In this document: positions 1 to 64,000 of the stretch, one piece after another | How positions within the stretch are numbered: the stretch's first letter is position 1 | Layout: every line of letters starts with the position of its first letter | Assembly: GCF_004087835.1 (NCBI RefSeq) | Contig: NZ_CP035119.1 | Span: forward strand, 1,116,001 to 1,180,000 | From: Halorussus pelagicus | GTDB lineage: Archaea > Halobacteriota > Halobacteria > Halobacteriales > Haladaptataceae | Length of the DNA stretch: 64,000 nucleotides | Direction of reading: 5' to 3' | Translations under genes and position numbers: made by a program | The notes under the pieces: generated by a model | The model's input: the letters and a program-made list of their open reading frames with translations, nothing else | The model's database searches: none | What the model was told of the DNA's origin: nothing

Positions 1-1020
1 CGACCGGGGCGCGACGACGACTTCAACGAGGCTCTGGCCGGTCTCGTCGCCCTCCAGTTCATCCTCGTCAACGGATATCTCAGGCAGGAGTTCAAGACCC
101 TCGGTGTCGATGAGGCTCACGAGCGTCTCGCGGTCGGTCCGAAGCGCGAACACGTCGCCCGCCCGAATCTCCTTCGGGGCGAGCGGTTCCACGAACGTCT
201 GGCCGTCGCGGATGAGTTGGACGAGGTCCACGTCGAACTCGGTGCCCGCGAGCGCGTCCGCGACGGTCTCGCCGACCAGCGGCGAGTCGGCGGGGACAGT
301 CACTTCGGTGAGATACTCCTCCAATCCGAACTCCTGCGTGAGGTCCTCGCGGACCGGGATGCGCGCGGGGGTGAGCCACCGCCCGACGGTCATGAGATAC
401 GCCGTGCCGACGACCGAGACGAGGACGCCGAGCGCGGTGAACTCGAACATCGAGAAGGCGTGGAGTTCGGGAAAGATATCGGGGTTCTGTGCACCCAGTC
501 GCGCCGCGAGGTCGCTTGCAAGGATGTTGGTCGAGGTGCCGATGAGCGTGAGCGTGCCGCCGAACATCGAGGCGTACGAGAGCGGCAACAGGAGTTTCGA
601 CGGCGAGGTCTTGCCCTCGTGAGCGAGGTCCGTCACCATCGGCAACAAGATAGCGACCGCCGCGGTGTTGTTGATGAACCCCGAGATAGAGCCGACGACG
701 CCGATAGTCGCGCCGAGTTGCCGAGTCTCGTCGTCTCTGGTGAACGCCGCTATCTTCCGCCCGAGAATCTGGACCGCGCCGGTTCGCTGGACGCCGTAAC
801 TCAGGATGAACATCGCCAGCACGGTGACGGTCGCGGAACTGGCGAACCCCGAGACGCCCTCGGCGGGCGAGACCTGCGTCCACGGTTCCAGCACCATCAG
901 CGCCACCATGATGCCGATGGCGGTGATGTCGATGGGAATCGGTTCGGTCGCAAACAGCACCAGCGCTACGAGAATGACGAGAAACACGACGATGATGCCG
1001 GGCGTCAGCGAGAGTGCCAC
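1..1020 (-). CDS. SLC13-type permease with TrkA-C domain (3' part missing)
   Basis: This is the first 340 residues of a membrane carrier that runs off the left edge of the window. It starts with GTG at 1018-1020 (VALSLTPGIIVVFLVILVAL). About five hydrophobic segments follow, including a re-entrant-type stretch GFINNTAAVAILLPMVTD and a second one GGTLTLIGTSTNIL, both typical of the DASS/ArsB-NhaD carrier superfamily. From about residue 215 a cytoplasmic TrkA-C (RCK_C) regulatory domain follows (PLVGETVADAL ... IRAGDVFALR), and a second one appears to begin at the edge. In this family the second carrier half follows the TrkA-C pair, so about half the protein is outside the window. The substrate (dicarboxylate, sulfate or other anion) cannot be told from sequence. 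Confidence 0.85.
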   Translation of the reverse strand, partial: MALSLTPGIIVVFLVILVALVLFATEPIPIDITAIGIMVALMVLEPWTQVSPAEGVSGFASSATVTVLAMFILSYGVQRTGAVQILGRKIAAFTRDDETRQLGATIGVVGSISGFINNTAAVAILLPMVTDLAHEGKTSPSKLLLPLSYASMFGGTLTLIGTSTNILASDLAARLGAQNPDIFPELHAFSMFEFTALGVLVSVVGTAYLMTVGRWLTPARIPVREDLTQEFGLEEYLTEVTVPADSPLVGETVADALAGTEFDVDLVQLIRDGQTFVEPLAPKEIRAGDVFALRTDRETLVSLIDTEGLELLPEISVDEDELEGDETGQSLVEVVVAPRS

Positions 1021-1077
1021 GTCACCTACGACTCGCGGCGGGAAGAAAAATGATGTGGACTTCCGGAGGCGACGACC

Positions 1078-1368
1078 TCAGGGGTCCCACACCGAGACCC
1101 AGCCGTCGCCGGTGACGACGACCAGATACCCGTCGATGGTGAACTCGAACTGCCAGTGGGCGTCGGACGACCGCCGGTCAAAGAGCGTGTCGAGCGCTTC
1201 GAGGTCCACCGCCTCGTACAGTTCGAGGTCGCTGTCGGTCGGGTCTACTCCTTCGACCGAAGCGACCGCCTCGATTATCGTCTGACTGATCGGGGCGTCC
1301 CCGTCTCTGCGCGTCTCGTAGACCGGGGTACCCTCTCGACGGAGTCGGTTGCCGTCTGCTGTCGCCAT
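1078..1368 (-). CDS. HalOD1 output-domain protein
   Basis: This 96-residue protein has the layout of the haloarchaeal HalOD1 output domain. A variable N-terminus is followed by a helix (TIIEAVASVEGVDPTDSD), then LYEAVDLEALDTLF, then a beta hairpin ending in a tryptophan-rich tail. HalOD1 domains occur alone or behind receiver and PAS domains in haloarchaeal signalling proteins, and their molecular action is not established. It lies 57 bases upstream of the permease start on the same strand, so the two may be co-transcribed. The family assignment is by pattern and is fairly safe; the role is unknown. Confidence 0.75.
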   Translation of the reverse strand: MATADGNRLRREGTPVYETRRDGDAPISQTIIEAVASVEGVDPTDSDLELYEAVDLEALDTLFDRRSSDAHWQFEFTIDGYLVVVTGDGWVSVWDP

Positions 1369-1463
1369 CGAAACGGTATAGGCGAGTGTCGAATATGAAA
1401 GCCCGTCAGACGCACGTCAGACGGACCGCAACCGAGTCGAGAGACCGAAACAGAGAGCGCCGT

Positions 1464-3518
1464 TCACTCCTCCTCGCCGTGAAGTTCGAGTTCGGCGACG
1501 ATTTCGAAGGGGTGGTCGTCCTTCCGCACCCCGTCGAGAATCTTGAATGCCTCGTCGGGCGCGAGGAAGTGGCTGGTGACGACCCGCCCGAGGTCGGTGG
1601 GTTCGAGACCGTCGATGAACCCGTACTCCAGCAGTTTCCCGAGCGCGTGCTTGGTCGGAATCTCGCCGATCATCCGGTCGCCGAGGCGCTTGGCCTCCGT
1701 GCCCGCGACCGTGATGTTCGCCAGCGTCTCCTCGACTGCGGAACTCTCGTCGTAGAGCGTCTGGACGTTCTCCATCTCGCCTTTCAGGAGTTTGAACGCC
1801 ACCTCGTCTTCGGTCATCTCCATGCTGTTGTGGTAGGCCGTGTCGGGTTCCACGAGGACGTACACTCTCCCGCGGTCGTGGTAGTCCGGACGCCCCGCCC
1901 GGCCGAGCATCTGGTGGAACTCTTGGACGGAGAGCCACTCGATGCCCATGGCGAGCGTGTCGAAGATGACCTGCGACGCCGGGAAGTCCACCCCGGCCGC
2001 GAGCGCGGCGGTCGTGACGACCGCCGCGAGGTCTTGGTCGGCGAACATACGCTCGACTTTCTTCCGGCGGCCGTAGTCGAGTCCGGCGTGGTAGGGCGCG
2101 GAACTGTACTCCAACTGGCGGGAAATCTCGTGACACCGCCGCCGGGAGTTGGTGAAGATGATGGTCTGTCCCCGATAGCCCTGCGAGGATTTGGTGTCGT
2201 ACTCGCGCTTGACGAGTTTGTTCTCGATGTCGGGCTTCTCCTTGCCGTCTGCGAACGTGACGTGGCGTTCCAGTGGAACGGGTCGCTCCTCGTACTCCAC
2301 GAGGTTGGCTTCCAGCGACTCAGCGAGGCTGGAGGGGTTGCCGACCGTCGCCGAGAGATAGACCCACTGGGCACCTCCGTAGTCGGTTCGCTGGCTCGCG
2401 CGCGTCTCGCAGTAGTGTTTGAGGCGTGCGATGAGACCGTCGAGGCGGTGGCCCCGGTCCTGTTCTTTGAGGGTGTGGACCTCGTCGATGACGACGGTCC
2501 CGATGTCGCCCAAGTCGCGGCCGGTCCGGAGTGCGTGGTCCACGCCCTCGTAGGTGCCGACGATAACGTCGGCGCTCGGGTCGAAGGCGTGGCCGTCGTC
2601 TCGAACCCTGCTCGCGCCCACGCGGATGGTCACGTCCACGAGGTCGCCGTACTCGTCCTCGAAGTCCTCATGCTTCTGGTTGGCGAGCGCGACGAGGGGC
2701 ACGAGAAAGAGCATCTTACCCTCTCCATTCAGCACGCGGTCGATGCCGGTCATCTCGCCGACCAGCGTCTTCCCGGTCGCGGTTGCGCTCACGACGAGTT
2801 GGTCCTCGCCGTCGAGCAGTCCGTTCTGGACCGCGAGGCTCTGGACCGGGAGCAGTTCCTCGAAGCGCGGTTCCAGCAGGTTCTGGATGCCCGGATGCAG
2901 CGACAGCGAATCGACCCGGATGTTCTCTACGTCCTCGACGTTGGCGCTTATCTCGTCGAACTTCGTGAGGTCGGGGTCGAGTTGCCCCTTGAGCAGGTTG
3001 GTGATGCGTTCGAGGTCCTGCACTTCCAGCAGGAGGTCTTCGAGTCGGTCCTGCGCCTCTCGGGTCATGTTCCCCTGAAACGAGAGTTGACGCTCCAACT
3101 CCTCTTTCGCGCAGTCGGGACAAATGTACTCGTCGCCGGTATCGACCGCCGTGTCCGAGGTGATGGGCGAGTAGTGGCCGCTCGACGCGCAGAACCGGCA
3201 GGTGCGGACTACTTTGGCGTCGAGTTGGTAGGCGTCGAGCATCGCCTGAAGCTCCTCGCGGGCGGCCTTCGAGGTCTGTTGAGAGATGCGGATGCGGTTG
3301 GCTCTGCGCGCTATCTCCACGAACTGGTCGGGACTGCGCGGTTCCTCGCTGGTACCGCGCTTGACGCGGAACTTGCCGGGTCGCGGTCCGGCGTTCGTCT
3401 CCTTCAACTCGAGTTTCGCTCGGAAGACGCGCTCGTCGTCCCGATTCACGACCGCGACGTAGTCGCCGGACGACTCGTGGAGGAACAGCGCGTCTACCTG
3501 CGGGACCTGCTTCGACAC
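1464..3518 (-). CDS. DEAD/DEAH-box (Ski2-like) helicase with zinc finger
   Basis: A 684-residue superfamily 2 helicase. After an N-terminal region (1-100) comes a four-cysteine zinc finger (CRFC at 107-110, CPDC at 133-136), then a helical linker. The RecA1 domain carries Walker A SATATGKT (244-251), DEVH (345-348) and motif III SAT (389-391). The RecA2 domain carries TNSRR and motif VI QMLGRAGR (536-543), followed by a winged-helix/ratchet-like C-terminus. The VVSATATGKT and GVDFPASQVIFD motifs resemble archaeal Hel308/Ski2 relatives, but the N-terminal zinc finger sets it apart from Hel308. The substrate (DNA or RNA) is not evident. The gene stands alone, and upstream AT-rich DNA separates it from the toxin-antitoxin pair. 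Confidence 0.9.
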   Translation of the reverse strand: MSKQVPQVDALFLHESSGDYVAVVNRDDERVFRAKLELKETNAGPRPGKFRVKRGTSEEPRSPDQFVEIARRANRIRISQQTSKAAREELQAMLDAYQLDAKVVRTCRFCASSGHYSPITSDTAVDTGDEYICPDCAKEELERQLSFQGNMTREAQDRLEDLLLEVQDLERITNLLKGQLDPDLTKFDEISANVEDVENIRVDSLSLHPGIQNLLEPRFEELLPVQSLAVQNGLLDGEDQLVVSATATGKTLVGEMTGIDRVLNGEGKMLFLVPLVALANQKHEDFEDEYGDLVDVTIRVGASRVRDDGHAFDPSADVIVGTYEGVDHALRTGRDLGDIGTVVIDEVHTLKEQDRGHRLDGLIARLKHYCETRASQRTDYGGAQWVYLSATVGNPSSLAESLEANLVEYEERPVPLERHVTFADGKEKPDIENKLVKREYDTKSSQGYRGQTIIFTNSRRRCHEISRQLEYSSAPYHAGLDYGRRKKVERMFADQDLAAVVTTAALAAGVDFPASQVIFDTLAMGIEWLSVQEFHQMLGRAGRPDYHDRGRVYVLVEPDTAYHNSMEMTEDEVAFKLLKGEMENVQTLYDESSAVEETLANITVAGTEAKRLGDRMIGEIPTKHALGKLLEYGFIDGLEPTDLGRVVTSHFLAPDEAFKILDGVRKDDHPFEIVAELELHGEEE

Positions 3519-3646
3519 GGTCAGGAGTAATAGCTCGCGGTATTTGAGCGGTTCGGAACTGTGGGTACGAGAGACGAAGAGTGTAGGTTCACCTCATCGT
3601 TTATTAGCCTGAGGACAAAAAAGCCAACAAGGAAACCAGACCGGCC

Positions 3647-3937
3647 ATGATCGACGTTAAAGAAAATATTGAGCTCCTGCGAAGGTCCGGACGTTTCAAT
3701 TCGGAGGAGGAGTTCCTCGAAGAAGCACTCCGAGCGCTACTAGACAAACGTCCGGAACTCCGAATCGAACTCGCCGTCGAACAGTACAAAACCGGCGACG
3801 TAACCCTCAATCGGGCCGCGGAGATTGCAGGCCGGAGTCCGGAGCAGTTCAAGGAACTACTTCGAGAGAGAGGAATCGGCCGCGATATCGGGTTCCTTAG
3901 CGACGAGGACCGAGACGGGCGACTGGACGGATTATAA
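3647..3937 (+). CDS. UPF0175 family antitoxin-like protein
   Basis: A 96-residue protein of the UPF0175 family. An N-terminal ribbon-helix-helix-like segment (NIELLRRSGRFNSEEEFLEEALRALL) is followed by a short HTH (AVEQYKTGDVTLNRAAEIAGRSPEQFKELLRERG, residues about 43-76). UPF0175 genes are commonly paired with PIN-like toxins. The next gene, 20 bases downstream on the same strand, is such a protein, so this one is inferred to be the DNA-binding antitoxin and autoregulator. A TATA-like tttatta lies at 3600-3606, about 43 bases before the ATG, so the message probably has a short leader. Confidence 0.8.
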   Translation: MIDVKENIELLRRSGRFNSEEEFLEEALRALLDKRPELRIELAVEQYKTGDVTLNRAAEIAGRSPEQFKELLRERGIGRDIGFLSDEDRDGRLDGL

Positions 3938-3957
3938 CCGACAGGGAGCAAGTTCGA

Positions 3958-4470
3958 ATGGTCGTCGTAGACAACAACATACTGAGTTCGTTGGCGAAAA
4001 TCGAACGGGTCGGGCTCTTGCCAGAGGTTTTCGACGAAGTAGCGACCGTTTCCTCGGTGTTCGACGAGTTACATCGAGACGATGTTGCTGGCTACGAGTT
4101 CGTCGAACAAATCGACGACATCAAAGGATATCGTGGTGGATGGCTTCACGTCCGGCCGGTGACTGAATCGGAACTCCAGTTTGCGGACGAAATTGTCGAT
4201 CCGTCACTATCGTTTACCGATGCGGAATGCCTCGCCGTCGCGCATCATCGCGATGAACGGCTACTCACTGACGACCGTCACGCCGGAGAGATGGCCGCAC
4301 AACGTGGCGTCGAGGTTTGGGATTTAAAACTTCTACTCGAAGCTGCAGTCACGAAGGGATCTCTTGATACCGCTTCAGAGGTGGAGAGTGTCATCAACGA
4401 TTTGCGAGAGGAAGATGGATACCGTTTTTCTGACGACGACCAGCGAGACCTCTTCGACCGTCTATCGTGA
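3958..4470 (+). CDS. PIN-like (DUF3368-type) toxin
   Basis: A 170-residue PIN-fold protein. The first beta strand holds an acidic residue (VVVDNNILSSLAKI, D5), a mid-protein helix carries SFTDAECLAVA, and the last acidic cluster is RLLTDDRHAGEMA. This is the PIN arrangement of three to four metal-binding acids, as in DUF3368/VapC-like ribonucleases. It follows the UPF0175 gene by 20 bases and is presumably translated from the same transcript. The C-terminal 40 residues (from about 130) are an acidic helical extension. Function as an RNase toxin is inferred from family and pairing. Confidence 0.78.
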   Translation: MVVVDNNILSSLAKIERVGLLPEVFDEVATVSSVFDELHRDDVAGYEFVEQIDDIKGYRGGWLHVRPVTESELQFADEIVDPSLSFTDAECLAVAHHRDERLLTDDRHAGEMAAQRGVEVWDLKLLLEAAVTKGSLDTASEVESVINDLREEDGYRFSDDDQRDLFDRLS

Positions 4471-4673
4471 GGAGGAACCCGTAACGGCAGGACGTGAATC
4501 GGCACAGTAGCGCCAAACGAGCGACGACGGCCACCAGAAACGCGACCATACTGGACAGTAAGCCGACGATAACCGTCGCGCGACGGCGTTATTCCTACAA
4601 TACCGCTCGGGCAACCGGCAAATAACAAAGACCCTCTCGTGGTAAGCGCCGAGTGCGCACAGAGCGACCAAGT

Positions 4674-4847
4674 ATGAGGGGGAGACACAACACGCGGTTA
4701 CCCGAGCGGTTCGACGAACAAGTGACGCTTGAAATAGACGACGACGCGGACGGCGCGCCGACGGTCCGAATGGCGGACGAGTCGGCCGCCGACGCGTGGA
4801 TTTCCGCTGACATTCAGGCCCTCGTCTCGCTTCCGGAGTACGAGTAA
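4674..4847 (+). CDS. small haloarchaeal hypothetical protein
   Basis: A 57-residue acidic protein beginning MRGRHNTRLPERFD. A GTG start 21 bases earlier (4653) is possible, but the ATG is preferred. The pattern is a short basic head, an acidic strand (QVTLEIDDDADGAPTVRM), then ADAWISADIQALVSL. It resembles small haloarchaeal proteins in which a short beta-rich body ends in a DAWI(x)SD motif, but I cannot name a family. It is convergent with the cupin gene 15 bases away. Composition fits the host. Confidence 0.5.
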   Translation: MRGRHNTRLPERFDEQVTLEIDDDADGAPTVRMADESAADAWISADIQALVSLPEYE

Positions 4848-4862
4848 CGACGCTGCGGCCCG

Positions 4863-5237
4863 CTACTCGACCAGTTCTATCTCGTCGTCGCCGTTCGGCA
4901 CGGCGCAGATGAACGCGCCGGGGTCGTCTCCCTCGTTTCTGTACCAGTGGACGACGCCCGCGGGGATGAGTAGCGAATCGCCTTCGCTGACGGTATGTTC
5001 TTCGTCACCGATGCCGACCACGTACTCGCCCGAGAGGACGTACTGTTCGTGTTCGACCTCGTTGGTGTGTTCGGGCACCGACGCGCCGGGGTCGAGTTCG
5101 AACCGGCGGATGGCGAAGTTCGGCGCGCCGCGTTCCTCGTCTATCAGGACGCCTTTGGACATCCCGTCGGCCGCGGCCACGTCTTCGTACTCGATGTCGT
5201 CGCTCCGGCGGATGAGTGGCTTGGCTTGCTGACTCAT
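4863..5237 (-). CDS. cupin-domain protein
   Basis: A 124-residue single-domain cupin. The start chosen is the ATG at 5235-5237 (MSQQAKPLIRRSDD); an upstream in-frame extension to 5291 reads through promoter-like AT-rich DNA. Cupin motif 1 is seen as PGASVPEHTNEVEHEQYVLS (metal ligands H, E, H region), and motif 2 as GDSLLIPAGVVHWYRN. Proteins of this size usually bind a divalent metal and a small ligand, but the substrate is not evident. It is divergent from the peptide gene at 5388, sharing the 150-base AT-rich interval 5238-5387. Confidence 0.85.
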   Translation of the reverse strand: MSQQAKPLIRRSDDIEYEDVAAADGMSKGVLIDEERGAPNFAIRRFELDPGASVPEHTNEVEHEQYVLSGEYVVGIGDEEHTVSEGDSLLIPAGVVHWYRNEGDDPGAFICAVPNGDDEIELVE

Positions 5238-5318
5238 GCCCGAGGCTACGCGGGCAAGTGGTAAAAATGAGTCCCCGATTCGCTCCGTCAAAAATTCAAG
5301 CCCAGGATTTTATTCATC

Positions 5319-5380
5319 TATTTATACTATAATATATATAAAAATTTATTTATTGTATTAATATGTATGGGTAAGTGGAG
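5319..5380 (+). promoter_or_regulatory. AT-rich promoter and Shine-Dalgarno of the peptide gene
   Basis: A block of almost pure A/T (about 5308-5362) contains several overlapping TATA-like stretches ahead of the small peptide gene. A GGAG at 5377-5380 sits 7 bases before the ATG at 5388, a classical Shine-Dalgarno spacing. Most genes nearby look leaderless, so a led message with a ribosome site supports real translation of the 33-codon ORF. Which TATA copy is used cannot be decided from sequence. Confidence 0.5.
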
Positions 5381-5387
5381 CAATACC

Positions 5388-5489
5388 ATGAAACACTTTG
5401 TCGAAGACCTCAACGAAAGCGACGTGGAAGATGTCGAGAACCGTACGAACACCGTTGTTTCGACGCCGATCACCTGGTTCGGCGGATAA
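5388..5489 (+). CDS. candidate precursor peptide (33 residues)
   Basis: A very short gene, ATG at 5388 to TAA at 5487-5489. It encodes 33 residues: a hydrophilic acidic first half beginning MKHFVEDL (six more acidic residues follow by position 17), and a neutral Ser/Thr-rich second half ending STPITWFGG. This split (acidic helix-like leader, small Ser/Thr core) is what a RiPP precursor looks like. The gene is convergent with, and 31 bases from, an M50 protease carrying a PqqD-like domain, and that protease is followed by an ATP-grasp ligase of the graspetide-synthetase type. A GGAG ribosome site precedes the ATG. Codon third positions are mixed as in real genes. No acidic residue lies after E17, so if side-chain esters or amides form, their carboxylates must come from the first half; otherwise the C-terminal glycine carboxylate may be the activated group. 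The RiPP role is inferred; the ORF itself is read directly. Confidence 0.65.
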   Translation: MKHFVEDLNESDVEDVENRTNTVVSTPITWFGG

Positions 5490-5520
5490 CTCGCTCCGCT
5501 TACGACACGTCTTTTTTCGG

Positions 5521-6426
5521 TCACCACGGAACGTCGAGGAGTCCCGCCGACCCCGCTAGCGAGAGGACCGACGCGACCGCGATGAACGCACCGAACCCGT
5601 ACGAGAGCAGCACGTACGCCGCCGCGGGCGTCGGATCGAGCCGCTTGAGACTCTCGATGCCGCGATTTCGGAGGTCTACGATACCGAACGCGTCCAGTAG
5701 GAGCCAGTAGCCGTCGCCGTGGATGAGCGGGTTGACGCTGAAGACGATGTGGCCGACGATGACGACGACGAGCGACCCCAACACGAGACTGTCCGGGAAC
5801 CAGAGGTAGTGGACGGCGAGAACGACGGCCATCCACCCGAGTTCCGCCACCGGTCCAGCGAGGCTGATCCACAGTCGGCGGTTGCGCGGCAACAGCCACG
5901 CGCCGGTCGTATCGGTAATGACCGCCGGGATGACGCCGTTGACGCGACCGATTCGGATCGACGGGTCGAGGTGCGACCGACCCGCGAGGTAGTGGCCGAG
6001 TTCGTGGATGGCCAGCGAGAGGACGACGAGACCGCCGAGAGCGAGCAGTTGCTCCGTCGTTCGAAGTCCCAGCGTCGGTCGGAGTTCGGGTCGTTCCAAG
6101 ACCGCGGCGTAGATTCCGAGGCCGAACAGGACGACGAACGCGAGTGCTTGAGGGAGAATCGGGATGTCGTCCGGCGGGACGAACCGGACGACGGGCGCGT
6201 CCGGACGGAGGTACCCCTCCTCTTCAAGTTCCTCGACTAACCGGAGCGCGCCGCCATCGAGATCGGCTTTCGTCATGCTCCCCTCGCCGAGCGCTTCGAC
6301 CAACCGGAACGCGTCGTCGGAGACCCGCTTGAGTTCCCCGTCGGGATTTCGGAGGTAGCGGTCGCCCTCCGCGACGCCCCACGTATAACCGACGGACGCC
6401 TCCTCGCGTTCGATTCGCTCGTTCAT
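5521..6426 (-). CDS. M50-type membrane zinc protease with PqqD-like N-terminal domain
   Basis: A 301-residue protein. Residues about 10-75 form a winged-helix-like segment (DRYLRNPDGELKRVSDDAF, then LRLVEELEEEGYLR) that resembles PqqD/RRE peptide-recognition domains. Hydrophobic segments follow from about 88. The zinc site HELGH is at 141-145 in a membrane segment, and the partner motif NPLIHGDG at 232-239 supplies the third ligand (Asp), as in site-2 proteases. The combination resembles bacterial peptide zinc metalloproteases found in peptide-maturation clusters. It is the second gene of an operon, starting 2 bases after the ATP-grasp stop codon, and ends 31 bases from the convergent peptide gene. 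It probably cleaves or exports the modified peptide; that role is inferred. Confidence 0.85.
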   Translation of the reverse strand: MNERIEREEASVGYTWGVAEGDRYLRNPDGELKRVSDDAFRLVEALGEGSMTKADLDGGALRLVEELEEEGYLRPDAPVVRFVPPDDIPILPQALAFVVLFGLGIYAAVLERPELRPTLGLRTTEQLLALGGLVVLSLAIHELGHYLAGRSHLDPSIRIGRVNGVIPAVITDTTGAWLLPRNRRLWISLAGPVAELGWMAVVLAVHYLWFPDSLVLGSLVVVIVGHIVFSVNPLIHGDGYWLLLDAFGIVDLRNRGIESLKRLDPTPAAAYVLLSYGFGAFIAVASVLSLAGSAGLLDVPW

Positions 6427-6428
6427 CG

Positions 6429-7361
6429 CTAGGCGAGATACGCCGCGAGCGCTCCCGCGACGTTCTGGTCGGCTTTCACGTCGGGGAGCGCGAACCGGGG
6501 CGCTTCGTTCACCTCGATAAGGTGGTACGAGCCGTCGGGACGCCGCCGAACGTCGGCCGCGGTGAACCGGAGTTCCGCGAGGTCGGCCGCCCGCGTCACG
6601 GTGTCTTCGACCACTTCGGAGACCTCCGCCGGGCGAGCGTCCACCTCCTCGCCGTCCTGCTTGTCGAGTTTGAACGAGAACTGGTCGCTCTCGTAGCGGG
6701 CGGCACCGACCACCTCGCCGTCGAGGACGTAGACTCGGAGGTCCACGCCCTCCACGAACTCCTGAAACTGGACCGGGGCAGTCGAGAGACGAGAGAGCGC
6801 CGCGTCCGTCAGGTCGTCCTCAGTCATGACGCGCGGCATCCCGCCGCGCGTCACGGGCTTGTAGACGACTCGGTCGTGGCTCTCGAAGAACGCCCGGACT
6901 TCCTCGGGGTCGTTGGTGAACACCGTGTCCGGAATCGGGAGGTCCGCTCGGGCGAATCGGTGGAGTTGCCACGGCTTTCGGTCCTGCCATCGCTGTTTCG
7001 ACAGCGACGGCACGACGTTCGCACCGTGATGCTCGAAGATTTGCGAAAGGCTCTCAAAGATACTGCGATGTTCGCGGAGTTGACTGAGCGCCGGAAGCAG
7101 GTCGTCATCCAACTCGTCTCGAAACCGCGGGTCGTAGGGTCGAAAGAGGTTGTACGAATCGACGTAGACGCCCGACACCTCGTCGTAGGTGAGACTCGTC
7201 CCGAGGACCGTCTCGTCGCCACCGACCCGAACCGTGAGCGGGACCTCGCCCGGCCAGTCCCGAACGTCGCAGATGACCGCTTCACCGCCCTGTCGCTCGG
7301 CCGCGTCGGCAAGCAGTTCGAACTCCCGTAACTCGCCGTACCCAATGATAACGATTGTCAC
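6429..7361 (-). CDS. ATP-grasp peptide ligase, graspetide-synthetase-like
   Basis: A 310-residue ATP-grasp enzyme. The N-terminal domain (1-115) is a Rossmann-like preATP-grasp fold (MTIVIIGYGEL). A linker with KPWQLHRFARADLPIPDT (129-146) and TNDPEEVRAF (149-158) closely follows the pattern of MvdC/MvdD-type graspetide synthetases. ATP and metal residues are visible in VYKPVTRGG (166-174), QEFVEGVDLRVYV (200-212) and EVNEAPRF (283-290). RimK-type glutamate ligases are the main alternative, but the TNDPEEVRAF block and the neighbours favour peptide macrocyclisation or another peptide ligation. It is first in a two-gene operon with the M50 protease, and a TATA box about 27 bases upstream points to a leaderless message. 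Confidence 0.82.
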   Translation of the reverse strand: MTIVIIGYGELREFELLADAAERQGGEAVICDVRDWPGEVPLTVRVGGDETVLGTSLTYDEVSGVYVDSYNLFRPYDPRFRDELDDDLLPALSQLREHRSIFESLSQIFEHHGANVVPSLSKQRWQDRKPWQLHRFARADLPIPDTVFTNDPEEVRAFFESHDRVVYKPVTRGGMPRVMTEDDLTDAALSRLSTAPVQFQEFVEGVDLRVYVLDGEVVGAARYESDQFSFKLDKQDGEEVDARPAEVSEVVEDTVTRAADLAELRFTAADVRRRPDGSYHLIEVNEAPRFALPDVKADQNVAGALAAYLA

Positions 7362-7383
7362 GTCAAGTGAGTTCAGAGCTACA

Positions 7384-7395
7384 GCTTAAAAATTT
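7384..7395 (-). promoter_or_regulatory. TATA box of the ATP-grasp / M50 operon
   Basis: On the minus strand the run AAATTTTTAAGC lies 23-34 bases upstream of the ATG at 7361. That spacing is expected for a haloarchaeal TATA box of a leaderless transcript. It is the only AT-rich stretch between this gene and the tnpB end. Confidence 0.55.
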
Positions 7396-7451
7396 ACTGT
7401 TCGGAACGTCGTACAGGAGCTGGAAGTCGAAGTACTCGGACCCGGATGCAA

Positions 7452-8663
7452 TCAGCCCGACCGCGGAGCCTCGGACAGTTCCGCGTAGGGCGTGAATCCG
7501 TCGTCGGGCGTCACCAACCCCGACTGGAGCGCACACGCCGCCGCGCCGAGACCCCGCGACGACAGCGGACCGCGCCGCACGCACCGGAACGCAATGTTCT
7601 TGGCGGCGTTGTAGTCGTCGTGGGCCGACGCCTCGCACTTCAAGCACTCGAACTGGTTGTCCTCCAGATTCCGATTCTGCGGATGAGTGAACCCACACTC
7701 CATGCAGCGCTGGCTGGTATACTCGGGGTTCACCTCAACGACCGCGATGTCGCGCTCGGCGGCGCGGTACTCCACGAACGAGAGAAGTCGCCCGAAGAGC
7801 CACTCGTGGTACGGGTCGGCCTCGGGAAGCAGGTCGATGGCCTCGTCGAGTTCGCCGAAGGCGACCAGTTCGCAGTCGTACTGCTCGGCCTCGGCGACGA
7901 TGCCGTTGGCGACCTCATGGAGGCGCTGGCGGACGAAGCGGTCGGTTCGGTTGCCCGCCTGCCGGAGGGTCCGAGCGGCGCTCCGGGTACCCGTAGCTTC
8001 GAGCGAAGCCTGCACTCGCTCGAACTCCTCGCGGCGGTGGTTCAGTTCGCCCGCGTCGAAAAAGCGCGCGGTGCTAGTAACGGCAAGGTTCTCGACGCCC
8101 AGATCGACGCCGAGGACCGTCGCGCCCTCCGTCGGCGGGTCGATTGCGGGCCGGGGCGTCCGAAAGCCCAGATGGAAGGTGAACTCGCCGTCGCGGTAGT
8201 GGAGGGTACTCTTGGCGGGTTCCCAGTCCTCGTCGTCGAGGTAGCGCGACTGGTAGCCGTCGTCTGCGGGGAGTTTCAGGTCGCACCGGACGCGCTCGCC
8301 CGTCGTCGTGAGGCTGACGGTCCGGTCGTCGAACACCGTCATCGTCCGGGTGTCGAACGCGACGGTCGGACTCGTGAACTCGGGCTTGGCTGCGTCACGC
8401 TGGTGGGCGCGCTTAATCGCCTCTGCCGCGCGGTGGGTCGCCAACACCGCGTGCTGGCTCCCGAGGTCGGTCTCCTCGCGCAAGCGGTCGTACGCGAGTT
8501 GCTGGACTTCGCTTCGCGTGTGACAGACACCCCACGCCTCGTTGACCGCGAGTTGGCACCCGCGTTTCCACGCTTCGACCAACTCTCGCAGCCGTGGGGC
8601 GTCAGTCGGAGACACGGAGAGTCCGGTGACTGCGGTCCGTCTGCAATATTCGGTGTCTGCCAC
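7452..8663 (-). CDS. tnpB: IS200/IS605-family TnpB (RNA-guided nuclease), stand-alone
   Basis: A 403-residue TnpB. The GTG at 8661-8663 is taken as the start because it begins just before the conserved region; longer in-frame extensions read through non-coding DNA. The RuvC-like catalytic acids are all present: D187 (GVDLGVENLAV), E271 (AFGELDEAI) and D350 (DDYNAAKNI). The zinc ribbon is intact (C320, C323, C340, C343). No tnpA lies beside it, so it is an IS1341-type element mobilised in trans if at all. TnpB proteins are guided by an omegaRNA derived from the 3' end of the gene and element, which would place it around 7363-7500, next to the ATP-grasp promoter. The exact element ends could not be located. 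Confidence 0.9.
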   Translation of the reverse strand: MADTEYCRRTAVTGLSVSPTDAPRLRELVEAWKRGCQLAVNEAWGVCHTRSEVQQLAYDRLREETDLGSQHAVLATHRAAEAIKRAHQRDAAKPEFTSPTVAFDTRTMTVFDDRTVSLTTTGERVRCDLKLPADDGYQSRYLDDEDWEPAKSTLHYRDGEFTFHLGFRTPRPAIDPPTEGATVLGVDLGVENLAVTSTARFFDAGELNHRREEFERVQASLEATGTRSAARTLRQAGNRTDRFVRQRLHEVANGIVAEAEQYDCELVAFGELDEAIDLLPEADPYHEWLFGRLLSFVEYRAAERDIAVVEVNPEYTSQRCMECGFTHPQNRNLEDNQFECLKCEASAHDDYNAAKNIAFRCVRRGPLSSRGLGAAACALQSGLVTPDDGFTPYAELSEAPRSG

Positions 8664-8870
8664 GTTGTACGTGACTGTCTCCGGGGGCCTCTTGAATACT
8701 TTGGCTTGGCCGCAAGAGATAAGACTACTCGCCAGAGGGGTCGTGAAACCGGGTGAGAAACCGCCAGTGAGAGGCAGTCGTCGGGACCAGTGCTGACCGC
8801 TCTGTCGGCGCTCCGAACGCCACCGACGCCGAACCCCACTGTTAATACTCTGCCACGGATACGCATACGC

Positions 8871-10055
8871 ATGAGAAGCTTCACGGTCGGTCGGGCGTTC
8901 GGCATCCCGATCAAACTCGACTTGACGTTCCTGCTCATCCTGCCGGTGTTCGCGTGGCTCATCGGCTCGCAGGTGGGAACGCTGGTCGGGAGCCTCAACA
9001 TGCTTTGGGGCACGAGTCTGGATAGCACGGCGCTGACCACCGGGAATCTCCAGTGGATACTCGGTACCGCCGCGGCGGTCGGCCTGTTCGTCGGCGTCGT
9101 CCTCCACGAACTCGGCCACTCGCTGGTCGCCATGCGGTACGGCTTCCCCATCGAGTCCATCACGCTCTGGATTTTCGGCGGTATCGCTCGACTGACCGAG
9201 ACGCCCGAGGAGTGGAAACAGGAGTTCACCATCGCTATCGCCGGTCCCGCAGTCAGCATCGCGCTCGGCGTCGTCTCCTACCTTCTCGTCCTCGTGACCG
9301 GCGGAGTGCCGACCGTCCAGTTCGTCTTCGGCTACCTCGCGCTGATGAACCTCGCGCTGGCGGCGTTCAACCTCCTGCCGGGCTTCCCGATGGACGGCGG
9401 GCGCGTCCTCCGGGCGCTACTGGCGCGAAACCGGCCGTTCGCCGATGCGACCCAGACCGCCGCGGAAGTCGGAAAGCTGTTCGCCATCGTCCTCGGTCTG
9501 GTCGGTCTGTTCAGCGCGAACCTCCTCCTTGCGGGCATCGCCTTCTTCATCTACATCGGGGCGACCAGCGAGGCCCAACAGACCGTGATGAACGCCGCGT
9601 TTCGAGACGTGCGCGTCCGAGACGTGATGACCCACGCAGACGACCTCGAAACGGTCGCGCCCGACACCTCCGTCGCCGAGTTGATGGAGACGATGTTCCG
9701 CCAGCGCCACACCGGCTACCCCGTCTTGGAGAACGGCGAGTTGGTCGGTATGGTGACCCTCGACGACGCCCGACGGGTCTCGGAAGTCGAACGCGACGCC
9801 TACACGGTCCGGGACGTGATGTCCAGTGATTTGAAGACGGTTCCGGCCTCAGACGACGCGATGAGCGCGTTCGAGCGGATACAGCAACACGGCATCGGTC
9901 GCCTGCTGGTCATCGACGCCGACGGCGAACTCGCGGGACTGATTTCCCGGACCGACCTGATGACCGCCTTCGACATCATCCAGAAGAGCGGCCGGGCCGA
10001 CCGCGTCACGCCGAGCGAACAGCCAGTGCGAGAGACCGAACGGGCCTCCCGATAA
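8871..10055 (+). CDS. site-2-type M50 protease with two CBS domains
   Basis: A 394-residue membrane protease. The ATG at 8871 is preferred over a far upstream start because a TATA-like gttaatact lies at 8841-8849, about 27 bases before it. Around six hydrophobic segments are seen. The zinc motif HELGH is at 79-83, and NLLPGFPMDGGR (167-178) supplies the third ligand. From about residue 237 a CBS pair follows (RDVMTHADDLETV and RDVMSSDLKTV), which in this subfamily binds an adenine nucleotide and is thought to regulate cleavage. The substrate is unknown. The stop codon overlaps the next gene's ATG by one base, so the SRAP gene is translationally coupled. Confidence 0.92.
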   Translation: MRSFTVGRAFGIPIKLDLTFLLILPVFAWLIGSQVGTLVGSLNMLWGTSLDSTALTTGNLQWILGTAAAVGLFVGVVLHELGHSLVAMRYGFPIESITLWIFGGIARLTETPEEWKQEFTIAIAGPAVSIALGVVSYLLVLVTGGVPTVQFVFGYLALMNLALAAFNLLPGFPMDGGRVLRALLARNRPFADATQTAAEVGKLFAIVLGLVGLFSANLLLAGIAFFIYIGATSEAQQTVMNAAFRDVRVRDVMTHADDLETVAPDTSVAELMETMFRQRHTGYPVLENGELVGMVTLDDARRVSEVERDAYTVRDVMSSDLKTVPASDDAMSAFERIQQHGIGRLLVIDADGELAGLISRTDLMTAFDIIQKSGRADRVTPSEQPVRETERASR

Positions 10056-10744
10056 TGTGTGGACGAACCTCACTGTTCGCCGACCCGGAACTGGTCCGCG
10101 AGCGATTCGACGCCGAACCGACGCGCCCGCTCGAACCGCGATACAACGTCTCGCCGGGGCAAGACCACCCCGTAGTCCGCAACGACGACCCCGACGCCAT
10201 CCGGTTTCCGACGTGGGGGCTGGTGCCGTCGTGGAGCGACGACTCGCCCTCGTCGGGCCACATCAACGCCCGCGCCGAGACGCTGGCCGAGAAGCCGAGT
10301 TTCCGCGAAGCGTTCGCCGAACGCCGGTGTCTCGTCCTCGCGGACGGCTTCTACGACTGGAAGCCGACTCCGACCGGAAAACAGCCCTACCGAATCGAGC
10401 GCGAGGACCGCGCCCCCTTCGCGTTCGCCGGACTCTGGGAACCGCTCGAAGACGGGCCGGACGACCGGAACGCGACGTTCACCATCGTCACGACCGAACC
10501 GAACGCGGTGGTCTCGGAGGTCCACCACCGAATGCCCGTGATGCTCTCGCCGGGCGAAGAACGGCGGTGGCTCGACGCCGACTCGGAGTCAGACCTCGCC
10601 GACCTGCTCGACCCGTATCCCGCCGCGGAGATGCACGCCTACCCGGTCTCGTCGGGAGTCAACGACCCCGCAAACGACGGTCCGGAACTAATCGAGGAGG
10701 TCCCCGCGGAGGAGGACGTACAGACCGGACTGGACGAGTTCTAA
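10055..10744 (+). CDS. SRAP-family abasic-site DNA-protein crosslink protein (YedK/HMCES-like)
   Basis: A 229-residue SOS-response-associated peptidase (SRAP) domain protein. The catalytic Cys2 becomes the N-terminal residue after Met removal (MCGRTSLF). Further family markers are N31 in RYNVSPGQ, WGLVPSW (55-61), INARAET (70-76, with the catalytic Glu), GFYDW (98-102) and HRMPVML around 158-164. Known members (YedK, HMCES) crosslink to abasic sites in single-stranded DNA and so shield them. All key residues are present, so activity is expected. It overlaps the upstream M50-CBS gene by one base, although no functional link between them is known. Confidence 0.92.
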   Translation: MCGRTSLFADPELVRERFDAEPTRPLEPRYNVSPGQDHPVVRNDDPDAIRFPTWGLVPSWSDDSPSSGHINARAETLAEKPSFREAFAERRCLVLADGFYDWKPTPTGKQPYRIEREDRAPFAFAGLWEPLEDGPDDRNATFTIVTTEPNAVVSEVHHRMPVMLSPGEERRWLDADSESDLADLLDPYPAAEMHAYPVSSGVNDPANDGPELIEEVPAEEDVQTGLDEF

Positions 10745-11059
10745 GCCGCGACTCACGGTTCGACTCGAAAGGAAAGGTTGCAGAGTTCACGGCCGCCGGA
10801 ACGAGAACTTTCGCGGGAGGGTTGGTGACACGACGACGGGAGGCCAGCCCGCCACCAGAGCCTCCGGCATCGCCGGGGGTGGGCCGTCTGCTTGCACGTC
10901 ACGCCCGAGCCGTCGGGCGCATCTACGGCCGACGGCCGGTTCGGACTTTGTTATGGGCCGGGTTCCTCGCGGAAGGAGACAATTGTACACCAATTAGACG
11001 AGGTCTGAAGCCGTTTCGCAACGGTCGAAACGATTGTCGGGATGTAACATCTTCGAGTT
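10745..11059. other. gene-free interval, partly structured (possible ncRNA)
   Basis: This 315-base interval contains no convincing protein gene. The middle part, about 10838-10940, is GC-rich and holds several perfect stems: GGAGGC (10839-10844) with GCCTCC (10860-10865); CCGGC-ATC-GCCGG (10864-10876), which is an alternative to the first stem because they overlap; and CCGTCGG (10910-10916) with CCGACGG (10929-10935). Haloarchaeal spacers are usually less GC-rich, so a structured RNA is possible. I looked for the conserved blocks of RNase P RNA and SRP RNA and did not find them. Confidence 0.3.
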
Positions 11060-11866
11060 CTACGAGCTAATTACGAACTCTTTGAGTTTCGTCTTCTGAA
11101 TCTTTCCGAAGTCCGCTTTTCGGTGACAGCTAATGCAGAGGGACACGACATTATCGAGAAAGTGAGCGTCTTCTTTCTTGTGGTTATCAGACTCTGCAAA
11201 TAATCGGACAGGAATGATGTGATGAACGTCCGGATTTCGACCGATTTCGTCTTTTGGCTTCGAACAGCGTGCGCATTCGTAGCCATCACGTTCGAGAGCT
11301 TGGCGACGTGTTGCATTCCAACCGCTTCCGTACGAGCCGTTTCCTCCACCTTTCCAGTTGGGATGACCAGATTGGGTGAACTGTTCGGAGAGCCAATCGG
11401 TCCGGCACTCCTCGCTACAAAGAACGACATTCCCGGATATTTCGCTCGGATACCGGGCAAGAGAGCTATCGCAAACTTCGCAGTTTAGCTGTCTTTTTCC
11501 ACACTTCCATCGTGGATTCTGCTCACCTCGTAACTCGGGCACATCACGCCACGATTCGTTTTCAACGCAGTCCGAACAGTACAGTCCCTCTTTTGCTGAT
11601 TCGTAATACTGGAAGCTTTCGCCACAGAGGAGACAGTCAGTCGATTGTTTCTTACCGCGATAGTTCGGGTTCGACTTCCCCTCAAACGATTGTGACTGCT
11701 GTCGGCAGTTCTCGGAGCAGTATTTATTTTCGTACTCACAGTAGAAGTCGATTTCACAGTTCGAACATGTGCGGTTCGGGAGCGTATTTCCATGTGTTCG
11801 GCTATGATGTACTTTCATGCCACGCTGCGTTTCGAACTCGTCACCACATGTTGGACAGGAGTGCAT
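11060..11866 (-). CDS. HNH endonuclease with multiple zinc fingers
   Basis: A 268-residue protein. It begins with a C2H2-type finger (CPTCGDEF ... HSRTH), followed by several paired CxxC knuckles (CSNC 34-37, CLLC 78-81, CEVC 129-132) and two NPxW/PNW-like DNA-binding motifs (NPRW, HPNWKG) like those of NUMOD/homing-endonuclease proteins. The HNH nuclease is at the C-terminus: CARC (198-201), DVHHIIPV (213-220), N239 and CISCH (244-248). Base composition is clearly lower in GC than the surrounding genes, which suggests transfer. It starts about 110 bases from the 3' end of tRNA-His and is probably a selfish or element-derived nuclease. Confidence 0.85.
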   Translation of the reverse strand: MHSCPTCGDEFETQRGMKVHHSRTHGNTLPNRTCSNCEIDFYCEYENKYCSENCRQQSQSFEGKSNPNYRGKKQSTDCLLCGESFQYYESAKEGLYCSDCVENESWRDVPELRGEQNPRWKCGKRQLNCEVCDSSLARYPSEISGNVVLCSEECRTDWLSEQFTQSGHPNWKGGGNGSYGSGWNATRRQALERDGYECARCSKPKDEIGRNPDVHHIIPVRLFAESDNHKKEDAHFLDNVVSLCISCHRKADFGKIQKTKLKEFVISS

Positions 11867-11975
11867 CAGTTGTAGTCTATTTAGTCACTATAGTCATAAA
11901 TAAATGTACGACTCATCATCGCTTTCGGTTAACGAATCAAAGAACAGCCCGCGAATAATGTTAGAAAATTTAACA

Positions 11976-12049
11976 GTCCAGGTGCGAGAATCGAACCCGC
12001 GTCTCAGCCTCCACAAGGCTGAAGGATGGTCCACTACCCCAACCCGGAC
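11976..12049 (-). tRNA. tRNA-His (GTG anticodon)
   Basis: A 74-base cloverleaf on the minus strand. The acceptor has eight pairs, including an encoded extra G at position -1 opposite C73, the hallmark of tRNA-His. The anticodon stem CAGCC/GGCTG holds the loop TTGTGGA, giving anticodon GTG. The T arm is GCGGG-TTCGATT-CTCGC. No intron and no encoded CCA are seen. It lies between the HNH gene and a DUF5814-type gene. Confidence 0.95.
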
Positions 12050-12188
12050 ACGCACTTACTGGTAGTAGCTCGCAATTAAAATACGTTACGACTCTCTGCG
12101 ATACTGCCAGACGGTGACAGTCTCCAGTCGAAATCGGGGGCTGCCGACGACACGCTTTTTAGCGCCAGCGCCCAACTGCGGGGCAAGC

Positions 12189-12644
12189 GTGGCCATCACG
12201 GACAAAATCTACGTCAAAAACCACCGCCAAATCGGGTCGCAGTTGGAGACCAACATCCCGAAAGGCGCGTTCAAGGGCGCGACCCTCGACATGCTGTTTC
12301 AGGGCGAGAACCTCGCGCAGTTGGACGACACGACTCAGGAGCGGATACTCGATTTCGCGGAGGACTTTCTGGATTGTGACTGCCAGAGCAACCCGTACTG
12401 TGGCTGTCCCGAGCGCAAGTTCATGCGCTATCTCCTCGACCTGCGCGAGCAGGGACTGGGTCCCGAGGCTATCGTGGACGTGATGACCGACGACTACATG
12501 GTGTACGCCTACCCCGGCGACGTGCTGTCGTTCCTCGACAACTCGGTGCGGACGCTGGAAGCCGTCGAGGAGTTGGCGAGCGTCGAGGGGAACAGTGAGA
12601 TGGAGTCGAACGCGAGACGGAAGAAGAACCAGCTTTCTAATTAG
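12189..12644 (+). CDS. DUF5814-type haloarchaeal protein
   Basis: A 151-residue protein. The GTG at 12189 (VAITDKIYVKNHRQIGSQ) is chosen because the conserved sequence starts there and a TATA-like ctttttag lies about 20-28 bases upstream; the longer ATG ORF from 12114 covers that promoter. A cysteine cluster CDCQSNPYCGC near residue 78 suggests a metal site. I recognise the family as a haloarchaeal conserved one (DUF5814, from memory). Its function is unknown. The last 15 residues are basic and polar (ARRKKNQLSN) and may be a variable tail. Confidence 0.75.
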   Translation: MAITDKIYVKNHRQIGSQLETNIPKGAFKGATLDMLFQGENLAQLDDTTQERILDFAEDFLDCDCQSNPYCGCPERKFMRYLLDLREQGLGPEAIVDVMTDDYMVYAYPGDVLSFLDNSVRTLEAVEELASVEGNSEMESNARRKKNQLSN

Positions 12645-12654
12645 AAGATTATGG

Positions 12655-13758
12655 TTAGAAATTCACACTAATATAATTATAGTTGCAGTAGTTGTTGAAG
12701 TCAAAGGTACTAAACTTAGGGTAGAAGTTGATCGTCGCAGCAGACACACTAATCGCAGTAATGATCGTTTTCAACTCAATCCCAATTTCGTAAGTACCAG
12801 GTTCAACATTTCGGAAGAGAGAACCTGAATTTCCGCCAGGGCCTGGATTACTAGGAGAGTATTGCTTGTTTATCGAACGCGCTTCCGCTATCTTCGACAT
12901 GTCTATAATTTCATGTCTCTTTTTATTATCTGTTCCTTTTTTCTTTATGTATCCATTAAAGTCGAGAGTTGCATCTGCAATCACTGCAGTTATTATCCCG
13001 TTCAGAACCCCATTAAATGATATTTCAATCGTTCCACTATCTTCTATCTTCACATCTTGATAAACCTTAGCGTAGGCGCCTACATTATAACTCGCGTATC
13101 GAGCACTCACAGCAGACCCGACCTTATTCTCTCCGACGTTATATTTCGACTCAGCAGGTGCAGTGACAGGGTTCGTAGTACCAAGGTATCGGCTATTTCC
13201 GCCACTTGCCGTTCCAATTGATAGTCCTTCCCCTTTCGCCAATGAGGGAAGAGAAGATGCGGTCGTAACAGTCGTATTAGCCGGACTCTTTTCCTCAATC
13301 TTCCGAAGCTTTTCCTGAGAAGATGATTTGGCGGTTTGAACCATTTCATCGGTCAATACAAAGCGGAAGCGTTTTTTCCCGAAAAGAACCAGAACTTCTT
13401 GATCACTAACAGCCGATATTAAGGTCGTCGAATATCCATCATTGAACTGAATGGTTTCAACCTGAATAGTCTCATATCCTTCGGATTTTACTGATGAGAC
13501 CTTTTGTTTGTGTTTTTCATTAAACAGAATTGTTTCTCCATCAGAAATCACTGTCATTCTCTCTATCGATGGCTTTCCATGTTTTTTGACTAATTTTTGG
13601 AATTCTTTCTCTAACTTTTCTTTTGCTCTTTCAGTTATTTCTCTTGCTGCTGACATACCGGGAATACTCATTGCAGCGATGCCAACGCCAGCACTTTTAA
13701 TAACTTTCCTTCTTGTTTGGTTCTTTCCAAAAATATCTGAAAACTGTAGCCCCTGCAA
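12655..13758 (-). CDS. secreted protein of unknown function, Tat-type signal
   Basis: An AT-rich gene for about 367 residues (385 if the TTG at 13812 is used). The shorter TTG start at 13758 is favoured because TATA-like sequences (13782-13799) lie inside the longer version; both are uncertain. The N-terminus holds TRRKVIKSAGVGIAAMSIPG, a twin-arginine signal. A Lys/Glu-rich helical stretch follows, then Thr/Ser-rich and beta-strand-rich regions (VYQDVKIEDSGTIEISFNGV). The C-terminal part looks like a beta-sandwich. No family is recognised. It is divergent from a small two-helix membrane protein gene, and its base composition differs sharply from the host core, suggesting transfer. Confidence 0.65.
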   Translation of the reverse strand: MQGLQFSDIFGKNQTRRKVIKSAGVGIAAMSIPGMSAAREITERAKEKLEKEFQKLVKKHGKPSIERMTVISDGETILFNEKHKQKVSSVKSEGYETIQVETIQFNDGYSTTLISAVSDQEVLVLFGKKRFRFVLTDEMVQTAKSSSQEKLRKIEEKSPANTTVTTASSLPSLAKGEGLSIGTASGGNSRYLGTTNPVTAPAESKYNVGENKVGSAVSARYASYNVGAYAKVYQDVKIEDSGTIEISFNGVLNGIITAVIADATLDFNGYIKKKGTDNKKRHEIIDMSKIAEARSINKQYSPSNPGPGGNSGSLFRNVEPGTYEIGIELKTIITAISVSAATINFYPKFSTFDFNNYCNYNYISVNF

Positions 13759-13846
13759 TAAAATAGTTTCTATTGACAGGAAGTATAATGTACTATATAC
13801 ATATTCAACCAAAATTTATTTATTTAGAGAAAGACTCTCTAGTCCT

Positions 13847-14035
13847 ATGGGAAAATCAAGTGACTCATCAGTCTTGTGGACATACATTACCATATTTTGT
13901 TTATCTTTTATAATAATATACATAGTTGCCGGTATTTTCGCAGGTGTAAGTGCAGGTTTGAATCTTATCGCGGTTATTTTATCAATATCATTTTCTTTTA
14001 TTACGGTTTATCTATATACGGTTTTTTATAATTAG
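13847..14035 (+). CDS. small membrane protein of unknown function
   Basis: A 62-residue protein starting MGKSSDSSVLW, consisting of two hydrophobic segments (YITIFCLSFIIIYIVAGIFA and LNLIAVILSISFSFITVYLY) joined by a short loop. An AT-rich promoter (aaaatttatttattta, 13811-13826) precedes it. It is divergent from the Tat-signal protein gene and shares its low GC, so the two probably arrived together. No homology can be named. Confidence 0.5.
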   Translation: MGKSSDSSVLWTYITIFCLSFIIIYIVAGIFAGVSAGLNLIAVILSISFSFITVYLYTVFYN

Positions 14036-14069
14036 CATGGGGTAGAGTTTATCTGTAAGTATATTTTAG

Positions 14070-14480
14070 CTATCCGAGCCGATAGGTCTCGTCGCCGTCG
14101 AGGTCGTCGTCGAGTTCATCGAGGTGGACGACCTCCTCGGCGTCGTCGCTCTCTTCGACCTTTTCCTGAAGCCGATTGGCGTACTGCTTGTACTCCTGTA
14201 ACTGCTCGCGGAGGTGTTCGGCTTCCAGTTCGAGTCGTTCGTGTTCGCGGACGAAGCTCTTGGGCACCTCGACTTTCGGCGGGAACTCGCTTCCCTCGGT
14301 CTCATCGCCGCGCTCGGCGTCGGGGACGACTGAAACCCGGCCGTCATGGGCGACGAGGGTGTCCACGTAGTCGCGGAACACCGCCGACAGCGAGATATCT
14401 CGCTCCTCGGCTATCTCCCGGAGAGTCTCGAAGGAGTCCTCGTTGACCCGGAACGAGATCGTCTTGTTCTTGTTACCCAT
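14070..14480 (-). CDS. ribbon-helix-helix protein with C-terminal coiled coil
   Basis: A 136-residue protein; the ATG at 14480 (MGNKNKTISFRVNEDSFETL) is preferred over an upstream one at 14516. The first 45 residues form a ribbon-helix-helix domain (KTISFRVNEDSFETLREIAE, then SLSAVFRDYVDTLV). From about 80 to 115 there is a heptad-rich helix (FVREHERLELEAEHLREQLQ), and the tail is acidic. The expected role is a dimeric DNA-binding regulator. It is divergent from the MscS-type channel gene, so it may act on that promoter, but no operator was identified. Confidence 0.75.
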   Translation of the reverse strand: MGNKNKTISFRVNEDSFETLREIAEERDISLSAVFRDYVDTLVAHDGRVSVVPDAERGDETEGSEFPPKVEVPKSFVREHERLELEAEHLREQLQEYKQYANRLQEKVEESDDAEEVVHLDELDDDLDGDETYRLG

Positions 14481-14606
14481 CTTGGTGATACGTCTCGCGC
14501 GATACCACTTAAGCATTGGTCGGAGATTGGCGAAGCGAGCGGCCCGCGGAGACCCACGTCCGTCTTCCGGCCAGATTTTATACGGATTCGCGTCGTCGTC
14601 CTCGGA

Positions 14607-15428
14607 GTGACGACGCCAGCGGTGCCACTCGCCCTGCTACAGGTCGATTTCTCGGACCGCCCGCTCGGCGGCTATCTCGAACTCCTTCGGGACCTCGCGG
14701 TGTTGGTCGTCCTGTTTGCCGTACTGTACGCGGTCGGGCGACGCGTCGTTCTCCCGATAGCCGAGCGCGCGCTCGCCACCCAGCACATTCCGGAGACGGT
14801 CGCCAGCGCGCTGGTGAAGATGCTCCACGTCGTCGTGGTGCTGACCGCGCTCCGACTCGCGCTCGACACCACCGACTACGGCTACCTGTTGTCGCTTCCG
14901 CCGACAGTCGTCGCCGCGCTGACGGTCGCGGTCGGGTTCGCCAGTCGGGACATCGCGGCGAACCTCGTCGGCGGCGTCTTCATCGTGACCGACCCGAAGT
15001 TCAACATCGGCGACTGGATTCGCTGGCAGGACAAGGAGGGCGTTATCGAGGACATCAGCTTTCGGGTGACGCGGGTCAGAACCTTCGACAACGAGCTGCT
15101 GACCGTGCCCAACTCCCAACTGGCGACCAACGTCGTGGTCAACGCCGTCGCCAAGTCGCCGCGCCGAATCTCTCACACGTTCCACGTCGGCGACGACGCC
15201 GACCTCGGCGAAGTCGCGTCCATCCTCGTCGAGGAGGCCAAAGCCAGCGAGAACGTCCTCGACCGGCCGACGCCGACGGTCCGCGTGGTCGAACTCGACA
15301 ACGGCCGCGCGGGGGTGCAGGCCCGCTACTGGATAGACCAACCCTCGCGGGAGGCGTTCGTCACTATCCGGTCGAACTACTTCCAGCGTGTGAATCGCCG
15401 GTTGAACGAGGCAGACATCGATAGATGA
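14607..15428 (+). CDS. MscS-family mechanosensitive channel
   Basis: A 273-residue MscS-type channel. GTG at 14607 is chosen because a TATA-like attttatac (14575-14583) lies about 27 bases upstream. Three hydrophobic segments precede the pore helix and beta domain; the signature is VAVGFASRDIAANLVGGVFI followed by FNIGDWIRW and TVPNSQLATNVVVN. Such channels open under membrane tension and release solutes on osmotic downshock. The downstream secreted-protein gene's long ORF overlaps its stop by four bases, but a separate internal start is more likely there. Confidence 0.9.
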   Translation: MTTPAVPLALLQVDFSDRPLGGYLELLRDLAVLVVLFAVLYAVGRRVVLPIAERALATQHIPETVASALVKMLHVVVVLTALRLALDTTDYGYLLSLPPTVVAALTVAVGFASRDIAANLVGGVFIVTDPKFNIGDWIRWQDKEGVIEDISFRVTRVRTFDNELLTVPNSQLATNVVVNAVAKSPRRISHTFHVGDDADLGEVASILVEEAKASENVLDRPTPTVRVVELDNGRAGVQARYWIDQPSREAFVTIRSNYFQRVNRRLNEADIDR

Positions 15429-15541
15429 CCACAATCCCAAGAAATAAACTAAATAATTTTATTAGAATAGGCTATTATATAATTCTAGGTGACAAAGAAT
15501 TTATTAACCCATGTTTCTTAGTTCGGTTTGTGGTTAGAAAG

Positions 15542-16435
15542 ATGACACCTGGACGAAGAACAGTCCTCAAAACGATTGCGTCCTCTGCGGCGGTTTTGGG
15601 AACCGCCGGGAGCAGCGGTGCTTCGGATGGAAGCCAAGGAAACTCTTCCACTTCGGATACCGCGACTGCAGATACATCAAGAGTGTCTGAGTCTCGAACT
15701 ATCGAACTGACTGAGCAAAATGCTCTTTCGAAATCTGAATTTCAGAGTTACGCTCAGCAAATGGAGAAACGATATGGGGCGACGGCAGCAGCACAAATAA
15801 CTCCCAAAAGTGCTACATCAGATTCGGAGTCTGATGATGTCTCAACAATGGGTGGGAGCAGACCATCAGACACACCACACCTTGATTTCATTAAGGCGTG
15901 GAATGATGAATACAAAGTTAAAGGCGGATCACCTACGTGGACAGTAGCGCATACGGATCACGCATTAGCCCTGTACCGAGCGAATAGCACAGATAGCAGC
16001 GGCAACCACGTTTACTTCTTTTGGCACTGGTCCCAAGCAGAGTCAAACAACGACTACTGGCATCCAGAAGGTAAAATAAAGCTCATCGAGTCAGGGCTTA
16101 ATAGTGAAGATCAAAACCAAGAGATCACTAAGATCTCACCCTCGAATTCGAAATCAGTGAACGGTGCATACGTTAGAGCAGGAGCTACAGTAGGTGTCGC
16201 CGATGTCGAAGTCGGAATCAATGGCGAAGTTTGGGTAGAAGACGGAACTCTTGGACCGAAAACTGGCGGGATTGATCTTGGAGAAGCCGGAGAACATTAT
16301 ACTGAGCTTGATCTAAACAATCTTACAGGCAAACATACGCTCAACGCGACCACGGTTCTTCGTTCACCATTCTCTCATAAAGAGGATTTCCCCCCGAATC
16401 TTACCTGGGAAACTCGTGTAGTTGGTGATCCTTAG
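15542..16435 (+). CDS. secreted protein of unknown function, Tat signal
   Basis: A 297-residue protein. The ATG at 15542 is chosen because it places a twin-arginine signal (MTPGRRTVLKTIASSAAVLG) at the N-terminus; an earlier ATG at 15425 adds 39 residues of unlikely composition. After a Ser/Thr/Asp-rich linker (to about residue 75) comes a domain with HLDFIKAWNDEYKVKGGSPT and aromatic strands (HVYFFWHWSQ). No family is recognised. The GC content is moderate, lower than the flanking MscS and hut genes. The upstream interval 15450-15530 is AT-rich. Confidence 0.7.
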   Translation: MTPGRRTVLKTIASSAAVLGTAGSSGASDGSQGNSSTSDTATADTSRVSESRTIELTEQNALSKSEFQSYAQQMEKRYGATAAAQITPKSATSDSESDDVSTMGGSRPSDTPHLDFIKAWNDEYKVKGGSPTWTVAHTDHALALYRANSTDSSGNHVYFFWHWSQAESNNDYWHPEGKIKLIESGLNSEDQNQEITKISPSNSKSVNGAYVRAGATVGVADVEVGINGEVWVEDGTLGPKTGGIDLGEAGEHYTELDLNNLTGKHTLNATTVLRSPFSHKEDFPPNLTWETRVVGDP

Positions 16436-16488
16436 CCCATAGCCATTTTCACTTAGTTAATTTTAATATAAAATAATTAATTATAAAT

Positions 16489-16917
16489 ATGGAGCTAACA
16501 CGGAGGCAAATCCTCGCGGCCGGGGGAGTTACAATTGCTGGGAGCACAGGCGCGGTCTACTACAGATTAAATACGCCAATCGAAGCATCCGGAGGTTCTG
16601 AGTCAGGGACAATCTGTACGGGAACAGCGCAAACTCCCCCGAACAAGACCCTAAATATTCTCGGCGTTCGGGTGAATAAGACGACGGTTTCAGTTGGATA
16701 CAATATCGTGTCGGACCGTCCGGTCGATTCAGTTGTGGTGAGCGTTGATGGTGAACAGATAGCGAAACAATCTTGGACAGGTGAGAACGCAGATTTTACC
16801 TTCCCACACGACACTCCAACCGAGTTCAAGCTACAGGCGCTCTCGAAGGAAGGTCGCGTGCTGGATTCCGCAGAACTGTCCGCCAGATGCGGCCCAGCCG
16901 AAGAATTGACCAGTTAG
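16489..16917 (+). CDS. secreted protein of unknown function, Tat signal
   Basis: A 142-residue protein with an N-terminal twin-arginine signal (MELTRRQILAAGGVTIAGST). A single beta-rich domain follows (LNILGVRVNKTTVSVGYNIV) that looks immunoglobulin-like, with two cysteines (C43 and C134 approximately) that could pair. A strongly AT-rich promoter (16455-16488) abuts the ATG. It follows the other Tat-signal gene by 53 bases on the same strand but with its own promoter. No homology can be named. Confidence 0.65.
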   Translation: MELTRRQILAAGGVTIAGSTGAVYYRLNTPIEASGGSESGTICTGTAQTPPNKTLNILGVRVNKTTVSVGYNIVSDRPVDSVVVSVDGEQIAKQSWTGENADFTFPHDTPTEFKLQALSKEGRVLDSAELSARCGPAEELTS

Positions 16918-16955
16918 CGCGCAACCCTCTACGTTCATTTATGATAGTAATATCG

Positions 16956-17600
16956 CTAGATGGAACCAGCGAACGACCGCAGGAGTTTGTTCTCGGCGCG
17001 CCGGAGGTGTTCCTCGACGGTGCGGCGCTCGACGCCCAACTCGTCGGCGAGGTCGGCCGTGGTCGTCTCGCGCGGAATCCGGTAGTAGCCCATCTCGACG
17101 GCGGTCAGGAGGGCGTCGCGCTGGCGCGGCGAGAGGTCCGGGAGCGCCGAGTCGAGCGTCAGCAGGGGTCGGTCGGCCCGGACCGACGCCACCTCGCGCT
17201 TCGAGTCTACGACGACCGAGAAGTCGGCGGCCACGTCGCGGTAGAACGCCGTTAGGTTCGCCGAGTCCAGCGCCAGCACGCGACACCACTTGCGGCCCTC
17301 GGCGTAGCGGAGCGGCGGCACCAGCAGGCAGTCGTGGGCCGCCAGCGTCGTCTCGATGGGGTCTTCCTCGCGCGCCTTCAGACACTCGTCGGTGATAAGC
17401 AACCGCTCGTCGCCCTCCGCGATTCGCTCGCGGACGCCGACCGCTTCCTCGACGTGGGCGACGACCGCCTCGCCGCCCTCGCCACCGACGTGAAGCAAGT
17501 CACAGTGGTCGTTGCACCAGAGTTCGACCGTGGTGTCGGTGCCCGCGGTGGCGGCCGCGTATGCGCCGGGGTGTTCGATTCCGAGGACTGCTTCGTGCAT
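16956..17600 (-). CDS. bat-like HTH-10 regulator, probable hut regulator
   Basis: A 214-residue regulator. Residues 1-150 form a sensor-like domain with cysteine/histidine-rich WCNDHCDLLHVGG. The C-terminal 55 residues are an HTH-10 (bacterioopsin-activator type) domain: LSPRQRDALLTAVEMGYY, then TTADLADELGVERRTVEEHL. It is divergent from hutU with an 88-base gap, which makes it the likely activator or sensor of histidine use; that is inferred from position. A TATA-like TTTTAAATAGT about 25 bases upstream of the ATG indicates a leaderless transcript. Confidence 0.85.
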   Translation of the reverse strand: MHEAVLGIEHPGAYAAATAGTDTTVELWCNDHCDLLHVGGEGGEAVVAHVEEAVGVRERIAEGDERLLITDECLKAREEDPIETTLAAHDCLLVPPLRYAEGRKWCRVLALDSANLTAFYRDVAADFSVVVDSKREVASVRADRPLLTLDSALPDLSPRQRDALLTAVEMGYYRIPRETTTADLADELGVERRTVEEHLRRAENKLLRSFAGSI

Positions 17601-17688
17601 CGTGTGACGGTTCGGGACCGATACTATTTAAAACACCCTCCGTTAGGCGGTATTCAGCTATTTGCGTCTCGCGCCCGAACACTGTATC
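17601..17688. promoter_or_regulatory. divergent promoter region between the HTH regulator and hutU
   Basis: The 88 bases between the two start codons hold the AT-rich block tatttaaaac (17622-17631), suitable as TATA box for the regulator. A second weaker AT stretch tattcagctattt (17651-17663) sits about 26-38 bases before hutU. The short dyad CCG-TTAGG-CGG lies between them at 17640-17650 and is a plausible operator. No experimental support is implied. Confidence 0.45.
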
Positions 17689-19500
17689 ATGAGCGAAGGT
17701 AGAACGGAATCGACCGGCGACGAACGAGGCGACGCCGAGAGCGCCACCGAGGAAACCGACGACGCCGAGTGGAGCGTCGGCGAACCGAGCGAGCAGTGGA
17801 AAGAGTATCAGGGAGCGCCGACCGGTACCGACATCGAGTGTGAGGGGTGGCGCCAAGAGGCCGCGCTCCGGATGTTGAACAACAACCTCGACCCGGAGGT
17901 CGCCGAGAAACCGGAGGAGTTAGTCGTCTACGGCGGGACCGGGCGGGCCGCGCGGTCGTGGGACGCCTACGACTCGATTCTGGCCGAGTTGCGCGAGTTG
18001 GACGACGAGGAGACCTTGCTCGTCCAGTCGGGCAAACCGGTGGGTCGGTTCAGGACCCACGAAAAGGCCCCCAGAGTCCTCATCGCCAACTCGAACCTCG
18101 TCGGGAAGTGGGACGGCTGGGACCACTTCCACGAGTTGGAGGCGGAGGGCCTCATCATGTACGGCCAGATGACCGCGGGGTCGTGGGCCTACATCGGCAC
18201 GCAGGGCATCATTCAGGGCACCTACGAAACGCTCGCGGAACTGTCCGAACAGCACTATCCGGAGAACGACGGCCTGCGCGGGAAAATCGTCGTCACGGGC
18301 GGTCTCGGTGGGATGGGCGGTGCCCAGCCGCTCGCGGTCACGATGAACCACGGGGTCTGCATCGCCGCCGAAGTAGACGAGGAGCGCATCGACCGCCGCA
18401 TCGAGACAGGATACTGCGAGGAGAAGACCGACGACTTGGACGAGGCCATCGAAAAGGCCAGAGAGGCGGCCGAGAAGGGCGAACCCTACTCGGTCGGTGT
18501 CCACATCAATACCGCCGACATGCTCGAAGGGATGTTGAAGCGCGGCTTCGTGCCCGACGTGGTGACCGACCAGACCAGTGCCCACGACGAGTTAGAAGGC
18601 TACTACCCTTCGGGCTACAGCGTCGAGGAGGCCGACGAACTCCGCGAGGAAGACCCCGAGACGTACGTCGAGGAGAGTCTGGACACGATGGAGCGCCACG
18701 TCGAGGGAATCCTGAACATGCAGGAAAAAGGTGCAGTCGCCTTCGAGTACGGCAACAACATCCGCGGGCAGGTGCAGGACCACCGCGACAAGAAGGATGC
18801 GTTCGAGTTCCCCGGCTTCGTCCCGGCGTACATCCGGCCGCTGTTTTGCCGCGGGAAGGGACCGTTCCGGTGGGCCGCGCTCTCGGGCGACCCCGAGGAC
18901 ATTCGTCGGACCGACGAGGCGGTCAAGGAGTTGTTCCCCGAGAAAGACCACCTCCATCGCTGGATAGACCTCGCCCAAGAGCAGGTCGAGTTTCAGGGGC
19001 TTCCCTCGCGGGTCTGCTGGCTCGGCTACTCGACGGGGGACGGCGAAGGCGGGAGCGACGAGACCCTGACCGAGCGCGCCCGGTTCGCTCTGCGAATCAA
19101 CGAACTGGTCGCCGAAGGAGAAATCTCCGCCCCGGTGGTCGTCACCCGCGACCACTTGGACGCCGGGAGCGTCGCCAGCCCTAACCGCGAGACCGAGGCG
19201 ATGAAGGACGGGTCCGATGCCATCGCCGACTGGCCGATTCTGAACGCCCTGCTGAACTGCGCGGCCGGGGCCGACATCGTGAGCGTCCACGACGGCGGCG
19301 GCGTCGGCATCGGCAACGCGCTCCACGCGAACAACCACGTCGTGCTGGACGGGTCGGACCTCGCCGCTGAGAAGGCCCGGCGGGTGTTCACCACCGACCC
19401 CGGCATGGGTGTGATTCGCCACGCCGACGCTGGCTACGAGGAAGCGCTCGCGGAGGCCGAGGAATCGAACGTCGCGGTACCGATGCGGGACCGAAAATGA
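17689..19500 (+). CDS. hutU: urocanate hydratase
   Basis: A 603-residue urocanase, second step of histidine degradation (urocanate to imidazolonepropionate) using NAD as an electrophilic cofactor. The ATG at 17689 ([15 protein letters not shown]) gives an acidic 40-residue haloarchaeal extension before the conserved core. Family marks include [18 protein letters not shown], the NAD-binding [13 protein letters not shown], the active-site region YCEEKTDD and [10 protein letters not shown] ... YYPSGYS. It is first in hutUGIH, and its stop overlaps the hutG ATG by four bases. The HTH regulator is divergent upstream. Confidence 0.96.
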
Positions 19501-20489
19501 TCGACTGCAGACACACCTTCGACTGGATGGGACCCTCAACCGACCGCAACGACGAACAGTTCGGCCATGTGGTCGAACTGGCAAGTATCGACGACGCCGA
19601 CCGCTTCGACGCCGTGCTTGTCGGGGAACCGTTCGACCGGGCGGTCATCGGTCGAAAAGGCGCGAGCGAGGGTCCGGCGGCCCTCCGCCAGCACCTCGCG
19701 GGCACCAAGACCCACCACTTCGACGCCGGGCCGGTCGGCTCCGTGGCCGACCTCGGCGACGTAACACTCGGTGACACTGACCCCGACGAGCAGTCGGTCG
19801 CCGACCTCCAAAGCCGTGTCCGGACCATCGCCGAACGCGTCCACGACACCGACGCCTTCCCCGTCTTCCTCGGCGGCGACAACTCGATGACGTACCCGAA
19901 CGCCGCGCCCCTGCTGGACGATGGAAGCCTCGGCGTCATCAACTTCGACGCACACCTCGACGTGCGAGAAGTGCGGGAGGACCGCGGACCGACCAGCGGG
20001 ACGCCCTACCGACAACTCTACGAGGACGGACTCGACGCCTACGCCTGCATCGGCGCGCGCCACTTCGAGACCTCCACGAAATACGCCGAGTACGTCCGCG
20101 AGAAGGGCGACGAGGTCGTCACGGCCGAGGAGGTCGGCGACGACCCGATAGAGACCATCGACCGCGCGCTCGACGCGATGGGCGACGTGGACCGAATCTA
20201 CGTCAGCGTGGACTTGGACGTGCTTGAGGCCTCGGCCGCGCCCGGCGTGAGCGCGCCCACGCCCGGCGGCGTCTCGACCCGCGAGTTGTTCCGGATGCTC
20301 CGACTCGCGGGTGCCGAAGACCGACTCGCCGGGTTCGAGGTTGTGGAGTGCGCGCCGGGACTCGAATCCGGGAGCGCGAACCTGACCGCGACCGCCGGAG
20401 CGCGAGCAATCGCACACCTGCTGAGCGCCCGCCCGAAGCGCGAGCGCGGGCGGAATGGGGAGAGCGAGGACGCGGGAGGGAACCGATGA
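19497..20489 (+). CDS. hutG: formimidoylglutamase (ureohydrolase family)
   Basis: A 330-residue arginase/agmatinase-family enzyme that hydrolyses formimidoylglutamate to glutamate and formamide, the last hut step. Metal motifs are NFDAHLDVR (second) and [14 protein letters not shown] (third). The first motif reads [11 protein letters not shown], with Asn where most ureohydrolases have His (GGDHS). Whether this is normal for hutG enzymes of this lineage I cannot confirm from memory. The ATG overlaps hutU and the stop overlaps hutI, each by four bases (ATGA), so translation is coupled. Confidence 0.92.
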
Positions 20490-21763
20490 CGCTCACCGCA
20501 GTCGTCCACGACGCCGCCGAAATCGTCACGCTCGAATCCAGCGAGGACGAGAGCACGAGCGCCGACGAGAGCGAGGACCCGAGTCGGGAAGATGCCGCGG
20601 CCGACCTCGGCATCTACGAGGACGCCGCCATCGCAATCGAGGACGGCGAGGTTGCTCGCGTCGGTCCCTCCGGGCCGGTGAAACGGGAGTTCCCGCCGGA
20701 GAACGCGGTCCACGCTGTCGATGCGACCGGCAAGTCCGTGATTCCGGGGTTCGTGGACCCCCACACTCACGCCTTGTTCGCGGGCGACCGCTCCGACGAG
20801 TTCGAGGCCAAACTGCGCGGCAAGACGTATCAGGAGATTATGGAGGACGGCGGCGGCATCCTCCGGACGGTCAGAGCGACCCGCGAGGCCGGAGACGAGC
20901 GCCTGCTCGACAATCTGCTCGGCCACCTCGACGCGATGCTGGCCCACGGGACGACGACCGTCGAGATTAAATCGGGCTACGGTCTCGACACCGAGACCGA
21001 ACTCCGGATGCTCGACATCATCGACCGGGCCGACGACCGCCACGCCGTGGACGTAGTGGCGACGTTCATGGGTGCCCACGCCGTGCCCAAGGGAAGGGAC
21101 ACCGACGAGTACGTCGAAGAGGTCGTGGACGACCAGATTCCGGCGGTCGAGTCGCAAGGAATTGCCGAGTTCTGCGACGTGTTCTGCGAGGAGGGCGTCT
21201 TCGACGTGGAGCAGTCCCGACGCGTGCTGGAAGCGGGAGCGGACGCGGGAATGACCCCGAAGGTCCACGCAGAGGAGTTGGCCCACATCGGCGGCACGCA
21301 GTTGGCGGCCGAAATCGGGGCCGCGAGCGCCGACCACCTGCTCCATTCGACGGAGGACGACATCGCGGCGCTCGTGGAGAGCGACGTGGTTCCCGTCCTG
21401 CTCCCCGGCACCGCGTTCGGTCTCGGGGCGGCGTACGCCGACGCGCGGGCCTTCATCGAGACCGGAGCGAACGTCGCCATAGCGACTGACTTCAACCCGA
21501 ACTGCTACAGCCAGAGCATGGGCTTCGCGGCCGCGCTCTCGTGCGTCGAGATGGGCATGACTCCCGCCGAATCCCTGCGGGCCGCGACGACCAACGCGGC
21601 CGCCGCGCTCGACCTGCCGGAGTCGGTCGGCACCTTGCGCGAGGGGTCGCCCGGCGATTTGGCGGTTCTCGACGCGCCGAGCTACGTCCACGTCCCGTAC
21701 AACTTCGGTATGAATACCGTCGAGACTGTCCTGAAGGACGGGGAGGTGGTCCATCGTGACTGA
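20486..21763 (+). CDS. hutI: imidazolonepropionase
   Basis: A 425-residue amidohydrolase that opens imidazolonepropionate to formimidoylglutamate. The ATG at 20486 overlaps the hutG stop. Metal and substrate motifs include DPHTHALFAGDRSDEF (HxH), KSGYGLDTETELRML, the His of KVHAEELAHIGG, and TDFNPNCYSQSM. An acidic insertion of about 30 residues (SSEDESTSADESEDPSREDA) near the N-terminus is not part of the family core and fits salt adaptation. The stop overlaps the hutH GTG by eight bases. Confidence 0.95.
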   Translation: MTLTAVVHDAAEIVTLESSEDESTSADESEDPSREDAAADLGIYEDAAIAIEDGEVARVGPSGPVKREFPPENAVHAVDATGKSVIPGFVDPHTHALFAGDRSDEFEAKLRGKTYQEIMEDGGGILRTVRATREAGDERLLDNLLGHLDAMLAHGTTTVEIKSGYGLDTETELRMLDIIDRADDRHAVDVVATFMGAHAVPKGRDTDEYVEEVVDDQIPAVESQGIAEFCDVFCEEGVFDVEQSRRVLEAGADAGMTPKVHAEELAHIGGTQLAAEIGAASADHLLHSTEDDIAALVESDVVPVLLPGTAFGLGAAYADARAFIETGANVAIATDFNPNCYSQSMGFAAALSCVEMGMTPAESLRAATTNAAAALDLPESVGTLREGSPGDLAVLDAPSYVHVPYNFGMNTVETVLKDGEVVHRD

Positions 21764-23378
21764 GTCGAACGACGGCACCGACCCTGAACCGGACCCCAAG
21801 AGGGTCCGCGCCGACGGCGAAACGCTCGCGCCCGAGGACGTTGCCCGCGTGGCCCGCGAGGACGCGCCCGTGGTCGTCCCCGAGAGCGCGCGCGAGAAGG
21901 TTCGGACCGCCCGCGAGCGCGTCGAGGAGGTCGTCGAGAGCGGCGAAGCGGTCTACGGCGTGAACACCGGGTTCGGCGAACTCGTGGACGAGCGCATCCC
22001 CCGCGAGGATATCGAGCAACTGCAACTCAATCTGGTCCGGAGCCACGCCGCCGGAGCGGGTCGAGAGTTGGACCGCGAGGAGGTCCGCGCGCTCCTGCTC
22101 GGGCGACTCAACGCGCTCGTGAAGGGTCACTCCGGCGTCCGCGAGGTGGTCGTGGACCAACTCGCGGCGATGCTCAACGAGGGAGTCCACCCCGTCGTGA
22201 AGTCGCGGGGAAGCCTCGGCGCGAGCGGCGACCTCGCGCCGCTCGCGCATCTCGCGCTCGTGTTGGTCGGCGAGGGCGAGGCGGAGGTCCGAGTGGACGG
22301 CGAGACCCAGAGGTTGACCGGCGCGGACGCGCTCGCGGCCGCCGACCTCGAACCGCTGACGCTCCGGGCGAAGGAAGGCATCGCGCTCATCAACGGGACC
22401 CAACTGACCGTCGGTCTTGCGGCCTTGGCGGTCGTGGACGCCGAGCGCGCGGTTCGGGCGGCCGACGTGGCCGGGTCGCTCACGACCGAGGTGACGATGG
22501 GCACGACGGCGTCGTCCGACGACTCCATCGCCTCGGTCCGACCCCACGCGGGCCACGCCGAGAGCGCCCGGAACGTCAAGCGACTCACCGCCGACTCCGA
22601 AATCGTGGAGTCCCACCGCAACTGCGACCGGGTGCAGGACGCCTACTCGGTCCGGTGTCTGCCCCAAGTCCACGGCGCAGTCCGAGACGCGATTGCCCAC
22701 CTCCGGGAGGCCGTCGAGGTCGAACTCAACAGCGCGACCGACAACCCGCTCATTTTCGACGCCGACGAGACCGACCCGCGGGCCTCGGGCACCGAGAACG
22801 CCGCGGTCCTCTCGGGCGGGAACTTCCACGGCGACCCCTTGGCGCTCCCGCTGGACTACCTGACGAACGCCGTCACCGAACTCGCGGCCATCTGCGAGCG
22901 CCGGGTCGATAGGATGCTCAACCCGAACGTACAGGAGTCACACCTGCCGCCGTTCCTCACCGAGGGGAGCGGCCTGCGCTCGGGGTACATGATTGCCCAG
23001 TACACCGCCGCGGCGCTGGTCAACGAGAATCGCGCGACTGGACGGCCCTCGATGGACAACACCCCGGTTAGTGGGAATCAAGAGGACCATGTGAGCATGA
23101 GCGCCCAGTCGGCGTTCGACGCCCGCGGCGCGGTCGCAAACGCGATTACGGTCGTCGGTATCGAACTACTCTGTGGCGCGCAGGCCGCGGAGTTCGTCGG
23201 GGACGACCTCGAACACGGCGTCGGCACCGGCGCGGCCTACGAGGCGGTCCGCGATGTGGTGCCGCCGCTGGTGGAAGACCGACCGCTCCACGAAGATATC
23301 GAGCGGGCGGACGCGCTCGTCGCGTCGGGACTGCTGGCGGAGCGAATCGAGGACGCGCTCGGCGAGTCGGTGGAGTAG
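21756..23378 (+). CDS. hutH: histidine ammonia-lyase
   Basis: A 540-residue lyase that converts histidine to urocanate and ammonia. The MIO-forming Ala-Ser-Gly is visible in GASGDLAPLAH (about 150-160). Other marks are VYGVNTGFGELVDERI (catalytic Tyr region), QLNLVRSHAAGAG, NSATDNPLIF and the C-terminal QEDHVSMSAQSA. GTG at 21756 is the start and overlaps hutI. It is the first enzyme of the pathway but last in the operon, the same order as the hutUGIH cluster known from haloarchaea. An acidic 20-residue N-terminal extension is present. Confidence 0.96.
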   Translation: MTESNDGTDPEPDPKRVRADGETLAPEDVARVAREDAPVVVPESAREKVRTARERVEEVVESGEAVYGVNTGFGELVDERIPREDIEQLQLNLVRSHAAGAGRELDREEVRALLLGRLNALVKGHSGVREVVVDQLAAMLNEGVHPVVKSRGSLGASGDLAPLAHLALVLVGEGEAEVRVDGETQRLTGADALAAADLEPLTLRAKEGIALINGTQLTVGLAALAVVDAERAVRAADVAGSLTTEVTMGTTASSDDSIASVRPHAGHAESARNVKRLTADSEIVESHRNCDRVQDAYSVRCLPQVHGAVRDAIAHLREAVEVELNSATDNPLIFDADETDPRASGTENAAVLSGGNFHGDPLALPLDYLTNAVTELAAICERRVDRMLNPNVQESHLPPFLTEGSGLRSGYMIAQYTAAALVNENRATGRPSMDNTPVSGNQEDHVSMSAQSAFDARGAVANAITVVGIELLCGAQAAEFVGDDLEHGVGTGAAYEAVRDVVPPLVEDRPLHEDIERADALVASGLLAERIEDALGESVE

Positions 23379-23406
23379 TTCCCGCGGTCCACTTTCGATG
23401 GACGCT

Positions 23407-23486
23407 TGGGCCACGGCACGCAGTTGGTTCCGGCCGACCGGCTCACGCGGTGGGTCTCGTCGGTCTCTCCGCGACAGCGTGGCCCA
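23407..23486. repeat. 9-bp inverted repeat between convergent hutH and rpap genes
   Basis: TGGGCCACG at 23407-23415 and its perfect complement CGTGGCCCA at 23478-23486 flank 62 bases that are themselves GC-rich. The repeat lies 30 bases after the hutH stop. It may fold in the hutH 3' end; no T-run follows, so it is not a classical terminator. Confidence 0.35.
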
Positions 23487-23630
23487 GTGGCCGGACGCTG
23501 ACCATCCGTCGAATCGCGCTCGTCAGGCTACTCGTGGTGCTGTTGTCCTATACGTTCGGTCGTCTACACCCCAAAATCGCTCGAAATCTCGCGTACGCCA
23601 ATTCGTCAGTGCGGCGGCCAGAACCGCAGG

Positions 23631-24317
23631 CTACGCCTGTGGTTCGGGTTCCGGTTCGTCGGAACCGGCCGCGTCCGTCTCGTCGGCGTCAGTCGGGTCG
23701 TCGTCGCTGTCGGCGGCCGATTCACCGTCGGTCTCGTCCGCGTTCGGTTCGTCTTGGAGACTTTCGAGCGCCGAGATGACGGATTCGCGGTAGCGTTCGA
23801 GCGGGATGTCGTACTCCGAGTCGGCCATCCGGGCGTACTCGTTTGTATCGTCGTCGAACGCCTCGATGCGGTCGAGCGTCTGGGCGGCCGTCTCGACCAC
23901 CCAGCGGTCGCGGGTGTCGGCGTCAACTCGCGTGATGGACTCGGGGCGCACGGAGACGTTGGTGTTGCCGTCGTCGGTCTCGTACGTCCGGGGCTTGCCG
24001 GTGATGGCAACGTACGCGGGCGGTTCGAGTTCCCGGAGCATGCTCGCGGCCTCCGGTTGGTACTGGCCCGCGTAGACGAAGAACGGGTCGCCGTTCGGGT
24101 CCACGACGCGGCCCTGCCAGTATTCGCTGTCCTCGCCCACGTCCTCGGTCTCGGTCAAAGTGCCGACGACGAAGATGCGGTTCGCTCGCTCGCCCGTCGG
24201 CAACAGGGCGTACACCGGCGCTCGCTCCTCGTCGGACTCCTTGAACGTGTGGGTCGCGTCGTTGAACTCGTCGGCGAAGACGCGGCGTGCGACTTCTCGG
24301 GTGGGTGTTCCGCTCAT
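23631..24317 (-). CDS. rpap3: RPA-associated protein (Rpap, single OB-fold)
   Basis: A 228-residue protein of the archaeal RPA-associated family (COG3390). The N-terminal half is an OB-fold region (RIFVVGTLTETEDVG, YWQGRVVDPNGDPFFVYAGQ, YVAITGKPRTYE). A helical part follows, and the C-terminal 45 residues are an acidic low-complexity tail. It starts one base after the RPA stop codon, so the two are one operon, as in the haloarchaeal rpa3/rpap3 pair. The short length fits rpap3 rather than the much longer rpap1. It is expected to work with RPA in DNA repair and replication. Confidence 0.85.
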   Translation of the reverse strand: MSGTPTREVARRVFADEFNDATHTFKESDEERAPVYALLPTGERANRIFVVGTLTETEDVGEDSEYWQGRVVDPNGDPFFVYAGQYQPEAASMLRELEPPAYVAITGKPRTYETDDGNTNVSVRPESITRVDADTRDRWVVETAAQTLDRIEAFDDDTNEYARMADSEYDIPLERYRESVISALESLQDEPNADETDGESAADSDDDPTDADETDAAGSDEPEPEPQA

Positions 24318-24318
24318 G

Positions 24319-25296
24319 TTAAATCGACCTCGCTCGGATGAGAACGTCCTCAGTATCCGTCGGCCCGTCCAGTTCCTCCATCTCGTTGGCGAGGAGATAC
24401 CGGCCCATCGTGGGTCCGGCGACGCGGTAGTAGAGACCGAGGGTCTTCTCGCGCATCTCTTCGGCGACGACGGTCGTGTCGAGCGCGTCCATCGCCATGT
24501 CCTGTGCTTCCTGCAGGCCGATGCCGGTCAGTTCCTCGGTGGCGTCCTTGTCGAAGATGACCTTCGTGACCTCGCTGCCGTCGTCCAAGACGCCCTTGAT
24601 GCGGAGGTCGAACTCGCCTTCGACATCGCCGTGTTCGGAACACCGTCCGTTCTGGAGGACGCGCGTGCAGTCGTCCTCGGGACAGCGCTTGATGAGTCCG
24701 GACCCGCTCTGGATGTCCACCAGCGCGCCGACGACTTCGGCGGTGTCGTCGCCGACTTCGATGTCCTCGTCGGTTTCCTCGATGGTCGTCGTTCGGTTGA
24801 GTTTCACCGAGTAGTCGCCCTGATACTCGTCGGAGACGAGATTTCCGAGATGGTAGACCGCGCCTTCCTCCAGTTCGGGGAGGTCGGAATCGGCCCACTT
24901 GGTGAACTTGATGGTGCCCGTCTCGTCGCCGAGCAGGCCGACCTGCCCGACGGCGTCGCTCCGGGGTTCCCAGAGGTCCACGACCTTCGCGGTGAGGCTG
25001 AGCCACTGCTCGTCCTCGGTCACGTCTTCGACGTTGACCTGTTCGGAGCCGCTCCCGCCGCCGCTGCGGATGTCGTCTCGTTCGAGTCCCGCCTCGTCGA
25101 GGTAGTGGCTGACGACGCTTCGGCGCGCCTCCTCGATGGGTACTCGGTACTCGTTGACGAGGTTGTCGAGGCGGTCCTCGACTTCCTCGACTGTCAGGTC
25201 TAACTGTTCGGAGAACTGTTCGCGTATCTCTTCGGCGTGCTGGCGCACATCGCTCATGGTTGAATCCGTCTCCGCGTCGTTTTCTTCGGGAGACAT
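24319..25296 (-). CDS. rpa3: single-stranded DNA-binding protein RPA (rpa3-like)
   Basis: A 325-residue replication protein A. The ATG at 25296 (MSPEENDAETDS) is chosen because a TATA box (ctttttatatc on the minus strand, about 25317-25328) lies about 26 bases upstream. A three-helix N-terminal region (about 15-75) is followed by an OB-fold (VNVEDVTEDEQWLSLTAKVV ... GTIKFTKWADSDLP), then a zinc finger (CPEDDC ... CSEH) inside a second OB-like region. The size and the adjacent short rpap gene match the rpa3/rpap3 operon of haloarchaea. Confidence 0.88.
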   Translation of the reverse strand: MSPEENDAETDSTMSDVRQHAEEIREQFSEQLDLTVEEVEDRLDNLVNEYRVPIEEARRSVVSHYLDEAGLERDDIRSGGGSGSEQVNVEDVTEDEQWLSLTAKVVDLWEPRSDAVGQVGLLGDETGTIKFTKWADSDLPELEEGAVYHLGNLVSDEYQGDYSVKLNRTTTIEETDEDIEVGDDTAEVVGALVDIQSGSGLIKRCPEDDCTRVLQNGRCSEHGDVEGEFDLRIKGVLDDGSEVTKVIFDKDATEELTGIGLQEAQDMAMDALDTTVVAEEMREKTLGLYYRVAGPTMGRYLLANEMEELDGPTDTEDVLIRARSI

Positions 25297-25316
25297 GCGA
25301 CGGGTTAGTGCGCTAC

Positions 25317-25328
25317 GATATAAAAAGC
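25317..25328. promoter_or_regulatory. AT box shared by divergent RPA and membrane-protein genes
   Basis: The sequence gatataaaaagc can serve as TATA box on both strands: it is centred about 26 bases from the RPA ATG (25296) and about 18-24 bases from the GTG at 25341. Only one AT-rich stretch exists between the two starts. Confidence 0.45.
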
Positions 25329-25340
25329 TACGCAACCAGA

Positions 25341-25751
25341 GTGAAAGTGAAAGTGGACGATGCAGAGTCGTTCGACGCCGTAGACGCTCACTTCGAGGCG
25401 GTTTCGCTCGGGGACGTTCCGGACGACACGCTCGGGGAATCGGCCATACATCTATCCCTCTCGCCTGCGATAGTGCAACTAATGTTCCTCGGCCCGCCGT
25501 CGCCGGAAGACGAGCAATCCGACCGAGAGTTCCGGAAGGGACTCGACGGAAGTTCGCCGGAGACGCTCAAGACGTTTGCATTACTGGCGGTCCTGCTTCA
25601 GGCGGCCCTCCTCAGCTTCTCGCTCGGAGCCATGCTCCTCGGCTTCCGCGGCCAACTACTGGTCGGTGGCGCGCTGACGGTCGGCGGACTGGTCGGGTTC
25701 GGAGTCGCCGCGGTCATCTACCGGCGCTGGAAGCGCCGGAACGACCCCTGA
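25341..25751 (+). CDS. membrane protein of unknown function (two C-terminal helices)
   Basis: A 136-residue protein. GTG at 25341 (VKVKVDDAESFDAVDAHF) is preferred since it follows the shared AT box; an ATG at 25260 lies upstream of that box and inside rpa. The first 85 residues are soluble, acidic and contain a beta-alpha start. Two hydrophobic segments follow (FALLAVLLQAALLSFSLGAM and LLVGGALTVGGLVGFGVAAV), then a basic tail RRWKRRN. No family is recognised. It is divergent from rpa. Confidence 0.6.
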   Translation: MKVKVDDAESFDAVDAHFEAVSLGDVPDDTLGESAIHLSLSPAIVQLMFLGPPSPEDEQSDREFRKGLDGSSPETLKTFALLAVLLQAALLSFSLGAMLLGFRGQLLVGGALTVGGLVGFGVAAVIYRRWKRRNDP

Positions 25752-25791
25752 CGAACAGACCTATTTTGCCGGGCCACCAACACGCGGTCAC

Positions 25792-26070
25792 ATGGACGAC
25801 CGCCTCGAAAGCTTCCTCCGGTCGAAACTCCGGTCCGCCGGACGGCAGATCGGCGACGCCAAGCGGGCCTACGCCAGCGCCCGGCAGGCCGCCTTGGCCG
25901 ACCTGCCCCAGAACGACGACGGGAAGGCCAGAATCGTCTGTCGGCGGTACGCCGAGCGCCGGGCCGTCGAGTTGGACGCGGAGGGCCGCCCGGCCTGCTT
26001 CGACGCCGACCATCCCGACTGCAAGGGATGCCTGCGAGACGTGCGCGACGGCCGTATCGAGACGTGGTAA
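25792..26070 (+). CDS. small conserved haloarchaeal protein with cysteine motif
   Basis: A 92-residue protein. A basic helical half (RLESFLRSKLRSAGRQIGDA) leads to IVCRRYAERRAVELDAEGRP and a cysteine motif CFDADHPDCKGC, suggesting a small metal-binding fold. I recognise the pattern as a conserved haloarchaeal family (DUF7091, from memory, not certain). It stops two bases before the nucleotidyltransferase start, so the two are probably co-transcribed. Function unknown. Confidence 0.7.
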   Translation: MDDRLESFLRSKLRSAGRQIGDAKRAYASARQAALADLPQNDDGKARIVCRRYAERRAVELDAEGRPACFDADHPDCKGCLRDVRDGRIETW

Positions 26071-26072
26071 CG

Positions 26073-27125
26073 ATGGCGGGGTTCGATTCGGACTCCGACC
26101 CTGCCGATTCGCTCGGCCGACCGGTCGTCGCGCTCGTGATGGCTGGCGGCACCGGCACCAGACTCTACCCCGCCAGCAGGTCCGACCGTCCCAAGCAGTT
26201 CCTCTCGCTGGGCGGCGGCGATACCGGCGAGAGCCTGCTCGAACGGACGGTTTCCCGCGTGGGCTTCGCCGACGAAATCTACGTCTCGACCGGCGACGAC
26301 TACGCCGAGCAGGTGCGCGAGGCAGTCCCCGAGGCGGGCGTCCTCGTGGAACCCGAAGCCAAGGACACCGGCCCGGCGCTGGTGTACGCGGCCCACCGAA
26401 TCCGCGAACAGGTCGGCGAGTGCGTCCTGCTCTGCGTCCCGAGCGACCACCTCGTCGCGGGCGACTTCGCACCGAGTGCGACGCGGGCGGTCCGGACCGC
26501 AGTCGAAACGGAGGGGCTGGTCGCGTTCGGCGTCGAACCGACGCGGCCCGCTACGGGATACGGCTACATCGAGCCGAGCGATTCGGCGGCCGAGCGTGCC
26601 GAAATCGAGCAGTTCCGCGAGAAGCCCGACCGCGAGACCGCCGAGCGATTCGTGGAGGAGGGTTTCTACTGGAACGCAGGGCTGTTCGCGTGGACGCCCG
26701 AGAGTCTGCTTCGGGAGGCGCGCGACTCCCCGCTCGGACCGCTCGTCGCGGCGCTGGAGGCGGGTGACTCCGAGCGCGGATTCGCCGATATCGACGGCGT
26801 GAGCATCGACTACGCGGTCATGGAGCGCACCGACGACGCCTACGTCGTGCCCGCCGATTTCGAGTGGGACGACGTGGGCGCGTGGGACGCGATGGAGCGC
26901 GTGGTCGAGACCGACGACGACGGGAATGCGGTTTTGGGCGACGGACTGACCATCGACGCCGCGGACAGCGTCGTCGCGGCCGACGACGGGAGTCATGTCA
27001 GCGTGGTCGGTGTCGAGGGGGTGGTCGTCGCGGCCTACGACGACCGCGTGCTGGTCGCGCCGAAAGACGAGGCCCAGCGCGTGCGCGAGGTCGTGGCGGC
27101 ATTGCGCGAGCAGGGTCGATTCTGA
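26073..27125 (+). CDS. sugar-phosphate nucleotidyltransferase (mannose-1-phosphate guanylyltransferase type)
   Basis: A 350-residue nucleotidyltransferase of the mannose-1-phosphate guanylyltransferase family. The signature VMAGGTGTRLYPASRSDRPK is at about residues 22-41. The catalytic metal region is CVPSDHLV, followed by ATGYGYIEPS and the substrate region FYWNAGLFAWTPESLL. It would make GDP-mannose for protein glycosylation or surface polysaccharide. The ATG at 26073 follows the small cysteine-motif gene by two bases. A C-terminal beta-helix-like region (from about 285) is short. Confidence 0.9.
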   Translation: MAGFDSDSDPADSLGRPVVALVMAGGTGTRLYPASRSDRPKQFLSLGGGDTGESLLERTVSRVGFADEIYVSTGDDYAEQVREAVPEAGVLVEPEAKDTGPALVYAAHRIREQVGECVLLCVPSDHLVAGDFAPSATRAVRTAVETEGLVAFGVEPTRPATGYGYIEPSDSAAERAEIEQFREKPDRETAERFVEEGFYWNAGLFAWTPESLLREARDSPLGPLVAALEAGDSERGFADIDGVSIDYAVMERTDDAYVVPADFEWDDVGAWDAMERVVETDDDGNAVLGDGLTIDAADSVVAADDGSHVSVVGVEGVVVAAYDDRVLVAPKDEAQRVREVVAALREQGRF

Positions 27126-27200
27126 CCGAGGACCGATTTAGCCCGTCGTTGCTCTCGCGGCCAGTCGAACTTTTGGGGCGGGCGTCGTACGCTCGTCGTC

Positions 27201-27470
27201 ATGCCCGACACACCCGACGGCGACATCGTGGAAGAGACCGACGACTACGTCCACGTTCGGTTCCGCGACCCCGACGAGTTCGAGACGATTCGGACGCCCG
27301 ATTGGGCCGAGAACGCCGCCAGCAGCGTGACCGAGGGCGCGGAGGTCCGGACCGGAAAACTCGAAGACGAGGACGACTGGCTGGTCGAGAGCGTCCTGAT
27401 TCCGGCCGGGACCGCCGAGGAGGAAGCGGAGTCCGACGCCGAGGAAATCGTCGAGAAGATAGAGAACTGA
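27201..27470 (+). CDS. small acidic haloarchaeal protein
   Basis: An 89-residue acidic protein (MPDTPDGDIVEETDDYVHVR). A beta-rich body (VHVRFRDPDEFETIRTPDWA, AEVRTGKLEDEDDWLVESVL) is followed by a helical acidic tail. The core motif FRDPDEFETIRTPDWA recurs, as far as I recall, in haloarchaeal hypothetical proteins. No function can be assigned. It has its own upstream interval of 75 bases and is followed by an AT-rich spacer. Confidence 0.65.
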   Translation: MPDTPDGDIVEETDDYVHVRFRDPDEFETIRTPDWAENAASSVTEGAEVRTGKLEDEDDWLVESVLIPAGTAEEEAESDAEEIVEKIEN

Positions 27471-27815
27471 GGTCAATCCGAAGCCAGACGCTCCGTTCAT
27501 CGAGAGCGAGACCCCACGCAGTTCGAGCCGAAGTGACGTTTTTGAAAGGAAAGTAGATTGCTACTCGATTTTAGAATTTAAAAATAAAGCCAGTAAATAA
27601 CTATTCTTACTATTGATAATACCACCATAGGTTTATCAATAAGGTATCTGATGGTAGCCACATGGGGTTCGAGAAGCCAATGGCTAAGCAACTTCGAGGG
27701 GACACGCTTTCGACAAACACGCGAAGCGGTCGCTCGGAGACACGTATCGACGCTGGTACACCGAAATTACAAAACAGGGCTATCACAGCCCGGATGGGAA
27801 AGCGCTGATCGACGG
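27471..27815. other. 345-base gene-free spacer with AT-rich dyad and a frame-broken coding trace
   Basis: The first half (27540-27645) is strongly AT-rich and holds a 9-bp dyad. The second half has a protein-like reading: MGFEKPMAKQL from 27662 in one frame, then, after a shift, ending QGYHSPDGKAL and CQDCNPSK before a TAG at about 27841, overlapping the next gene's start. No uninterrupted gene with a start codon covers it, so it is at most a decayed remnant. Confidence 0.3.
27611..27641. repeat. 9-bp AT-rich inverted repeat (operator-like dyad)
   Basis: TATTGATAA at 27611-27619 and its perfect complement TTATCAATA at 27633-27641 are separated by 13 bases. It lies about 175 bases upstream of the small membrane protein / chemotaxis transducer pair and within the AT-rich part of the spacer. 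It could be a regulator site or a hairpin. Confidence 0.4.
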
Positions 27816-28091
27816 ATGTCAGGACTGCAACCCCTCGAAGTAGTCGGACTAGTTGTCAGCCTAATCGGGTTGGTGACAGTCGCCGCACAGTACAGAGACG
27901 AGTCGAAGTGGTTCACGGTCGGCTACGTCCTTCTTGTCGTCGGCATGATCTCGACAAATCTGGAGAGTATCGTGTTCGGAGTCGTCTTGAACTTCGTCGA
28001 ACACGGAGTCGGCGTCGGGGCCGCCGGGGTCGTGTTCCTCTGGGCCGCGTATCTGCGCCGGAAGGAAGTCATCGACACGGAGGGGGCGTGA
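27816..28091 (+). CDS. three-helix membrane protein paired with the chemotaxis transducer
   Basis: A 91-residue protein starting [20 protein letters not shown]. It has three hydrophobic segments: about 8-25, 35-57 and 63-80. After the first segment it reads [16 protein letters not shown], which parallels [17 protein letters not shown] in the N-terminus of the next gene product. It therefore looks like a free copy of that protein's membrane domain. It ends one base before the transducer ATG, so the two are certainly one transcript. The start is the first ATG giving a membrane N-terminus. Family unknown. Confidence 0.65.
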
Positions 28092-28092
28092 G

Positions 28093-29733
28093 ATGGTCGG
28101 ACTCACCCCGCTCTTCGACGCGGTTGGCATGCTCGGGTTCGCCGGGGCAGTCGTCGTCGGATTGTTGAACTACCGCGACAGCGAAACCGAAGCGGCGTTC
28201 TGGTTGACGTTCGTCTTCGCCTCCGGACTCGGTACCCTGTGGACGGGGAGCCTGATGTTCGAGAAGGCAGGCTTCTACGAGGAAATGCTCAACTTGGCGA
28301 CCGCTCCGCTGATGACGGCGACCGTCGCCGTGTTCGCCATCGGCGGAACCGCGACGCTCGCAGTTGTCGAGGACATGAAAGAGGTCGTCGAGGAGGCCGA
28401 ACAGGACCGCAAAGAGGCCGAACAAGCCAAACAGCAAGCAGAGAAACAGCGCGAAGCGGCCAAACAGGCCGAACAGCAGGCCGAAACGGCCCGCCAGAAC
28501 GCCAAGGAACGCGAGGAAGAGTTGGAGACGTTCACCGACGCGCTCGAACAGAAGGCTACGGAGTTCGGTGGCGTCATGGAGAAGGCCGCGGACGGGGACC
28601 TGACCCAACGGATGGAAACGGAAAGTCGCAGTGAGGCGATGGAACACATCGCCGAGCAGTTCAACGACATGATGGTGAACCTCGAACGGACTATCGGCCG
28701 AATCAAGGCCTTCTCGGTCGAGGTAGCCAACGCCAGCGAGGAGGCGAGCGCCGGAGCCGAGGAGGTCGAGAACGCGAGCCAAGAGGTCGCCGAATCCATC
28801 GCGGACATCTCGGCGGGAGCGGTCGAGCAGTCGAACCACGTCGATGAAGTCACCAACGAGATGAGTGCCCTCTCGGCGACCATCGAGGAGGTCGCCGCCT
28901 CGGCAAATCAGGTCGCGTCTCTCTCCGAACAGGCCGCCCAGAAGGGTTCGGCCGGTCGAGAACTCTCGGACGAGGCGATGAACGAGATGGACCGTATCGA
29001 AGAGACCACGGTCGAGACTGTCGAGACCGTCGAACAGTTGGACGACGAGATGAACCAGATCGGCGAGGTAGTGGACCTGATAGACGGTATCGCCGAGCAG
29101 ACCAACGTGCTGGCGTTGAACGCCTCGATAGAGGCCGCACGAGCGGGTGAAGCCGGGGAGGGATTCGCGGTCGTCGCCAACGAGGTGAAAGACCTCGCAG
29201 AGGAGACCCGTGACGCCACGCAGGAAATCAGCGACCTAATAGATCAGGTGCAGGACTCGACCTCCAAGACTGTCGAGGACATGCAGGAAATGCGCGACCG
29301 GGTCGATACGGGAATGGAAACTATCGACGAGGGCCTCGGGACGCTCGAAGAAGTCGTCGAAGATGTCGAGAACGCTAACGACGGCATTCAGGAGATTCAC
29401 GAGGCCACCGAAGAGCAGGCGTCCACGACCGAACAGGTCGTCTCGATGGCGAGCGAAGTCGCCAGCATCAGCGAGGAGACATCCGCCGAGGCCCAGAACG
29501 TGTCGGCCGCCGCCGAGGAGCAGACCGCCTCGCTGAGTCAGGTCTCGACCGAAGTCGAGACGCTCTCGGAGAAGTCGAGCGAACTCGACACGCTCCTCGG
29601 AAACTTCGAGATGGAGACCGACGATGCTGCCGTTTCGTCTGACGACTCGGTCGTCACGTCGGATGCCGAGAGCGGCGACGACCGGCCACTGGCGTCCGAC
29701 GGAAACGGCGTCGAGTCGGTCGAGAGCCGATAA
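28093..29733 (+). CDS. methyl-accepting chemotaxis transducer without periplasmic domain
   Basis: A 546-residue transducer. Three hydrophobic segments lie in the first 95 residues with almost no extracellular sequence. A long Glu/Gln/Ala coiled coil follows (about 95-160), then a HAMP-like region ([20 protein letters not shown], about 175) and the methyl-accepting signalling domain. The hairpin tip [18 protein letters not shown] at about 333-350 binds CheA/CheW. The tail is acidic and disordered. The stimulus may be sensed in the membrane, as in proton-motive-force, light or redox transducers, possibly with the small partner upstream. This is inferred. Confidence 0.93.
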
Positions 29734-29846
29734 GTACGGCGGGCCAGCGACACAGCGCACAACTGCTCGTGGTGTTCCGGGTCAGTCCCCGACTCCTCAG
29801 CAGGTTCGAACTCTTGGGAGAGTGGGCGCATCGACCCGGCAAGGAG

Positions 29847-30557
29847 TCAGCGCGATTCGGCCGCGAGCAGGTCGCAGTAGTGAACCGTGCTATCGCCGTG
29901 TCCGACCTCCTTCGTCACGCGCTCGCCGGTCTCGACCGGGACGGGCGCGTCGAAAATCGGGCCGTCGTGGACGAAGGTGTGGAACTCGCCGTTCTCGCCG
30001 CAGGGGTCCACGCCGTCGGGCAGGTCCGCGAGGAAGTCGGCGTCGAACCGGCGACCGGCGAAGTCGGCGTCGAGCGCGTCGTCGTCCACCGCGACCACGG
30101 TGGCCGCGAAGGCGTCGGCGAACTCGCGGGCGACCGTTTCGGTGTCCCGGCCCCAGACGGGCCAGTAGCCCGAGATTTCGGCGTCGGCGAGTCGCTGTTC
30201 GCGGTAGTCGCGCACGTCTTCGAGGTAGAGGTCGGCGAACGCGAGTCGTTCGACGCCCCGATTTGCGTAGTCGGCCGTGACTTCAGCCATGACCTGCTCG
30301 TACTCGTCGTTGTCGGCGTCCGCGGGAAGGTGGGCGAACTGAATCGGGAGACCAATCGCCGCGGCCTGTCGCTCGTAGAGGTCGCGTCGGACGCCGTGCA
30401 TGCTGGTGCGGCCGGTCTCGGCCGAGACCGTCGTCAGGAGTTCGACCACCTCGACGTTCGCGTCCGTCTCGGCCTGCTCCATCTTCCAGAGCGCGTAACT
30501 GGCGTCCTTGCCGCCGCTCCACGAGAGGACCGTCGGGGCGGCTTCCGTGGTCGCCAC
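29847..30557 (-). CDS. dph6: diphthine--ammonia ligase
   Basis: A 236-residue PP-loop ATPase of the Dph6 family, which amidates diphthine on elongation factor 2, the last step of diphthamide synthesis. The PP-loop SGGKD is at 14-18 (VLSWSGGKDASYALW). Other marks are GRTSMHGVRRDLYERQA, GVERLAFADLYLEDVRDYR and SGYWPVWGRDT. The start is GTG at 30557, one base after the stop codon of the SDR gene, so the two share a transcript although their functions are not obviously linked. Confidence 0.88.
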   Translation of the reverse strand: MATTEAAPTVLSWSGGKDASYALWKMEQAETDANVEVVELLTTVSAETGRTSMHGVRRDLYERQAAAIGLPIQFAHLPADADNDEYEQVMAEVTADYANRGVERLAFADLYLEDVRDYREQRLADAEISGYWPVWGRDTETVAREFADAFAATVVAVDDDALDADFAGRRFDADFLADLPDGVDPCGENGEFHTFVHDGPIFDAPVPVETGERVTKEVGHGDSTVHYCDLLAAESR

Positions 30558-30558
30558 G

Positions 30559-31344
30559 TTAACTCCGGAGGCGGCCGCCGTCTACGGGCATGGCGACGCC
30601 GTTGACGAAACTCGCGCGCTCACTGGAGAGGAAGGCCACGGCGTCGCCGAGTTCCCGCGGGTGGCCCACGCGGTCCAGCGGGATGTCGTCGGACCACGAG
30701 GCAAGTCCCTCGTCGTAGGTGTCGTACTCGCCGCGCTCGACGGACGCCTCCACGAGTTCCTGAATCCGCGGCGTCTCGTGCGCGCCGGGGAGGACCGCGT
30801 TGACGCGGACCTCGGGCGCGAACTCGCGGGCTTGGGTCTTCATCAGACCGATGACCGCGCGTCGGACCGCGTTCGAGAGGACCAACCCGTCGATGGCTTC
30901 CCGAACGCTGGTGGAGGTGACGTTGACCACAGTGCCCGCGTCGCTCTCCGCGAGGTGCGGGTGGGCGGCCTTGGTCACCCAGACCGCGCTCATGACGAGC
31001 AGGTCGTAGGCCTCGTACCAGTCGCGCTCGGTCGTCTCAAGGAATGGGCCGCTCGGCGGTCCGCCCGCCGAGGTGACGACGTGGTCGAGACCGCCGAACT
31101 CCGAGACGGTCGCGTCCACCAGCGCCTCGATTTCGTCGGGGTCGGTGATGTCGGTCGGGACCGCGACCACGTCGCCGTCGCCCGCCGCGTCTATCTCCTC
31201 TTTGGCGTCTTGGAGTTTCTCCTCGCCGCGCGCACAGAGCGCGACGTTCGCGCCCTCGGCCGCGAGGGCCTTCGCCGAGGCCCGGCCGAGACCGCTCGAA
31301 CTCGCCGTTACCAGTGCCGAATTACCGTCCAATCCGAGGTCCAT
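30559..31344 (-). CDS. SDR-family oxidoreductase lacking the usual YxxxK
   Basis: A 261-residue short-chain dehydrogenase/reductase. The ATG at 31344 (MDLGLDGNSALVTASSSGLG) is preferred over an upstream GTG. The nucleotide-binding glycine motif TASSSGLG is at about 13-20, NAG-equivalent TSAGG near 92, and the C-terminal FVNGVAMPVDGG is typical. Where classical members have catalytic YxxxK, this one reads LVLSNAVRRAVIG, with Ser-Asn and Arg. A subfamily with this change exists in bacteria and archaea, and its chemistry is unsettled. It is co-transcribed with dph6. Confidence 0.85.
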   Translation of the reverse strand: MDLGLDGNSALVTASSSGLGRASAKALAAEGANVALCARGEEKLQDAKEEIDAAGDGDVVAVPTDITDPDEIEALVDATVSEFGGLDHVVTSAGGPPSGPFLETTERDWYEAYDLLVMSAVWVTKAAHPHLAESDAGTVVNVTSTSVREAIDGLVLSNAVRRAVIGLMKTQAREFAPEVRVNAVLPGAHETPRIQELVEASVERGEYDTYDEGLASWSDDIPLDRVGHPRELGDAVAFLSSERASFVNGVAMPVDGGRLRS

Positions 31345-31450
31345 AGCCGGTGATTCGAAGGCCGAGGTCAAAGGTCTCGGGGTGGCGGTGATTGTTCCGA
31401 AATCAGAATTAAAGCTACTTATACTACTTGTAAACTAAATCTAGTAAGAC

Positions 31451-32281
31451 GTGCGACCGTTCGAGATTGCCGGAACGGCGATGGAATCGTCGGTAGCAGT
31501 TGATTCGAGTACCCGTGAAGAGACGACAGTTACAGTTGCGGTCGAACTCACGGAGAGAGACGAAGAGTTCCAACTCCTCGACCGGTTAAGTGCGATTGCA
31601 CGCCAAGAGAGTGTCTCGGAGTTCAAACTGTTTAGCAACAAAGCACGGAATATCGGAATCGAGGAGAATCAAGCGTTTTTCGAACGGGTTATCAAAAGCT
31701 ATCGGGGGAAACTACGCTGTTATCATCACATTCAAAAAAGTAGAGAGACACAACACGAAATCGAAGCAGTTCACACCGCGTTACTCGTCGATAGTGTTCT
31801 CGACCCGTACGAAGATTGCGTCACGATTATCGACGGAGGAGAACAGAAAGCAAAACCAGTGGTCAAGGCGTTGAGCGGACTTCGTGACGCCATTCCGTCG
31901 GTCACACACTGCTTAAAATCCGAAACCTATTATCCACAGAGTCTGCTCGCTGACCTCGTTGCATCGTATCTTTCGTATAGGGTACACAGGGGAGAGTACA
32001 ACTACTCGAATCCGCTTCTCCGAGCGCCACACGCCCAACATAGCGGAGACCGCTGGGGAGAAGCGTTTTCGGCGATGAAACGACAGTCCGAACAGTACAG
32101 AGTGTTAGACTTGGCAGAGTTGCAGGGAAACTCGCCGAGTCAGCGCGTGCAATGCTGGTATCAGGGCGGTATGGCTCGAAAAGATGCGGAACCCCCATCG
32201 TCAAGCTCTATAACCCCAATTATCAAGCTGGCGGATAAGGGGTTCGACGATGCTAAAGCCGAGTTAGAGAGGCTACGCTAA
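31451..32281 (+). CDS. DUF3800-like (RNase H-fold) protein of unknown function
   Basis: A 276-residue protein starting GTG at 31451, after a TATA-like cttatactac about 30 bases upstream. The order VAVDSSTREE (Asp in strand 1), EFKLFSNKAR, VTIIDGGEQKAK and YYPQSLLADLVASYL resembles the RNase H-like DUF3800 layout of acidic residues, which are found in defence and mobile contexts. The match is by pattern only. GC is lower than its neighbours, and it stands alone next to a structured element at 32299-32363, suggesting acquisition. Confidence 0.55.
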   Translation: MRPFEIAGTAMESSVAVDSSTREETTVTVAVELTERDEEFQLLDRLSAIARQESVSEFKLFSNKARNIGIEENQAFFERVIKSYRGKLRCYHHIQKSRETQHEIEAVHTALLVDSVLDPYEDCVTIIDGGEQKAKPVVKALSGLRDAIPSVTHCLKSETYYPQSLLADLVASYLSYRVHRGEYNYSNPLLRAPHAQHSGDRWGEAFSAMKRQSEQYRVLDLAELQGNSPSQRVQCWYQGGMARKDAEPPSSSSITPIIKLADKGFDDAKAELERLR

Positions 32282-32298
32282 CTAGTAGATGTAGACAG

Positions 32299-32363
32299 AA
32301 GACGTGGTTCCTGTCCCCACGCCCTTTCGAGCATGGTCGAACAGGCTCATCACGCCACGTCTT
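32299..32363. ncRNA. candidate structured RNA or element end
   Basis: A perfect 9-bp terminal stem, AAGACGTGG (32299-32307) with CCACGTCTT (32355-32363), encloses a 4-bp stem CCTG/CAGG and a 5-bp stem TTCGA/TCGAA with loop GCATGG. The result is a nested rod of 65 bases in an otherwise empty 183-base spacer. Both strands fold equally. The minus strand contains GTGATGA, like a C box, but no D box is seen. Type and strand are unresolved. Confidence 0.4.
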
Positions 32364-32464
32364 GACGCTCAAGTGCAATTATAGACACTTAGTTTTATAA
32401 ATTCTTTGTACAGCCGCTCGCGCGTTCGCTCCGTAATAGAACCGAATGAACGCAAAGAACGGTC

Positions 32465-32947
32465 TTACGTCTCGCGCGTGACTTCCCGCGACTTCCGGAC
32501 CGTCACCGATCCGTCGGTCGTAACACCGATGAGCAGGTCCTCGTGGACCTCGCGGCCCTCGACGGCGTCTCCGGCCTCGTCGCTCACGCGCTTCATCAAC
32601 TCGGGCGCGGCGTGGGAGACCTTTACGCCCGCCTCGTCGCAGGCGTCGTACACCCGCGAGGGCACGTCGTAGAGGTCGGTCCCAGTCTCGACGGCGACCC
32701 GGACTGGCGCGCGGAGCGCCTCGGAGAACGCGACCGTCTCGCGGGCCTTCCGGACGTTTTCGCGGGCGCTAGCCTCGACGCTGGAGACGTTGGCCCGCGA
32801 GGTACCCAGTCGGTCAGCGATAGTCGCCTGCGCGACCCCGCGCTCGCGCAGGGCCAGCACCTCGGCCTGTCGTCGGGTGAGGACGCTGATTTCGGCGTCG
32901 AACCCCGCGCGGTCGAGAATCTCGTCCACGTCGTACCGGTCAGTCAC
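32465..32947 (-). CDS. Tfx-family DNA-binding protein
   Basis: A 160-residue archaeal Tfx-type regulator. The N-terminal HTH is clear (LTRRQAEVLALRERGVAQAT, then IADRLGTSRANVSSVEASAR, residues about 22-62). A helical link and a C-terminal domain with EVHEDLLIGVTTDGSVTVRK follow. Tfx was described in methanogens as a regulator of a molybdoenzyme operon; haloarchaeal members have no known target. The gene stands alone on the minus strand. Confidence 0.88.
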   Translation of the reverse strand: MTDRYDVDEILDRAGFDAEISVLTRRQAEVLALRERGVAQATIADRLGTSRANVSSVEASARENVRKARETVAFSEALRAPVRVAVETGTDLYDVPSRVYDACDEAGVKVSHAAPELMKRVSDEAGDAVEGREVHEDLLIGVTTDGSVTVRKSREVTRET

Positions 32948-33015
32948 GGCGACTCACCCGCCGAGTCGCGTTCAGAGTTGGGCGCGTTCATGACTGCGAG
33001 TACGCACTCGGCACG

Positions 33016-33040
33016 AAAAAAACCCGCCGCGTCGCGCGGC
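33016..33040 (-). terminator. hairpin plus T-run terminator
   Basis: On the minus strand a GC stem (CCGCG-CGA-CGCGG with flanking pairs, 33024-33040) is followed directly by seven T residues (33016-33022). It lies about 150 bases downstream of the TRAM-protein stop and 70 bases upstream of the Tfx start, so it would end the TRAM transcript before tfx. Confidence 0.5.
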
Positions 33041-33186
33041 TGAACCCGTGCGACGAGAAAGCGTCGCAAAAAGCGTCCGCAATCGCTACGAAGAGGCCCG
33101 AGAAGGAACGACGAGCGCGACGAACTGCGGCGAAAACGCATCGTTGGGACTGTCCACCCCACCGCAGATGACCGCCGACTCCGGGG

Positions 33187-33699
33187 TTAGCTCCCCCAGA
33201 AGTTGTCCCGGCTCCCGAGTCTCGTCCGGGACGGGCTGTCGTCGCGCTCGTCGGCGTCGTTTTCGTCTGCATCGCTTTCGGCGTCGCGTTCGTCGGTGTC
33301 ACTCTCCTCGGCGTCGTCGGTCTCCTCGACCGATTCGGTGTCCGTCTCGTCCGCTTCTTCGCCCTCTTCGGGAAGGCGTTCGAGTTCCTCGCCCTCGGCG
33401 TGATTGCCGTGAACGTTCGTGATTCGCACCTTCGCGCGGGCCTCGGGCAGGATGCCATCGACCATGACGATGAAGCCGTCGTCGGTGCGACCGACGCCAG
33501 CGCCGCTCTCGTGGATGTCCTCCACGTCCACCACGACTTCTTCGCCGGGTTGGACCGGCGCGGTCTTGAGTTCCGAGATCGGCTGGCTGTAGTGTTGACA
33601 CCACTCTGCGCCGCCACGGTCGCCGTAGTGCTGGCAACCCATTCCCTCGATACGTTCCTGAAAACTCGGGCACTCTTCAGCGAGTGGACAGTCCGGCAT
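33187..33699 (-). CDS. TRAM-domain protein with cysteine/histidine N-terminus
   Basis: A 170-residue protein. The N-terminus carries cysteine and histidine residues (MPDCPLAEECPSFQE, MGCQHYGDRGGAEWCQHY) that look like a small metal site. A TRAM beta-barrel follows at about 48-105 (EEVVVDVEDIHESGAGVGRT, GFIVMVDGILPEARAKVRI). The last 60 residues are an acidic low-complexity tail ending DNFWGS. TRAM domains bind RNA, and small haloarchaeal TRAM proteins are thought to act like RNA chaperones. A hairpin terminator lies downstream at 33016-33040. Confidence 0.85.
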   Translation of the reverse strand: MPDCPLAEECPSFQERIEGMGCQHYGDRGGAEWCQHYSQPISELKTAPVQPGEEVVVDVEDIHESGAGVGRTDDGFIVMVDGILPEARAKVRITNVHGNHAEGEELERLPEEGEEADETDTESVEETDDAEESDTDERDAESDADENDADERDDSPSRTRLGSRDNFWGS

Positions 33700-33800
33700 G
33701 GGTGTGGGTACTGGCCGGTCTACCTAAACCTTTACGTACCGTCTTACCACTTTTCAGCGGTCGATGACGATGCCCGAGACGCCGAGTTCTGCCTCGGCCT

Positions 33801-34010
33801 TCAGATGTAGTAGGCCGCGACGTACGTCAGAATTGCGAGGAAGACGAACGGGATGGCGTGCAGTCCGAGCGCGATGACTTCGATAAACATGTTCTGGGAC
33901 CACGGCGAGAACAGCAGGAGGAACGCCGTGAAAAGGAGGATGATGACCAGCGGGATGATATTCACCGAGATGTCCAGCAACGTCTCGCGGTTGAACACTG
34001 GATGGGGCAT
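33801..34010 (-). CDS. small two-helix membrane protein (DUF6684-type)
   Basis: A 69-residue protein. The ATG at 34010 (MPHPVFNRETLLDISVNIIP) is chosen since a TATA-like GTTATACCC lies about 27 bases upstream; an earlier ATG at 34055 would include that box. Two hydrophobic segments (VNIIPLVIILLFTAFLLLFS and IPFVFLAILTYVAAYYI) follow the RETLLD motif, which I recognise from a small haloarchaeal family (DUF6684, from memory) often found near cytochrome oxidase genes. No such gene is near here. Confidence 0.65.
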   Translation of the reverse strand: MPHPVFNRETLLDISVNIIPLVIILLFTAFLLLFSPWSQNMFIEVIALGLHAIPFVFLAILTYVAAYYI

Positions 34011-34110
34011 GCCGTAGGGACGCACGACGCGAACGGGTATAACGGCGGCGGCCATCGCGGGGACGCCGATGGTGGCAGCGGCGACCGCTAGTCCGCAACG
34101 TCGCGCCCGG

Positions 34111-34506
34111 TCAGTCGTACAGCAGTTGCTCGGCCTGCGTCCGCCGTCGAGACACGTCGAACTGCGGGTCGAGTTCCGGGTCGGCGTTGAGTCGATCCAG
34201 CACGAGCAAGGGGTCGGCACCGCCCCGCTCGACGCGCTCCAGCAGGGCCGCGATTTCGCTCCGGTAGAGCGCCAGCGAGTCCAACAGCCCGACCGCGAGC
34301 GCCATGGCGACGCCCGCCTCGCCGGTCGGAAAGGCGTCGCTGATTCGGGCGAAATCGGGGTCATCCGCTGGCGCTTCGTCGGTCTGGTCGAGCGCCAAAC
34401 AGCGCGTGCAGACGGCGATGCGCTCGCTCGCCTCGGGCAGATGCTCTCGGAGGTCGGCCGGGACGGCGACGACTAACTGCTCGCTCCCGCAGGACGGACA
34501 GGTCAT
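34111..34506 (-). CDS. zinc-ribbon haloarchaeal protein (DUF6276-type)
   Basis: A 131-residue protein with an N-terminal zinc ribbon made of two knuckles, CPSC (3-6) and CTRC (33-36). A helical region follows (AGVAMALAVGLLDSLALYRS, IAALLERVERGG) and a C-terminal RRRTQAEQLLYD. I recognise the arrangement as a haloarchaeal conserved family (DUF6276, from memory). The start overlaps no other gene, and it ends about 100 bases from the small membrane protein gene. Function unknown. Confidence 0.7.
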   Translation of the reverse strand: MTCPSCGSEQLVVAVPADLREHLPEASERIAVCTRCLALDQTDEAPADDPDFARISDAFPTGEAGVAMALAVGLLDSLALYRSEIAALLERVERGGADPLLVLDRLNADPELDPQFDVSRRRTQAEQLLYD

Positions 34507-34579
34507 ACTGGAGCGTAGGCGCGAGCGGTAAAAAGCGTCGGTGGAGCGAGACGAGTCTCGGGCGAGAAAAGTGAAATCG

Positions 34580-35278
34580 TCAGTCGTCGGCCGTGACGGT
34601 CTCGGCCGCTTCCTCGGTCTCGGCCGCGGCGGCCGCGCGCTCTTCTTTCGCTTCCTCTTCTTTCTTGGCCTTGATCTTCTTGAGGCGGAAAATCTCCTCG
34701 CGCTCCTGCTCTTCGAGTTTCTGCTCGATGTACTCCTGATTATTCTTGAGTTCGGGAAGTAGCTTGAACTCCAGCGCGTTGACGCGGCGCTTGGTGGTCT
34801 CGATTTCGGTGAGCATCTTTTTCATCGCGGTTTCGACCTCCGCCGCGAGGATGATGCTTTCGAGCAGTTCCTCGTAGGCCTCGGCGGCCTCGTCGATGCG
34901 CGCGCTAGTCCCGAGGACGCCGTACCCGCGCTCGTCGAGTCCTTTCCGAACCTTCGAGGATTCTATCTGCGGGACGACGACGCCCATGATGTTTTTGGAC
35001 TCGGTGGTGATTTCGGGGTGTTCCTTGAGCGCGGCTGCCGCACCGCGGACCGTCACGTCGCCCTCCATCGCGCGAGCCATGTTTATCTTCTGCTGGGCGA
35101 GTTCGTAGTTGTCCTCCAAGCCCGAGCGCACGTCTTGGGCCTGATCAAGGATATCCATGAACTCCATGATGAGACCGTCACGCTTCTTCTCCAGCGTGTC
35201 ATGACCCCGCTCGGAGAGTTCGATGCGGTCCTCTATCTGCATCAAGTTCTTCCGAGTGGGTTTGACGTCCTTGGCCAT
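34580..35278 (-). CDS. atpD: A-type ATP synthase subunit D
   Basis: A 232-residue central-stalk subunit, homologous to V-ATPase subunit D and functionally like F-type gamma. It is almost wholly helical: an N-terminal coil [20 protein letters not shown], a conserved central segment, and a C-terminal coil ending in an acidic/alanine tail. It turns inside the A3B3 head. The rest of the atp genes lie upstream, but a 7-kb gene separates atpB and atpD; atpD seems to have its own promoter (ctgtaaaagg on the minus strand, about 35 bases upstream). The C-terminal tail from about 205 is a haloarchaeal extension. Confidence 0.95.
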
Positions 35279-35399
35279 CTTAGGGGGAGGTTGTGGCTCA
35301 AGGGGGTTAACCTTTTACAGTCTGGGTCGGGGAGAACGAGGACGATAGCTCGTCAACGCGCCGTCTCATGCGTCTGTGTCAAGGTGGGATGGAGACGTG

Positions 35400-38300
35400 T
35401 TACTTCGTCGTGTTGTAGAGATTTTCTATTTCGGACTGGCTGAGTGAACGGTTGTAGTACCGGCCGTCGTCAATGAGTCCGTGGAAGTCACTACCACCGT
35501 TAGTCTGCCTACCGATGTGGAGCGCACCTGCATCGTTTTTCACCCCATTGTCGTAAGTTGCGACTAATCTGCCGTTTACCCAAACCTGCTCTTCGCCGTT
35601 TCGCCAAACGCCAACGACGTGATACCAACTGTTTGGCTGGTAGTCGAAACCGGAGGTAATCGCGTTGGGGTGGCCGTCATTGAAGCCAAATTTAGCTTCG
35701 CCAGTGTCCCGCAACTCCAAAAACCACCCGTCCCCGGTCATGGAATCTCCGAGAATACCTTGAATCTGGACAGAGGATGGTTTGACCCACGTAGCGATTG
35801 TGTAGTCACCGGACGGACTGAAGTCGTCCGACCGGATGTAGTCGCCACTGCCGTCGAACGACGCTGCTTCGCCCTGCTTGCCGGAAACAAACGACACGTC
35901 GCCGTGGATAGTACCATCATTCGATCCCACCGAATCCGTCGCGTCACCGTTAAGTTCCCAGTTGGCGACAAGTCCGTTCGTCGGTATACTCTCTTCCACC
36001 GTCACAGTCACTGTGTCTATCGCAGTTGCACCGTACTCGTCGGTGACAGTTACCGTCGTGTCGTATATTCCGGTCTCCGTGTAGGAATGGCTCGCCGTTA
36101 CGCCAGTCGCGTCGTACGTCCCGTCACCGTCGAAGTCCCACTCGTAGGTCAACGCGTCGCCGTCGGGGTCCGACGACCCCGACGCGTCGAACGTCACCGT
36201 CTCGCTCACGTTCACCGAACTCGGCGTCGCCGTCGCGTTCGCAATCGGCGCGTGGTTCACCGAGACGGTCCAGTTTTCGGTGTCGGATTTCCCGTAGCTG
36301 TCGGTCACGGTGAGCGTCACCGAGTAGTTGCCGCCGCTCTCGTAGGCGTGGCTGACGTTCATTCCCGTCGCGGTCGCGTTATCGCCGAACTCCCACTCGT
36401 AGGTCAGCGAGTCGTTAGCGTTCGGATCGCTCGACGCCGAGGCGTCGAAGGTGACGGTCTCGTTCGGGTTCGGTTCGGTCGGTGTCACGTTCCCGGCCGC
36501 GGTCGGCGCGTCGTCTACCGTGAGGTTGACCGAGGCGCTGTCGGAGGCACCGAACTCGTCGGTGACGCGCAGTTCGGCGTCGTACACACCGGCCGAGTCG
36601 TAGCGATGGACGACCGAAGTGTTCGAGTCGGGCGCGGTCGCCCCGTCGCCGAACGTCCAGTCGTAGGTGAGCGAGTCGCCGTCGTTGGGGTCCAGCGAGG
36701 ACCGGCCGTCGAGTTCGACGGCTTCCGAGGTGTTTAGCACGGTCGCGTTGGCCACCAGATAGGCGCTCGGCGGACTGTTCACCGTCACGTTCACCGAGTC
36801 GCTGGCGGTCAGGCCCTGCTGGCCTTCGACCGTGACGGTAATCGTGTAGTAGCCAGCCGACGTGTACGTGTGGTTGACGGTCGGTCCGGACCCCGCCGTC
36901 AGGTCGCCCAGCGTCCAGTCGTACGAGGCGATGGTTCCGTCGGGGTTGGTCGCGTCCGCCTCGAACGTCTGCCGAGTATCCTCGGTGACGTTTCCGGGGT
37001 CGCGTATCTCGACCGACGGCGGATACGTGACCGTCAGCGTCTCGGTCGTCGTGTTCGTCGCGCCGTCGTCGTCGGTGACTCGGAGCGTGACGTTCGTCGG
37101 ACCGGTCTCGTTGAACTGCGCCGAAACGGACTCGTCGGTCGTCTCATAGCTTCCGTCGCCGTCGGTGTCCCACTCGTAGCCGACGACCGTCCCGTCAATG
37201 TCCGTGGTCTCGGTCGCACTCAACGTCACGGGTTCGTCGGCGCGGACGACCGATTGGTCCACGGCCGAACTCGGGGGACGATTGGTGACGTTGACGGTGT
37301 GCGTCGCAGTCGCCGTTCCGTTCGCGTCGTCAGTGACGCGAACCGTCACCTGCCGGGGTCCGTCGTCCGCGAAGACCGGATTGACCTTGCGACCGGACCG
37401 CTCGTAGACGCCGTCGTCGTCTACGTCCCACTCGTAGCCGACGACCGTTCCGTCGGAGTCGCTCGCGTTGACAACTTCGACGGTCGCAGTTTCGTAGGTT
37501 CGGACGGTGTCGGTCCCATTGACCGTAACGGTGGGTCTGGCGTTCACCTCGATGGTCTTCGTGACGACGACCGTCTCGTTGTGGGTGTTCGTCCCGCGCA
37601 TCCGTACCGTTTTCGTCCCCTTCGAGGGGAACGACCGACTGACGTTCCACCCGGTCGCCTCGTAACTCCCGTCGTCGTCTACGTCCCACTCGACGGAGCG
37701 AATCTGGTCGCGGTAGCCTTCGACAGTCGAGGCCTCGAATCTAACGTTTTCGCCGACCGCAGGCGAACTCGGCGTCGCGTTGACGAACATCGGGGTCGCA
37801 CGCGTGAGGTTGATGTGCTTGAGGTCTGCGGTTCCGTCACCCCGGAACTCGATGATAATCTCGGTGTTGGCCCAGAGTCGTGGCGGGATGAGTTCGGTCA
37901 GGGTGATATTCTCGTCGGCGGTCAGGTTGATGGACGCGATTTTAACTCGGGGGAACTGCCGCGTGTCCGCCCAAATCGTCATCGTGGTGTTACCGTCGAT
38001 ACCGCCGACACCGAGGTCGATTTCGCGCCAGCCGTCGAATCCGCCGTCACTTCCAGTAGCGTTACTCGCGTTGAAACTCACCGTCCCGTTTCCGGCGACC
38101 GTCCCGTTCTCGGTCACGTTACCGTCTCGGTTCTCGATGGGGAACGTCGTGTGATTCGTCGTCGTCTCGTTGACCGTGAAGACGGTCGCGTTCCAGTCGC
38201 TCTTCCGACCGGCGAGGTCAACGGCCCGGCCGCGGAGTTCGTAGGTACCCGGTCCGGCCTCGAAGGGGAGCAGTCCGAGTTCCTCGGTGTTGGTGATTCG

Positions 38301-41300
38301 TTGCCAGTCGGTCCAGTTACCGGTCTCGTTGGCGTCGTGATACTGGTACTCGACGTACCGAATCCGCTCGTTCACGAGCGTCCGGACGAGCGGCGACCGC
38401 TCGTTACCGACCGACGAGACCGAAATCCGGGGCGCGGTCACGTCGGTCTTGATCGTGACGATTCGCTCGGTCCGGTAGCCTTTCTGGTCACGGACGACCA
38501 TCTGGACATCGTGATAGCCCGGCGACAGCGAGAGGAACTGGTCGATGTTTCCTGTTGGGCCGACTGATTGCCACGACGACCAGTCGGACGTTCCGGTGTC
38601 GTTCGAGACTCGGTACTTGTACTCTAACTCTTCGGGGTCGCTCGCAACGTCCCACGTATGCCACGAGAGCGGGACCGACTCGTCGCTACTCACATGAACG
38701 GTCTGGCCGTGGCGCAATTGCTGTGCCTCGGGGGCGTCTTCGAGAGTAAGTGCGGGACGCTGGCTGTCGCTTCCCTGCCGGTCGAGGACTTCGACCGCAG
38801 TGCCACCGGGACCGCCCGTCGTTCCTTTCCGGTTAGTCGTGGCGAGTAGCTGGTACATCCCGATGGAGATGTTCGACCGAACGGTGAGATAGTACGTATC
38901 CTTGGTCGCGTCGATAGTTCGCTTCTGGCTAATCGCGTCGTCGCTCTCAACGGGAATTAGTTCGGTCCCCTCGACAGTTGACACGTCCTCCGGCGGCTCT
39001 CCGGTCAGTACCGCGTCAAACGTGCTGACAGCCGACGAGGAGACTCTGGCGTTCGGTCTAGCGAGTTTGACCGACAGTTTCCGGTTCGAGCGGTCGGCCG
39101 TCTCGGGGTCGATATCGATTCGATAGACGGTGTAGTCCTCGAACCCGTCCATCGAGTCGTAGACGACCGATTCGCCGTACCGGTCGGCGTCGGAGTACAG
39201 TTCTTTCGGGGTGAGTGCCTCGGCGAACACCTCGCCGAGGTTCTGTGAACCCGTTTTCGGGTGAGCGAGGTACTCGTCCCACGAATCCGCGAGCGCGTCC
39301 CGGAGCGAATACTGGACGGTCCACCCGTTCGTCGGCATGTCTTTCGTTCCGGCGAGTGTGTCTCGACTGTCGGTTAGCTCTTCGGTCGTGGAGCTGTAGT
39401 CCACTTGGAGTACCAGACGAAGACGGTCAAGTAGCTGTCGAGTGACTTCGTAGGACTGGAGGTCTTCCTCCCCTGCGAGGTCCTGAACGACGCTCTGGTG
39501 GGTCTCGTCGGCGTACGCCGGAACAAGTTTGTACGTCTCTTCGAGGAGGTGCTGTCGCTGTTTGAGGAGTTCGTTCACGCGAGCGGTGTCGTTAGTCGCC
39601 TTGGCCGACTCCAACTCCTCGGAGTTCGTAGAGAGCGCCTGTAGGTTTTCGTGGAGGCGAGTGTAGTTCCGGCCGTTGTAACCGGGGTCATCGAGATGAC
39701 GTGCGACGGCATCGCTCTGCGCGCCGCGGATAAAGTATTCCGCCGACGTGGTAAGATGGACAAACGTCCGCGAGTGCGACAAGGTCTTCATGGTGAACGA
39801 ATACTGACTGGCCAGTCTCGGGTCTAGCTTCTCGTAGCTCTTCGAGATGCTTTTCTTCTCTAACTTCTTGTAGAAGCTCTGGCGTTGCTCAGCCGCGCTA
39901 TCGTTCGTTCCGACATCGACCAGTCCCCACGAGAGCGATTCGACTTTCGTTTCCAGTTCCTTGCGGACGAGTTCGGCGCTCTCGTTGGCGTACGTTCCCG
40001 CTCTCCCGTCCCAGAAACTGGCGTTCAGCGACCGGTTGTGCATCTCCTCGTAGATGTCGCCCGAGTCGATAGCGAGACTGAGGTTCGTGGCGTTCGTGGT
40101 CGCGTCTTTCTTCGTCGGTTCGTACGCGACTGTCCCGGACCACGTATCGGCTTTATCTCGGCCGGACTCGTTAGCGTCGTACTCATCATCGTCCCACAGA
40201 GCCACGCGAACGTTACGCTCGCCAGCCTCGGCGTCCAACTCCCGCGAGCTGAGAACGACGGTCTCGTTGCTCTCGTTCTCGGCGGTGACGCCGAGAATCC
40301 GGCGTCGCTCGCCGCCGACGTAGACTTCGTAGTAGGGGTCGCCGACGCTTCCGTTATCGAGGGCGACGCTCGTGTTCGCCTCGATGCGGAGCGCGAAGTC
40401 CGAGACGTTTCCGTCGCCATCTCGGTCAAGTTCGTCGATTATCTCGACCGACTGAATTGCGTCGGGTGCCTGTTCAAGTCCGTCCTCGGCCGCCACCGCG
40501 AACTGACCGACACCGGGCGAGTCCGCGGCGAACGTGTACGTCGATTCGTTGACCGCGATTAGCGTCGTTGGCAACCGGGTCCACGAGTCGTTCGCGTATC
40601 GGTACAGGCCCACTTCGTCGAGGTCTTGCGACACCTTCTGGGCGCTCACGGAGAACCGAACCCGAGCGTTCCGTACGTCGGCGGAGGTCGGAGAGTCCCC
40701 GGAGAACCGGAAGTGGCTCAGACCAGTCACGTTCGAATCGGTATCGCCCACTGCCGGTACGGAGAAGTTCTCGGAGCGAGTCAGCGTGGCGTTAGTGTGG
40801 GCGTCAGTTCCGAACGTCACGTTCAGTCGATGGAGACTCACCCCGGTTTCGTCGGCTACCGCCGTCTCGGCGAGGTCCGCAGTCAGGAGGTTGCCCGACG
40901 AGACGGTCGGAGCCGTGACGGTCATCTTGTTCGGCCCGACTCTCGTCACGGTCGCCTCGACCGGACCGGTCGTCGGCGCGTCGATGTCGAGATACCCTGA
41001 TTTCTCCGTCGCGTCGTCCACTGCGACTCCGACCGCGTACTTGCCCGCAGTGGTGGGATTGGTGACGTTTCCGTATCTGACGACGAGCGTGTCGTCGGCC
41101 TGTGCGGCGTCGGTGCCGTTGAGCGAGAATTTCAGCGTGTGGTTACCGTCCGACGATACCGAATCGATGCTATCCGTGGCGTTCAGCCCCGAATCGATAG
41201 CGCCGTCACCGTCACGGTCGATACCCGCGACAACGTCGGCGGTGGTGACACCGCGAACGTCGGCGCTTTCGTTCTGATACCGTACCTCGACGTTGGCGAC

Positions 41301-42413
41301 CGACTCACCCGCGAGCGTCGAGTTCTCTCCGACTCGATACGTAATCTCGTGGATGGTCGTGGCGTTCGTGAGTGAGTTCGTCGGCGTGAGGAGCGACGGC
41401 GCACTCGGCGTCTCGGGGAGAGTGCGGTTCGTCTGCGGGAACCCACTCACACCGACCGCGCTGTCGGCGGAGATCGCCGATCCGTTCGCATCGCGCACGA
41501 GATCCACTGTCCCGTTCAACGCGGCGTATCGCAACCGACCGTTGGCGCCGACGTGGACGATTTCGGGCGTCTCGTCGCCCATCCAGTCGAACGCCGCGAG
41601 TGGAGCATTCGCCGCCGTGTCGTAATCGGCCCTCACCACTCGACGCTCACCGTCGTAGCCGACGAGGACGAGGTTGCCGTCGGTGTCTACGACTGGCACG
41701 CGCGCACGCCCATCGCCGTCGAAGTCGGCCGGTCTCCCCGCACCGAAGGCGTCAGTCGCACCGACATCGTAGTACCCCGTACTTCGGACGCGACCCTCGT
41801 CGAAATACTTGAGACCGCCTGACTCGCCCACGAACACGATGTCCGTGTCGCTGTCGGCGTCAAAGGTAGTGACACCGAGAACTGCCGACGCGGGCACGTC
41901 GAGAACCCGCTGGGGAGTCGTTCCGACTTCGGCGCGATAGAGAGAGTCGCCGTCGCTGGCGTTGGCGTAGAGTACGCCGACGCGACCGTTACCGTCCCAG
42001 TCGCCGACACCGAGAAGCGTCGGACTCTCGGCGACACCTGACGCCAACGTCCGATTTTCGCCGGTGGCGTCAACTGACTTTACGGTGCCGTCGTCGGCGT
42101 ACGGGAGTTCCGCCTGGCCGTCGTCATCGAGGTCAGCCATCGGCCCGACGACCGACGCGGACGCGTTCGTCGCGGTGACATGTCCGTTTCCAGCGACGAA
42201 CGTTAGCCTGTCCGCGTTTGCGACTCCGAGTGCTTGGTTCGTGGTGACCGACGAGTCGGTATTACCGGCGGTAGCGATACTCGCTGGTCCGTTACTGGCA
42301 GGTGCACTCTGTGGAGAGACGAACGCACTCATTGCCATGGCAGGCGATACGACAGAAGAAAGAACTAGAAATGCGGTGAATAATACCGCAATTATTCTAG
42401 ATTTTGAACCCAT
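35400..42413 (-). CDS. giant secreted surface protein with propeller, PKD and LamG-type domains
   Basis: A 2337-residue exported protein. Residues 1-27 are a Sec signal (IIAVLFTAFLVLSSVVSPAM). From about 85 to 330 there are FG-GAP/VCBS-like repeats (PMADLDDDGQAEL, GVGDWDGNG, ADFDGDGRARVPVVD), probably a calcium-binding beta-propeller. A helical segment lies around 800-1110. About seven PKD-type beta-sandwich repeats run from about 1540 to 2140 (core YEWDVDDDG, YDWTFGDG, YEWDFDGDG). The last about 195 residues form a LamG/concanavalin-like lectin domain (NGLVANWELNGD ... LIDDGRYYN). N-glycosylation sequons are abundant. No PGF-CTERM anchor is present. It has its own TATA-like box (42443-42452). 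It interrupts the atp gene cluster. An adhesin or polysaccharide-binding role is inferred. Confidence 0.9.
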   Translation of the reverse strand: MGSKSRIIAVLFTAFLVLSSVVSPAMAMSAFVSPQSAPASNGPASIATAGNTDSSVTTNQALGVANADRLTFVAGNGHVTATNASASVVGPMADLDDDGQAELPYADDGTVKSVDATGENRTLASGVAESPTLLGVGDWDGNGRVGVLYANASDGDSLYRAEVGTTPQRVLDVPASAVLGVTTFDADSDTDIVFVGESGGLKYFDEGRVRSTGYYDVGATDAFGAGRPADFDGDGRARVPVVDTDGNLVLVGYDGERRVVRADYDTAANAPLAAFDWMGDETPEIVHVGANGRLRYAALNGTVDLVRDANGSAISADSAVGVSGFPQTNRTLPETPSAPSLLTPTNSLTNATTIHEITYRVGENSTLAGESVANVEVRYQNESADVRGVTTADVVAGIDRDGDGAIDSGLNATDSIDSVSSDGNHTLKFSLNGTDAAQADDTLVVRYGNVTNPTTAGKYAVGVAVDDATEKSGYLDIDAPTTGPVEATVTRVGPNKMTVTAPTVSSGNLLTADLAETAVADETGVSLHRLNVTFGTDAHTNATLTRSENFSVPAVGDTDSNVTGLSHFRFSGDSPTSADVRNARVRFSVSAQKVSQDLDEVGLYRYANDSWTRLPTTLIAVNESTYTFAADSPGVGQFAVAAEDGLEQAPDAIQSVEIIDELDRDGDGNVSDFALRIEANTSVALDNGSVGDPYYEVYVGGERRRILGVTAENESNETVVLSSRELDAEAGERNVRVALWDDDEYDANESGRDKADTWSGTVAYEPTKKDATTNATNLSLAIDSGDIYEEMHNRSLNASFWDGRAGTYANESAELVRKELETKVESLSWGLVDVGTNDSAAEQRQSFYKKLEKKSISKSYEKLDPRLASQYSFTMKTLSHSRTFVHLTTSAEYFIRGAQSDAVARHLDDPGYNGRNYTRLHENLQALSTNSEELESAKATNDTARVNELLKQRQHLLEETYKLVPAYADETHQSVVQDLAGEEDLQSYEVTRQLLDRLRLVLQVDYSSTTEELTDSRDTLAGTKDMPTNGWTVQYSLRDALADSWDEYLAHPKTGSQNLGEVFAEALTPKELYSDADRYGESVVYDSMDGFEDYTVYRIDIDPETADRSNRKLSVKLARPNARVSSSAVSTFDAVLTGEPPEDVSTVEGTELIPVESDDAISQKRTIDATKDTYYLTVRSNISIGMYQLLATTNRKGTTGGPGGTAVEVLDRQGSDSQRPALTLEDAPEAQQLRHGQTVHVSSDESVPLSWHTWDVASDPEELEYKYRVSNDTGTSDWSSWQSVGPTGNIDQFLSLSPGYHDVQMVVRDQKGYRTERIVTIKTDVTAPRISVSSVGNERSPLVRTLVNERIRYVEYQYHDANETGNWTDWQRITNTEELGLLPFEAGPGTYELRGRAVDLAGRKSDWNATVFTVNETTTNHTTFPIENRDGNVTENGTVAGNGTVSFNASNATGSDGGFDGWREIDLGVGGIDGNTTMTIWADTRQFPRVKIASINLTADENITLTELIPPRLWANTEIIIEFRGDGTADLKHINLTRATPMFVNATPSSPAVGENVRFEASTVEGYRDQIRSVEWDVDDDGSYEATGWNVSRSFPSKGTKTVRMRGTNTHNETVVVTKTIEVNARPTVTVNGTDTVRTYETATVEVVNASDSDGTVVGYEWDVDDDGVYERSGRKVNPVFADDGPRQVTVRVTDDANGTATATHTVNVTNRPPSSAVDQSVVRADEPVTLSATETTDIDGTVVGYEWDTDGDGSYETTDESVSAQFNETGPTNVTLRVTDDDGATNTTTETLTVTYPPSVEIRDPGNVTEDTRQTFEADATNPDGTIASYDWTLGDLTAGSGPTVNHTYTSAGYYTITVTVEGQQGLTASDSVNVTVNSPPSAYLVANATVLNTSEAVELDGRSSLDPNDGDSLTYDWTFGDGATAPDSNTSVVHRYDSAGVYDAELRVTDEFGASDSASVNLTVDDAPTAAGNVTPTEPNPNETVTFDASASSDPNANDSLTYEWEFGDNATATGMNVSHAYESGGNYSVTLTVTDSYGKSDTENWTVSVNHAPIANATATPSSVNVSETVTFDASGSSDPDGDALTYEWDFDGDGTYDATGVTASHSYTETGIYDTTVTVTDEYGATAIDTVTVTVEESIPTNGLVANWELNGDATDSVGSNDGTIHGDVSFVSGKQGEAASFDGSGDYIRSDDFSPSGDYTIATWVKPSSVQIQGILGDSMTGDGWFLELRDTGEAKFGFNDGHPNAITSGFDYQPNSWYHVVGVWRNGEEQVWVNGRLVATYDNGVKNDAGALHIGRQTNGGSDFHGLIDDGRYYNRSLSQSEIENLYNTTK

Positions 42414-42542
42414 TGGATAGTTCGAGATTCGTATATGACTTATATCTTATTATAGCCTAGAGTGCAGAGAAACGGCGATGAAATCGTAGCACGACAGATA
42501 CGACTGCGACAGTGATTGCTCGAAAAACGAAAAGCGACGCCG

Positions 42543-43958
42543 TCAGTCCGCGGCGACTTCTTCGGCGTCTTCTCCTTCGTAGTGCTCTTCGATGAGTTCC
42601 TCGTCGATACGGTTGAGCGCCTCCTTGGGCAGCATGTTCAGGAGGTCCCAGCCGATGTCCAGCGTCTCGTCGATGTCGCGGTTCGTGTCGAAGCCTTGGT
42701 CCACGAACTCCTCTTCGAACCGGTCGGCGAAGTCAAGGAACTTGTTGTCGCGTTCGCTCAGTGCTTCGCGGCCGACGATGTTCACGAGGTCGCGGAGGTC
42801 CTCACCTTCCGCGTACGCGGCGTACATCTGGTCGGACACGTCGCCGTGGTCTTCGCGGGTCAGCCCCTCGCCGATACCGTCGTCCATCAGGCGCGAGAGG
42901 CTCGGCAGAACGTCGATTGGCGGAACGACGCCCTGCGAGTTGAGGTCGCGGTCGATGTAAATCTGACCCTCGGTGATGTATCCGGTCAGGTCCGGAATGG
43001 GGTGGGTGTCGTCGTCGCCCGGCATCGTGAGGATGGGAATCTGGGTGACGGACCCCTCCCGGCCCTCGATACGACCCGCACGCTCGTAGAGCTGTGCGAG
43101 GTCGGTGTACATGTAACCGGGGTAGCCACGGCGGCCCGGCACCTCTTCGCGGGCCGCACCGATTTCGCGTAGAGCCTCACAGTAGTTGGTCATGTCCGTG
43201 AGGATGACCAGTACGTGGTAGCCCTTGTCGAACGCGAGGTACTCCGCGGTGGTGAGCGCGAGGCGCGGCGTGACCGTCCGCTCGACTGCGGGGTCGTCCG
43301 CGAGGTTCGTGAAGACCACCGAGCGTTCGAGCGCGCCCGTTCGCTCGAAGTCCTCCATGAACTCGTTGGCCTCTTCGGCCGTGATACCCATCGCGCCGAA
43401 GACCACTGCGAACTCGGAGCCTTCGTCGTCCTCGCCCGCTTCCTCTTCTTCCGGCACGGTCGCCTGTCGCGCAATCTGGAGCGCGAGTTCGTTGTGGGGC
43501 AGACCGGACCCGGAGAAGATGGGGAGCTTCTGACCGCGGACCAGCGTGTTCATGCCGTCGATGGCCGACACACCGGTCTGGATGAACTCTTCGGGGTACT
43601 CGCGGGCGGTCGGGTTGATCGCCGCACCGACGATGTCTCGTCGCTCGTCCGGGACGATTTCCGGGCCGCCGTCGATGGGGTTGCCGGAACCGTCAAGGAC
43701 GCGACCGAGCAGGTCCTCGGTGACGGGCATCTTCATCGTCTCGCCGAGGAATCGGACCGAAGATTTCCGGTCGATACCCTCGGTACCCTCGAACACCTGA
43801 ATCGAGACGAGACCGTCGCTCGATTCGAGGACCTGTCCTCGCTTGGTGTCGCCGTTCGGCGTCTCGATTTCGACGATCTCGTCGTAACCGATGGGTTCGT
43901 CCACTTCCGCGAACACCAGCGGGCCGCTGATTTCCGTAATCGTTTGGTACTCTTTCAT
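42543..43958 (-). CDS. atpB: A-type ATP synthase subunit B
   Basis: A 471-residue non-catalytic head subunit. The ATG at 43958 ([20 protein letters not shown]) is the start, four bases after the atpA stop; a longer in-frame ORF is a shadow. The beta-barrel N-terminus is followed by the nucleotide-binding-like core where the P-loop is degenerate ([15 protein letters not shown]), normal for B subunits. Other marks are [20 protein letters not shown] and the helical C-terminus. It forms the alternating A3B3 ring with AtpA. An acidic C-terminal tail ([15 protein letters not shown]) is haloarchaeal. Confidence 0.97.
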
Positions 43959-43962
43959 GGTT

Positions 43963-45729
43963 CTAGTAGAGGTCTCGGAGCTGTGCTTTGATGTCGTCTT
44001 CGAGGTCCGCGACGAACTCGTCGGCTTCGTCGTCCGGAGTCGTCGCAATGCGGTTCAGCTGGGGCGCGGCGTCGATGTCCGTGATCTCGTCCACCGGGAC
44101 GCCAGCGTCGAGCGCGTCGAAGGCCTCGTCGTTGAACGTCCGAATTGCGCCCATGATGAGGTAGGACTTCTCGGGCGGACAGTTGGTGTCCACGTCGTGC
44201 AGCGCGTTCTGCTGGAGGAACGCCTCGCGGATGTAGCGGGCGACTTCGAGCGTGAGTTGCTGGTCCTCCGGCAGCGCGTCCTTACCGACGAGCTGAACGA
44301 TCTCTTGCAGTTCGTCTTCCTCGTCGAGCACGTCAACCGCCCACTGGCGCTGTTCGGGCCAGTCCTCGGCGACGTTCTCCACGAACCACGGGTCGAGCTG
44401 TTCCTTGTACAGCGAGTACGACTCGTTCCAGTTGATCGAGGGGAAGTGACGGCGCTCGGCGAGGTCCGCGTCGAGTGCCCAGAACGTCTTGACGATACGC
44501 AGGGTGTTCTGGGTGACGGGTTCCGAGAAGTCACCGCCGGGCGGCGAGACCGCGCCGACCACAGTGACAGACCCCTCGGTGTCGTTGATGTTGTCGAAGT
44601 ATCCGGCCCGCTCGTAGAATTCCGAGAGGCGCGCGGCGAGGTACGCGGGGTAGCCCTCTTCGCCGGGCATCTCTTCGAGACGCGACGAAATCTCGCGCAT
44701 GGCCTCGGCCCACCGCGAGGTGGAGTCGGCCATCAGCGCCACGTCGTACCCCATGTCACGGTAGAACTCCGCGATGGTGATACCCGTGTACACGCAGGAT
44801 TCGCGCGCCGCGACGGGCATGTTCGACGTGTTGGCGATGAGGCAGGTGCGGGACATCAGCGGCTTCCCGGTGACGGGGTCTTCGAGGTTCGGGAAGTCGT
44901 CGATGACCTCGGTCATCTCGTTGCCACGCTCGCCACAGCCGATGTAGACGACGATGTCGGCGTCGGCCCACTTCGCCAGCTGCTGCTGGGTCACGGTCTT
45001 GCCGGACCCGAACGGACCCGGAATCGCCGCGGTCCCGCCCTTCGCCAGCGGGAACAGGCCGTCCTGCACGCGCTGACCGGTGACGAGCGGGGTTCGGGGC
45101 GTCTTCTTGTCGGTGCTGGGTCGGGCCTCGCGGACCGGCCACTCTTGACGCATCGAAATCTCTTCGCCGTTGTCGAGTTCGACGACCGTCTCCTCCACGT
45201 CGAAGTTACCGCTGTCGATGGAGACGACTTCACCGCCCTCGTAGTCCGGCGGGACCATGACCTTGTGGTCGATGCTCTCGGTCTCGGGCACGATGCCGAG
45301 GATGTCGCCGGGTTCGACCGTATCGCCCTCGCTGACTTCGGGAGTGAACTCCCACGTCTTGTCGAGGTCGATACCGGGTGCGTCCACACCGCGGTCGAGG
45401 AACGCGCCCATCTTGTCTTCGAGGACCGTCAGCGGGCGCTGGACGCCGTCGTAGATGGAGTCCAGCATGCCGGGACCGAGGTCCACGGAGAGGGGTTCGC
45501 CGGTGTTCTCGACCGGTTCGCCCGGTGCGACGTTCGACGTTTCCTCGTACACCTGAATCGTCGTCAGGTTCCCTTCGATCTCGATGACCTCACCCATCAG
45601 CCCTTCCTCGCCGACGTACACCACGTCGTTCATCCGGGCGTCGAGGTCAGTGGCGGTCACGACCGGTCCACTTACGCTCTCGATGACGCCGTCCTCTCGG
45701 ACAACGTCGGAATCAGTTGCTTGGCTCAT
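43963..45729 (-). CDS. atpA: A-type ATP synthase catalytic subunit A
   Basis: A 588-residue catalytic subunit. It has an N-terminal beta-barrel (1-75), the non-homologous insertion typical of A-type enzymes (about 110-190), and the P-loop GPFGSGKT at 238-245. Catalytic and structural motifs such as [27 protein letters not shown] and [13 protein letters not shown] follow. No intein is present. It starts by overlapping the atpF stop (four bases) and is followed by atpB four bases later, so the genes are tightly coupled. Confidence 0.98.
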
Positions 45730-46067
45730 TCGTTGTCACCTTGTTCGTCTTCGTCCATAAGGTCGATACCGATTGCACGCTTGATCTTGTCGCGCAGTCC
45801 GCCGCTTCCCGCGCCGCCGCCGATGGAGACCATCGTCGGTTCGACGCTCGTCTCGACGCTCTGCCGGACCTGCCGGGACAGGTAGTCGAGGTCCTCGTCG
45901 TGCATCACGACGATGCCGACCTCGTCGTCGTCGAGAACGCGGGTCACTGCGTCGTCGAGTTCCGTCTCCTTCTCGTCCTCGGGGACGTTCTCGAACTTCC
46001 GGACGCCAGCGAGGCGGAATCCGGTGGTAAACTCCGGACTGCCCACGACGGCGATCTCCTGACTCAT
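45726..46067 (-). CDS. atpF: A-type ATP synthase subunit F
   Basis: A 113-residue central-stalk subunit with the Rossmann-like fold of subunit [21 protein letters not shown] at the N-terminus and a mid-region [18 protein letters not shown]. The C-terminal helix ([20 protein letters not shown]) inserts into the head. Start and stop overlap atpC and atpA by four bases each. The acidic tail is a haloarchaeal feature. Confidence 0.95.
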
Positions 46068-47125
46068 AGCATCACCAGTTCGTTCTCGATTTCGCGCTCG
46101 CTCAGACCGGCCTCGCGGCCGCGGGCGATGGCGCGGATGTTATCGACTTCCCGCTCTTTGGCCAGCACGTAGGCTAGCACCGGACAAACCGACAGCGGAA
46201 AGACGTGCGAGAGGTGGTCGGAATACTCCAGCAGTGCGGCGTCGAGAGCGTGCTCGAAGGCGATGAGGCTGTCTGCACGCTCAACCTCGTCGAGCGCCGT
46301 CGAGAGGTTGTCGCCGTACGTGCTATCGCGGATGAAGCTTATCAGTTCGTCCACGTTCGTGGACAACTGCGACAGTTCCGACGCATCGAACAACTGTCCG
46401 CCATCGATGAAGTAGTCCACGGGGTCGAGGTCCGCGCCGCTCCGCGCGATACGGAGCGCGTTGCGCGCGTTTCGGAAGTCGATTTCGGACTGCAGGAACT
46501 CGACGTACAACTGCGTCGCTCGGTTGTCCGACCGGGTGACGCCCTCGATGAGACCCTCGTAGTACGTGCGGTCAACCGCGTTCTCCAGCGGAATCAGTAC
46601 GTCGGTCTGCTCGTAGGTTTCGTACGCTTCGGCCAGCGCCTCGCCGTAGCGCGTGCGGTCGAGCATCTCGACGGCGTCCTCGATGGAACTGGCCTCGACC
46701 AATCGGTCGAGGAACGACCGCTCTAACTCGCCAGCGTAGATGAGGTCTTCCGCGATGGCCTCGCTCTCGGCGTCGGAGTAAATCCCGCGGATGACCGTCT
46801 TGACGTTCCACGCGTCGAACTTCCGGAGGTACCGGGCAATGAGTTCGTACAGTCGGCCGTCGGCCCACTCGAGCAAGTCGTTGAAGTGCTTGGCGAGATT
46901 CTGATTGAGCGCGTGTTCGATGAGGTCCACGCCGTCGTATCGGGAGCCGAGCGCGTTTATTTCGCTCTCGTACTCGGTCTCTTCCATGTAGCGGGCGATT
47001 TCGCTGGGACCCATTCGGACGAGCTTTCGGTAGTCCTCGTCGTCGAACAGCGCCGCTCGCCGGGCCTGCACCCGAGCGGTGACGTACTCGTAGTTCGAGG
47101 TGCCTTTCGTCTCTTTCACGCTCAT
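46064..47125 (-). CDS. atpC: A-type ATP synthase subunit C
   Basis: A 353-residue subunit C (homologue of V-ATPase d), the funnel-shaped adaptor that links the rotating stalk to the membrane ring. It is mostly helical, with marks such as YEYVTARVQARRAALFDDED, YLRKFDAWNVKTVIRGIYSD, and a C-terminal YVLAKEREVDNIRAIARGRE. It overlaps the neighbours atpE and atpF by four bases at each end. Confidence 0.96.
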   Translation of the reverse strand: MSVKETKGTSNYEYVTARVQARRAALFDDEDYRKLVRMGPSEIARYMEETEYESEINALGSRYDGVDLIEHALNQNLAKHFNDLLEWADGRLYELIARYLRKFDAWNVKTVIRGIYSDAESEAIAEDLIYAGELERSFLDRLVEASSIEDAVEMLDRTRYGEALAEAYETYEQTDVLIPLENAVDRTYYEGLIEGVTRSDNRATQLYVEFLQSEIDFRNARNALRIARSGADLDPVDYFIDGGQLFDASELSQLSTNVDELISFIRDSTYGDNLSTALDEVERADSLIAFEHALDAALLEYSDHLSHVFPLSVCPVLAYVLAKEREVDNIRAIARGREAGLSEREIENELVML

Positions 47126-47703
47126 TGCTCGAAGAGGCGGTTGCTAACGTCCTGAAGGTTGTCATCCCAGACGCTCTCCAGCACCGAATCGAACGTGTTG
47201 TTCACGCGGAGGCGAGACTGGTCGCTCTCGACGACGACGCCGCCGAGGCAGTCGTACTCGCCAGCGTACTCGTAGCCGTCGTACTCGGCGACGAGGTCGG
47301 TGAGCAGTTCGTCGTCCTCGGGCTTGCCGTAGACGTGGACGGTGTCGCCATCCTCGAACTCCTCGCTGGCGGCGTCGAGAAGTTCGCGCGTCAGTTCTTC
47401 GCGCCGGTCGCCTTCGAGAGCGGCGATGCGGTCCTCGACCGAGCCGCGAACGTCCTGTAGCACGTCGCGGCGAGCTTCGAGACGCTTCTGCTTGGCCTCC
47501 AACTTCGCGCTGGAGAGCTTCTGCTCGCGCTCTTGGGCGATTGTCTGTTCGGTTTCCCGTTCTTGCTCCGCGAGTATCTCTTCGGCGTCACTCTCTGCCT
47601 CGGAGATAATCTCTGCTGCGCGCTCGTCGCCCTCGGAACGAATTTCCTTCGCGCGCTCGCGGGCCTCGTTTCGAATATCCTCAACTACCGTGTCCAAGCT
47701 CAT
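47122..47703 (-). CDS. atpE: A-type ATP synthase subunit E
   Basis: A 193-residue peripheral-stalk subunit. The N-terminal two thirds is a long charged coiled coil (VEDIRNEARERAKEIRSEGD ... ERETEQTIAQEREQKLSSAK), and the C-terminal part is the globular head-binding domain (DTVHVYGKPEDDELLTDLVA). It pairs with AtpH (subunit G/H type) to form the stator. It starts 24 bases after atpK and overlaps atpC by four bases. Confidence 0.95.
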   Translation of the reverse strand: MSLDTVVEDIRNEARERAKEIRSEGDERAAEIISEAESDAEEILAEQERETEQTIAQEREQKLSSAKLEAKQKRLEARRDVLQDVRGSVEDRIAALEGDRREELTRELLDAASEEFEDGDTVHVYGKPEDDELLTDLVAEYDGYEYAGEYDCLGGVVVESDQSRLRVNNTFDSVLESVWDDNLQDVSNRLFEQ

Positions 47704-47727
47704 TGATCAAGAGGGAAAAGGGGTTGT

Positions 47728-47997
47728 TTAACCGACGAAGAACGTGACCAGCGCCAGAATGACGAGCGTCTCGGGAAGGACCGTCATGATGAGGCCCGTA
47801 CCGAAGAGACTCTCGTCCTCGGCGATGGCTCCGATGGCTGCGCTACCGATACCGCGCTCGGCGTATCCCGCGGCGAGCGCCGCGAGACCGACTGCGAGCG
47901 CAGCCATCCCGTTCTTAGTGATGACCGGACCGGAGGCGGCACCGGTTTCCTGTGCAAGTGTTACCGCGTCGACGAATGCAGGTGCAAGTTCGAGCAT
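47728..47997 (-). CDS. atpK: A-type ATP synthase membrane-ring subunit K (c)
   Basis: An 89-residue proteolipid with two membrane helices: NGMAALAVGLAALAAGYAER and GLIMTVLPETLVILALVTFF. The ion-binding Glu is E76 in the second helix, with no sodium-type ligand set obvious, in line with proton use. The N-terminal 20 residues (LELAPAFVDAVTLAQETGA) precede the hairpin. It is separated from atpI by 189 bases, where a TATA-like run (about 48055-48062, GCTTTATGAC on the minus strand) could give a separate high-level transcript for this multi-copy subunit. Confidence 0.95.
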   Translation of the reverse strand: MLELAPAFVDAVTLAQETGAASGPVITKNGMAALAVGLAALAAGYAERGIGSAAIGAIAEDESLFGTGLIMTVLPETLVILALVTFFVG

Positions 47998-48186
47998 GGT
48001 TCTGTTTCTTCTGTGGCTCTCGTAACCGGACAGTCGTATTTCCCGCTACTGTAGTCATAAAGCTTCCCAAAAGAGTTCGGCAGCGACGCCGTTCTGGACC
48101 GCTCAAACCGGTGTTTATGATACCAACTACCAAAGAATATCGCGCCGAAACGACCGATTCCTGTAAATCGAAAGAAAAGAACGAAA

Positions 48187-50376
48187 TCAGTCCTGCGTGG
48201 TGTACGACCGGTCGTAGCCGAACGGTTCGTACTCCTCGCCGCCGCCTTCGTAGAACTTGCCGAAGAACTCGACATATTCGAGACGGACCGCCTGCAGTCC
48301 GGCACTCGTGACACCGAGCGCCAGCACGAGCAGGTGCCCGACGACAAGCACGAGCAAGCCGATGAGCACGCCACCGATGCCGGAGTGGAGCATACCACCG
48401 AACATGTGACTCGTCACCTCGTAGCCGTGGTACGTCGTCCCGACCTCGGGCATGTGGTTGATGCCGAAGTGCCATTCAGCGTGGCTTCCCTCGCCGGTGA
48501 CGTAGACGCCGAAGAACAGGAGATTGACCACGAAGGCCATCCCCGCCTTGGCGAGCAGGACCGCGGCAATCCGGGTGTACGACAGCGCGTCCGAGAGGAC
48601 GCTCAGGCTCTCCAGCAGACCGATGAGGAGTCCGGCACCGCCGAGGTGCTTGACCTCACCGGCGACGTAGAGCGCCATCCCGACGAGACCGATAGCGAGA
48701 CCGAGTGTCCCGACTTGCGGCGAGAAGCCGCTGAAGCCGAGCGCGAACGGCTCTCCAGCGAAGATGCTGAAGAGGAAATCGGGCTTCGGTCCGCTGGCCT
48801 GCGTGCTAAGTATCCACGTCCAGATACCCCCGAACAGTAGGACCCACGAGCCGCTCTCCAGAACGGCGTCAACCGGGTCGTGGCTCAGTTCCTCAATGAA
48901 GCCGAACAGGTAGCCGACCGTCATGTGGAGGAGTCCAACGAGTATCGAGACGACCAGCCACGTCAGCGCGTAGTCGGAGTTAACGGGCTGGAGACCCTTC
49001 TTAATCGGCGGATGGCCGCCCCAGACCCACTCGCCGAGCTGGTGCAGACCGAACACTTCGCCGTACAGGACACCGAACAGCGCCGTGAAGCCACCCGCCC
49101 ACAGCGCGATGCCGCCGAGGCTCTTGAACGCCTCGTTATCGAACGAACTGTACAGCCAGAAGCCGATTCCCATGTACAGGAGTCCGTAGCCGAGGTCGCC
49201 AATCATGAACCCGAAGAACGCCGGGAACGTGAGGAAAAGGATGACCGTCGGGTCGAACTCGAAGTATTTGGGTCGGTTGATCGTCTCGACCAGCAGTTCG
49301 AAGGGCTTGAATGCGCCGGGGTTGTCCTGCACGACCGGCGGTTGGTCGCCGTCCATCGTCGTGCCGCCGTCGGCGGCGACTTCGCCGCCGGTGGACTCGT
49401 CGTGGGTCGCCGGTTCCTCGTGGCCGAGTGACTCGCGGGCGTCGTAAGAAGCGCGTTCGAGTTCGTCAATCTCGACGCGGTCACCGACCGTATCACCGAG
49501 CGCGGTGGTGAGTTCGGTGTAGCGCTCGGTCGGAATCCATCCCTCCGCGACGAAGGCGTTTTCCGTCGTTGCGAAGTTGAGTGGCGCTTCGGCCTTCTGA
49601 ACGTCGATGGTCAGCTTCTCCTCGGCCGCCAGCAGGAAGCCAGCAGTGTCGAGCTTGAGCTGTTCGACCTCGTTCTCGACGCTGTCGAGGTTCGATTCGA
49701 GCTTCTGGCGCTCGCGTTGGAGTTTATCGACGTACTCCTCGGGGCTTCCCTCGGCGTCCGGAACCTCCAGCGAGGCGAAATCGACGCCGACGAGAATCTC
49801 GTCGAGCGCGTCTTCATCGGCGCTGTCGGCGGGATGTGCGAAGACCGCGACGGTGTTCTCGCCCGCGAACGTGCCGAACTCGCGGACGGAGTCGGCGTCG
49901 GCGAGCGCGTCGCGGACCGCCGATTCGTCGGCGTGGCCGACCGCGACCTGTAGAGCGTCGTAGCCCGAGAGCAGGTCGAGGTCAATACCGAGGTCCGCAA
50001 AGGGCTTCATCGAGTCGAGGCGCTCCTCCACGTCGCGGAGTTCGTCTTCGAGTTCGCTCCGGCGGTCGTCGAGTTCATTGACCTCGGTGCGGACGGATTC
50101 GAGTTCCTCGTCGAGTTCCTCGTCGGTGACGATTCGGCTCGGTCCGGCGTCCTCCTCGTCGAGGTCGAGGATGCTTTCGAGCGACCGGACGGTGACGAGC
50201 TTCTCGGAGGCGTCGTCGGCCCCTTCGACGGGGTTGCCCTGCTCGAAGCCCTCCCACGAGCCGTCGTAGTCCGAGAGGTGAACCAGATTCAGCTCGTGGA
50301 CGGTTTCGATGACATCGTCCATGACGGCGCGCGAGCCGGTCACGGACACCTTGCTCATTTGTTCAGGTCTGAGCAT
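48187..50376 (-). CDS. atpI: A-type ATP synthase membrane subunit I (a)
   Basis: A 729-residue stator membrane subunit. The N-terminal about 340 residues form the cytoplasmic arm with long coiled coils (LDEELESVRTEVNELDDRRS, ELEDELRDVEERLDSMK). About eight membrane segments follow, beginning VILFLTFPAFFGFMIGDLGYG. The conserved Arg of the proton path should be in the segment SYTRIAAVLLAKAGMAFVVN (R near residue 610). An acidic, Gly/Ala-rich insertion sits before the membrane part. It overlaps atpH by 14 bases. Confidence 0.97.
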   Translation of the reverse strand: MLRPEQMSKVSVTGSRAVMDDVIETVHELNLVHLSDYDGSWEGFEQGNPVEGADDASEKLVTVRSLESILDLDEEDAGPSRIVTDEELDEELESVRTEVNELDDRRSELEDELRDVEERLDSMKPFADLGIDLDLLSGYDALQVAVGHADESAVRDALADADSVREFGTFAGENTVAVFAHPADSADEDALDEILVGVDFASLEVPDAEGSPEEYVDKLQRERQKLESNLDSVENEVEQLKLDTAGFLLAAEEKLTIDVQKAEAPLNFATTENAFVAEGWIPTERYTELTTALGDTVGDRVEIDELERASYDARESLGHEEPATHDESTGGEVAADGGTTMDGDQPPVVQDNPGAFKPFELLVETINRPKYFEFDPTVILFLTFPAFFGFMIGDLGYGLLYMGIGFWLYSSFDNEAFKSLGGIALWAGGFTALFGVLYGEVFGLHQLGEWVWGGHPPIKKGLQPVNSDYALTWLVVSILVGLLHMTVGYLFGFIEELSHDPVDAVLESGSWVLLFGGIWTWILSTQASGPKPDFLFSIFAGEPFALGFSGFSPQVGTLGLAIGLVGMALYVAGEVKHLGGAGLLIGLLESLSVLSDALSYTRIAAVLLAKAGMAFVVNLLFFGVYVTGEGSHAEWHFGINHMPEVGTTYHGYEVTSHMFGGMLHSGIGGVLIGLLVLVVGHLLVLALGVTSAGLQAVRLEYVEFFGKFYEGGGEEYEPFGYDRSYTTQD

Positions 50377-50695
50377 GCACCGCCTCCTCGAACAGGTCTA
50401 CCACGTAGTCGGTTACTTCCTCCTCGTTCCCTCGCGCCCGCGATTCGAGTTTTTCACGCTCGCTCTCGCCCTCGGCGAGAACCTTCTCGCGCTCGGTCTC
50501 GATTTCCTCGCGGGCCTCGGCGAGACGCTCGTCGTGAAGCTCGGACGCGTCCTCCGTGGCTTCGTGGCGGATCTGCTCCGCCTCTTCCCGAGCGTCGGAG
50601 ATGCGCTGCTCGCGCTCCTCTTCGGCCTCGGCGACGATGTCGTCGGCCTCTTGTTCGGCCTCCTTGATTCGTTCGAGAACCTCTGGCCTCGGCAT
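50363..50695 (-). CDS. atpH: A-type ATP synthase subunit H (peripheral stalk)
   Basis: A 110-residue, nearly all-helical and highly charged protein (PEVLERIKEAEQEADDIVAE), the coiled-coil partner of AtpE in the peripheral stalk. The ATG at 50695 (MPRPEVLERI) is favoured over one three codons earlier (50704). It is the first gene of atpHIKECFAB. A TATA-like TATATAGG lies about 30-38 bases upstream. It overlaps atpI by 14 bases. Confidence 0.92.
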   Translation of the reverse strand: MPRPEVLERIKEAEQEADDIVAEAEEEREQRISDAREEAEQIRHEATEDASELHDERLAEAREEIETEREKVLAEGESEREKLESRARGNEEEVTDYVVDLFEEAVHAQT

Positions 50696-50723
50696 ACTAA
50701 TCACGCGAAAGTTGCAGAAGCGC

Positions 50724-50736
50724 CTATATACTACTT
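50724..50736 (-). promoter_or_regulatory. TATA box of the atp operon
   Basis: On the minus strand the sequence GTAGTATATAGGC lies about 30-40 bases before the atpH ATG at 50695. It is the only TATA-like site between atpH and the divergent methyltransferase gene that is placed correctly for this operon. Confidence 0.5.
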
Positions 50737-50907
50737 GCGGAACGACCTTTTCCGACGCCGCGCTACGGTGTCGCGCCCCTCGCAGACGCTCGACCGACGT
50801 GGTACGTGCCGAACAGTTACGGTACGTATAGTAGTTTTGACTATTCTCGCTCAGGCAACCGCCGCGAATAGCAGGATTATTTGGCTAGCGGCACGAACTG
50901 TCGAGTA

Positions 50908-51534
50908 ATGGGTATCCTCGAAGACAAGAGCCGGGCCCGGCTCTTCTACAAGTACCTCTCGAAGGTGTACGACACCGTCAACCCCTTCATCTGGAACGAG
51001 GAGATGCGCGACGAGGCGCTGGCGATGCTCGACATCTCCGAGGGCGACCGCGTGCTGGACGTGGGGTGTGGCACCGGATTCGCTACCGAAGGACTGCTCA
51101 AACACACACAGAACGTCCACGGTCTGGACCAGAGCGTCCACCAGTTGGAGAAGGCGTGGGACAAACTTGGCAAACACGACCCGGTGAGTTTCCACCGCGG
51201 GGACGCCGAGCGCCTCCCCTTCCGCGATGACGCCTTCGACGTGGTGTGGTCCTCGGGGTCCATCGAATACTGGCCGAACCCGGTCGTCGCCCTGCGGGAG
51301 ATGCGCCGCGTGGTCAAGCCCGGCGGACGGGTGCTGGTCGTCGGCCCGAACTACCCCAAGTCGTCGGTGATGCAGAAAGTCGCCGACGCAATCATGCTGT
51401 TCTACGACCGCGAGGAGGCAGACCGGATGTTCCGCGAGGCAGGCTACACGGACATCCAACACCGCGAGATGGGACCGACCTACGACCCCGACATCGCAAT
51501 CACGACCGTTGCGCGAGACCCCGACGGCAGGTAA
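50908..51534 (+). CDS. class I SAM methyltransferase, quinone-methylase-like
   Basis: A 208-residue SAM-dependent methyltransferase. The ATG at 50908 (MGILEDKSRARLFYKYLSKV) is the start. Motif I is VLDVGCGTGFATEGL (about 47-61), with GLDQSVHQLEKA as post-I and FDVVWSSGSIEYW and VKPGGRVLVVGP as motifs II and III. The N-terminal KYLSKVYDTVNPFIWNEEMR and the overall order resemble MPBQ/MSBQ-type quinone methyltransferases, so a role in menaquinone or a related isoprenoid quinone is plausible, but other substrates are possible. It is divergent from the atp operon. Confidence 0.85.
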   Translation: MGILEDKSRARLFYKYLSKVYDTVNPFIWNEEMRDEALAMLDISEGDRVLDVGCGTGFATEGLLKHTQNVHGLDQSVHQLEKAWDKLGKHDPVSFHRGDAERLPFRDDAFDVVWSSGSIEYWPNPVVALREMRRVVKPGGRVLVVGPNYPKSSVMQKVADAIMLFYDREEADRMFREAGYTDIQHREMGPTYDPDIAITTVARDPDGR

Positions 51535-51581
51535 GTCGGGCGCAACGAGTCGATTTTCTCGGAACGCACGCGACGTTCCGA

Positions 51582-52067
51582 TTACGCCACCTCCTCGACC
51601 GCCGCGATAACCACTCCATCGACCGAAATCGCCACTGTCACCGTCTTTCCGGACGACGGAAGCGGGGAGTTCGTCCCCGCGAGCGCGAAACTCGCCGTCT
51701 CGCCCGCGGTCCACCGCTGGTCGGCCGCGCTGTTGAACGGGCCGGTCGGTCCGGGCCGGAATCCGTCCGCCGAGAAGAACGGCACTGGCGGCTGAGCATC
51801 GAGCGCGGCTCCGTCGATGCGAACCCGTATTGACAGCGCGTTCACGTCGAGGGCGTCGCCACCGCGGTGGAGTAGCGTGACGCGATTCTCGTCGGCGTCG
51901 AGTCGCAGGTCGATGGCGGCGCGCGACGGATCGGACGGCATCGAGGTACTGAGCGCGACACTCCCGACGGTCCCCGCGAGCGCCGCAGTCACGACGAGCA
52001 GGAGGACGACACCGAGGATGGGCGACATCGCGCGGTCGGTGGTGGAGGACGGTTCGCACTTGGACAC
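51582..52067 (-). CDS. type IV pilin-like protein
   Basis: A 161-residue archaeal pilin-type protein. The GTG at 52067 (VSKCEPSSTTDRAMSPILGV) is chosen because a TATA-like GGTTAAAGCG lies about 25-35 bases upstream; a GTG at 52091 would sit on that box. The class III signal is DRAMSPILGVVLLLVVTAAL, with cleavage by PibD expected just before the hydrophobic helix. The rest is a beta-rich domain (RVTLLHRGGDALDVNALSIR). It stands alone, without pil biosynthesis genes nearby. Confidence 0.82.
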   Translation of the reverse strand: MSKCEPSSTTDRAMSPILGVVLLLVVTAALAGTVGSVALSTSMPSDPSRAAIDLRLDADENRVTLLHRGGDALDVNALSIRVRIDGAALDAQPPVPFFSADGFRPGPTGPFNSAADQRWTAGETASFALAGTNSPLPSSGKTVTVAISVDGVVIAAVEEVA

Positions 52068-52146
52068 GGGGAGGCTTCGTCCCGGCTTCACGCTTTAACC
52101 TTCGGCCGAGAGCGAGAAGTTGAACCGACGAGCGGAGACGGCCGCG

Positions 52147-53400
52147 TTACGACTTGACCGGCGTCGTCGTCACGTTGACCCGATGGAAGTCGTAGGTCGC
52201 GCTGACCTCGAACTGTTCGGCGGGCGAGAGCGTCCAGAGGAGGCCCTCGGAGTTCGTTTGCCCGATACGCTCGCCGTTGACCGTAACGTCACCTTGGACC
52301 GGGTCGCCCGTGGCGTTCGTGAGCTTGACGCGGAGCGGCCCGCCAGCGTACGTGCGGTCGGCGGTGATCGTAACATTGTTGGAGGTGTTACTCACCGACG
52401 GTCCCGTCGGAAGCGGCGTCTGGCCGGTCAGCTGTTTGTACTGCACCGTGTGATAGATTTTCTCGGTCCCTCTATCGACGTACGCCGTCAAATCACCGTG
52501 AGGGTGCGTGTATCTGAATCGGAGAACGTTGAGCGAGGGGTAGCGGCGCTTGGCCTCCGAGAGTCGGTTTTCCTCGATGGTCGCCCACGGGAACCGCGGA
52601 TTGACTACGTTCCGATAGGCCTCGTCGATAGATATCTGACTGCTAACGCTCGGGTCGCGGTTATCCATCCGATGTACTTCTCGGACGTACTGTCCGTTCG
52701 TAACCATCGAGAGGACGACTCCGTTAGCGGTGGTCGAGACGTGAATTCGCGTCGGATCGGTTTTACCCTGCATCGATTTTCGGATTCGGTCGCGGACCGG
52801 ACCCTCCAGTTCGACCATCTTCGTCTTCAACGAACGGGCGTAGAAACCGAACTGCGTTCGACTCGCCTGCTGTTCCAGTGTATCTATCGCGCGACGAGTT
52901 TGATGCGCTTTCGAGTCGATATAGCCGAGCGTTCGCAGGTACTCGCTCCTCGAAATCGTTCCGTTCGAGAACTCTCGGGTGGCCTGTTGTTCGGTGGCCT
53001 TCAGCGAGATGATGCGATTCTCGATGCGGTAGCGATACCGGTTGAGAATCTGTTTGCGCTTCTCGACGGTCGCGGCCGACCGGACCTGACGGTCGAGCAC
53101 GTTCGCGTCGAATTGCGTCTCGAACTCCTTGCGGTCCATGGAGAGCGAACTTCCGAGCGAGAGCGACGGCGAATCGAACGCCGTCCTCGCGGGAGCGGTC
53201 CCGAGAGTCATAACCGCCGACGTGTTGCCGTTAGTCGATATGCCGACAGTGTCGGTATCGCTCGGAGCGACCGACACGTCGCTTTCGGCCGAAGCGACCG
53301 ACGCCGGGTTTTGGACCGTCGTTGGCGCGGTCGGTGCCGACGCAACTGCTCCGGGAGAGAGGGCGAGCAGCAATGCCAACATAACGGGGGTGAATCGCAT
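52147..53400 (-). CDS. secreted haloarchaeal protein (DUF7096-type)
   Basis: A 417-residue exported protein. The ATG at 53400 (MRFTPVMLALLLALSPGAVA) gives a clean Sec signal peptide. A helical coiled segment around 95-175 (EKRKQILNRYRYRIENRIIS, LKATEQQATREFSNGTISRS) leads to a mixed domain and a C-terminal immunoglobulin-like part (GGPLRVKLTNATGDPVQGDV). I recognise the combination as a haloarchaeal family (DUF7096, from memory). It is divergent from the membrane HTH gene at 53555, a pairing that suggests a shared surface-related role. Confidence 0.72.
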   Translation of the reverse strand: MRFTPVMLALLLALSPGAVASAPTAPTTVQNPASVASAESDVSVAPSDTDTVGISTNGNTSAVMTLGTAPARTAFDSPSLSLGSSLSMDRKEFETQFDANVLDRQVRSAATVEKRKQILNRYRYRIENRIISLKATEQQATREFSNGTISRSEYLRTLGYIDSKAHQTRRAIDTLEQQASRTQFGFYARSLKTKMVELEGPVRDRIRKSMQGKTDPTRIHVSTTANGVVLSMVTNGQYVREVHRMDNRDPSVSSQISIDEAYRNVVNPRFPWATIEENRLSEAKRRYPSLNVLRFRYTHPHGDLTAYVDRGTEKIYHTVQYKQLTGQTPLPTGPSVSNTSNNVTITADRTYAGGPLRVKLTNATGDPVQGDVTVNGERIGQTNSEGLLWTLSPAEQFEVSATYDFHRVNVTTTPVKS

Positions 53401-53554
53401 ACGTACGCGTACTCGACGGCCCATGATTAAAATATCCCCGGAACTGTGAAACGCGGCGAGAACCGACGAGAGTAGGCGAGACGTTTTACGGACGCCGCTG
53501 ACGTTTTATCTGCGGATGGAAAGTATTTTCTTGTCGGCGCATTCACGCGATTGT

Positions 53555-54757
53555 ATGCGGTTATTCGCCGCCCTCCTCGTAGTCCTCCTCGTTGGCTCCG
53601 CAATCGGAGTCGGGGCAAGCCACTCGCCCGCAGACAGAGTGGACGACCAGATGCGGCTCTCCCCATCCTCGGGGGCGACCGTAGTCACGGACACGACGGA
53701 CGCGGCGAACGTGACGACCTCGACGGGGTCGAACGCGACGGTGCGTGAAAACACGGTAATGCACATCACACTCCGGGAAAACGGAGACGCTCGGTGGAAC
53801 GTAACGGCACGGTATCACCTCGCGGACAACAACGAGACGGAGGCCTTCCGCCAACTCGCGTCGGAGTACGAGGACGGACGCTCCCAATCCGGACTTACTA
53901 CCCCCACGTTCGAGCGCGTGGTCGAGCGCGTGAACGCCGAGTCGAATCGCTCGATGGAACTCCGAGAAGTCGGCCGGTCGGCGGCGATTCGGAACGACGG
54001 CAGCGTCGGCGTTCTCACGCTCTCGTTCACATGGACGAACTTCACGCAACTCACCGACAACAAGATTGTTCTCGGCGACGTGTTCTGGGTCGGGTCGGAC
54101 ACGTGGCTTCCGACGCTGAGCGAGGACCAGACGTTGGTGATAACGGTGCCCAGCGACTACTACATCTTGGGTGCGAGTCCGTCGGGCGGACAGATCGTGA
54201 ACGGAACCGTCCTCCGCTACGAGGGTCCACAGGAGTTCACTCGCGGCGACTTCGAGGTGACGTACTCACCGAAGAGTATCGGGACGCCAACGCCCTCGGA
54301 AGGGTTCTTCCCCGGAGGGTCGAGTCTGTTCGGTCTCGTCGCCGTCTTCGTCCTCCTAACGGGGAGTTTCGGAGCATACGCGCTGGCCCAACGCCGCGAC
54401 GTAGACCCCACGCCCGCCACGGGGTCGTCGAGCGGGTCCGGGGACGACAGTCCGGCGTCGGCGACGGAGACCCAGACGAGCGACGGCGTCGAAGGCGATT
54501 CGGCAGACGCGGACGACGGAGATAGCGACGAACCCGCGCCGGAGTTGCTGAGCGACGAAGAGCGGGTCCTTCGCCTGCTACGGGACAACGACGGGCGGAT
54601 GAAGCAGGGCCAAATCGTCAAGGAAACCAACTGGTCGAACGCCAAGGTCTCCCAACTGCTCTCGAAGATGGACGACAACGACGAGGTGGACAAACTTCGC
54701 ATCGGCCGAGAGAACCTCATCACGCTCCCGGACGAGGACGTGACGGAGATGAGCTAG
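53555..54757 (+). CDS. membrane-anchored HTH regulator with exported sensor domain
   Basis: A 400-residue protein. The ATG at 53555 (MRLFAALLVVLLVGSAIGVG) starts a signal peptide or first helix. An exported beta-rich domain (about 40-245, IVNGTVLRYEGPQEFTRGDF) follows. One membrane helix is at about 255-275 (LFGLVAVFVLLTGSFGAYAL), then a 65-residue acidic linker, and a cytoplasmic winged helix (LSDEERVLRLLRDNDGRMKQ, IVKETNWSNAKVSQLLSKM). The layout lets an outside signal reach a DNA-binding domain without a kinase. It is divergent from the DUF7096-type gene, a plausible target. Confidence 0.82.
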   Translation: MRLFAALLVVLLVGSAIGVGASHSPADRVDDQMRLSPSSGATVVTDTTDAANVTTSTGSNATVRENTVMHITLRENGDARWNVTARYHLADNNETEAFRQLASEYEDGRSQSGLTTPTFERVVERVNAESNRSMELREVGRSAAIRNDGSVGVLTLSFTWTNFTQLTDNKIVLGDVFWVGSDTWLPTLSEDQTLVITVPSDYYILGASPSGGQIVNGTVLRYEGPQEFTRGDFEVTYSPKSIGTPTPSEGFFPGGSSLFGLVAVFVLLTGSFGAYALAQRRDVDPTPATGSSSGSGDDSPASATETQTSDGVEGDSADADDGDSDEPAPELLSDEERVLRLLRDNDGRMKQGQIVKETNWSNAKVSQLLSKMDDNDEVDKLRIGRENLITLPDEDVTEMS

Positions 54758-54835
54758 AAACCCGCGCCAACCTATCAGTCGTTTCGCGTCGCTCGTTTCG
54801 AAAACGTTTACCCCCAAGACGGCGACCTTTCTATT

Positions 54836-55627
54836 ATGAAGGTTCTGGTGACTGTGAAGGAGGTCGCCGAAGTCGCCGATGACTTCGAGATAGCGGGCAC
54901 AGAGGTAGACGAGCGCTACCTCGAGTACGACCTGAACGAATGGGACGACTACGCCGTCGAGGAGGCCGTCCAGTTGAAGGAGGACGGCCCGGCCGACGAG
55001 GTCGTGACCGTCACCGTCGGTCCCGAGCGGTCCGAAGAGACCATCCGGATGGCGCTGGCGAAAGGAGCCGACCGCGCGGTCCGCGTCTGGGACGACGCGC
55101 TAGAGGACGTTGACCTCCTCGACGTGGAGACGAAGACGAACTTGCTGAAAGCGGTCGTCGAAGCGGAAGACCCCGACCTCGTCCTGTCCGGCGTGCAGGC
55201 GGGCGACGACGCCTTTGGCGCGACCGGCGTCTCGCTGGCCGACGAAATCGGCTTCCAGTGGGGTGCGGTCGTCAACGCGCTCGACTACGACGACGAGGAG
55301 AACGTCGCGCACGTTCACCGCGAACTGGAGGGCGGGGTCGAGGAACTCACCGACATCGACCTACCCGCGGTCCTGACGATTCAGACCGGTATCAACGAAC
55401 CGCGATACGCCAGCCTCCGTGGTATCCGACAGGCCCAGAGCAAAGAAATCGCACCGAAGAGCCTCGACGACCTCGGTCTCGATTCGGGGTCCATCGAGAG
55501 CGACCTCGATTTGACTTCGATGTACGAACCCGAAAGCGAGAGCGACGTGGAAATCTTCGATGGTGACGCCAGCGAGACGGCCGGGAAACTTGCCGAAGTC
55601 CTCACCGAGTTGGGGGTGGCAGAATGA
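54836..55627 (+). CDS. etfB: electron transfer flavoprotein beta subunit
   Basis: A 263-residue EtfB. Conserved features are MKVLVTVKEVAEVADDFEIA, ALAKGADRAVRVWDDAL, LVLSGVQAGDDAFGATGVSL, and the C-terminal INEPRYASLRGIRQAQSKEI. It binds AMP and forms a heterodimer with EtfA that carries electrons from acyl-CoA and other flavin dehydrogenases to the quinone pool. The stop overlaps the etfA ATG by four bases. A TATA-like stretch is in the 78-base upstream interval. Confidence 0.95.
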   Translation: MKVLVTVKEVAEVADDFEIAGTEVDERYLEYDLNEWDDYAVEEAVQLKEDGPADEVVTVTVGPERSEETIRMALAKGADRAVRVWDDALEDVDLLDVETKTNLLKAVVEAEDPDLVLSGVQAGDDAFGATGVSLADEIGFQWGAVVNALDYDDEENVAHVHRELEGGVEELTDIDLPAVLTIQTGINEPRYASLRGIRQAQSKEIAPKSLDDLGLDSGSIESDLDLTSMYEPESESDVEIFDGDASETAGKLAEVLTELGVAE

Positions 55628-56574
55628 GTGATATTCTGGCCGTCGCCGAACACCGCCGCGGCGACCTGCGCGACGTGAGTTACGAACTGCTCACCGCGGG
55701 CCGTCAACTCGCCGACGAGACCGGCGGCGACCTCCACGTCGCCGTCGTGAGCGGCGACACCGAGTCGTTCGCCGACGACCTGAACCGCGAGGGCGTGGAC
55801 GCCATCCACACCGTCGCGGACGGCGAAGAGTTCAACCACGACGTGTACGCGCAGGCGGTCGAAGCGCTCCACGCCGAACTCGACCCCGAAGTCGTCGTGA
55901 TGCCCAACAGCGTCAACGGACTCGACTACGCGCCCGCGGTGGCCAACCGCCTCGACCTGCCGCTGGTGACCGACGCGGTGGCCCTCGACTACGACGACGG
56001 CCTGACCGTCACCCGCGAGATGTACGGTTCGAAGGTCGAAACGACCGTGGACGTGGCGGGCGACCAGCAGGCCGTCACCATCCGGGGCGCGGAGTGGCCC
56101 GCCGCGGAGGGCGTCGGCGACGCCGACATTTCGGCGTTCGATGCCGACATCGACGCCGACGCTGGCTCGACCGTCACCGGGTTCGAAGAAGTAGGCGGCG
56201 GCGACGTGGACATCAGCGAAGCCGACTTCATCGTCTCCATCGGCCGCGGTATCGAGGAGGAGGAGAACCTCCCGCTCATCGAGGACCTCGTGGAAGCGAC
56301 CGATGCGACCCTCGCGTCCTCGCGGCCCATCGTGGACAACGGCTGGCTTCCCAAGAACCGGCAGGTCGGCCAGTCGGGCAAGGTCGTGACGCCGACGGTG
56401 TACCTCGCCATCGGTATCTCCGGCGCGGTCCAGCACGTCGCCGGGATGAAGGGCGCAGACAACATCGTCGCGGTCAACACCGACCCGAACGCGCCCATCT
56501 TCGACATCGCCGACTACGGTATCGTCGGCGACCTCTTCGAGGTCGTTCCGGAACTCATCGAGCAGTTCGAGTGA
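55624..56574 (+). CDS. etfA: electron transfer flavoprotein alpha subunit
   Basis: A 316-residue EtfA. The N-terminal domain (DILAVAEHRRGDLRDVSYEL) and the FAD-binding C-terminal domain (SSRPIVDNGWLPKNRQVGQS, GKVVTPTVYLAIGISGAVQH, AVNTDPNAPIFDIADYGIVG) are complete. It starts within the etfB stop. No ferredoxin domain or ETF-quinone oxidoreductase gene is attached here. Confidence 0.95.
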   Translation: MSDILAVAEHRRGDLRDVSYELLTAGRQLADETGGDLHVAVVSGDTESFADDLNREGVDAIHTVADGEEFNHDVYAQAVEALHAELDPEVVVMPNSVNGLDYAPAVANRLDLPLVTDAVALDYDDGLTVTREMYGSKVETTVDVAGDQQAVTIRGAEWPAAEGVGDADISAFDADIDADAGSTVTGFEEVGGGDVDISEADFIVSIGRGIEEEENLPLIEDLVEATDATLASSRPIVDNGWLPKNRQVGQSGKVVTPTVYLAIGISGAVQHVAGMKGADNIVAVNTDPNAPIFDIADYGIVGDLFEVVPELIEQFE

Positions 56575-56628
56575 GGGTTTCGGTCTTTTTCCGCTCTTCG
56601 TGAGCGAAGTCGGCGTTCGCCCGCTAAC

Positions 56629-57681
56629 TTACTCGAATCCGTTTTCTTCGATTTCCTCGCCGAGTGGGTCCGGGAGATACTGGTCTGACTGTCGTGGCGC
56701 GGGTTCCAACCAACCGCCGTCGCAGTAGTGGTGGGGGTCGCCGTTGCACCGCCCGTCCGCTTCGATGCGGCCGACGACGTTGTGGAGCAGTTCGTGTGTG
56801 AAGATGGTGGGCCGAACCCATCCTTGTCGCTTTTTGTCCACGATGACGAAGTCGCCGCCGATTTCCCCCTTTCCGGCGAGCTTCCCTCTGCTGGCCACCG
56901 ATGTGTGGAAGTAGACCACGAGCGCGTGGTGGTAGACGCCGCGCCGGTCGCCGAGAAGCGCCGCCGACTCCGGTTCGAACTGGGTCGGGTCGCCGCCCTC
57001 GTAGACGAAGTGTTCGTCAGTGTAGCTCCCGTTCCGGAGGTGTATCGAGACGCCCGTACTCCCGTCGGGATTCTCGACGGGCATCGCGGCCCACTGCTCC
57101 TCGATGCGGTCGAGCGTTCGGCGGTCCATCGGCGTCGCGCCCTTCGCGTAGTTTATCTGGACGTAAAGGTCCATCCGGAACGCGCTCGCGTCGGGGAGAG
57201 CGGCCCCCTCGGGCGTCCGGTCGCGTATCTCCCACCCGTCTTTCAGGTTGTCGCCGTCGGTGTCCGGGTTCGTCGGGTCGGTCCCGACGCGATGCTCCCG
57301 AACGTCGGAAAACTGGTCGTTGTCGGTGTCGGCGTCCGTGGGACTCGTGCCGAGGACGACCTCGCGGGCGTCGCCGAGTCCGTCGTCGTCGGTGTCCGAG
57401 TCGGTCGGGTCGCTCCCGAGCGCGCGCTCGCGGTCGTCTGCGAGTCCGTCGCCATCCGCGTCCGCGTTGGTCGCGGTCGGGTCGCTCCCGACCGCTCGTT
57501 CGCGGTTGTCCGGGATGCCGTCACCATCGGTGTCGCCCGACAGCGGGTTCGTTCCAGCACCGAGTTCGGCGAGGACCGGGATACCGTCACCGTCGATGCT
57601 CGTCACCGTCGTATCGACGACGCCGACGCCGACCGCACTCGCCACGAGAAGACAGCAGACGGCGGGGAGAGTCCGAACCAT
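56629..57681 (-). CDS. secreted metalloprotease-like protein with calcium (TSP3) repeats
   Basis: A 350-residue exported protein. Residues 1-20 are a hydrophobic signal (LPAVCCLLVASAVGVGVV). From about 28 to 150 there are five Asp-rich repeats of thrombospondin type 3 form (DTDGDGIPDNRERAVGSDP, DADGDGLADDRERALGSDP, DTDDDGLGDAREVVLGTSP and so on), each about 22-24 residues and able to bind calcium. The C-terminal domain carries HELLH (296-300) in PTIFTHELLHNVVG, a zinc-protease motif, and a cysteine pair near 312-320. Whether the protease is active is uncertain: the third zinc ligand is not obvious. Confidence 0.78.
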   Translation of the reverse strand: MVRTLPAVCCLLVASAVGVGVVDTTVTSIDGDGIPVLAELGAGTNPLSGDTDGDGIPDNRERAVGSDPTATNADADGDGLADDRERALGSDPTDSDTDDDGLGDAREVVLGTSPTDADTDNDQFSDVREHRVGTDPTNPDTDGDNLKDGWEIRDRTPEGAALPDASAFRMDLYVQINYAKGATPMDRRTLDRIEEQWAAMPVENPDGSTGVSIHLRNGSYTDEHFVYEGGDPTQFEPESAALLGDRRGVYHHALVVYFHTSVASRGKLAGKGEIGGDFVIVDKKRQGWVRPTIFTHELLHNVVGRIEADGRCNGDPHHYCDGGWLEPAPRQSDQYLPDPLGEEIEENGFE

Positions 57682-57839
57682 CTCCTGTTGGACATGCTAG
57701 TCGGCCGTAATATCTTCTCCGGTCGTTCACAGGAAATCGAGTCTCGTATCGACCGTCGGCTTCGAGTCGCGTTCAAGTGACGACGAGGAGACACCACGTA
57801 TCGTCACGTACTTGTTTTGCCGGTCCTGAGTCCCGGCCG

Positions 57840-58682
57840 ATGGATTATCCCGAGTCCCGGAGGGCCATGGTCGAGGAGCGTCTCGAAACGGTCCTCGACA
57901 GGGTCGAACCGACGGAACTCGCCGACGAGGTCCGCCACGTCGCGCTATCGGGGGGCAAGCGCGTCAGGCCGACCGTCACCGTTCTCTCGTGCGAATCGGC
58001 AGGGGGAGAGGCCGAGGCCGCCGTTGACTTCGCGGTCGGCGTCGAACTCGTCCACGACGCCTCGCTGGTCGTTGACGACATCATCGACCGGTCGGACACC
58101 CGACGCGGGAGCGCGAGCGCGTGGGCCGAGTACGGCTACTCGCCCGCCATCGTCGCCAGCGACGGACTCATCGGCGAGGCCTTCGAGTTGTTCTCGCCGG
58201 ACCCGCGGGCGATGGAGGCCGTCGCCGACGCGATGGTCGAACTCGGCGAGGGCGAGGCGACCGAACTCGTCGCCCGGCCGACCAACCGCGAGGGGTACAT
58301 GGAACTCGCCCGTCGGAAGACCGGCGCACTGTTCCGTGCCGCCGCGGAGCTGGGCGCGATAGCGGCCGACGCCGACCCCGCCACTGTCGAAGCGTTCGGC
58401 GAGTACGCCGAGAAGGTCGGCGTCGCGTTCCAGATTCGTGACGACGTACTCGACGCGACGGCCGACGAAGCGGCCCTCGGCAAGCCCACCGGCCACGACG
58501 CCGAGATGGGCCGCCCGTCGATAGTCCGCGTGACCGACTTGGACGCCGAGGAGGCCGACGCCTTGGCCCACGAGAAGAGCGAGGCCGCGCTAGCCGCACT
58601 CGACAGAGCCGAGACGCCCGACCTGACCGCGACCGACTACCTCCGGGATTTGGCGGCCTTCGTCGTGACGCGAGAACACTGA
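57840..58682 (+). CDS. short-type polyprenyl diphosphate synthase
   Basis: A 280-residue trans-prenyltransferase. The ATG at 57840 (MDYPESRRAMVEERLETVLD) is chosen; the upstream extension is non-coding in character. The first Asp-rich motif is VVDDIIDRSDTRRG (DDIID at 79-83), with GGKRVRP before it. The second is RDDVLD near residue 200. It joins isopentenyl diphosphate units, and in this setting would supply geranylgeranyl-type chains for archaeal lipids or quinones. At 280 residues it is shorter than the usual GGPP synthase, so product length is uncertain. Confidence 0.87.
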   Translation: MDYPESRRAMVEERLETVLDRVEPTELADEVRHVALSGGKRVRPTVTVLSCESAGGEAEAAVDFAVGVELVHDASLVVDDIIDRSDTRRGSASAWAEYGYSPAIVASDGLIGEAFELFSPDPRAMEAVADAMVELGEGEATELVARPTNREGYMELARRKTGALFRAAAELGAIAADADPATVEAFGEYAEKVGVAFQIRDDVLDATADEAALGKPTGHDAEMGRPSIVRVTDLDAEEADALAHEKSEAALAALDRAETPDLTATDYLRDLAAFVVTREH

Positions 58683-58708
58683 CGCTTTCCGATTTCTGCG
58701 AGCAGTTT

Positions 58709-59812
58709 TCAACTCGGCTCTGCGCGCCGCGACCGCCGAGATTCTGCGATGGCGAACGCGAGCGTACTCGTCAGTCCAAGGAGGGTCCCGACCGTGAGCA
58801 TCACCGCGAGGTAGGTGAGTCGCGGGAGTTCGACCGGCACCCGGTGGAGGAAGTACGCGCTGATGGCGTGTAAGACGAGCGCGATGGAGAGGACGTAGAA
58901 CGGGGCGTTGAGGTAGCGCCACTGAAAGCGGTCGGCCAGATACTCGTCGGTAATCTGGCCGAGACTGGTGGTGACCCCCGCGGCGGTGAACCACGTCACC
59001 GCGCCGTTGACCAGCGCGGCCAGCACTTCGAGCGGGCTGATGGCTCCGTTCGTCGTGGTCTCGACCGACTCCAAGGTCTCGACACCGCGGACGCCGCCGA
59101 CGACCAGTAGGGCGGCCGCGACGACGTACGTGATGAGCGTCACCCGACCGGCGTAGAGGCTGTTTCTGGCCTTCTCGGCCGCGCGGTCGAGCAGGCGCTC
59201 GACGCCCAGTCCTCGGCCGAGGACGTAGAGACCGAGTAGCCCCGAGGTGACGCCGAAGACGGCCGCGCCGGGAAGTCCGAGCGAATCGGAGATGATGGCC
59301 AGCGGGTAGATGAGAAGCAGGATTCCGAGTGGAACGAGAATGGTCCCGCGAGTCTCGGGGTCGTCCAGCACCTGCTTGATGGTGTAGTACATCGATTCGA
59401 GGTCTTGGGCCTGCCGGACGACGACCCGGCGCACGCCGTCGATGGGCACCCGCGAGCGGATGACCGGAATCACGCTCTCGTCTTGCGCGCCGTCGGTGAC
59501 GATGACCGCTTGGACCTCCTCGCGGGTCGAGAGACCGGCCAGCACCTCGTCTACCTCGTCGCCAACCGCGCGGTTCGCCGCAACGTCACCCGCCTCGGTG
59601 CCCGTGACGATGGCGACTTCGACGCGCTCGTCCTCGATTCGGTCCGCGAGGTGGACGCCCTCGAACATGACGTTCACGTCGCTGTCCTCGGGGTCAGTCG
59701 TCGCTAACGAGACCGCCGCGGCTTCGACGTTGTCGCGGCCGACGACGGGCGTGTCGAAGTCGGTCTTGCGGCCGAGGTCGTCGTCGAGGTCCACGCAGAG
59801 GACCAGCAGCAT
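58709..59812 (-). CDS. DUF373 family membrane protein
   Basis: A 367-residue protein of the archaeal DUF373 family. The N-terminal soluble part begins LLVLCVDLDDDLGRKTDFDT and includes VNVMFEGVHLADRIEDERVE and VQAVIVTDGAQDESVIPVIR. About six to eight hydrophobic segments make up the C-terminal half (from about 155). The family is conserved across archaea with no established function; the soluble domain looks nucleotide-binding-like. It is convergent with the prenyl synthase gene. Confidence 0.9.
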   Translation of the reverse strand: MLLVLCVDLDDDLGRKTDFDTPVVGRDNVEAAAVSLATTDPEDSDVNVMFEGVHLADRIEDERVEVAIVTGTEAGDVAANRAVGDEVDEVLAGLSTREEVQAVIVTDGAQDESVIPVIRSRVPIDGVRRVVVRQAQDLESMYYTIKQVLDDPETRGTILVPLGILLLIYPLAIISDSLGLPGAAVFGVTSGLLGLYVLGRGLGVERLLDRAAEKARNSLYAGRVTLITYVVAAALLVVGGVRGVETLESVETTTNGAISPLEVLAALVNGAVTWFTAAGVTTSLGQITDEYLADRFQWRYLNAPFYVLSIALVLHAISAYFLHRVPVELPRLTYLAVMLTVGTLLGLTSTLAFAIAESRRSRRAEPS

Positions 59813-59961
59813 TAGGCGGGCGTACGGGTCGGGGGTTTAACTTCTTTCGGGACGCCTGCCAGCGGTCGGAATTGGGCGTCCGACGCCGAGCGGAACGGAC
59901 TGCGGCCGAACCCCGATTCGCACACTTTTTCCGCGTCCGACGAATAAACCACGACTAACGA

Positions 59962-60954
59962 ATGATTTCGAAGGGTTGCGAACAGTGCGCCAAAGGAGGC
60001 AAGATGGTGCTCTTCGTCTACGGCTACTGCGACCAGCGGGACTGCTTCTACTGTCCCCTCGGCGAGAATCGCAAGAACGTCACCGACGTGTACGCCAACG
60101 AGCGGAAAGTCGAGTCCGACGAGGACGTGATTACCGAGGCCAAGCGCATGGACGCGCTCGGAACCTCCATCACCGGCGGCGAACCGCAGGAGGCGATGAA
60201 CAAGACCTGTCGGTATCTCTCGCTTCTCAAAGACGAGTTCGGCGAGGACCACCACACGCACCTCTACACCGGCATCACGGGCGGCCGCGAGAACATGCGC
60301 CGCCTCTCGGAGGCCGGACTCGACGAGATTCGGTTCCACCCGCCGCTGGACCTCTGGGGCGACATGCACGGCACCGAGTGGGAGGACATCCTCTACATCG
60401 CCCGCGAGGAGGGACTGACCCCCGCCTTCGAGATTCCGGGCATCCGCGCCGAAGAGGAGTTCTTAGAGTTCTTGGACGAGGGCGCGGCCGAGTTCTGCAA
60501 CGTCAACGAGTTCGAGATGAGCGACGGTAACTTCCGCCGGATGCAAGAGGAAGGCTACGAGTTGCAGGACGGCCACATGAGCGCCGTCGAGGGGTCGAAA
60601 GAGATTCTGGAAACAATGGGCGACCACGAGCGCGTCTACTTCTGTACCTCCGTGTTCAAGGACGCCGCCCAGCACCGCAACCGGATGAAGCGCATGGCCA
60701 AGAACATCCGCCGGGAGTTCGACGACGTGACCGACGACGGGACGCTCGTCTACGGCAAGACATGGGAACCCGAGCGCCGCCTCGAAGAACTCGGCGTCCC
60801 CGAGGAGTTCTACACCGTCAAGTCCGACCACGTCGAACTGGCGTGGTGGCTCCTCGAAGAGATGGTCGAGGAGGGCGACGTAGAGGAGGGCGAAATCGTC
60901 GAGCAGTATCCGACCGTGGACGGGCAGGTCGTCGAGCGGACGCCGCTGGCGTGA
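59962..60954 (+). CDS. radical SAM protein (COG2108 type) with CX4CX2C cluster
   Basis: A 330-residue radical SAM enzyme. The cluster-binding cysteines are C23, C28 and C31 in GYCDQRDCFYCPLG, which is CX4CX2C rather than the common CX3CX2C. The SAM-binding GGE is in TSITGGEPQEAM. Two further cysteines (CEQC, 6-9) precede the motif. It matches, as far as I can tell, the uncharacterised archaeal COG2108 group related to activating enzymes. The reaction is unknown. The start ATG at 59962 is the first codon of the conserved region. The following 500 bases hold no intact gene. Confidence 0.85.
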   Translation: MISKGCEQCAKGGKMVLFVYGYCDQRDCFYCPLGENRKNVTDVYANERKVESDEDVITEAKRMDALGTSITGGEPQEAMNKTCRYLSLLKDEFGEDHHTHLYTGITGGRENMRRLSEAGLDEIRFHPPLDLWGDMHGTEWEDILYIAREEGLTPAFEIPGIRAEEEFLEFLDEGAAEFCNVNEFEMSDGNFRRMQEEGYELQDGHMSAVEGSKEILETMGDHERVYFCTSVFKDAAQHRNRMKRMAKNIRREFDDVTDDGTLVYGKTWEPERRLEELGVPEEFYTVKSDHVELAWWLLEEMVEEGDVEEGEIVEQYPTVDGQVVERTPLA

Positions 60955-61272
60955 CGGTGTGCGGACCGGCCTTCTCGTGTGGGTTCGGCTTCGAACGTCC
61001 CGCGGCCACCGTCGAGAGTTCGATAGTTGTTTTCGGAAGATAGAATCCGTCGTCTGCGATACTGAGTGAATCCGCTGTCGGAGTAGGTTGTAGAACTCCG
61101 GTCAAGGGATCTATCGGCCGGATAGTGGACGAACAACGTTCTGACGGTCAAAATCGGGAGTCGGAGAACAACGTCGGTTCTTTCGAGTCGTAGCCGAATC
61201 AAAAAGAGTGGACTTTAGTGAGTCAAAATAGTCGATATAGCTGCTGGAGGACGGTGTGCCCTTGGCATCGGT
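60955..61272. other. gene-free interval between radical SAM gene and transposase remnant
   Basis: No protein gene can be supported in these 318 bases. Composition is intermediate and stop codons are frequent in all frames. A small stem CTATC-GGCCG-GATAG is present around 61110-61125. The right part, from about 61242, belongs to the hairpin at the end of the transposase remnant. Confidence 0.35.
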
Positions 61273-61292
61273 TCACCCAGCACCCTCCAGCA
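61242..61292. repeat. 9-bp inverted repeat with inner stems at transposase-remnant end
   Basis: TGCTGGAGG (61242-61250) pairs perfectly with CCTCCAGCA (61284-61292); inside, CGGTG can pair with CACC(C) and TGCC with GGCA. It covers the stop codon of the transposase remnant, and might be an element end or a terminator for it. Confidence 0.4.
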
Positions 61293-61443
61293 CTCGGATG
61301 AGGAAATGGCACCAGTTGGAGAGCAGCGTGACCTGAAACGCCGTCGCGGTCAGAGGCTTTTCCCGTGTGGTGTACCGTTGGCACCAATCTAGACTATGCT
61401 CCCACACTATATTAAATCTAGGGAAAAGAGTGGCGCGTGAGAG
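61273..61443 (-). pseudogene. C-terminal remnant of a transposase (tentative)
   Basis: On the minus strand an open stretch without start codon encodes about 56 residues, including RFNIVWEHSLDWCQRYT, TREKPLTATAFQVTLLSNW and CHFLIRVLEGAG, before a TGA at 61273-61275. It is Trp/Cys/Arg-rich and not acidic, unlike host proteins, but like haloarchaeal transposase C-termini. An in-frame TAG at 61444-61446 cuts it upstream, and the aRF1 gene begins its 3' end right there. I judge it a decayed fragment left by an insertion sequence; the IS family is not identified. Confidence 0.45.
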
Positions 61444-61457
61444 CTAAGAGAGACCGC

Positions 61458-62699
61458 TTACACGCCGGTCGAGTAGCGCAAAATTCCGGCGACGCCGCCG
61501 AACGCCGACTGCAACTGCTCGCCCTTCTCGAAGTCTGTGGAGATGAACTTCGTCTCGGTGCCGCGCTGGTCGGCGATGTTCATCAGGAACTCGATGGCGT
61601 CCTCGCGCTCCTCGGACTCCACTTCGGTGCCGTCCTCGCAAGTGTGGGCGGGCGTGTCTTGGCGCTGGTCGATGAACTCGTACTCCTCTTTGTCGCCACA
61701 CTCGTAGACCACCACGTCCTTCCGGAGGTCTTCGCTGAGGAGGAGACGGTCAACCGACCCCATGACGAGGTTCTGGCGAGTCGGCTCGAACCCGTAGGTG
61801 GCCTTGTTGCCGTCGTGAAGTTGTTTGAAGAACTCCTCCATCTCCTTTTTGTCCTTCATCACCTCGGCGTCGGCGAGCGCGTCCTGCGCGCTGTCTACGA
61901 GGTCGTAGAGACCCGACTCATCGGTGTAGGCCACGTCGAACTTGTCCAGCACTTGGTCCTGAAGCTCGTGGTGGAGGTAGTCGCCGTCAAGGAACTCGTC
62001 TTTGGTCGGGGAGGGACCGCCGACGAGGATGCCGTCTAACTCGCCGCGCTTGGGGACCATCAGGTCGTTAGCCATCTCGGCGACCTCTTGGTAGAAGTTG
62101 TCGATGGCTTCGAGTCGCAGGCGAGCGAACCGTTGGGCGGACTGACCACCTTTGCGCTGTTTGCCCGGCACCAGCGAGGAAGCGGACTTGACGGGTTCGA
62201 CGCGCTTGCCCTTCAGCCACCCGACGTTGGCCTCGCGCCGGTCTAAGACGATGAGACCGTACAGCCCCTTGTCCGCGAGCATGCCCTCAAGGGGTTCGGT
62301 GAGGAACGCCGAGTCGCAGTGGTAGCGGAACGACTGGACGGGGTCCGGCGGATTTTCGAGGACCTTCGTGACCATGTCGGTCCGGCCGCCGCCGCTGTCT
62401 ATCGCGCCGCTGAAGATGACGATGCCGTTGTCCGGCGGGAACACGTCGTAGTAGCGCAGGCGGTCCTTGATGGACGTGAGCGCGTCTTGGACGTTCGTCC
62501 GGGTCTGCTTGGACTTGATGTTGCTCGCCTCGCTGTGCTCTTGGGTGACGTGCGCGACCACGTCGCTAATCTGCTTGTCCGGCGGGATGTAGATGGTGAC
62601 GAGCTGAGTCCCGGAGCCCTCGTAGTCTTTGAGGTCCTCGATGACCTTCTGGAACTCGTACTTTTTCCTGTCGGACTGCTCGCCTTCCTGCTCGCTCAT
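61458..62699 (-). CDS. prf1: peptide chain release factor aRF-1
   Basis: A 413-residue archaeal class 1 release factor that reads all three stop codons. The N-domain carries the stop-codon-reading NIKS (60-63, EASNIKSKQTR) and YxCxxxF-like YHCDSAF (126-132). The M-domain carries the catalytic GGQ at 184-186 (RKGGQSAQRF), which triggers peptide release at the ribosome. The C-domain, which binds aIF/EF-class GTPase and ABCE1, ends GVAGILRYSTGV. The gene is alone, with a TATA-like TTACTTACC about 28 bases upstream. Confidence 0.97.
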   Translation of the reverse strand: MSEQEGEQSDRKKYEFQKVIEDLKDYEGSGTQLVTIYIPPDKQISDVVAHVTQEHSEASNIKSKQTRTNVQDALTSIKDRLRYYDVFPPDNGIVIFSGAIDSGGGRTDMVTKVLENPPDPVQSFRYHCDSAFLTEPLEGMLADKGLYGLIVLDRREANVGWLKGKRVEPVKSASSLVPGKQRKGGQSAQRFARLRLEAIDNFYQEVAEMANDLMVPKRGELDGILVGGPSPTKDEFLDGDYLHHELQDQVLDKFDVAYTDESGLYDLVDSAQDALADAEVMKDKKEMEEFFKQLHDGNKATYGFEPTRQNLVMGSVDRLLLSEDLRKDVVVYECGDKEEYEFIDQRQDTPAHTCEDGTEVESEEREDAIEFLMNIADQRGTETKFISTDFEKGEQLQSAFGGVAGILRYSTGV

Positions 62700-62908
62700 T
62701 ACTACGTTCTAGCCCCTCCGAAGGGTAAGTAACCTTTGACCTCGCGTCTAAGCCGATAGTGTCTGCGAGCGAGGCGTCGTCTCCGAATCGTTCCCTGTCA
62801 ATTTCGGGGGACAAGTTCGTACGATTCATCTGCGATTATTCTCGCGTTCGGAACCGACGCGCTCACAGTCACCCCAAACACCCAAATATGTCGCCTCCGA
62901 CGGACTAA

Positions 62909-62917
62909 CTTTATATG
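62909..62917 (+). promoter_or_regulatory. TATA box of the MinD/ParA-family gene
   Basis: The sequence ctttatatg at about 62908-62916 lies about 35-40 bases upstream of the ATG at 62950, close to the expected distance for a short-leader transcript. It is the only TATA-like match in the 250-base interval after prf1. Confidence 0.5.
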
Positions 62918-62949
62918 CGTGTCATGGTTCGATTGGGACAACGAGTATC

Positions 62950-64000
62950 ATGTCCGACACGGTTTACGCGATAGCGAGCGGCAAAGGAGGTGTCGGGAAG
63001 ACGACGACTGCGATCAACCTCGGGGCGATGCTGGCCGACCGGGGCAACTCCGTCGTCGTCGTGGACACCGACCTCGGGATGGCGAACCTCGCGGACTTCC
63101 TCGATTTCGAGATCGAGACGCCGACGCTCCACGAGGTGCTGGCGGGCGAGGCCGATGTCGAGGAGGCCGTCTACCGAGCGCCCGGCGACATCGACGTGCT
63201 ACCGAGCGCGACCGACATCGAGGCGTTCGTCAAGTCCGACCCCGCGAACTTGCAGGGCGTCGTGGAATCGCTCCGCGAGACGTACGACTACATCCTGCTC
63301 GACACGGGCGCTGGCGTCAGCTTCGACACGCTCGTTCCGCTGGCGCTCGCGGACGGCGTCCTCCTCGTGGCGACCCCCGACGTGGCTTCGGTCCGGGATA
63401 CCGCCAAGACCGGCGAACTCGCCGAGCGCGTCGAGAGCGAGGTCCGCGGCGCGGTCCTGACCCAGCGAAGTAGCGACATTCTGAACGCCGACGACGTGGA
63501 GGAAACCCTCGGCGCGGAAGTCCTGGGCGTCGTCCCGCAGGACGAGGCGGTTCCGATGGGTATCGACGCCGGGCGACCGCTCGCCGCGTTCGCCCCCAAC
63601 GCGCCCGCCGGGCAGGCCTACCGCGACCTCGCGGCGATCCTCATCGGCGAAGCCGACCCCGACCCCGAACTCGAAGCGGTCGCCGACGGGGAGACCGACG
63701 AAGGAGTCGGTCCCGCCGACGGCCGCGGCGCTACCGACGAAGACGCCGACGAGAACGCTGGCAGCGCCACCGACCCGACGGAGAGCGATGCATTCGACAT
63801 GGCGTCGGCGGGCAACGCGGTATCGACGGATAGCGCGACAGCGGACGGCGCATCCTCGTCGGACGCCGAGTCGTCTGCGAGCGAGGCGGTAGAGACCAAC
63901 GCCGACGACCCGCTCAGTGCCGACGCCGCCCAGAACGTCCGGCGGGCGCTCGGCGACGAGTCCGGCGACGCTGACGCGCTGTTCGGCGGCCAGTCAACCG
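62950..64000 (+). CDS. MinD/ParA-family ATPase (3' end outside window)
   Basis: The first 350 residues of a MinD/ParA-type ATPase, starting at ATG 62950 (MSDTVYAIASGKGGVGKTTT). The deviant Walker A KGGVGKTT is at 11-18, with a second signature Lys before it. Switch and Walker B regions are VVVDTDLGMANLADFL and YDYILLDTGAGVSFDTLVPL. The ATPase core ends near residue 235. It is followed by a long acidic, Ser/Ala/Asp-rich tail (from about 240) reaching ADAAQNVRRALGDESGD at the edge. Extended-tail MinD paralogues are known in haloarchaea, where they position motility and chemotaxis machinery, but which paralogue this is cannot be told here. Confidence 0.92.
   Translation, partial: MSDTVYAIASGKGGVGKTTTAINLGAMLADRGNSVVVVDTDLGMANLADFLDFEIETPTLHEVLAGEADVEEAVYRAPGDIDVLPSATDIEAFVKSDPANLQGVVESLRETYDYILLDTGAGVSFDTLVPLALADGVLLVATPDVASVRDTAKTGELAERVESEVRGAVLTQRSSDILNADDVEETLGAEVLGVVPQDEAVPMGIDAGRPLAAFAPNAPAGQAYRDLAAILIGEADPDPELEAVADGETDEGVGPADGRGATDEDADENAGSATDPTESDAFDMASAGNAVSTDSATADGASSSDAESSASEAVETNADDPLSADAAQNVRRALGDESGDADALFGGQST

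Follow-up and report, generated by a model that had tools for sequence, protein, structure and literature searches.

Is the 33-residue peptide encoded within a 64,000-nucleotide stretch of the Halorussus pelagicus genome (the window) the precursor of a graspetide, and what kind of bond might close a ring in a peptide whose putative core holds no acidic residue? The host genome is haloarchaeal and 3.49 Mb in size. An earlier note, made from the letters of the window alone, had read the short gene and the two-gene operon facing it as a self-contained system for modifying and processing a ribosomally made peptide (RiPP).

Precursor Gene

The precursor gene occupies positions 5388..5489 of the + strand, its 33 codons running from the ATG at 5388 to the TAA at 5489, and its product is MKHFVEDLNESDVEDVENRTNTVVSTPITWFGG. 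Residues 1–21 were assigned to the leader and residues 22–33, TVVSTPITWFGG, to a putative core. The leader opens with the motif MKHFVEDL (5388..5411, +), the counterpart of LFIEDL in the plesiocin precursor PsnA2. A junction motif, E-N-R-T-N-T (5436..5453, +; general form R-x-[NQS]-[TAP]), is a putative recognition or cleavage site of the M50 protease, and the codon of Thr26 (5463..5465, +) specifies the eighth residue from the C-terminus, a putative ring-forming hydroxyl. An alternative in-frame ATG at 5367 would give a product of 40 amino acids; the start was set at 5388 because the relatives begin at the methionine of M[K/E/D]HF. An AT-rich, TATA-like stretch at 5320..5349 (+) is a putative promoter region of the gene, and a similar AT-rich stretch, judged by eye, lies upstream of most precursor relatives. 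The gene converges on the adjacent M50 and ATP-grasp ORFs, with exactly 31 bases between its stop and that of the M50 gene; the short ORF ending in STPITWFGG and its distance from the convergent end of the operon are just as the earlier note had described them.

The core contains neither Asp nor Glu, and the combination of Ser/Thr/Lys with Asp/Glu that marks a core for a side-chain ester or amide was found only in relatives: type B precursors have it, as do roughly half of those of types A/C. A classical side-chain ester is thus impossible inside the core of the 33-mer.

Recurrence and Distribution

The search of haloarchaeal genomes that had been proposed was carried out, and ATP-grasp loci do carry recurring short ORFs with a common leader. 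A profile built from 12 precursors of type A gave 12 matches in 10 of 392 haloarchaeal genomes, every one beside an ATP-grasp homologue, and none in the other 382. The ATP-grasp gene was present in 20 of the 392 genomes of this order sample. By six-frame search of ATP-grasp loci, short ORFs with the same leader were found to adjoin nearly all of them, and additional loci yielded others. Spread over four families of haloarchaea (f1, f4, f5 and f8), these ORFs lie within about 1.5 kb at the homologous loci, on either side of the operon and in both orientations, mostly on the opposite strand. In pairwise comparison of close precursors, most substitutions lay at third codon positions: 8 of 14 in one pair, 10 of 11 in another and 7 of 9 in a third. 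The 33-codon ORF is a real gene.

Within the window's own family, the ATP-grasp gene was found in 9 of 17 Halorussus genomes and in 0 of 11 others. The locus of H. amylolyticus (L035) is orthologous by synteny and has the same leader and the same TPITWFGG end, identical to that of the 33-mer with nucleotide changes there in third positions only; its M50 gene is missing. As to the recurrence of a WFGG-type ending, on which the earlier reading had depended, the small ORF with the same leader does recur but the ending was found only in H. amylolyticus besides. We therefore rejected WFGG as a family signature, the recurring part being the leader. Small-ORF searches in L005, L006, L043 and L057 found no precursor; L043 has a truncated M50. 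Beyond the haloarchaea, no homologue was detected at E 1e-40 among 345 sampled genomes of the phylum, and the IMG/VR viral contigs yielded no homologue.

Gene arrangement differed among loci. An ATP-grasp gene and a precursor lie between atpB and atpD, genes of the A-type ATP synthase, in two Halorussus genomes (the G176/G156 pair; L036:5307-6400 and L037:4937-6041). Three further Halorussus loci (L044, L045 and L046) each have a tandem pair of ATP-grasp genes from separate clades, with a single precursor found, and the tandem enzymes may act one after the other. At one MAG locus (L080:4186-5051), at least three type B precursors are encoded consecutively, and M50 is absent from the surroundings.

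ATP-Grasp Ligase

The gene at 6429..7361 (−) encodes a peptide ligase of the ATP-grasp type that belongs to the lineage of graspetide synthetases. Among solved structures, the top match of its product was PsnB, the plesiocin synthetase of graspetide group 2 (2.3e-34), and the predicted structure (mean pLDDT 93.5) likewise gave PsnB as the best Foldseek fold (E 2e-27, TM about 0.84), with MdnC, CdnC, PruB and RimK below it and the ArgX fold also lower. The protein matched the graspetide-maturase models TIGR04187 (5.6e-27), MvdD and MvdC, all below their curated cut-offs, and a RimK-like Pfam family. The TNDPEEVRAF block by which a graspetide-type enzyme had been recognized is present and largely common to PsnB, and the claim holds, PsnB being the best relative by both sequence and fold.

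Arg209, invariant in all rows compared, aligns with PsnB R213 (numbered after subtraction of a presumed 20-residue tag), which we take to be the residue recognizing the ring-forming acid. D270, E283 and N285 were invariant in all rows covering them. Ten positions common to PsnB and the type B enzymes differ in the type A/C enzymes; positions 223, 229 and 231 were switched in 21 of 21 type A/C enzymes (I to Y, D to S/T and R to K/Q), and positions 287, 289 and 293, adjoining the ExN motif, were changed as well. The replacement of the D-[FY]-R motif of PsnB and type B by [ST]-[FY]-[KQ] suggests that the chemistry of the type A/C enzymes may have changed. In the ATP-grasp tree, PsnB fell on the type B side, with types A and C across a well-supported branch (97/96), the tree having no known root and the PsnB branch being long.

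Adjoining the ATP-grasp gene is a TnpB/IS605 OrfB-like gene (7452-8870, −). Over 415 residues, its product shares 86% identity with that of the gene at the corresponding position in H. amylolyticus, compared with 75% for the ATP-grasp protein; this stronger conservation may mean that the gene is retained for a function. Elsewhere in the window, the gene of a UPF0175 protein precedes that of a 170-aa protein without a Pfam match (3647-4470, +), a layout that looks like a toxin-antitoxin pair, and the region 11060-11866 (−) encodes an HNH endonuclease protein whose Cys pairs resemble those of zinc fingers.

M50 Protease and Junction Motif

The second gene of the operon (5521..6426, −) encodes an M50-type intramembrane zinc metalloprotease, a putative leader peptidase, with HExxH at residues 141–145 and an NPLIHGDGY motif. 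His141, Glu142 and His145, together with P233..G237-D238-G239, were invariant in 19 of 19 M50 homologues. All 19 were matched weakly by Pfam M50, and for all 19 the daptide RiPP intramembrane protease was the top NCBIfam model, below its cut-off. The best fold for the predicted structure was SpoIVFB, a weak match (E 0.016). The gene had been described as an M50 protease with a PqqD-like N-terminal segment. Its M50 identity is borne out by the invariant HExxH and the Pfam matches, but PqqD was matched by neither Pfam nor NCBIfam; the N-terminal domain of the model (strands 2–7, 12–19, 22–26 and 32–35, helices 37–48 and 58–69, strand 79–83) is, as part of the whole-protein model, only compatible with a PqqD fold.

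All 13 genomes of the class sample that have this M50 also hold the ATP-grasp gene. The M50 gene was missing from six precursor loci and from the whole of genome G176, some of the M50-less genomes being incomplete or having an M50 in a second cluster. The junction motif was present in 25 of 25 loci with M50 versus 1 of 6 without (Fisher p 3.5e-5, the loci being non-independent); four of the five precursors without it are in the window's own clade, so the loss events are far fewer than five independent ones. The motif was drawn up on these data; among loci seen later (L078, L079, L080, L090-L094 and L097), 8 of 9 fit. The exception, L080, lacks M50 and keeps the motif, which weakened the idea that M50 loss and motif loss are strictly coupled. 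PsnA2 has GG in the stretch matching the haloarchaeal junction motif, from which we infer that the M50 takes the place of a double-glycine peptidase. Besides the ATP-grasp gene, no exporter or other conserved linked gene was found at these loci. Of the self-contained three-gene system envisaged earlier, the RiPP reading is supported, but several related loci lack M50, so that not all have the full set of three genes.

Core Variation and the Residue at Position −8

The cores of type A/C precursors vary strongly and lack TTxxxxEE. Ser or Thr nonetheless stands exactly at −8 from the C-terminus in 14 of 17 type A/C precursors (permutation p < 5e-5 for all, 0.006 when thinned to ten lineages), or 15 of 18 with L097 added, and the spacing between it and the junction ranges from about 4 to 11. 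The tails read after the −8 idea had been noted (L052, L078, L079 and L097) all fit (4 of 4, chance 0.0017), L078 and L097 being weak profile matches and L097 having been picked by eye from its FVEDL. Asp or Glu occurs at −3 in 8 of the first 17 type A/C precursors, and all eight have S/T-x4-D/E, the inner-ring spacing of TTxxxxEE. With their acid five residues past the −8 Ser/Thr, roughly half of the type A/C cores could form a normal ester instead; the 33-mer has Phe at −3.

Because the C-terminus is the sole carboxylate left after cleavage, a lactone from Thr26 to the tail residue Gly33 is the product that we tentatively predict for the 33-mer, if any ring lies wholly within its core; we would put this forward as a possibility at best. 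A broader proposal for the type A/C branch is somewhat more doubtful still: the remodeled synthetase would activate the alpha-carboxylate at the C-terminus and join it to the −8 Ser/Thr as a tail lactone of eight residues, giving AIP-like depsipeptide rings released by the M50. If true, the tail lactone would add a new type of bond to the repertoire of graspetide enzymes and might serve as a peptide signal in haloarchaea.

Proposed System and Alternatives

Taken together, enzyme homology, fold, leader, gene linkage and protease family point to a haloarchaeal graspetide RiPP system of the plesiocin lineage (group 2) with the M50 as leader peptidase, a reading that we consider probable; the ester chemistry, the cleavage site, export and the biological role are inferred. 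The likeness to PsnB and the leader thus support the graspetide assignment made earlier, but the core is without the acid that a classical ester needs. In the proposed pathway, the 33-residue precursor would be read from its own promoter, and its leader (HFVEDL..., residues 1–21) would bind to the ATP-grasp enzyme in the way that LFIEDL docks on PsnB. A carboxylate would be phosphorylated by the enzyme and attacked by a Ser/Thr hydroxyl, for which Thr26 is the best candidate, to form a macrolactone with loss of water. The membrane M50 would then cut at or near ENRTN/T, freeing a small, species-specific cyclic peptide. The variability of the cores and their patchy distribution suggest a role as a strain-specific signal or antagonistic peptide.

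That the short ORF arose by chance, or is an antisense feature without connection to the operon, might be argued from its small size and its absence from public gene tables, which are incomplete. It recurs, however, with the enzymes across families, whichever its orientation or its side of the operon, and we rejected this explanation with near certainty, given that the type A profile matches only ATP-grasp loci among the 392 genomes. A decayed copy, in which the 33-mer is still made and no longer modified, would account for the acid-free core, the presence in only some Halorussus genomes (9 of 17) and a locus such as L043 with its truncated M50 and no precursor; both enzymes of the window are nevertheless intact with their catalytic residues, and TPITWFGG is retained unchanged in H. 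amylolyticus through third-position changes only, which makes decay quite improbable.

Other alternatives concern the bond itself. The ring might join Glu10, Glu14 or Glu17 of the leader or linker to a core Ser/Thr, with the cut made upstream and part of the 'leader' kept in the product. The acid-rich linker of type A precursors, missing from type B, and the retention of Glu17 in most of them are consistent with such a ring, but most precursors from loci without M50 have lost the junction motif as well. The motif with its Glu17 also occurs in type B, whose acids sit in the core, and hence looks like a leader feature; on balance we regard this arrangement as unlikely. Less likely again is ligation without a ring, the ATP-grasp enzyme adding an amino acid, an amine or a Glu tail to the peptide C-terminus in the manner of RimK. 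It would suit the RimK-like Pfam match, the RimK and ArgX folds lower in the Foldseek list, the altered active site and the free C-terminus that is the sole carboxylate in several cores. Graspetide cyclases are, however, the nearest relatives by a wide margin, and simple ligation would have no need of a fixed Ser/Thr at −8.

The plesiocin-lineage reading would place in the haloarchaea a graspetide family with an intramembrane protease of its own, in a class that is otherwise mostly bacterial, and its constant leader with fast-changing cores offers a handle for genome mining. If the acid-free cores are cyclized, their enzymes carry out a reaction without a graspetide precedent known to us. The M50 is a candidate leader peptidase for graspetides, the leader-cleaving enzyme of which is called unknown in the available text of PMC8939145.

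Comparison with Known Systems

It is possible that some of the haloarchaeal loci already lie within the sequence sets of published graspetide surveys. The 'Thermoprotea' of graspetide group 36 are apparently archaea. That group, reported only from them, has a chromosome-segregation-like partner rather than an M50 (PMC13097080, available text), and by this description alone we set it apart from the haloarchaeal set. As far as the available text of PMC8939145 and PMC13097080 goes, proteases occur near some groups, with no mention of haloarchaea or M50. A 2025 survey of archaeal RiPPs (PMC12144867), in the main text of which graspetides or ATP-grasp are absent, describes haloarchaeal lanthipeptides, RiPPs frequent in Halorussus that are made by a LanM enzyme with other chemistry.

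The daptide and YydH/LiaK RiPP proteases resemble the haloarchaeal M50 in being M50-like HExxH membrane proteases dedicated to a RiPP cluster. The haloarchaeal M50, however, scores 56 bits against a daptide cut-off of 300 and has no daptide partner genes beside it, and daptide membership was rejected on both grounds. The microviridin and chryseoviridin cyclases (MdnB, MdnC and CdnC) share the fold and the ATP-grasp catalytic layout but are farther away than PsnB (9e-6 to 3e-10), and their PFFARFL leader motif is absent here.

Plesiocin (PsnA2/PsnB) provides the best enzyme match by sequence and fold, a leader motif LFIEDL corresponding to HFVEDL, and the arginine equivalent to R213. The solved PsnA2 fragment is LFIEDLGKVTGGKGGPYTTLAIGEE, with letters and chain name from the database; the chain was found with a guessed query, so that its E-value of 0.005 carries no meaning. 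A haloarchaeal type B precursor, HFVEDLEERTNASIATPTTLAVGEE, shares its leader motif, spacing and core with this fragment; type B relatives retain the core as TTxxxxE(E), and the type B cores TTLAVGEE and TTMAMGEE resemble TTLAIGEE of PsnA2, the TTxxxxEE motifs having been read off the sequences themselves. These likenesses, together with the position of PsnB on the type B side of the tree, lead us to assign the haloarchaeal group to the plesiocin lineage. Unlike plesiocin, the 33-mer has a core without TTxxxxEE or any acid and a leader without a GG site, its operon includes an M50 protease, and D-[FY]-R of the enzyme is replaced; judged by its sequences, the system of the 33-mer belongs to a diverged branch of the plesiocin lineage.
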